In this document: positions 1-22,738 of the stretch, piece by piece
How the letters are laid out: every line of letters begins with the position of its first letter
Numbering within the stretch: the first letter of the stretch is position 1
Virus record (IMG/VR): IMGVR_UViG_3300037961_001051
Span: 1,229 to 23,966 of that record
Reading direction: 5' to 3' (one strand)
DNA from: a virus
Length of the DNA stretch: 22,738 nucleotides
Program-made: the position numbers and the translations under genes
The notes under the pieces: generated by a model
Databases searched by the model: none
Told to the model about the DNA's origin: nothing
The model's input: only the letters and a program-made list of their open reading frames with translations

Positions 1-1
1 T

Positions 2-169
2 TGTCAGACCCAGTGGCGCACAACGGCATCAGGTGTTTGTGGGCTGGACTATTCAGCTGTTGAATGGCTGTTTAGACTGTATGAAGTCGAGGATCAGCCG
101 GCCGTGCTTGAAGACTTGCAAGTCATGGAAGCTGCGGCGGTCAAGATCCTCAATAAGGAGCAGGGCTGA
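2..169 (+). CDS. Tail assembly chaperone-like protein, C-terminal part (DUF1799-like), partial
   Basis: This is an open frame from the window edge to a TGA that overlaps the tape measure start as TGATG. The visible 55 residues contain a QWR motif, then GVCGLDY and a V-E-W-L helix. This resembles the short DUF1799-type proteins encoded just upstream of tape measure genes in lambda-like phages, in the position of lambda G/T. The known role of such proteins is to bind the tape measure and deliver it for tail assembly. The start lies outside the window, so any programmed frameshift upstream cannot be judged. The family call comes from motif memory and position only. Confidence 0.6.
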   Translation, partial: CQTQWRTTASGVCGLDYSAVEWLFRLYEVEDQPAVLEDLQVMEAAAVKILNKEQG

Positions 170-1953
170 TGCAAAAGTCAGTCTTTCAAATGCTTCTGGA
201 TGTTAAAACCAGAGGCTCAAACAACATCAGACGGCTCGGCAGAGATCTGCAGGGTGTGCAGGGCAAGGCCAAAAATCTTTCGATGTCGTTTGGCCGAATG
301 GCCGGCAGCCTCAAAGGTTTTGCTGCAATCGCTGGTGTCACTGTTGGCGGTTCATTGCTTGCAGGCGTGTTTGGCTCTAGAGCAGAGCTTGAGTCACAAA
401 CACGGTCACTGCAGGTCTTGACCGGCAGCGCCGAAAAGACAAAACAGATTGTTGGTGAGATTAAAGCGTTTGGTGCTGCGACACCGTTCCAGGTTCGCGA
501 CCTAATCAATGTCACTAAAAAGCTGAAAGCGTTTGGCATCGAGACTGATTCTCTTGTTGATACAACTAAGCGTCTGGGTGACGTTGCGGGTGCGACTGGT
601 GCTGACCTTGATGGCATCGCAACTGCGTTTGGTCAAATCAGGGCTAAGGGCAAGTTTTCGCAGGAAGAAAACCTGCAGCTTTTGGAGCGTGGTGTTGACC
701 TGACGACTGAGCTGAAGAAGATGTACGGCTTGTCTGGTGACGAGCTGGCCAAGGCGATGAGCAAAGGCCAAATCAGCTTTGAGGCAGCAAACCAAGCCTT
801 GATCACGTTGACAAATCAAGGTGGGCAGTATTTTGGCGGCGCAGTCGCACAGGCAGACACCCTGAATGGCAAGCTTTCAACGCTTCAAGATGCCTTTGTG
901 ACGTTGGGCCAAAACATTGGCAAGGTGCTTGAGCCTTTGTTTAAGGGCATCCTTGACTTTGTCACGTTCTTAACTAACAAGCTCAACAGCCTATTTGAAG
1001 AGGCAGACATCAGAAATGAGGCTCTTAAAAATGTGCAAGGCGGGCTAAGCAGAGCGCAATTCTTTAGGCGTAAGGATGCCAAAGCGACGCTCGAAGCCGA
1101 AATTGAGAGAATTAGAGGCGAAAGAGGAACAGCTGCTGCTGCTGAAACCGTTCAGTTCAAGCCTGCTCTGTTGACGGGTAACACTGAAAGCAAGCTTGCG
1201 AAGGAGACAGTGCAAGCTTCAGACAGAGTTGTGAAGCTTACAAAGCAAATCAACGCTGCAAGGATTGAAGGGAACAGGCTGAAAGAGATTGATTTAGGTT
1301 ATGACCTTGCAATTCAACAGCTTCAAGAAAAAGGCCTTACTGGTAACAACCTGGAAATTGATCAAAGCAACCTTTTGACTCAATACACTCTTGACCGTCT
1401 TGCCGCAGTAAATGCCTTAGCGGATGCACAAGACAATTTGAATGACAAGACTGATAAATACAAGATCACGCTTGATCAGGTCAAAGACACGCTGGCCAAC
1501 CAAATCACAGGCGCGATTGAAGGGCTGATTGATAGCACTAAGTCTTTGGGCGAGTCGCTGTCTGGTTTGTTGAAAACATTCGCCAGCATGTTCCTGCGGT
1601 CTGGCGTGGGTTCGTTGGTTGGCAGCATCTTCAAAAGCGCCAAGGGCAACGTGTTTGCTCAAAATGGCATCGTGCCTTACGCCAAAGGCGGATACATCGG
1701 CCGGCCAACTTTGTCGCTGATGGGTGAAGCTGGCCCTGAGGCTGTGCTGCCCTTGCGTCGTGGCCGTGGTGGTCGCCTAGGTGTTGAAACCTCAGGCGGT
1801 GGTGTTGGCAGCGTGGTTGTGAATGTTGATGCGAGTGGCAGTAGCGTGCAGGGCAATGAGCCTGACGCAAACCAGCTCGGCAGAGTGATCGGCCAAGCTG
1901 TGCAGGCTGAGTTAATTAAACAGAAACGACCTGGAGGACTTCTTACCCGCTAA
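169..1953 (+). CDS. Tail tape measure protein
   Basis: The 594-aa protein sets tail length and is thought to reach the host envelope at DNA injection. Residues about 75-265 carry the tape-measure domain, with the signatures LTGSAEKTKQI, FGAATPFQV and QLLERGVDL. A Gly/Ala-rich hydrophobic stretch lies at about 45-70, helical Lys/Glu-rich sequence fills about 280-460, and the C terminus has the GEAGPEAVLPL motif typical of lambda gpH-like tape measures. At roughly 0.15 nm per residue the length predicts a tail of about 90 nm, shorter than lambda; this is an inference. It overlaps the upstream stop as TGATG and the next gene as TAATG, so translation is probably coupled. The family assignment is secure. 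Confidence 0.95.
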   Translation: MQKSVFQMLLDVKTRGSNNIRRLGRDLQGVQGKAKNLSMSFGRMAGSLKGFAAIAGVTVGGSLLAGVFGSRAELESQTRSLQVLTGSAEKTKQIVGEIKAFGAATPFQVRDLINVTKKLKAFGIETDSLVDTTKRLGDVAGATGADLDGIATAFGQIRAKGKFSQEENLQLLERGVDLTTELKKMYGLSGDELAKAMSKGQISFEAANQALITLTNQGGQYFGGAVAQADTLNGKLSTLQDAFVTLGQNIGKVLEPLFKGILDFVTFLTNKLNSLFEEADIRNEALKNVQGGLSRAQFFRRKDAKATLEAEIERIRGERGTAAAAETVQFKPALLTGNTESKLAKETVQASDRVVKLTKQINAARIEGNRLKEIDLGYDLAIQQLQEKGLTGNNLEIDQSNLLTQYTLDRLAAVNALADAQDNLNDKTDKYKITLDQVKDTLANQITGAIEGLIDSTKSLGESLSGLLKTFASMFLRSGVGSLVGSIFKSAKGNVFAQNGIVPYAKGGYIGRPTLSLMGEAGPEAVLPLRRGRGGRLGVETSGGGVGSVVVNVDASGSSVQGNEPDANQLGRVIGQAVQAELIKQKRPGGLLTR

Positions 1954-2294
1954 TGGCAACGTTTCCCTCTATTGACCCTAACTTTGGGGCGACTAAGACC
2001 AGTCAACCGACTGTGCGCAACGTGCAGTTTGGTGATGGCTACAGCCAGCGACTGAGGTACGGATTGGGAACGGACCTTAAGGTGTGGAACCTGACGTGGG
2101 AAAACATCAGCGAAGCAGACTCAGACACCATTGAAACGTTCCTTGAGGCACGCGGTGGGGCTGAGCATTTTGATTGGTCGCCACCAGACGAGACGGAAAC
2201 TTACAAGTGGATTTGCCAGCAATGGTCGAAGCAGATGACATCTGCTGGACTTAATCAGCTGACTGCAACGTTTCAGCAAGTTATTGAGCCATGA
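1953..2294 (+). CDS. Minor tail protein, lambda gpM-like
   Basis: This 113-aa protein belongs to the phage minor tail (gpM) family of the tail tip. Visible signatures are the N-terminal FPSIDPNFGATKTSQP, the central QFGDGYSQRLRYG, and a W-L-T-W segment before an acidic helix (ETFLEARGGAEHFDW). Length matches the family (about 110 aa). The gene sits directly between tape measure and gpL, exactly as in lambda, and its stop overlaps the gpL start as ATGA. In lambda, gpM joins the tip complex between the tape measure/major tail end and the L/K/I/J tip. The call is secure from motif and synteny. Confidence 0.92.
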   Translation: MATFPSIDPNFGATKTSQPTVRNVQFGDGYSQRLRYGLGTDLKVWNLTWENISEADSDTIETFLEARGGAEHFDWSPPDETETYKWICQQWSKQMTSAGLNQLTATFQQVIEP

Positions 2295-3982
2295 GCACTG
2301 CTTTTGTCGAGCTTCTCAACTCCGGCCCTTTTGCAGTCATTGAGCTGTTTGAGCTGAAGCTCTTTCAAGATCTGCACGGCTCTGATGAGGAGTATTACTT
2401 CCACGCAGGCCGCAATCGTAAGACGACCGTCCCTAGCAACGCAGACGACATCCTTGACGCCTTTTCTATTAAGTACGGCGGCACGCCATATATACCTTTG
2501 CCTGTAGAGGCATCAGGGTTTGAGTTCAACGGTGATGGCACGCTGCCCAGGCCGTCGATCCGCTTTGCCAACCTGCAGAGCCAGATGACAGCGTTGTTGT
2601 TGGGCATCAACCAAATCACCCCAGGCAACGATCTGTCTGGCGCACGGGTAACAAGGATCCGCACTCTTAGCCGTTTTCTTGACAGCGATAACTGGGAGAA
2701 CGGCGTCAACCCTTACGGAAACCCTGATTCAGGCGCTAACGCACAGTTTCCAAAAGAGGTTTACTACATCGACCGCAAGGTTTCCGAAAACCGGGACTTT
2801 GTTGAGTTTGAGTTGGTGTCGTCTTTTGACATGGGCAACACAAAAGCCCCGCGTCGTCTTGTGATGCAGAACCTGTGTCAGTGGGAGTACAAAAGCAAAG
2901 AATGTGGCTACAGCGGTTCAAATGAGTTCACAGTCAACGGCGTGACGCTTTCATCTTCTAGTGCGTCAGGTTTTGGCTACTCAACCAATCAAGAGAAGCT
3001 GACTACCGGCTCAGAGCTGACGGAAGGCAACGCGCTTGTTTCCACTAACGGTTGGTTCATCGCAAAGGTGCAAGCCGATGGCAACTTTGTAATCTACAAA
3101 AAGCCAGGTGGATCCTCAGATCATTCGGTTTGGAGGACGGGAACAGAACGTGGCACAAATACAAATGGCTATACCTTGAAAATGCAGCCTGATGGCAACC
3201 TTGTTCTTTATAACGACGACGTTGCCCGCAATGACTATGCCGGCGGCTCTGTTCTTTGGGGCACTAAGACACATGAGCTGGGGCAGATCTCCGCATTGAC
3301 TCGCCTTAGCGTCGATGGAACCGATCAGTGGTATCCGCCTGATGTACAGATTGGGCGCTCAGGCGCTTTCACTTGGGAGATCAAAGGCAGCAGCCCTTCA
3401 GCTGCAGGACAGACAACAACAGCCACGCACAACTTTGTAGATGCAGACCATGAGTTCGGCAGCCGCTCTGTCAACGTCACCTTTAACCTGACCTCGATCG
3501 CTATCCCTGCGGATCATTACTCAAAAGATCACAGCAACTACACAGGTTTTGGCTGGAACACGATCACAGGCATCACAATCAACAGTCAGACTGGTTTTTG
3601 GCGGAACAGCGAAGATTTTGTTTTGAAAATTGCTCTGACCAGCAATAATCCTTTTGCGTCAAACCATCCGACAGAAGGCACGCTGCAAGAGGCTGGCGCG
3701 GGATACAAGGTCACAGCTACTGGGTACACAACCAGGCAGCTGCGTCTTAAGGATGACGGCGTTCTTGTTCTCGAAAACTCCGATGGCAGCAACGTTGTGT
3801 GGACTTCCGACAACTCACCGATCACAACTGAGCCAGCAGTCGTCACAGGGACGACGACGCCCATTGAGGTGTCAGGTCAATGTGGCAAGCGGATTAGTGA
3901 TTGTCGCTTGCGTTTTCCCAACGGTGATGCAAACGGCGGCTTGCCATTTGGGTCGTTCCCTGCTGTCGGTCTAAATAATTGA
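2291..3982 (+). CDS. Tail tip protein, lambda gpL-like, with bulb-lectin domain inserted in the Fe-S domain
   Basis: The protein has 563 aa, more than twice lambda gpL. Residues 1 to about 190 match the gpL N-terminal domain. The C-terminal iron-sulfur domain is recognisable from four cysteines, C196, C205, C531 and C538. The spacing inside each pair (9 and 7) fits my recollection of lambda gpL, whose cysteines bind a 4Fe-4S cluster. Between C205 and C531 about 325 residues are inserted. They contain two perfect mannose-binding bulb-lectin motifs QxDxNxVxY (Q261-Y269 and Q299-Y307), each followed by a VW or LW repeat end. A third, degenerate copy lies at 487-495 (KDDGVLVLE), also followed by VVWTS. 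Residues about 331-475 form a further beta-rich region of unknown type. The protein probably sits in the tail tip and may bind surface glycans. Confidence 0.9.
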   Translation: MSTAFVELLNSGPFAVIELFELKLFQDLHGSDEEYYFHAGRNRKTTVPSNADDILDAFSIKYGGTPYIPLPVEASGFEFNGDGTLPRPSIRFANLQSQMTALLLGINQITPGNDLSGARVTRIRTLSRFLDSDNWENGVNPYGNPDSGANAQFPKEVYYIDRKVSENRDFVEFELVSSFDMGNTKAPRRLVMQNLCQWEYKSKECGYSGSNEFTVNGVTLSSSSASGFGYSTNQEKLTTGSELTEGNALVSTNGWFIAKVQADGNFVIYKKPGGSSDHSVWRTGTERGTNTNGYTLKMQPDGNLVLYNDDVARNDYAGGSVLWGTKTHELGQISALTRLSVDGTDQWYPPDVQIGRSGAFTWEIKGSSPSAAGQTTTATHNFVDADHEFGSRSVNVTFNLTSIAIPADHYSKDHSNYTGFGWNTITGITINSQTGFWRNSEDFVLKIALTSNNPFASNHPTEGTLQEAGAGYKVTATGYTTRQLRLKDDGVLVLENSDGSNVVWTSDNSPITTEPAVVTGTTTPIEVSGQCGKRISDCRLRFPNGDANGGLPFGSFPAVGLNN

Positions 3983-4302
3983 TGGACGACTGGAAAAAGG
4001 CTGTAGTGCAGCACGCTGAGGCAGAAGCACCTAAGGAGTGCTGCGGGCTGCTAGTGATGCTTGATGGTGCGGAACATTATTGGCCGTGTCAAAACTTGAG
4101 CGACGAGGATGACGCTTTCATCCTTGACCCTATGGGCTACGCAGCTGCTGAGGACACGGGCAAGGTGCTGGCAGTTGTTCATAGCCACCCTGATGCGCCT
4201 GCTTTGCCTAGTGAGCCTGATAAAAAGGCTTGCACTCAATACGGTTTGCCGTGGTTTATCTACGGCATGGGGGATCAAAGCTGGTCAAGGATTGAACCTT
4301 GA
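3982..4302 (+). CDS. JAMM/MPN metallopeptidase, lambda gpK-like N-terminal domain only
   Basis: The 106-aa protein is a complete zinc JAMM domain. The motif HSHPDAPALPSEPD gives H67, H69, S77 and D80 in the H-x-H-x7-S-x2-D pattern, and E19 in KECCGLL is the upstream glutamate. Lambda gpK joins such a domain to a C-terminal NlpC/P60 peptidase; here that domain is absent. The likely role is tail-tip assembly or processing, or cell-wall contact at entry. ATG 3982 is preferred because it overlaps the gpL stop as TGATG; the in-frame TTG at 3979 would add one residue. The gene lies between L-like and I-like genes as in lambda. Confidence 0.9.
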   Translation: MDDWKKAVVQHAEAEAPKECCGLLVMLDGAEHYWPCQNLSDEDDAFILDPMGYAAAEDTGKVLAVVHSHPDAPALPSEPDKKACTQYGLPWFIYGMGDQSWSRIEP

Positions 4303-4331
4303 GTCGTCGGTAGAATCAAAGGGCATGGCGA

Positions 4332-4958
4332 GTGACAGCAATGCTTCGCAAAATCAGGCTGTATGGGCACCTGGCGGAGCACTGCGGTCAAAAAGTTTTT
4401 GAGGCAGTAGCAAGAACACCGGCTGAGGCAATCCGGTTTCTGCTGTGCAACTTTCCAGAGTTGCGCTCAATCATGGGCGCTGGTCATTACACCGTTGCCG
4501 TAGGCCGGCACACGTTAGAGCTGGGGCAGTCGCCAGAGCAGCTTCGTTATCCGCTAATGGCTGACGATGACATCAGGATTATTCCTGTTGTGACGGGTGC
4601 CAACATTTTTAGAAATTTGGCGTTCATCGCTCTTGGTGCTGTGTTGATCGGAACGGCGCTTGCTACTGGCGGTGTCAGTCTGGGCGCGACTGGTTTTGTT
4701 GCTGAAGCTGGGGTGGCAGGAGCTGGCCTAGGTGCAGCGGCTGGCAACATTGGCATCGGGCTGGCCCTGACAGGTGTCGCTGGCTTGTTATCGCCAACCA
4801 TTGCAGCGCCTGACATCGACAACGATCCACGCAACAACAACAGCTTTTCCGGTGTGCAAAACACCAGCAGAGAAGGCATCCCTGTCCCTGTTGCTTACGG
4901 AGAGGTGATCGTCGGTAGTGTTGTCATATCGGCAGGTCTCAACGTAGAGGGCAACTGA
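4332..4958 (+). CDS. Tail assembly protein, lambda gpI-like
   Basis: The 208-aa protein matches the lambda tail assembly protein I family. The N terminus (RKIRLYGHLAEHCG) reads as a ubiquitin-like beta-grasp segment. It is followed by DDDIRIIPVV and a long Gly/Ala-rich hydrophobic region at about 95-155, probably membrane-active. The tail contains REGIPVPVAYGEVIVGS, a strong family motif. GTG 4332 has an AAAGGG ribosome site 8 bases upstream, whereas ATG 4341 would leave 17 bases, so GTG is preferred. The stop lies one base before the gpJ-like start. In lambda, I acts with J, L and K to start tail assembly and is not in the finished virion. Confidence 0.9.
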   Translation: MTAMLRKIRLYGHLAEHCGQKVFEAVARTPAEAIRFLLCNFPELRSIMGAGHYTVAVGRHTLELGQSPEQLRYPLMADDDIRIIPVVTGANIFRNLAFIALGAVLIGTALATGGVSLGATGFVAEAGVAGAGLGAAAGNIGIGLALTGVAGLLSPTIAAPDIDNDPRNNNSFSGVQNTSREGIPVPVAYGEVIVGSVVISAGLNVEGN

Positions 4959-4959
4959 C

Positions 4960-7900
4960 ATGGGCATTAAAACGAAGCTGAACTCAAGCCAAGTTGCGAG
5001 ACTTGTTGACCTGTTAAGTGAGGGTGAGATTGAGGGGTTCCCGTCTGCAAGTGGGCTGACTCCCGGAACAACTGCTTATCATCTGGCTTCGCTCAAAGAT
5101 ACCTTTTTCAACAACACTCCTGTTTTAGATTCGACGGCAACAGTAACAAGTAGCAGCACAAAAGATGATGCGGCAATAGTTGAAAAACTGAACTTTGATA
5201 TGCGTGATGCGCGGTTTGAAAGCCGCTTAGGCAAGCAAGATCAGCTACCTCTTGAAAACATTGACGACCTTAACCAAAGCACTGTCGCCGTCAACGCTGA
5301 GGTTCTAAAGAACGGCACGATCACAACAAACACTGGCGGTGGCGGATTCTTTGATTATTTAGACGGCAGCCCCGCAACGCCGGTCACAAGGCAGATCACA
5401 GATACTGACGTAACCAGCGTTCGCTTGACGATCGGTTCGCCTGCGATGACGGTCTCAAAAGATGACGGCAGACTAAGAGGCGTCAGGATTGATTATTCAA
5501 TCGAGATTCAGTATCAGAGCGGCGGCTACAACCGCGTTGATTTTGGTGACTATGACGAGAAAAATGTTTACTTAGGCAATGGACGTTTCACGCATATTGG
5601 CTTTTCTCCTGACCTTTATCAGCGCAAACATCTGATCAATCTAGACCCAGCCAAAATACTGGCCGGGACAGCGTTCCCGGTTGACATTCGGGTGACAAGC
5701 CTGGGTAAAGAATTCAACTCAGACACGGTTGCGCAAAACGATGAGCTGATTTGGTATGACATCACCTTGAAGGTAGGCGAGAAGACGCGCTACCCAAACA
5801 GCGCCGTAGTTGGTTTGCTGTTTAACGCAGAGCAGTTTCCAAGTATTCCGCAACGTAGTTACAAGATACGCGGCATCAAGGTGCGTATCCCGCACAACGC
5901 AACTGTGCGTGCTGATGGTTCGCTTTCTTATTCAGGCACGTTTAACGGCACGCTGAAAACTACCAGAGAGTGGACAACAGATCCCGCGTTCATACTTTAC
6001 GACTTGTTGACATCGATTAGGTACGGATTGGGCTCGCAGGTCCTCACGCCAGAAGAGCGAGCAAAAGACGCTGCCAACAATTTCAATGGTGCCTCTGATG
6101 TTGCTGAAAATTTAGATATTTATAGCTTCCAAAAAGCGTCCGCTTACTGCGGCGAGCTAATTGATGGTGAGCCACGCTTCGCTTGCAACGTGTTGCTTCA
6201 GACTCAGCAGGAAGCCTTCAAGCTGATTGAAGAGATGTGCTCTGTTTTCAGGGCAATGCCTTTTTGGGAGCTCGGCGGCATTTCAGTCTCTCAGGACGCG
6301 CCTGATGTTTTTGCCTACACGTTCAACCAATCCAACGTCACGCAGGCTGGCTTTAGTTATTCCGGGTCAAGCCTAAGAAATCGACCAACATGCGTATCTG
6401 TTAAATACTTTGACAACAACCTCAGAGACTTTGCATACGAGCTGGTCGAGCTATCGCAAACGTCCTTTAAGCCAATTAAAAAATACGGCTATAACAAGCA
6501 AAACATTACGGCCTTTGCCTGCACAAGCCGAGCACAGGCGCGTCGTCTTGGCCTTTGGTTTCTGTACTCTTCGCACAACGAGACTGAGGTTTGCAGTTTT
6601 GAAACTGACATTGCTGCTGGCATTACTGTTCGCCCAGGCGACCTAATTAAGGTTGGCGATCCTGTTCGTAGTGGCAAAACCGTTGCTGGTCGCGTTACCT
6701 CAGGCTCAACGACAACAGCGGTCAAACTAGACCGCAGCGATGTTGAAATGTTTGGCACTCAAGCGCCAAGCACCTTCACGCTCAATGTCATCACTGAAGG
6801 TAGGAATGATGATGGCTCAGCCAAGACTGACCCAAGGACAGGCGCGTTGATTTATGAGGTTGAAGCTGTTGCCAATTCAACGATTGTTGGCAACACAGTT
6901 ACCCCTGGCGAAGCACTGAACACAGCGCCTGTTGCTGGGTCTGCTTTTTCTATCGGATATGACGGCTTAAGCCTCAGCCTTTGGCGTGTCCTAAGTGTTG
7001 TTGAGAATGAGGCCACTTACGAAATCACTGCACTCGCTCACGAGCGAGACAAGTTTTCTGTCATTGAAGAAACCGGCTTTACGTTTACGCCTCGCGATGT
7101 CACGCAGTTAGCAGAAAAGCCGGACCCTATTACAAACCTGCGACTGCAAGAGATTTCTTTTGAGGAAGGCGACAAGGTGCTGCAGCGTGTGGCTATCACT
7201 TGGCAGGAATCAGAACGAGCCAGTCAGTATGAAGTCGTTGTGAGGCTAGATAGTGACAATGAAGAAACGCATTTTGTTACCACGACTGGCTTTGACGTTA
7301 TGGATAGCCAAAAGGGCGTCTACAACGTCAGCGTTACTGCGATTGGCTACGGCCTGAACCCTGAGCAATCAGGCAAAAGGCGTTCTTCCCCTGTCGCCGC
7401 AAGCATTAGGGCAGAGGGTAGAACAGCAATCCCAAGCAACATTGCAAGCTTGAACATTACGCCGATTGACCAGCACAACGCTGAGCTGCACTGGCCTGAG
7501 CCGACTGATCTAGATGTCAAGATTGGTGGCACGATTGAGATTCGCCACAACCCGCGAACAACTGGCGACATTAAATGGGCGCAGTCAGAAAAAATCGTGC
7601 CTGCTGTCAACGGCAGCACGACACGCAAGATCGTGCCATTGCTGGATGGTCACTATCTCGTCAGGGCAAAAAGCTCGAACGATAAATATGCACCGTTGAC
7701 AGGCATTCCAACGGTTTTAGTTGAGCTGCCAGAGCCACAAGACCTTGAGGTTGTCCAGACCTACACCGAAAGCCCTAACTTCACCGGCACGTTTTCGCAG
7801 GCGTTCAACAGCGTCACAGAAGGCGGGATCACCCTTGAGGCTGACGGCAAAATTGATGATATTACTGACTTTGACAGCGTTACCAACATCGACTTCTTTG

Positions 7901-8523
7901 GTGATGTGGTGTCAACCGGCAGTTACATCTTTGCCAACACGCTTGACCTTGGGGCGAAGTATGACGTGGAGCTGCTGGCCAACCTGAAGATCAACACGAT
8001 TAACCCTGACGACTTCTGGGATTCGCGGTCGGCCAACATCGACACTTGGAACGATATTGACGCTGACGACCTGTCAGAAACCAACGCTGAGCTGTACTCA
8101 AGGTCTACCAATGACGATCCCAGTGGTTCGCCCACCTATGGCACTTGGGAGCCGTTTGCTAACTCCACCAAACGCGGGCGCGGGTTCCAGTTCAAAGTTG
8201 AGATGGAAACCTCTAACGACTCGCAGGATGTCGTTGTGCAGACCCTTGGCGTGTCGGTGAAGCTGCAGCGCCGGACAGAGCAGCAGCGCAACATCAGCAG
8301 CGGCACAAGTTCAAGCGGTAAGGCCGTGACTTTCCCTTCTGCCTTCTACAGCACGCCGAGCATCACGATCACGGCCACGAACATGGCAACTGGTGATTAC
8401 TTCGAGTTGAGCAGCGTTAGCAGAACAGGCTTCACCATCAAGTTTCTTGCTGCTGATGGGACTACAGTGCTTGGTAGGTCATTCGACTATCAAGCGGTCG
8501 GCCACGGCAAGGAGATCACCTGA
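4960..8523 (+). CDS. Central tail fibre / host specificity protein, lambda gpJ-like
   Basis: The 1187-aa protein is the tail-tip hub and attachment protein. It opens with a gpJ-type start (QVARLVDLLSEGEIEGF), continues through hub domains (YDLLTSIRYGLG at about residue 346) and has two fibronectin-III-like regions at about 720-805 and 821-925, marked by AITWQESERASQYEVVV and AELHWPEP. Residues beyond about 930 form a divergent beta-rich end, where gpJ normally carries receptor specificity. Length is close to lambda gpJ. The stop overlaps the next start as TGATG. Assignment is firm for the first 900 residues; the receptor is unknown. Confidence 0.93.
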   Translation: MGIKTKLNSSQVARLVDLLSEGEIEGFPSASGLTPGTTAYHLASLKDTFFNNTPVLDSTATVTSSSTKDDAAIVEKLNFDMRDARFESRLGKQDQLPLENIDDLNQSTVAVNAEVLKNGTITTNTGGGGFFDYLDGSPATPVTRQITDTDVTSVRLTIGSPAMTVSKDDGRLRGVRIDYSIEIQYQSGGYNRVDFGDYDEKNVYLGNGRFTHIGFSPDLYQRKHLINLDPAKILAGTAFPVDIRVTSLGKEFNSDTVAQNDELIWYDITLKVGEKTRYPNSAVVGLLFNAEQFPSIPQRSYKIRGIKVRIPHNATVRADGSLSYSGTFNGTLKTTREWTTDPAFILYDLLTSIRYGLGSQVLTPEERAKDAANNFNGASDVAENLDIYSFQKASAYCGELIDGEPRFACNVLLQTQQEAFKLIEEMCSVFRAMPFWELGGISVSQDAPDVFAYTFNQSNVTQAGFSYSGSSLRNRPTCVSVKYFDNNLRDFAYELVELSQTSFKPIKKYGYNKQNITAFACTSRAQARRLGLWFLYSSHNETEVCSFETDIAAGITVRPGDLIKVGDPVRSGKTVAGRVTSGSTTTAVKLDRSDVEMFGTQAPSTFTLNVITEGRNDDGSAKTDPRTGALIYEVEAVANSTIVGNTVTPGEALNTAPVAGSAFSIGYDGLSLSLWRVLSVVENEATYEITALAHERDKFSVIEETGFTFTPRDVTQLAEKPDPITNLRLQEISFEEGDKVLQRVAITWQESERASQYEVVVRLDSDNEETHFVTTTGFDVMDSQKGVYNVSVTAIGYGLNPEQSGKRRSSPVAASIRAEGRTAIPSNIASLNITPIDQHNAELHWPEPTDLDVKIGGTIEIRHNPRTTGDIKWAQSEKIVPAVNGSTTRKIVPLLDGHYLVRAKSSNDKYAPLTGIPTVLVELPEPQDLEVVQTYTESPNFTGTFSQAFNSVTEGGITLEADGKIDDITDFDSVTNIDFFGDVVSTGSYIFANTLDLGAKYDVELLANLKINTINPDDFWDSRSANIDTWNDIDADDLSETNAELYSRSTNDDPSGSPTYGTWEPFANSTKRGRGFQFKVEMETSNDSQDVVVQTLGVSVKLQRRTEQQRNISSGTSSSGKAVTFPSAFYSTPSITITATNMATGDYFELSSVSRTGFTIKFLAADGTTVLGRSFDYQAVGHGKEIT

Positions 8524-9335
8524 TGCCTCAATCCACTGATTACAGTCTCAGTAACCAAAGCGGCAGTAGCTTTCGTTCAGAGCTTAATACCATCCTGGCC
8601 GCGATTCAAACGCTTAACAGCGGGTCATCAGCGCCGAGCAATTTGGTTGCTCACATGCTGTTTTTGGATACGAGCAGCACACCGGCCGTTCTAAAGATAA
8701 GGAACGCCGCAAATGACGGGTTCATCAGCCTAGGTACAGCATCCACCAACTTTGGTCTGGTCAGTGCGTCTGGTGCGACCTTTACGGGTGACATCACGCT
8801 GAACGCTCGTTCAGATGTGCGCTTTGCTGACGCAGACAGCAGCAATTATGTGGCCTTGGAGGCTCCCGCCACAATCTCCTCTAATTACACCCTGACTCTC
8901 CCAGCGGCTGACGGCAGCGCGAACCAGGCCCTAAAGACTGACGGCTCTGGTGCTCTTGGTTTTGCCAGCTACCTGCTGTTGAGTGAAACAACGAACGGTC
9001 AAACTGTCACTGGCGGCGTTCGGGGCAACATTGTCACCATTAGCGATGGGGCCAATCTTGCTTATGACATGGATGACGGCATTAATGCACAAGTCACGCT
9101 CGGCGGGAACCGAACGTTTGACAATCCATCAAATATCACTGTTGGTCAATCTGGGTCGATATTTATCTCGCAAGATGGCACCGGGAATAGGACCTTGTCA
9201 TATGGATCGGCGTTCGACTTTGCTGGCGGGACCGCACCCACGCTATCAACCGCGGCCAACGCCGTTGACAGAATAGATTACGTCGTCCGCACTACTTCCT
9301 CTATCCACTGCAACTTTGTCGCCAACTTCTCATGA
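8523..9335 (+). CDS. Tail fibre-like structural protein
   Basis: The 270-aa protein is low in Cys and Trp and rich in Ser, Thr, Gly, Asn and short beta repeats. A segment at about 80-160 (TGDITLNARSDVRF, then SNYTLTLPAADG and ALKTDGSGALGF) is of a kind common in fibre and fibre-tip proteins of marine phages. The C-terminal third (NRTFDNPSNITVGQSGSIFISQ, then NRTLSYGSAFDFAGG) resembles a beta-helix or knob domain. It lies between the gpJ-like gene and a large adhesin, overlapping both (TGATG and ATGA). A role in the distal fibre is inferred from position and composition, not from a catalytic motif. Confidence 0.7.
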   Translation: MPQSTDYSLSNQSGSSFRSELNTILAAIQTLNSGSSAPSNLVAHMLFLDTSSTPAVLKIRNAANDGFISLGTASTNFGLVSASGATFTGDITLNARSDVRFADADSSNYVALEAPATISSNYTLTLPAADGSANQALKTDGSGALGFASYLLLSETTNGQTVTGGVRGNIVTISDGANLAYDMDDGINAQVTLGGNRTFDNPSNITVGQSGSIFISQDGTGNRTLSYGSAFDFAGGTAPTLSTAANAVDRIDYVVRTTSSIHCNFVANFS

Positions 9336-12094
9336 GCGTTTTTCATAACAACGCCCTTATCGGTTCTGGCGGTGGAGCGGCTGCAGCAGCTGCTGGGGGG
9401 GCCACAAAATCGCTCCGCTTCAATAACGATCATGGAGCGCATCTCAAGCGCACCCCGTCGTCTGCTGGCAACCGCCGTACTTTTACATTCAGCTGCTGGG
9501 TAAAACGAAGCACCCTGGGCTCATCCTTGATGCGCCGTTTTTTCTCGGCAGGTGCAACTTCAGTTAGCTCAGGCAATGTAACTTTAGCCTTTTATCAAGA
9601 CCAGTTATTTTTTCAAATTAGTTCATCCAGTAATCGCATAATTTCAAGCCAAGTTTTCCGTGACATTGCAAGTTTTTATCATATAGTCTTGGCGGTCGAC
9701 ACCACGGCGGCAACAGCTTCTGACAGGGTAAAAATATATGTCAATGGGTCTCAAGTGACTGAGTTTGGCACTGAAAACTATCCGTCGCAGAACACAGATA
9801 CTGCGGTGAATAATACAGAACAGCAACTTATAGGCTGCGGCGTAGATAGCGGGGGCACCGTTCCGGATGGTGCCTTTGATGGGTATATTGCAGATTGCTT
9901 CCTGATTGATGGCTCTGCGCTTGACCCCACATCATTTGGGGCGTATGACGACAACGGCGTCTGGCAAGCTGCAGCCTACACCGGAACATTCGGAACGAAC
10001 GGATTCCATCTGCTGGATTTTGAAAACGAGTCAACAATCGGCCACGATTCAAGCGGCAACGAAAATGATTTCACAGCATTAAATTTTTTGGCTGCACAAA
10101 ACCAATACCTTGGCGACATTACAGGGACGCAAAGGTCTGGGTTTAATTGGGTGCAAATGTTTGATGGTGATCTGAACAATGGTGCTGTACCAGCCATAAG
10201 CAGCAGCTTTACATTTTCGCCCTCTCCAACAATACCGTTCTCGACGTTGCAAGTTTATGCCTACAAGGACTCGTCTCCTGGTACGTTGAAAATTAACGGC
10301 ACTGATGTCTCATCACAGCTCCCTAACCATAACGGGATTGGTCCCAACCAGCTGACTACAATCACCGGGATAAGCTCTCCTCTTACGTCTATTCAAAACA
10401 TAAGCAACGGTTCTCTAGCAAACGTCGTTCTTGCGGGCGTTGTAATTGATGGGGAGCTGCTGTTAGATAAAGCTTCAGAAGTTGACGTTCTGTTTGATGT
10501 ACCAACGAATGGGGATCAAACTGACACAGGTGCCGGCGGAGAAGTCAGTGGGAACTACTGCACGATTAACCCTCTGTCTATTCCAAGCCAATCAGTAACA
10601 GTTTCAAACGGAAATTTAGACCATACGGGAGCTGGCACGAACGTAGCCAGAGTCGGCACTATTGCTATACCTTCTTCAGGCAAGTGGTACTGGGAAGTTA
10701 CATGCAATAAGGGCGGTAGTGGAGCTTGGTTGCTTGGAATAAACGGGGATACTATGAGCCAAGCACTACGACTTGCATATGTAAGCGATGCCCGTAAGTA
10801 CACAGACGCTGGCGGTGGGTTTTCATCTTATGGTGCGTCGTTTACATCTGGCGATGTTATTGGCGTTGCCGTTGACATGGACGCTGATACTTTGACATTT
10901 TACAAAAATGGGAGCACCCAAGGGACTGCATTTACAAGCATATCTTCCGGATATAGCAACATATTTCCTTATTTTCAAACTGAACAATCAGGCAGAGGTT
11001 TGTCGGTGAATTTTGGGCAACGTGCTTGGGCCTATTCGGCTCCCAGCAACCATAAAGCACTTTGCACAACGAACCTCCCGACCCCGACGATTGCCGATGG
11101 TTCGGCTTATTTTGACGTAGATACTTATGCTGGCACAGGCTCATCACACGAGCGTAGTGAGTTTTCTTTTAGTCCTGATTGGGTATGGATAAAATCACGG
11201 ACAAGTACAAACGGCCATAACATCTACGACGTAGTGCGTGGGGCTAATAAGTACCTTTCTAGCCATTTAAATGCCGCAGAAGGCACGGCAACAAATGAGC
11301 TAATGAGTTTTGACTCTGATGGTTTTACGTTGGGTGGTGCGGCTGGTGTTAATGGTAGTTCCAATAATTACGTTGCTTGGGCATGGGACGCCGGATCATC
11401 AACGGTCAGCAACACTGACGGCAGCATTACTTCTAGTGTCAGAGCAAATGCGTCTGCTGGGTTTTCGATTGTTACCTACACAGGATCTAGCAGCGGTTCA
11501 ACTGTAGGCCACGGATTAAATGCTGCCCCTGAATTTATTATTGGTAAGCGCAGGGACGGTACAAGTGAGTGGTCTTGTTATCACAAATCACTAGGTAATG
11601 ATAAAGCCATAATTTTGAACACTACTGCGGCTGCAGGGAGTTCTTCGACTTGGAATAGTACAACTCCATCTTCCTCAGTTGTAACGTTGGGGTCTGCACA
11701 TTCAGTCAATTTTTCATCTTATACGCACGTCTTGTACTGCTTTGCACCTGTCGCAGGCTATAGCGCGTTTGGTTCGTACACAGCAAATGGTTTAAGCGAT
11801 GGCCCCTATGTGCAGACAGGCTTCGCTGTGGCATGGCTAATGACGAAGAGGACTAATTCAACTGGGGCTTGGGAAATTCATAACTATCGCACTCCTGGTT
11901 ACAACCCACAAGATGAACGATTGGTTGCTGATAGTGCTGGTGCTGAAGCAAGCGGCAACGACGTTGATTTCTTGTCAAACGGATTCAAAATTAGAAATAC
12001 CTTTAGCGGTATGAATGGCTCAAGTGGTGACACTTACATATATCTCGCATTTGCTGAAAACTCGTTCCAAGCCAATGGCGGGCTTGCTCGTTAA
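9332..12094 (+). CDS. Large putative adhesin with LamG-like and SPRY domains
   Basis: The 920-aa protein looks like a receptor-binding virion protein. Residues about 25-210 form a LamG/concanavalin-like jelly roll (FTFSCWVKR, then VKIYVNGSQV and FDGYIADCFLIDG). Residues about 447-560 match a SPRY/B30.2 domain (GKWYWEVTC, then GVAVDMDADTLTFYKNG). The C-terminal part from about 590 shows three related beta repeats, each with a W-x-K or K-R start and a YVAWAW, VLYCFA or YIYLAFA end. A Gly/Ala-rich N terminus could fix it to the virion. Its DNA appears more AT-rich than the tail genes before it. The exact ligand cannot be read, but sugar or protein binding fits both fold types. Confidence 0.78.
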   Translation: MSVFHNNALIGSGGGAAAAAAGGATKSLRFNNDHGAHLKRTPSSAGNRRTFTFSCWVKRSTLGSSLMRRFFSAGATSVSSGNVTLAFYQDQLFFQISSSSNRIISSQVFRDIASFYHIVLAVDTTAATASDRVKIYVNGSQVTEFGTENYPSQNTDTAVNNTEQQLIGCGVDSGGTVPDGAFDGYIADCFLIDGSALDPTSFGAYDDNGVWQAAAYTGTFGTNGFHLLDFENESTIGHDSSGNENDFTALNFLAAQNQYLGDITGTQRSGFNWVQMFDGDLNNGAVPAISSSFTFSPSPTIPFSTLQVYAYKDSSPGTLKINGTDVSSQLPNHNGIGPNQLTTITGISSPLTSIQNISNGSLANVVLAGVVIDGELLLDKASEVDVLFDVPTNGDQTDTGAGGEVSGNYCTINPLSIPSQSVTVSNGNLDHTGAGTNVARVGTIAIPSSGKWYWEVTCNKGGSGAWLLGINGDTMSQALRLAYVSDARKYTDAGGGFSSYGASFTSGDVIGVAVDMDADTLTFYKNGSTQGTAFTSISSGYSNIFPYFQTEQSGRGLSVNFGQRAWAYSAPSNHKALCTTNLPTPTIADGSAYFDVDTYAGTGSSHERSEFSFSPDWVWIKSRTSTNGHNIYDVVRGANKYLSSHLNAAEGTATNELMSFDSDGFTLGGAAGVNGSSNNYVAWAWDAGSSTVSNTDGSITSSVRANASAGFSIVTYTGSSSGSTVGHGLNAAPEFIIGKRRDGTSEWSCYHKSLGNDKAIILNTTAAAGSSSTWNSTTPSSSVVTLGSAHSVNFSSYTHVLYCFAPVAGYSAFGSYTANGLSDGPYVQTGFAVAWLMTKRTNSTGAWEIHNYRTPGYNPQDERLVADSAGAEASGNDVDFLSNGFKIRNTFSGMNGSSGDTYIYLAFAENSFQANGGLAR

Positions 12095-12117
12095 ACTCAC
12101 ACCATCGTTCTAATCCC

Positions 12118-12702
12118 ATGGGCTACCAGATTGGTGACCGCAAACTGCCTCTAGATGTTGCTTGGACCGATGCAGACGGCATCCAACGTCCAGCTAACTG
12201 GTTGCGATTGAGCACTGAACGTGACCGCGAGTTGCTTGGCATCACATGGGTTGCTGACAACAGCAATAACTACGACCAACGTTTCTATTGGGGCGTAGAC
12301 AACCCCAAACAGCTTGATGATGTCACTGACGACGACGGCAACACTACGACCGGCCTAAAAACGCTGTGGAAAGCAAAGCAAAACGAGATTGCCGCCAGCC
12401 TGCTTGCTCCTTCTGATTGGCGCGTTGTCAAAGTGCTTGAGGTGAATACCAGCTTCAGCGCCGCCAAGACTGCATTGCCTACAAAGTGGCAGACCTATCG
12501 CGCTGCGGTGCGTGCAGCCTGCAACACGCGCCAGACCGAGATTGACAACTGCTCTGATGTCCCAGCATTAAAAGAGTTGCTGTTTGGGTCGGCACAGATT
12601 CAACAAACCGACGATGATGGGCCTGTGTTTGACGCTGACGGCAACGCTGTCATGATCGCCAACCCCAACATTGCTACAGCTTGGCCGGATCCTGTCGAAT
12701 GA
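12118..12702 (+). CDS. Tail fibre assembly chaperone-like protein
   Basis: The 194-aa protein has an N-terminal segment (W-L-R-L-ST, ITWV, YDQRFYWGVD) and a helical C-terminal half. That half contains LLAPSDWRVVKVLE and TYRAAVRAACNTRQTEIDNC, a pattern of the phage tail assembly chaperone family found beside fibre genes. It would help fold or trimerise the adhesin encoded just before it. It starts 24 bases after that gene, one of the few gaps in this array, and its stop overlaps the next microprotein start as ATGA. Chaperone identity is inferred from the WRVV to YRAAVR pattern and position. Confidence 0.65.
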   Translation: MGYQIGDRKLPLDVAWTDADGIQRPANWLRLSTERDRELLGITWVADNSNNYDQRFYWGVDNPKQLDDVTDDDGNTTTGLKTLWKAKQNEIAASLLAPSDWRVVKVLEVNTSFSAAKTALPTKWQTYRAAVRAACNTRQTEIDNCSDVPALKELLFGSAQIQQTDDDGPVFDADGNAVMIANPNIATAWPDPVE

Positions 12703-12776
12703 CGTTTCTGGCTGGTGTCGCTACAGGCGTCCTGCTGGTGCTCGGCTGGGCGCTGCTTTCTATTGCTGCTGACTAA
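12699..12776 (+). CDS. 25-aa single-membrane-span microprotein
   Basis: A 25-residue frame starts with an ATG overlapping the preceding stop (ATGA) and ends in a TAA overlapping the next start (TAATG). Nearly the whole peptide is one hydrophobic helix (GVATGVLLVLGWALLSIAA), enough to cross the inner membrane once. The double overlap with its neighbours is the main evidence that it is translated. No function is known to me; a membrane-active or accessory lysis role is only a guess. Confidence 0.55.
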   Translation: MTFLAGVATGVLLVLGWALLSIAAD

Positions 12777-12967
12777 TGCAACGACCTGACCCGATGATTG
12801 CCTCTAAGCCAGGTGCTGAGGACACGCAAGCAATGGCCGCAAGAACTCTGTGGTTGGAAGAATTGTTCTTCCTTGATGGCCGCGACATGATCAGCCATCC
12901 GCAGCATGGTTTGTTTACTGGGCTGGCTCTTAAGTATCAGAACTTAGAGTCAACTGACGGTTACTGA
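12776..12967 (+). CDS. Hypothetical protein, 63 aa
   Basis: This is a soluble 63-residue protein with no recognised domain. It has a helical middle (AMAARTLWLEELFFLDGRD) and a His/Gly-rich stretch (SHPQHGLFTGLALKYQ). Translation is probably coupled: the start overlaps the upstream TAA and the stop overlaps the next ATG as TGATG. It belongs to the string of small genes after the fibre chaperone. I do not recognise its function. Confidence 0.65.
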   Translation: MQRPDPMIASKPGAEDTQAMAARTLWLEELFFLDGRDMISHPQHGLFTGLALKYQNLESTDGY

Positions 12968-13092
12968 TGGCGAAGTCACTTAACGGGCAAAGTTTCGTCC
13001 CTAGCAAGCCAAAAAAGACACGTCAGGGGAATGGATCACATTCAAAACCGTCCCATGGACGAAAGAAGTATCGTGGCCAGGGAAAACGCTAA
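12967..13092 (+). CDS. 41-aa highly basic microprotein
   Basis: The 41-residue peptide is rich in Lys, Arg, Gly, Ser and Gln, with the core KKTRQGNG and the end KKYRGQGKR. Predicted charge is strongly positive and no hydrophobic core is visible, so it is probably disordered and may bind nucleic acid. Similar short KKTRQG...KYRGQG peptides occur, as I recall, in marine cyanophages and picocyanobacteria, which supports the host guess. The ATG overlaps the previous stop as TGATG. Function is unknown. Confidence 0.65.
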   Translation: MAKSLNGQSFVPSKPKKTRQGNGSHSKPSHGRKKYRGQGKR

Positions 13093-13103
13093 CCCTCTTT
13101 CCC

Positions 13104-13445
13104 ATGCTCAAAACTTTGATTGCGAGTGGTGTCGTCGGTATCGCCAGTGTGCTGGCATTGCCTGCGCACGCAGCCCCCGTCTATTTCAACCCTGAAGTCA
13201 ACGTCGGGGCTGACGACGATGGCGTGGGTTCTGCAACCGCAGAATTTCACCTTGGTGTGAAGTCCCAAGGCGCATACGCTCAAATCGGGCCCATGCTCCA
13301 GGTCCCGGACTCAGGCGAGACTGAAGTGGGCCTCAGCGGAAAGGCGGGTTATGGCTTCGGCCCTGGTTATACCGAGCTGTCTTTCAGCAGCATGGACTCA
13401 GACACGTCTGTAAATCTCAAAGTTGGTGGCTCTTTCGATCTTTGA
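13104..13445 (+). CDS. Secreted beta-rich protein with signal peptide, 113 aa
   Basis: Residues 1 to about 23 form a clear Sec signal peptide (Lys at position 3, hydrophobic core, ALPAHA-A cleavage site). The mature part is acidic and made of alternating strands (AEFHLGVKSQGAYAQIGPML, then GLSGKAGYGFG) ending in VNLKVGGSFDL, a pattern seen in small outer-membrane barrels or porin-like strands. It would act in the periplasm or outer membrane of the infected cell rather than in the virion. The gene lies 11 bases after the basic peptide gene and 30 bases before a hairpin terminator. Specific function is unknown. Confidence 0.72.
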   Translation: MLKTLIASGVVGIASVLALPAHAAPVYFNPEVNVGADDDGVGSATAEFHLGVKSQGAYAQIGPMLQVPDSGETEVGLSGKAGYGFGPGYTELSFSSMDSDTSVNLKVGGSFDL

Positions 13446-13477
13446 GCTATAACTCAGAGGACTTCACACAGGTCGGC

Positions 13478-13508
13478 AAAGGGCTCCTTTCGAGGGGCCT
13501 TTTGTTTT
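13478..13508 (+). terminator. Rho-independent terminator ending the tail array
   Basis: A G+C-rich hairpin is formed by AAAGGGCTCC and GGGGCCTTT around a short TTTCGA loop, with one bulged G, followed by TTTTGTTTT on the + strand. It lies 33 bases after the stop of the secreted protein gene. It probably ends or reduces late transcription, leaving the 78-aa gene beyond it to readthrough or its own promoter. Confidence 0.75.
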
Positions 13509-13520
13509 ACCTGAATCACT

Positions 13521-13757
13521 ATGGGCCAAAAAATCTGCAATGCCTTGGGCATTCTTGGTTTCGTCATGAGCGGCACCTTGGTTGGCTTATCAATAGCTGC
13601 CTTTGTCCGCATCCCTGGAATGATCGACGAGTATGCAGCCGAGATGATGGATGACATCACCGGCAATGTCACCCAAATGCTGCCTGGCCAAATTGATGGC
13701 GCAATCCCTGAGCTGCCGACAACTACGGGTCCAGCTGTGCCTTTCAAGATGCCTTGA
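13521..13757 (+). CDS. Single-TM protein, 78 aa
   Basis: One membrane helix at about residues 8-29 (ALGILGFVMSGTLVGLSIAAF) is followed by a periplasmic or cytoplasmic tail with MIDEYAAEMMDDI and a Pro-rich end (PELPTTTGPAVPF). This layout, including the IPGMIDEY and PTTTGP motifs, matches my memory of a small protein recurrent in marine cyanophages. It is isolated between two hairpins, so it may be expressed separately from the tail genes. No Shine-Dalgarno is obvious before the ATG. Function is unknown. Confidence 0.75.
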   Translation: MGQKICNALGILGFVMSGTLVGLSIAAFVRIPGMIDEYAAEMMDDITGNVTQMLPGQIDGAIPELPTTTGPAVPFKMP

Positions 13758-13760
13758 CAC

Positions 13761-13786
13761 AAGAAAACCCCGCCTAGGACGGGGTT
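13761..13786 (-). terminator. Terminator, best on the - strand, facing the + strand array
   Basis: A perfect 7-bp stem AACCCCG/CGGGGTT with a 7-base loop is followed on the - strand by TTTTCTT. On the + strand the trailing sequence is only TTCTCAAG, so it is stronger for - strand transcripts but could act both ways. It closes the - strand unit that holds the tandem hairpin repeats. Confidence 0.75.
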
Positions 13787-13850
13787 CTCAAGTGCCGACG
13801 CTCTAGCAGAACAGAGGCTGATCTAACAGCTTGGGAACTAGATCTAGCAT

Positions 13851-13930
13851 TCGCAGTAACGGACTCCCGTCGCACGGGTGGTCTGCCTGCTCGCAGTAAC
13901 GGACTCCGAACGCATCGGTGGTCGGCTTGC
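13851..13930 (-). repeat. Two tandem 40-bp repeats, each an imperfect palindrome
   Basis: Copies span 13851-13890 and 13891-13930 with no spacer. Both start with the same 17 bases (TCGCAGTAACGGACTCC). They share CGC in the loop and GGTGGTC after it. Read on the - strand, each folds as GAC / CCCGT / GCG / ACGGG / GTC in one copy and GAC / CCGA / TGCGT / TCGG / GTC in the other, with a CA-versus-A internal loop. GCA and TGC near the unit ends can extend the stem. Confidence 0.85.
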
Positions 13931-13938
13931 GTATGCCA

Positions 13939-13947
13939 TGTATAGCA
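13939..13947 (-). promoter_or_regulatory. Extended -10 promoter element (candidate)
   Basis: On the - strand the sequence reads TGCTATACA, a TGn extended -10 with a good TATACA box. The -35 position has only TGGTGA, a weak match. It lies just past the stop of the 105-aa gene and would start transcription near 13932, directly before the tandem hairpins. This is a sequence match only. Confidence 0.4.
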
Positions 13948-13956
13948 CAGGAAAAA

Positions 13957-14274
13957 TCAAGTCACCATCTTGGTGTTAGCGGTTGGGTCCTCATCGTGAG
14001 CTTCAGGCCCAAAGCCTTCAGCCTTGATCCTTTCAGCAAGGTTCGCTTCTGGCGCGGGTGCCTCAGCTTTCTCCTCAAACGACGCAAGCCAATCCCTAAT
14101 CGCCGCACCTGTAGGCGTTGACTTAGGCCAACGAATGAAAGCCAAAAGTTGCTTAGTGTCGGTAAAAGACTTGGAGGTCAAACCGCTTTTGCAGATGTAG
14201 ACCACTGGGGGACCTTCCCTCATGCGGGTGCGTTCGATAAACAATGACCCAGCGATAAACCGTTCTAACTTCAT
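13957..14274 (-). CDS. Hypothetical protein, 105 aa
   Basis: The protein has a basic N-terminal half with a short beta-rich segment (GPPVVYICKSGLTSKSFTDTKQLLAFIRWP). Its Ala/Glu/Pro-rich C-terminal half looks flexible (SFEEKAEAPAPEANLAERIKAE). There is no known domain. The ATG at 14274 has an AGGA site 9 bases upstream, which supports this start, although that site lies inside the opposite-strand gene. The start codon is back to back with the + strand start at 14273. It is on the same strand as the secreted-protein operon, about 680 bases further on. Confidence 0.65.
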   Translation of the reverse strand: MKLERFIAGSLFIERTRMREGPPVVYICKSGLTSKSFTDTKQLLAFIRWPKSTPTGAAIRDWLASFEEKAEAPAPEANLAERIKAEGFGPEAHDEDPTANTKMVT

Positions 14275-15067
14275 GCCGGAGATTCCTGAGATAGGTGTGC
14301 CTGCGATCTCAGTTCCAGAGATCCCTTCATGGCAATCAATGCCGCCTCAGAGTATTCCAACCGAACCGCCAATAACGCTGTTGCTCGGCTGGCCGATTGC
14401 TGAGATGCCTGGATGCGTTGAAAGCCGCAGCGCACAACCAGGCAACCTTGATGCTTATGACACTGACCCAAAAGGCAACTTTGTTGTCTGTGACGGAACG
14501 ATGCCATCGTTTCCGGCCATGGACTACACGCCAGGGACTTTGACGTATGGCCCAGCAAAACCGCCACCGCTAGATCTGGACGAAACAAAAGAGCCGGGTG
14601 TGTCAAATCCGGCTCAATCCCCTCAACCCACAACGCCGGGCGGCGTACCCGACACCCCAAGGTTGCCCAAAGATCCGCCGTGTCCACCCTTTGGAGCTGA
14701 ACCTCTAGGTTCTCTGAACAAGCTCTCAACAAAAGTTCTTGCTGGTTATGAGCTGCAAGACGGCAAGTGCGTAAAGATCTGGGATTCTGTGCCTATTGGT
14801 CAGGTAGTACAAAACTATGTGCCTCAAGCTGGGCCGACTGTTTCCGTTGCCCTGACCGCTGCTTTTGCAACCACTGCGGCCATCTTTGCTAAACCCATCG
14901 CATCACTGCTGCAAAAGCTGGCAAAGCCTCTGACAAAGAAGGTAGTGAAGAAGGTTAATCAGAAGCTTGGCCGTAAGGTAAAACCGGAATCTTTACAGCA
15001 GCGGCGGGTTGTGCAGCGTCACCGGAATCAAGCCATTCGCGATCTGAGACGGGCTTTGGGGAAATGA
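14273..15067 (+). CDS. Pro-rich hypothetical protein of cyanophage type, 264 aa
   Basis: The N terminus has P-E-I-P / V-P-x-I repeats (MPEIPEIGVPAISVPEIP), followed by PPITLLLGWPIAEMPGCVE, DPKGNFVVCDGTMPSF and YELQDGKCVKIW segments. A hydrophobic helix (VALTAAFATTAAIFAKPIASLL) lies before a strongly basic tail. Proteins with this layout recur, as I recall, in marine cyanophages with no known function; virion or envelope association is possible. ATG 14273 fits the repeat pattern. ATG 14222 is in frame, has a GGGGGA 9 bases upstream and would add 17 residues, so the start is uncertain. The last 113 bases overlap the convergent secreted-protein gene. Confidence 0.78.
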   Translation: MPEIPEIGVPAISVPEIPSWQSMPPQSIPTEPPITLLLGWPIAEMPGCVESRSAQPGNLDAYDTDPKGNFVVCDGTMPSFPAMDYTPGTLTYGPAKPPPLDLDETKEPGVSNPAQSPQPTTPGGVPDTPRLPKDPPCPPFGAEPLGSLNKLSTKVLAGYELQDGKCVKIWDSVPIGQVVQNYVPQAGPTVSVALTAAFATTAAIFAKPIASLLQKLAKPLTKKVVKKVNQKLGRKVKPESLQQRRVVQRHRNQAIRDLRRALGK

Positions 15068-15713
15068 TCTTGTGTGTGTGAGGTGGCAAAACGCCAGGTG
15101 GGTTGGTCAGTGATACGTCTGCGCAGATCTTTGCGTAAACACCGCGCACAACAACTCCAGCCTTTAGAAGATCGGAGCAATTTTTGATCCTCTTGATCTC
15201 GTAAACCATCCTGGACTCAGCAATCTTTGCGTCGAGCAACGCCACTTGTCTTTCTGCCGCTGCACGGCAAGTCCTAACGTGATGCCTATCCAACGGAATT
15301 GCGATGGTTGCGCTTATGCCGCCTGAGATAGAAAAGTTGTCCTTTTGACCTGTGCGAATTGGTTCATAAAAGCTCACTCGGCCAGGAAAGTCTGGCTGGC
15401 CATCGGGTGCCGGGTTTCCCTCAGGATCGAAGGCACCTGTCAGATCAGTAGTATCGTACACAGGTTTTTGATAATAGGGCTCGAAAGGTGCTGCCCAGCT
15501 TGTAGTTGTGTTTATGAATGGTGTGATGTTTAGCGTTGCCCCCTGGCAGCTTATTCCAGATCCATAAGTATTAGTAAACTGCCTTCCGGGTATATTTTGC
15601 ACGGCCATATTTGTCACTGAGCCCGAACTATTTGCGACTGGTGCAGCTGTACTACTCGTCTGCGCTTGTGCTGGGGCAGAAATCAGCAAAAGTGCTGCAA
15701 TGACTCGCTTCAT
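14955..15713 (-). CDS. Secreted protein with helical C-terminal half, 252 aa
   Basis: A Sec signal peptide covers residues 1 to about 17 (MKRVIAALLLISAPAQAQ). A Ser/Thr/Asn-rich region with SCQGATLNITPFI follows. A helical segment (CRAAAERQVALLDAKIAE, then YEIKRIKNCSDLLKAGV) could form a coiled coil; two cysteines in it could make a disulfide. The protein would work in the periplasm. The ATG overlaps the upstream gene's stop as ATGA, so it is third of three coupled secreted-protein genes. Its C-terminal 37 codons overlap the + strand Pro-rich gene. I recall similar proteins in cyanophages but know no function. Confidence 0.75.
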   Translation of the reverse strand: MKRVIAALLLISAPAQAQTSSTAAPVANSSGSVTNMAVQNIPGRQFTNTYGSGISCQGATLNITPFINTTTSWAAPFEPYYQKPVYDTTDLTGAFDPEGNPAPDGQPDFPGRVSFYEPIRTGQKDNFSISGGISATIAIPLDRHHVRTCRAAAERQVALLDAKIAESRMVYEIKRIKNCSDLLKAGVVVRGVYAKICADVSLTNPPGVLPPHTHKIISPKPVSDREWLDSGDAAQPAAAVKIPVLPYGQASD

Positions 15714-16132
15714 TGGGTGAAGGTGCTCAGCGTCTCCGTTGTCGATTCAATGTCAGTTACACGATCAATAATCGTGTGGTTCACAAGTCCCGGTCCCTGC
15801 AGCGTCTCAACGAACTGAAAACTTGCGCCTTCGTTGACGATGCTCCAAGACGGCTTTGATGCAGGGTCAAGGCCGCGCCACACGCTTGAAACGCCGTTCA
15901 TCGTGTTGGTTGTTGTTTCAATGCCCATAGGCGCAACAGCGCCGCTTGGTTTTACATTAGAGCCAGAAACACTTAACTCATATCCCGTGCGATATTGGTA
16001 AGAGTTAATAACCTCATTTACCTTTGTTTTCGTAGTAGTTGTTGATTTTAATGTACCCTGCTGGAAGTTAGGAACTACGGGCAAAGATTGTGCCGCAGGT
16101 GCTAACAACAAAAGCAAAAGCAATAACATCAT
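15710..16132 (-). CDS. Secreted conserved cyanophage-type protein, 140 aa
   Basis: The start is a short, extreme signal peptide, M-M followed by eight leucines and APAAQS. The mature protein has the segments VVPNFQQGTLKSTTTTKTKVNEVINSY and YRTGYELSVSG, then FQFVETLQGPGLVNHTIIDRVTDIES. These match my memory of a family found in many marine cyanophages and some picocyanobacteria. It is soluble and beta-rich, and presumably periplasmic. It is coupled on both sides by ATGA overlaps. Two adjacent ATG codons make the exact start uncertain by one residue. Function is unknown. Confidence 0.8.
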   Translation of the reverse strand: MMLLLLLLLLAPAAQSLPVVPNFQQGTLKSTTTTKTKVNEVINSYQYRTGYELSVSGSNVKPSGAVAPMGIETTTNTMNGVSSVWRGLDPASKPSWSIVNEGASFQFVETLQGPGLVNHTIIDRVTDIESTTETLSTFTQ

Positions 16133-16620
16133 TCGATAGTTAATGACGTTGTGAGCTGTCCTATCGCAAGCGTATTTGCTCCGCCAGCCGTGATCGTCAT
16201 AGTGCCGTCTGAGGCAATGGTGCCTGCCAAATCACCAGCAGTTCCCGCAGCCGTAGATGTGATTTTCGAGAAGTTAGGCACAGCGCCAACAGATACAGCT
16301 GAGCTTGGGACCGCATCGGCCTGGGTATAAGACTGAGAAAAAGAGAACGCCTCGCCAGGGGTATCTTGAGTGACTGCAATCGTGCCTGGTGAATACACAC
16401 CGCTGGTGATTGTGCCAGCTGAAATGGTGTTAGCAGTGGACCCGTCAGTTGTATCTACCCCGCTCCCACTGATCGTGAACGAAGAGCCCAGCCGTTCTGC
16501 GGTGGTCACAGAGCCCCCCACCTGAAGGCTGATACTGCTCTGGATCTTATGGACGAGATCCGCCCGAGCAGGCAAAGCAGCCGTCAATGTGACACCCAAT
16601 ACCAAAAGTGCGCGGATCAT
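16129..16620 (-). CDS. Secreted conserved cyanophage-type protein, 163 aa
   Basis: A signal peptide (MIRALLVLGVTLTAALPARA) precedes a Ser/Thr/Gly/Ala-rich, almost Cys-free mature region. Segments include IQSSISLQVGGS, GEAFSFSQSYTQADA and VGAVPNFSKIT, ending in a hydroxyl-rich beta stretch (GTMTITAGGANTLAIGQL). Such a composition suggests an extended beta structure exported to the periplasm. The gene is coupled by ATGA to the holin-like gene before it and to the next secreted protein. It belongs to the same cyanophage family set as its neighbours. No enzymatic motif is visible. Confidence 0.8.
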   Translation of the reverse strand: MIRALLVLGVTLTAALPARADLVHKIQSSISLQVGGSVTTAERLGSSFTISGSGVDTTDGSTANTISAGTITSGVYSPGTIAVTQDTPGEAFSFSQSYTQADAVPSSAVSVGAVPNFSKITSTAAGTAGDLAGTIASDGTMTITAGGANTLAIGQLTTSLTIE

Positions 16621-16898
16621 TTGATGCCAGCTTTGGAATCTTTGTTCTCAACGATAACGCTCTTCTCCTCTTTCTTCTTCTGGCCGTTACGGCCTACCGA
16701 TAACCCATAGCTGGCTGCAGTTGAACTCAGCAAACTCGCGCTGAAAGTCACGTCAATCGATTGCTTGAAAATGCCTAGATAGTTGGCGGTGATGACGCCC
16801 ATCGCCCAGACCATGATCGTCAGGCGTACAAAGTCGCCAAGCCATCCATTGCCGTGGTCCTCCTGCTCCTCCGACTTCGTCTCCTTTGTTTCTGCCAT
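16617..16898 (-). CDS. Small membrane protein, candidate holin, 93 aa
   Basis: A charged N terminus (KETKSEEQEDHG) precedes a first hydrophobic helix (FVRLTIMVWAMGVITANYLGIF). A second, weaker one follows (VTFSASLLSSTAASYGLSVG), and the tail is Lys/Glu-rich. Size, two helices and charged ends fit a small holin, which would open the inner membrane for lysis. It is first in the - strand operon and only 23 bases from the divergent 84-aa gene. A cysteine-peptidase lysin lies nearby on the + strand. No family-specific holin motif is certain, so other membrane roles are possible. Confidence 0.6.
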   Translation of the reverse strand: MAETKETKSEEQEDHGNGWLGDFVRLTIMVWAMGVITANYLGIFKQSIDVTFSASLLSSTAASYGLSVGRNGQKKKEEKSVIVENKDSKAGIK

Positions 16899-16921
16899 GA
16901 TGGTTTGACGCTAAGGGTCGA

Positions 16922-17176
16922 ATGGTGGTTGAAGTCTGGGCTGCTGTGGCTGGGGCCTCTGTTGGTGTCGCGTCCGCTGGGTTGACTGGCATTAACCGGC
17001 AGAGCCAGCAGGGCCGCGACTCGTTGATACGTCTGACCACTGCCGTCGATAACTTAGCCAGCCGGCTCGATGTTCTCCACGCAGACATCAGGACACGCGA
17101 TCAAGAAATCTTTGCGCGACTGGCAAATCTGGAGCAGTCAGTGGCACGACTAGAAGGACACAGCAATCGGAACTAA
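16922..17176 (+). CDS. TM/coiled-coil protein, 84 aa
   Basis: An N-terminal membrane helix (VWAAVAGASVGVASAGLTGI) is followed by a long amphipathic coiled coil (about residues 30-80, SLIRLTTAVDNLASRLDVLH, then EIFARLANLEQSVARLEGH). One span plus a coiled coil is the layout of inner-membrane spanins and of some lysis accessory proteins, but no outer-membrane partner is identified. AAGGG lies 4 bases before the ATG. It is divergent from the holin-like gene and upstream of the C39-like lysin gene, which supports a lysis link by context only. Confidence 0.72.
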   Translation: MVVEVWAAVAGASVGVASAGLTGINRQSQQGRDSLIRLTTAVDNLASRLDVLHADIRTRDQEIFARLANLEQSVARLEGHSNRN

Positions 17177-17203
17177 CGTATTGGTGAAGTTCAAGGGAAT
17201 CCC

Positions 17204-17377
17204 ATGCTTTTGATTCTCAAGCCAATCTTGATGACCGCGTGGAAGTCAAGAGCGTTCAAAGAATTGATTGTGGCGATGCTTGAGAAGATCGTTGAGCAAA
17301 CTGACAACGACATCGACGATCTTTTCTGCAAGCACGCACGTCAACTCCTACTTCCCGACACGAGAGTGGAAAAGTAG
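17204..17377 (+). CDS. Hypothetical protein, 57 aa
   Basis: The 57-residue frame has a good AAGGGA site 5 bases before the ATG. The N-terminal half is hydrophobic and basic (LLILKPILMTAWKSRAFKEL) and the second half is an amphipathic helix with acidic residues (EKIVEQTDNDIDDLF). A membrane-associated helical protein is likely. Short proteins with the LLILKP start and TDND motif recur in cyanophages, as I recall. Its stop is 3 bases before the lysin gene's TTG start, so the two are probably cotranscribed. Function is unknown. Confidence 0.7.
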   Translation: MLLILKPILMTAWKSRAFKELIVAMLEKIVEQTDNDIDDLFCKHARQLLLPDTRVEK

Positions 17378-17380
17378 GCG

Positions 17381-18133
17381 TTGTGCGGCATCATCCAAGT
17401 GACCCTGCTGCTGACAGCGATGGGATTTGCGCTCTTGCCGTTTTTTGAGTGGTATAAACCAGACGTGCCTCATCGCATGGCTGCCATCAAGCAGCTAGAG
17501 GAGGCTATGCCAGAGCATTTGCTCAGTGAAGATGCTGAGTGGTTTCAGGCGTGGAAGGCCAGCGGCATCGACCAGGAGGTGTACTTGCCTCGATATTTCA
17601 GACAGCTTGACCTGCCCGGCGGGGCAAGAAAATGCTTCACAAGCGCGGCCAGCATGGTCGCATCTTTCTATAAGCGCGTAAACACGCAAGAACAGTATGA
17701 GGCTGTACTCAGACCTTTCGGTGACACAACCTCTGTTTACGCTCACGTCAAAGCCTTAAGCAGCTTGGGCCTGCAGGTTCGCTTTGTAGACAATGCAGAT
17801 GCAGAGGACGTGATGGAGGCCATCGACGCTGGCACTCCTGTCATGGTCGGTTGGTATCACCGAGGCAACATGCTGCGTGGTGAACCGGCTATGTGCGGCA
17901 GCGAGACAGAAATTTGCGGGCACTGGTCTGTCCTACACGGCTATTCGGGCCGTTACAGCAGTGATCCGAGTTGGCTGCTCAGCGATCCTCTGGGTCTGCC
18001 AGATATTGAGAGGGGCACGCACAACCCTGCACTTTCTGGTTATCGCGTCAGCGTGCGCCAAGCTGCATTCCATCAACGTTGGCAAGTCAATGGCCCCAGG
18101 AGCGGCTGGGCCATATTTGTCGAGGCACAATAG
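17381..18133 (+). CDS. C39-like cysteine peptidase with N-terminal membrane anchor, probable endolysin
   Basis: The 250-aa protein has a papain-like C39 peptidase core. C85 lies in GGARKCFTSAASMV, H181 in CGHWSVLHGY and D202 in LLSDPLG, giving a Cys-His-Asp set. Residues 2-22 (CGIIQVTLLLTAMGFALLPFF) form one hydrophobic segment that could be a signal anchor. The tail phage K-like gene lacks its usual cysteine peptidase, so this enzyme may supply cell-wall cleavage at lysis. The start is TTG 17381, 3 bases after the upstream stop; ATG 17420 would remove most of the hydrophobic segment. Peptidoglycan as substrate is inferred from neighbours. Confidence 0.75.
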   Translation: MCGIIQVTLLLTAMGFALLPFFEWYKPDVPHRMAAIKQLEEAMPEHLLSEDAEWFQAWKASGIDQEVYLPRYFRQLDLPGGARKCFTSAASMVASFYKRVNTQEQYEAVLRPFGDTTSVYAHVKALSSLGLQVRFVDNADAEDVMEAIDAGTPVMVGWYHRGNMLRGEPAMCGSETEICGHWSVLHGYSGRYSSDPSWLLSDPLGLPDIERGTHNPALSGYRVSVRQAAFHQRWQVNGPRSGWAIFVEAQ

Positions 18134-18153
18134 GTTGCACTTAAAAGCAGCGA

Positions 18154-18669
18154 ATGACGGTTCTGTGTGACTGGGAGATCAAGGCTCGGTGTCAAAAAAG
18201 CCAGATGGTCGTCCCGTTTGACGCAGAGTTGCTAAACCCAGCCAGCCTGGACTTGCGACTGGGTCTGTATCTGATGGTTGAAAACATCTGTGACCCTGAG
18301 CTGATCCGCGTTGACATTTCAGGCAGAACAAAGGATGAGCCGTTCATGCTGCAGCCCGGCGAGTTTTGCTTGGCTGAAACACTTGAGTTGTTCAACCTGC
18401 CTGAGGACATCTGCAGCACTTTTCTACTCAAAAGCTCACGCGCTAGAGAAGGCTACGATCACGCTCTCGCTGGTTTTGCTGATCCGGGATGGTCAAATTC
18501 GCGATTGACCGTCGAGTTGAAAAACAACCGCTTGCACCATGCACTTCCCCTGTACCCCGGCCTAAAAATTGGTCAGATGGTGTTTCACAGAATGACGCCG
18601 CCGCTGCGCAGCTATCGCGAGACAGGCCATTACAACAACCACTTGACAGTCATGCCTTCTGTGGCATGA
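18154..18669 (+). CDS. dcd: dCTP deaminase
   Basis: The 171-aa protein belongs to the dCTP deaminase/dUTPase trimer family. Visible signatures are NPASLDLRLG (28-37), LLKSSRAREG (91-100, substrate phosphate site), ADPGWSNSRLTVEL (109-122, with E121 at the place of the catalytic Glu of E. coli Dcd) and a C-terminal PGLKIGQMVF. Family knowledge: dCTP is deaminated to dUTP, which feeds dTMP synthesis for phage DNA replication. It lies 20 bases after the lysin gene on the same strand. The AH(R)ID part of the E. coli motif is altered to AGFAD, so substrate preference is not fully certain. Confidence 0.9.
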   Translation: MTVLCDWEIKARCQKSQMVVPFDAELLNPASLDLRLGLYLMVENICDPELIRVDISGRTKDEPFMLQPGEFCLAETLELFNLPEDICSTFLLKSSRAREGYDHALAGFADPGWSNSRLTVELKNNRLHHALPLYPGLKIGQMVFHRMTPPLRSYRETGHYNNHLTVMPSVA

Positions 18670-18670
18670 C

Positions 18671-18907
18671 TTGATAAGAATCTTCAAGGCTATGGGCTGG
18701 GCTGACTGGATGGTCGTCAACCAAACCCTTGAAGAGGAGCTTGAGGTTGAACGCAGCGTCAGGGAAGTCAACAACTGCAATGACGAACAGGCGCTGAAAA
18801 TGCTTTGCTCTGCCCTTGTCAGACAGAGCTGGCATCAAGGCAAGCTGCTTAGCCAAGCTGTCACACGCATTGGTGAGCTTGACGCCAAACTGGCTTGCTG
18901 GGATTAG
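18671..18907 (+). CDS. Hypothetical protein, 78 aa
   Basis: This is an acidic, fully helical protein (VVNQTLEEELEVERSVREV, then ALKMLCSALVRQSWHQGKLL and AVTRIGELDAKL). The TTG start at 18671 follows the deaminase stop by one base and gives the N terminus MIRIFKAMGWADWMVVN; ATG 18692 would remove seven residues. The WADWMVVN and SWHQ...LLSQAV motifs recur in small cyanophage proteins, as I recall. Its end overlaps by 4 bases the convergent 49-aa gene. Role unknown. Confidence 0.72.
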   Translation: MIRIFKAMGWADWMVVNQTLEEELEVERSVREVNNCNDEQALKMLCSALVRQSWHQGKLLSQAVTRIGELDAKLACWD

Positions 18908-19053
18908 CCCTGCTTTCCAGTGAGTCTTGACCTATAGAGCCTGACGCACGACTCGAAATGCCACTTGGCCTGCCAATCGTGCTTGAAGTAACGAGTCATC
19001 CCGCCGTGACTCACCTCCCATAAGAGCAACCCGTCTTTCTCGACTTGCTTCAT
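18904..19053 (-). CDS. Hypothetical protein, 49 aa
   Basis: The 49-residue frame starts at an ATG with GAGG 6 bases upstream; longer in-frame starts would run back into the terminator hairpin and are less likely. It is basic and aromatic (LLLWEVSHGGMTRYFKHDWQAKWHFE). It is the last gene of the - strand recombination unit, but sits after a strong terminator, so expression needs readthrough. No family is recognised. Its stop overlaps the + strand gene end by 4 bases. Confidence 0.55.
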   Translation of the reverse strand: MKQVEKDGLLLWEVSHGGMTRYFKHDWQAKWHFESCVRLYRSRLTGKQG

Positions 19054-19064
19054 GGTCGGCCTCA

Positions 19065-19090
19065 TAAAAAAGGAGCGCGGGGGCGCTCCT
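19065..19090 (-). terminator. Strong rho-independent terminator of the recombination operon
   Basis: A perfect 8-bp stem AGGAGCGC/GCGCTCCT with a 4-base loop is followed on the - strand by TTTTTT. It lies 22 bases after the stop of the 109-aa gene. The + strand side has no T-run. Confidence 0.88.
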
Positions 19091-19111
19091 GATCTCTCGT
19101 TCATCACAAGC

Positions 19112-19441
19112 CTAAAAGTCCCAGCCTGCATTGTCAGCTGCGGGCTTGGCCGCTGCGGGGTTTACCCGAGGTGCGTAGGGCGAGGACAGCTTGCCAGACA
19201 TGAATGGATCGCCTTGGTTTTTGCCTTTTTTGATCTCGCGATTCCAACCAGCAAGGCGGATCTTGACCACTTCCTTATCTTCCCAATCAAGCACGCGCTC
19301 AGCGTTTTGCAGGTAAGAAATCAAAGCGTTGACTTCCTCAGCTGGAACCTCAATGTTTCCGGTCACGTCAGGGCTCTTGTCGCTTTTCTTGTTCTCTTCT
19401 TTGGTGGTGAACTGAACGAAGTTAATGCTGAAGTCAGACAT
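19112..19441 (-). CDS. Candidate ssDNA-binding-like protein, 109 aa
   Basis: The 109-aa protein starts with a strand-rich segment (FSINFVQFTTKEE), then VTGNIEVPAEEVNALISYLQ, EVVKIRLAGWNRE and a Lys-rich loop. The end is Pro/Ala-rich and finishes NAGWDF, reminiscent of the acidic-aromatic tip by which SSB proteins recruit partners. It is encoded 3 bases after the ribbon-helix-helix gene and in one operon with ERF and RusA, where an SSB partner is common. The SSB idea is an inference from the tail and context; no OB-fold motif is certain. Confidence 0.6.
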   Translation of the reverse strand: MSDFSINFVQFTTKEENKKSDKSPDVTGNIEVPAEEVNALISYLQNAERVLDWEDKEVVKIRLAGWNREIKKGKNQGDPFMSGKLSSPYAPRVNPAAAKPAADNAGWDF

Positions 19442-19444
19442 GGT

Positions 19445-19624
19445 TTAGTTGAAAAACTTGGAGATGATGATCTTGAGAGCTTGGTTTTGGTTGTAGCTGC
19501 GCGACTTCATGAAGTGACGCAACTTGCCAGCCAACTGGTCATCAAGCCGCACATTGAACTTGTTGTTGCGGCGTGCTGAGTCGGCTTTAGCTTGCCATTC
19601 ACGTTTCTTGTCCTCGTCAGGCAT
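19445..19624 (-). CDS. Ribbon-helix-helix DNA-binding protein, 59 aa
   Basis: A Lys/Asp-rich N terminus is followed by one short strand and two helices in the Arc/CopG pattern: KFNVRLDDQLAGKLRHFMK, then a turn SYNQ and QALKIIISKFF. This fold dimerises and inserts a two-stranded ribbon into the DNA major groove. It starts inside the end of the ERF gene (ATGCCTGA overlap) and ends 3 bases before the SSB-like gene, so it is firmly in the recombination operon and may regulate it. The target site is unknown. It could also assist recombination as an accessory factor. Confidence 0.75.
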   Translation of the reverse strand: MPDEDKKREWQAKADSARRNNKFNVRLDDQLAGKLRHFMKSRSYNQNQALKIIISKFFN

Positions 19625-20306
19625 TTCTTGCTAGCCAGTCATTGATCCAAGCCTGATGCTTACGCATGTTGATTGCGTCCTTAGACAAGCGTCCCTCACC
19701 GAGCTTGAAGGCAAAACAAAATGACTCTGCCAGTTTTTCTTTTTTGCCTTGGCTTAGCTCCTTGATTGCATTGATTAGCGCGTCCTGTTCGGGTGTCTCA
19801 AGCTTGATGTCCTCTGGAGGGATCCCTGGAATGGTTTTAGTTTGTTGATGCTCAACCTTTGCTGCAGGCTTTGAAGCTGCATCTGAATCTGCATCGTTAT
19901 CGACGATGCCAACACACAGGCCAAGGACAGACAAAAGCCCGTAGCGTCGGGAGTAGGTAACGGCTTTGCCCCATTCCTGGGTTGCGTTGAGCGGATTGCC
20001 TTTTCTGTCGACACCTTCCTGAATTTTTATAGGAGTGACAGCGGTTAAGTGCTCACCGCTTATGTGCAGCAAAGTGGTTCTTAGGCCAGGCTGGCCGTTA
20101 ATGTCTTCTGGCAGTTGTGACACCACAAGACCGCTGGCTCTTAAGGCTGGGCCAATGTTTGAGAGCACGCCAGGCAGGTTGGCAAACCCGCCGTGGAAGC
20201 TTTCAGCGTTGTCGTGAATCGTGGGCACTGCCTCATGAAATTTGATCAGCGCAGCTGCCAAATTAGTCAAGGGCTGTGACGGTGATGATGGCACCGAGGA
20301 AGTCAT
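19617..20306 (-). CDS. erf: ERF-family single-strand annealing protein
   Basis: The 229-aa protein matches the ERF (essential recombination function) family typified by phage P22. Residues about 12-145 contain NLAAALIKFHEAVPTI, SNIGPALRASGLVVSQ, LLHISGEHLTAVTPIK and WGKAVTYSRRYGLLSVLGL, then VDNDADSD. The last is the characteristic Y-x-R-R-Y to acidic pattern. Such proteins anneal complementary single strands in phage recombination and genome end joining. A flexible Ala/Lys/Pro region and a helical tail follow. It overlaps the RusA-like gene by 44 bases and the ribbon-helix-helix gene by 8. Confidence 0.92.
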   Translation of the reverse strand: MTSSVPSSPSQPLTNLAAALIKFHEAVPTIHDNAESFHGGFANLPGVLSNIGPALRASGLVVSQLPEDINGQPGLRTTLLHISGEHLTAVTPIKIQEGVDRKGNPLNATQEWGKAVTYSRRYGLLSVLGLCVGIVDNDADSDAASKPAAKVEHQQTKTIPGIPPEDIKLETPEQDALINAIKELSQGKKEKLAESFCFAFKLGEGRLSKDAINMRKHQAWINDWLARNA

Positions 20307-20709
20307 CTGTTTGATACCTTTTGGTTGCGTAGATGGAAACGATCTGGGCGTCCGAATAGAGAAGCACGCGGGCTACAGCATCGGAAATGCTATCGCCTGC
20401 CGATCTAATTAGCTTGTCCAGATCGGGGGTTTTGGTGTGATGCACCGGCGCAGAATCTTTTAGCTTACCGGCGTTTTTGCCTGTGCCGTAATGCGACAAC
20501 GGGCGAGGGAAGACAAACTCACAACGCAGCGATACTGCGGCGTGAATGTCCCAATCCTCAGGCTTGTGACGATGTGCTGCAGCAGCAACGTCACTGCGCC
20601 AGCTGGCAAGAGATTCCGCGTTGTTAGCAACAACACGGCTGCCATAAGCTTTCATTGAGCCCTGCGGAACAGGTGTTCCTAGGACAGCAAACGTGACGCT
20701 AGTTTGCAT
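20263..20709 (-). CDS. rusA: RusA-family Holliday junction resolvase
   Basis: The 148-aa protein carries the RusA start GTPVPQGSMKAY, then VFPRPLSHYGTGK and the core TPDLDKLIRSAGDSIS with D96 and D98. YSDAQIVSI follows, with D120 at the place of the third catalytic Asp of E. coli RusA. KRY completes the pattern; the usual Lys after the DxD pair appears to be Arg102. RusA dimers cut four-way junctions, which fits an operon with ERF and an exonuclease. It overlaps the ERF start by 44 bases and its own start lies inside the end of the 50-aa gene. Confidence 0.92.
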   Translation of the reverse strand: MQTSVTFAVLGTPVPQGSMKAYGSRVVANNAESLASWRSDVAAAAHRHKPEDWDIHAAVSLRCEFVFPRPLSHYGTGKNAGKLKDSAPVHHTKTPDLDKLIRSAGDSISDAVARVLLYSDAQIVSIYATKRYQTDDFLGAIITVTALD

Positions 20710-20851
20710 CGTGTTTTTTTAGGGCGTTGTAGAAAGCTCTTTCTAGTGCAGTAAGTCGAGGATTCTTTTGATTGAGAGCAGCCTTAGCTTTTGCCTTGGC
20801 TGCCCTCAATGTGTCTTCTGGGCAGGTGTTCCAATAGATTCCCCGACCCAT
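20699..20851 (-). CDS. Hypothetical protein, 50 aa
   Basis: The 50-residue frame begins at the ATG directly after the TAA of the membrane-protein gene and ends just inside the RusA gene. It starts GRGIYWNTCPEDTL and continues as a basic Ala/Lys helix (AAKAKAKAALNQKNPRLTALERAFYNALKK). No family is recognised. The exact stop-to-start junctions on both sides are the main evidence that it is a real gene. Confidence 0.55.
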   Translation of the reverse strand: MGRGIYWNTCPEDTLRAAKAKAKAALNQKNPRLTALERAFYNALKKHDAN

Positions 20852-21052
20852 TTACTTCAAGCTTTCACAAGCAGGTTGCCAGCCCTGCTCGCAGTGTGCT
20901 CTTTGCTGAGAATCCAAGGTTTGGGTCAAGCTGATCCAGAAGGCACCGCCGAGAAGAACGCAAAAGATTGCGACGATGATGCCGTTGGTCTTTGGGCTGT
21001 AGCCCTCAGGGTCAAGCCGAGAAGGGCGTTTTTTGCCGTTGAAGCTAATCAT
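20852..21052 (-). CDS. Single-TM protein, 66 aa
   Basis: One membrane helix (GIIVAIFCVLLGGAFWISLT) follows a basic N terminus (FNGKKRPSRLDPEGYSPK). The C-terminal tail has two Cys (AHCEQGWQPAC) that could form a disulfide outside the membrane. ATG 21052 overlaps the stop of a tiny upstream frame; longer starts at 21076 or TTG 21112 are possible, and none has a clear ribosome site. It lies inside the recombination operon, where a membrane protein is unexpected. Function is unknown. Confidence 0.55.
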   Translation of the reverse strand: MISFNGKKRPSRLDPEGYSPKTNGIIVAIFCVLLGGAFWISLTQTLDSQQRAHCEQGWQPACESLK

Positions 21053-21107
21053 GAGCAAACGAGAAAAAGGGCTCATGCGCAGCAATATGCCTCGCATGGT
21101 CGTCCAT
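21045..21107 (-). CDS. Possible 20-aa leader or coupling peptide
   Basis: A 20-codon frame begins one base after the stop of the 42-aa gene, and its TAG overlaps the ATG of the membrane-protein gene. Its product would be His/Phe/Ala-rich. Its only support is the tight junctions, and because the next gene lacks a ribosome site it could couple its translation. No function is proposed beyond this, and it may not be a gene. Confidence 0.3.
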   Translation of the reverse strand: MDDHARHIAAHEPFFSFAHD

Positions 21108-21108
21108 G

Positions 21109-21237
21109 TCAACGTTTGCCTTTTGCCTTGCCCTTTTTCTTCACACGCTTAGGCCGTGCGCTCACCTTGGCAACGGTCTCGTGATAGCCAGGCGGCTCAG
21201 GCACCCCGCCTTGTTTCAAGATCTGTGTCCAGTCCAC
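21109..21237 (-). CDS. Hypothetical protein, 42 aa
   Basis: The frame starts at GTG 21237 with GAGG 9 bases upstream and gives M-DWTQILKQGGVPEPPGYHE, then a very basic Lys-rich tail (KRVKKKGKAKGKR). The DW-x-x-ILK-x-x-GVPEPPG pattern is familiar from small phage proteins near recombination and replication genes, though its function is unknown. The tail could bind nucleic acid. There is about 125 bases between it and the exonuclease gene end, in which I see no clear gene. Confidence 0.6.
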   Translation of the reverse strand: MDWTQILKQGGVPEPPGYHETVAKVSARPKRVKKKGKAKGKR

Positions 21238-21361
21238 TGGTCCTTGCCTCTGTCCCTAGTATTTGGCTTCTCATCCTTTAACAAGGGCGAGGACAAGTGA
21301 CCTGCAGCGGATCAGGTGCGAGGAGCGTAAGGCGCGTGAGCCTGTTCTAGTCCGCAACCAT

Positions 21362-22003
21362 TCAAAAATCCAGCACAGGGCGCTGTGCCTCAAACTTGCC
21401 CCAGCACTCATCCCATGCCGGGATGCAGTCGTCTTCTGGGCTGTGCATTCGCACCTTGCACTTTTCAGGGCCTGAGATGACTGTCACGCAACCAGTGATT
21501 TTGATCTGTGGATGCCATTGCTGAAACATGCGCGCATAGGCTCCAAGCTGCGCAAGGGGTGACTTGCGGCTTGTGACCGCTTTAGTGGATGACACCGTTT
21601 TCAAGTCACCAAGCAGGACAAAAGAAGGGTCATCTTTGTACCTGACGATGAAGTCTGTGCTGCCCGCGACCGGCCGATAGCGGTCAACCAGCAAGTATTC
21701 GGTTGCCAGCGTTTCAATGCCTTGAAACAAAGGCTCTTTGAACAAAGGATCTAGCCAAGCATCCCACCGATCTTCTGCCACTGAGGGCTCGCCGCAAAGA
21801 TGTGCTTGCAGCTGGCGGTGCAGCACTCGACCGCGTAGTTCCCAGCCATCAGGACCGTGCCTGTGCTTTTCCATGGCGCTCTTCGCAAAGGGCGACATGT
21901 CATGGCTGACAACTTCTGAAACATTGTGCATAACCCAGTTGTCACGCCACATGTAGCAGTGCGCTTCGGGATAAAACGCCAGATTTGGTATTGGGTCGAG
22001 CAC
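21362..22003 (-). CDS. PD-(D/E)XK nuclease, RecB/Cas4-like, probable recombination exonuclease
   Basis: The 213-aa protein has an N-terminal F-x-PEAH-x-Y start and a helical GRVLHRQLQAHL segment (58-69) with the conserved His62. The nuclease core follows: E102, D117 in AGSTDF, D133 and K135 in LGDLKT, then QLGAYARMF (152-160). These are the RecB-type motifs for metal-dependent DNA cleavage. With ERF it would form a phage exonuclease/annealing pair that resects ends for strand annealing. The start is GTG 22003 with no clear ribosome site. It is divergent from the regulator at 22030. Confidence 0.87.
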   Translation of the reverse strand: MLDPIPNLAFYPEAHCYMWRDNWVMHNVSEVVSHDMSPFAKSAMEKHRHGPDGWELRGRVLHRQLQAHLCGEPSVAEDRWDAWLDPLFKEPLFQGIETLATEYLLVDRYRPVAGSTDFIVRYKDDPSFVLLGDLKTVSSTKAVTSRKSPLAQLGAYARMFQQWHPQIKITGCVTVISGPEKCKVRMHSPEDDCIPAWDECWGKFEAQRPVLDF

Positions 22004-22029
22004 AAAAAGGCTTGCAGAACCGGCTCACT

Positions 22030-22227
22030 ATGGGCATACTCTGCCCGCAATGCAACCACCAAGTGGACGATTCAACCCATTTCACGAACACTCGCGTTCT
22101 TATTGATCCACGGGTCATCGCAGAGGTTGAGCGCAAGAAACCGATTGGCGTCAACCGCACAAGCTGGGTCAACCTGCTGCTGCAAAGAGCCATAGCCTCA
22201 GAGCCTGAGCCTCTCGCTCGTGACTGA
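22030..22227 (+). CDS. CxxC plus ribbon-helix-helix regulator, 65 aa
   Basis: ATG 22030 gives a protein that begins GILCPQCNHQV, one CxxC knuckle, then TNTRVLIDPRVIAEVERKK (strand and first helix) and TSWVNLLLQRAIAS (second helix) in the CopG/Arc pattern. The single CxxC could be half of a zinc site completed in a dimer. Its position 26 bases from the divergent exonuclease start suggests it controls one or both operons. A longer start at 21985 would overlap the exonuclease gene and is less likely. Target DNA and metal binding are inferences. Confidence 0.7.
   Translation: MGILCPQCNHQVDDSTHFTNTRVLIDPRVIAEVERKKPIGVNRTSWVNLLLQRAIASEPEPLARD
22032..22046. promoter_or_regulatory. Small perfect inverted repeat at the regulator start (possible operator)
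   Basis: GGGCA and TGCCC flank a 5-base spacer directly after the ATG of the ribbon-helix-helix gene. Palindromes of this size are typical operators, but five-base arms can arise by chance and the site also encodes the GILCP residues. Confidence 0.2.
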
Positions 22228-22441
22228 TTCAGATGCTGAGGAGCGTGCTTTTGACTTGCTCCAATGGAATCTTGAACGGCTTGGGGTTTATACGCCCGCT
22301 GATTACTTCTCTCCAAGCAAGGCCAAGAATGGTCACTACACCGAACGACTCAAGCAGCTCAGGGATACTTCCCGAAAGCCTCAAGGACCACAAAGAGCTT
22401 CTAAGCAAGCTCGACCAATACGCAAACACCGTCCTCTGTAA
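22220..22441 (+). CDS. Hypothetical protein, 73 aa
   Basis: GTG 22220 overlaps the regulator's stop as GTGACTGA. The first 48 residues read as a real acidic-helical protein (ERAFDLLQWNLERLGVYTPADYF, then GHYTERLKQL). The last 25 are Arg/Lys/Pro/Gln-rich and overlap the next gene in another frame, so they may be less constrained. No family is recognised. It is probably cotranscribed with the ATPase. Confidence 0.55.
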   Translation: MTDSDAEERAFDLLQWNLERLGVYTPADYFSPSKAKNGHYTERLKQLRDTSRKPQGPQRASKQARPIRKHRPL

Positions 22442-22738
22442 TGAGGAGGATGCTCTGAAACGTTCTCAGCTTCTGCGGCTGTACGCCGATGAAGTTGGCT
22501 TTCCTCTGAACGAGCGCACTGCTGCACTGCTGCTAAGCAGGGCTGCTGGTGCAATCGCTGGTGTCTCTGAGCCAAGGCGTAAAGGGCAAAAGCTCGACAC
22601 CTCTGCTGTGCCCTGGGCATGGGAGGGCGTGATTATGTCCGGCACGTTCAACCTGCTTGTCGCACCGCCAAAGGTCGGCAAGTCAGCGTTGATGGTCGGG
22701 ATGATCAGCGCGTGGCATCACGGAGAGGAGACCTATTT
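22329..22738 (+). CDS. P-loop ATPase, probable replicative helicase (RepA/AAA_25-like), partial
   Basis: ATG 22329 has AAGG 6 bases upstream. The 136 visible residues start with a flexible Ser/Asn region, continue with helices (KELLSKLDQYANTV, RSQLLRLYADEV) and reach GTFNLLVAPPKVGKSALMVGM, a Walker A motif with GKS. This placement and the APPKVGKS form match RepA/AAA_25-type DNA helicases and DnaB-like replication ATPases. The gene runs off the window, so Walker B and family cannot be confirmed. Its first 113 bases overlap the 73-aa gene in a different frame. Confidence 0.7.
   Translation, partial: MVTTPNDSSSSGILPESLKDHKELLSKLDQYANTVLCNEEDALKRSQLLRLYADEVGFPLNERTAALLLSRAAGAIAGVSEPRRKGQKLDTSAVPWAWEGVIMSGTFNLLVAPPKVGKSALMVGMISAWHHGEETY

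Follow-up and report, generated by a model that had tools for sequence, protein, structure and literature searches.

A tail-tip hub protein encoded in a DNA fragment of a bacterial virus is, with near certainty, a gpL protein carrying an insert with the bulb-lectin fold. The putative Fe-S domain of the protein is split in two halves by this inserted cassette, which in the predicted structure includes the whole of a bulb lectin (beta-prism II) of the monomeric type. A glycan adhesin of the tail tip is the favoured role for the cassette, with a probability of about two in three. The source record is a linear 23,966-base IMG/VR fragment, and the window is the whole stretch of it that was analysed (22,738 bases). 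Coordinates of the tail genes and of the parts of the hub are given in Table 1.

Table 1. Tail genes of the window and parts of the gpL-like hub (window positions; residues are those of the hub protein unless a length is given)
Feature	Position	Strand	Residues or length	Basis
gpH-like tape measure protein	169..1953	+		TMP_3 2e-22
gpM-like distal tail protein	1953..2294	+	113 aa	Phage_min_tail 1.5e-27
gpL-like tail-tip hub protein, with insert	2291..3982	+	563 aa	
HDI domain	2291..2830	+	~1-180	PF05100; structural alignment to lambda gpL 8iyk_L
Putative Fe-S domain, first half (C196, C205)	2846..2926	+	186-212	conservation in gpL alignment
Bulb-lectin repeats I and II	2990..3274	+	~234-328	VIA-align to 1xd5
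Canonical site I, QADGNFVIY	3071..3097	+	261-269	motif search
Canonical site II, QPDGNLVLY	3185..3211	+	299-307	motif search
Inner domain, beta-rich with one helix	3275..3730	+	~329-480	pLDDT ~84-97
Bulb-lectin repeat III	3731..3826	+	~481-512	B_lectin and VIA-align
Degenerate site III, KDDGVLVLE	3749..3775	+	487-495	motif comparison
Putative Fe-S domain, second half (C531, C538)	3875..3925	+	529-545	conservation in gpL alignment
gpK-like JAB protein, JAB domain only	3982..4302 (ATG at 3982)	+		Prok-JAB 3.2e-18
gpI-like tail assembly protein	4332..4958	+		phrog_32 2.3e-41
gpJ-like central fibre protein	4960..8523	+		phrog_31 6.6e-147

The hub gene sits in the lambda tail order H-M-L-K-I-J, and its ORF overlaps M by ATGA at the 5' end (2291-2294) and K by TGATG at the 3' end (3980-3984). 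The protein had been called gpL-like in an earlier note made from the letters of the DNA, and this identity is borne out by profile searches with PF05100 Phage_tail_L (E = 3.9e-38, 131.3 bits, cut-off 25) and with the NCBI equivalog TIGR01600 phage_tail_L (139.7 bits, cut-off 70.75). A frame error or gene fusion as the source of the ORF was dropped, because the ORF is continuous, overlaps both neighbours as described and is matched in length by dozens of relatives. The lectin carrier is also separate from the gpJ-like protein, as the same note had proposed, the latter being encoded by its own gene downstream. No extra domain was seen in the gpM-like protein, of which Phage_min_tail covers residues 9-111.

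Several other genes of the window can be assigned. The protein encoded at 3982-4302 shows no sign of the second, NlpC-type part that lambda gpK has. The J-like protein has its nearest cultured counterparts in Prochlorococcus phages (34% identity), and H_lectin weakly matches its C-terminal end (residues 1122-1179; E 0.01, under the cut-off). The gene at 9332-12094, after J, encodes a large structural protein in which SPRY (1.1e-15) and DUF7483 (1e-102) domains are recognised; it probably serves in decoration or as another host-contact protein. A candidate C39/C70-like papain-fold peptidase (Peptidase_C70 20.4 bits, cut-off 19) is encoded at 17381-18133. The usual phage replication/recombination set is represented by dCTP deaminase-like (18154-18669), ERF-type (19617-20306, minus strand) and RusA-type (20263-20709, minus strand) genes.

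The HDI domain of the hub aligns in AlphaFold2 model 1 to lambda gpL (8iyk_L) with Z 16.1 over 160 residues at 3.2 A (model 1..197; VIA-align). Exactly four cysteines are found in the protein, arranged as C-x8-C ... C-x6-C with the within-pair spacing of lambda. For comparison the window protein was aligned to 77 further gpL proteins, taken from viral contigs and from genomes of bacteria; 42 of the 77 have no large insert. All four cysteines, recognised earlier as those kept from lambda gpL-type proteins, are present in 78 of the 78: C196, C531 and C538 are aligned throughout, down to about 30% identity, and C205 is aligned in 75, the remaining three (L395, L397, L411) having it shifted by a small insertion. 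The cysteine flanks, W-x-Y...ECGY and CGKR...C..RF, are kept across the alignment as well.

The gap between the cysteine pairs, put at about 325 residues in the earlier note, has 325 residues, and the coordinates of that note are exact, codon C196 starting at base 2876 and codon C538 ending at base 3904. The corresponding distance is 297-334 residues in lectin-bearing members and 20-33 residues in insert-free gpL proteins (8 in two of them). In the alignment to the insert-free protein of Synechococcus phage S-H1, the insertion point falls cleanly between ECGYSGS and QCGKR. AlphaFold2 model 1, built with 46 close relatives, has a mean pLDDT of 72.6 and poorly defined Fe-S halves; model 2, built with 78 diverse gpL proteins, has a mean of 83.3, with residues 180-204 still at about 40. 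Residues 13..555 of model 2 align to 17..225 of lambda gpL (8iyk_L; Z 17.2, 196 residues), with an rmsd of 6.0 A, low-confidence stretches omitted, and with the C196/C205 region being the one of low pLDDT; the match of the same model to T1 gpL (9l9p_J) spans 12..555. Support for the proposed meeting of the four cysteines in space comes from homology.

The bulb-lectin fold is best known from plants and lectin-like bacteriocins. Its assignment in the hub is based on the fold match of the predicted insert, for which pLDDT is about 85-97 over most of the length in both models. The insert model aligns to gastrodianin (1xd5) over 111 of 111 residues at an rmsd of 1.6-1.7 A (Z 16.9, model 234..512; VIA-align), the bulb-lectin match by Foldseek has a TM of 0.85 (target length), and further structural matches include snowdrop agglutinin with mannose, LlpA, and pyocin L1 with D-rhamnose. 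The lectin proper, of about 111-127 residues, is interrupted between repeats II and III by about 150 residues. As would be expected of a split domain, the scores with B_lectin (PF01453, cut-off 32.4 bits) are marginal, amounting to 30.8 bits for the whole protein and 32.7 bits for the insert alone. The profile does match the region 240-330, where a match had been predicted, and a second B_lectin stretch (G000:4956-5051, profile 48-80) coincides with repeat III; a B_lectin match at E<=0.01 is present in 44 of 46 relatives. The idea that the whole of 206-530 folds as a beta-prism lectin holds for the complete bulb-lectin fold inside it, but about half of the insert is another domain.

Both perfect QxDxNxVxY motifs reported earlier are confirmed, against an expectation of about 1.7e-4 per protein of the same composition, and they are the sole ones in all six frames of the window. 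Among bulb lectins with this motif, those of plants bind D-mannose and pyocin L1 binds D-rhamnose. At site III the motif is found in plant bulb lectins and is frequently missing from bacterial ones. The degenerate site III is no bar to membership in the bulb lectins, since the motifs of LlpA bacteriocins, too, can often hardly be made out (PMC6240691).

The inner domain nested in the lectin exceeds it in size. Sequence searches of Pfam, PHROGs, NCBIfam and PDB sequences gave no match of note for this domain. In the fetched loci it occurs in gpL ORFs only, or in cut or broken pieces of these, and it accompanies the lectin in every locus. Mean identity is 0.50 for the inner domain and 0.58-0.60 for the lectin.

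The state of the sugar sites varies across the 36 lectin-bearing relatives. Twenty-four of them have canonical motifs at both site I and site II, and 27 have at least one of the two; nine keep the cassette without any canonical site (L039, L043, L045, L049; L054; L395, L397, L400, L411), so motif-based glycan binding is not a need of all members. Site III is canonical in none of the 36, and a sister clade has QxDGNxVxS at this position. Each motif codon of sites I and II shows synonymous variants among the 24, a set chosen for intact motifs, which indicates that the sites are old and not recent copies. The ten motif residues are unchanged in this set by definition, and the other lectin columns average 1.1 bits of amino-acid entropy. 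Judged from the sequences, the pattern agrees with a lectin that in some lineages takes a different sugar or none, for which the LlpA bacteriocins offer a parallel.

Close relatives of the hub gene number dozens in IMG/VR, and none was found in the genome collection. The N-terminal part of the hub matches widely among 50,697 phage records, best in marine cyanophages; the insert gave no match in these records at E<=0.01 (tblastn). The photosystem gene PF00124, taken as a host marker, is absent from seven related records, a result that is uninformative on the host. In a tree built by a quick method from the N-terminal domain only (109 rows), a branch with SH-aLRT 99 sets the 36 rows with the lectin apart from the rest, and the cassette changes once; the C-terminal architectures taken together require 17 changes.

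Neighbouring gpL proteins include the standard form, the 8-residue-gap form and some proteins of about 182-220 residues that have no Fe-S domain, including those of Prochlorococcus phage MED4-184 and relatives. The Fe-S-less proteins run from the HDI domain directly to an FPSVGTF-type end, and the N-terminal tree calls for three or more changes to place them (L377-L394, L396, L399, L402, L407, L412, L413, L415, L423, L424, L430-L433, L435-L439, L441, L442, L450; L129:4001-4573). Other inserts between the cysteine pairs are coiled-coil-like in L398, L409, L425 and S-CBS4 (L130:3962-5359), in which two alanine-rich coiled-coil-like stretches flank a small beta-rich middle; beta repeats are found in L404 and L440, and another kind of insert in L447. 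A second insertion place lies between the fourth cysteine and LPFGSFPG, and is occupied by about 230-280 beta-repeat-like residues in L403, L408, L410, L428, L445 and L453.

Insertions in the HDI part are seen in two proteobacterial gpL ORFs of 421-428 aa (G098:C102:52848-54038 and G397:C33:216002-217171), in which a break in the match to PF05100, at profile position ~92-94, marks the insertion. The gpL of Marine virus AG-345-A17 (L127:4001-4993), which has no Fe-S domain, also carries an HDI insert, with the pattern HPLRI...YYCSTHGNSMG. A cupredoxin-like reading of this insert, suggested by the pattern, was not supported, as Pfam gave no such match. PF05100 matches occur in 18 of 398 proteobacterial genomes, and a large gap between the cysteine pairs was found in none of the ORFs concerned.

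Hubs with a proposed sugar-binding domain at the same place have been described. The RcGTA hub (gp13, Rcc01696) has an attachment domain at 1-142 and an ion-binding domain at 143-167 and 250-263, whose two halves enclose a domain of oligosaccharide-binding type (168-249) (PMC7296036), and in the hub of roseophage R4C the Fe-S halves (142-161, 244-266) enclose an insert at 162-243 (PMC10276861). The sugar binding of these domains was inferred from the fold (PMC7296036, PMC10276861). Both hubs resemble the present one in being gpL-type, in the HDI-like attachment domain, in the four-cysteine Fe-S domain divided by the inserted domain, and in having a separate J/megatron protein. Their insert, however, is of about 82 residues and of an oligosaccharide-binding fold, whereas the present one has about 300 residues and consists of a bulb lectin with another domain set into it. 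In the full-protein model the fold of the insert is beta-prism II over the full lectin domain, differing from that of the RcGTA/R4C insert, and RcGTA (6tba) and R4C (8gtc) align to the model over the HDI part only (9..186 and 9..183, respectively).

Lambda gpL (8iyk_L) and T1 gpL (9l9p_J) share with the hub the family, gene position, HDI fold and within-pair cysteine spacing, but lambda gpL has 22 residues between the pairs (C182-C205) instead of 325. The upper baseplate protein gp50 of JBD30 has four cysteines in two pairs (147, 156, 238, 245), a gap widened to 81 residues and a putative metal site, with no lectin described (PMC11445458). Gastrodianin (1xd5), snowdrop agglutinin (1msa), LlpA and pyocin L1 have the same beta-prism II fold with QxDxNxVxY at sites I and II; the window lectin differs from them in its split between repeats II and III, in its degenerate site III and in its location within a tail protein. 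An auxiliary carbohydrate-binding domain is similarly inserted in a tail-tip core protein in the evolved Dits and Tals, which carry CBMs (PMC7291167), but here the carrier is gpL and the Dit-like M (113 aa) is not enlarged.

The tip of lambda contains three gpL, and on its opening the 4Fe-4S domain rotates rigidly outward (PMC11101478). The Fe-S domain lies on the outer surface. The present protein is the hub of a lambda-like siphovirus tail tip, and with three gpL copies, as in lambda, three lectins with six canonical sites would by analogy be placed around the outside of the cone, close to where the DNA is injected. The lectins would hold host surface glycans weakly and reversibly, the ligand being mannose-like, such as D-mannose, D-rhamnose or another sugar. 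This hold would orient the tip and help the central fibre to reach its receptor, and the Fe-S domain would be a rigid socket tolerating different cassettes. Such placement and role are supported by the precedent of the RcGTA/R4C hubs and of the evolved Dits and Tals with CBMs, and weakened by the inner domain, which is larger than the lectin and may be the functional part. An improbable reading takes the 4Fe-4S domain of gpL as a general socket for the exchange of host-contact cassettes, on which glycan binding by a mounted lectin could help to set or hold the open state and so join in the triggering of DNA release, beyond adhesion; the outward rotation of the lambda domain on opening is the reason for which such binding could hold that state.

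The inner domain is at the centre of a rather unlikely alternative, in which the lectin is a mere carrier, a rigid arm, and the inner domain contacts the host via protein or glycan. The size of this domain, its confident prediction and its constant company with the lectin in the fetched loci agree with such a division of labour, as does the retention of both domains in lineages with dead sugar motifs. Its higher variability (0.50 vs 0.58-0.60) is what would be expected of a contact surface, but may equally mean weak constraint, and the fact that 24 of the 36 members maintain two canonical motifs, whose codons turn over synonymously, argues for a lectin that is more than an arm. In two or more separate parts of the lectin clade the motifs are gone but the fold remains, which points in a different direction, to a cassette that is structural or needed in assembly (packing on gpJ/gpM, tip shielding) and whose motifs are remnants without present sugar function. 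Relatives without the Fe-S domain or with the 8-residue gap, which indicate that the insert is not generally needed for the tail, are counted on the same side. This explanation is distinctly unlikely: the ten residues of sites I and II are constant in the 24 members (the set chosen for intact motifs) and other columns vary, and very different cassettes are found at the same place in relatives, which is ill-suited to a fixed packing role.

A defunct Fe-S site, with the cysteines as relics in what is not a Fe-S protein, is very improbable. The cysteine region is poorly predicted, the whole Fe-S domain is lost in some relatives, and lambda-type homologues without the cluster are mentioned (PMC13243795). 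Against relics stand the invariance of C196, C531 and C538, the presence of the second cysteine in 78 of 78 proteins, the kept flanks, and the lack of any other cysteine in the window protein. The adhesin reading remains the preferred one.

The arrangement had been thought undescribed. A proposed sugar-binding insert between Fe-S halves was already known (RcGTA in 2020, R4C in 2023), and what appears new is the type of lectin and the nesting. Within the searchable literature, no earlier description seems to exist of an insert with this fold, of this size, and with another domain nested in it. The bulb-lectin version was not found in the isolated phages or genomes searched, and no paper describing a phage tail-tip protein that carries a bulb lectin was found in a search that largely missed the subscription literature. 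Earlier database entries may have the same architecture, e.g., BFVD A0A218MK99 (minor tail protein L, 522 aa).

The functions of the gpL iron-sulfur cluster are still to be characterized (PMC10721106), and a putative cluster that tolerates interruptions of 8 to >330 residues suggests a simple stabilising role. The hub adds the bulb-lectin fold to the domains mounted by siphophages on the tail-tip hub. Among related phages, the gpL loop between the cysteine pairs gains and loses unrelated cassettes, and the members with intact sugar sites, with dead sites, with other cassettes and with no Fe-S domain form a natural series for comparison.
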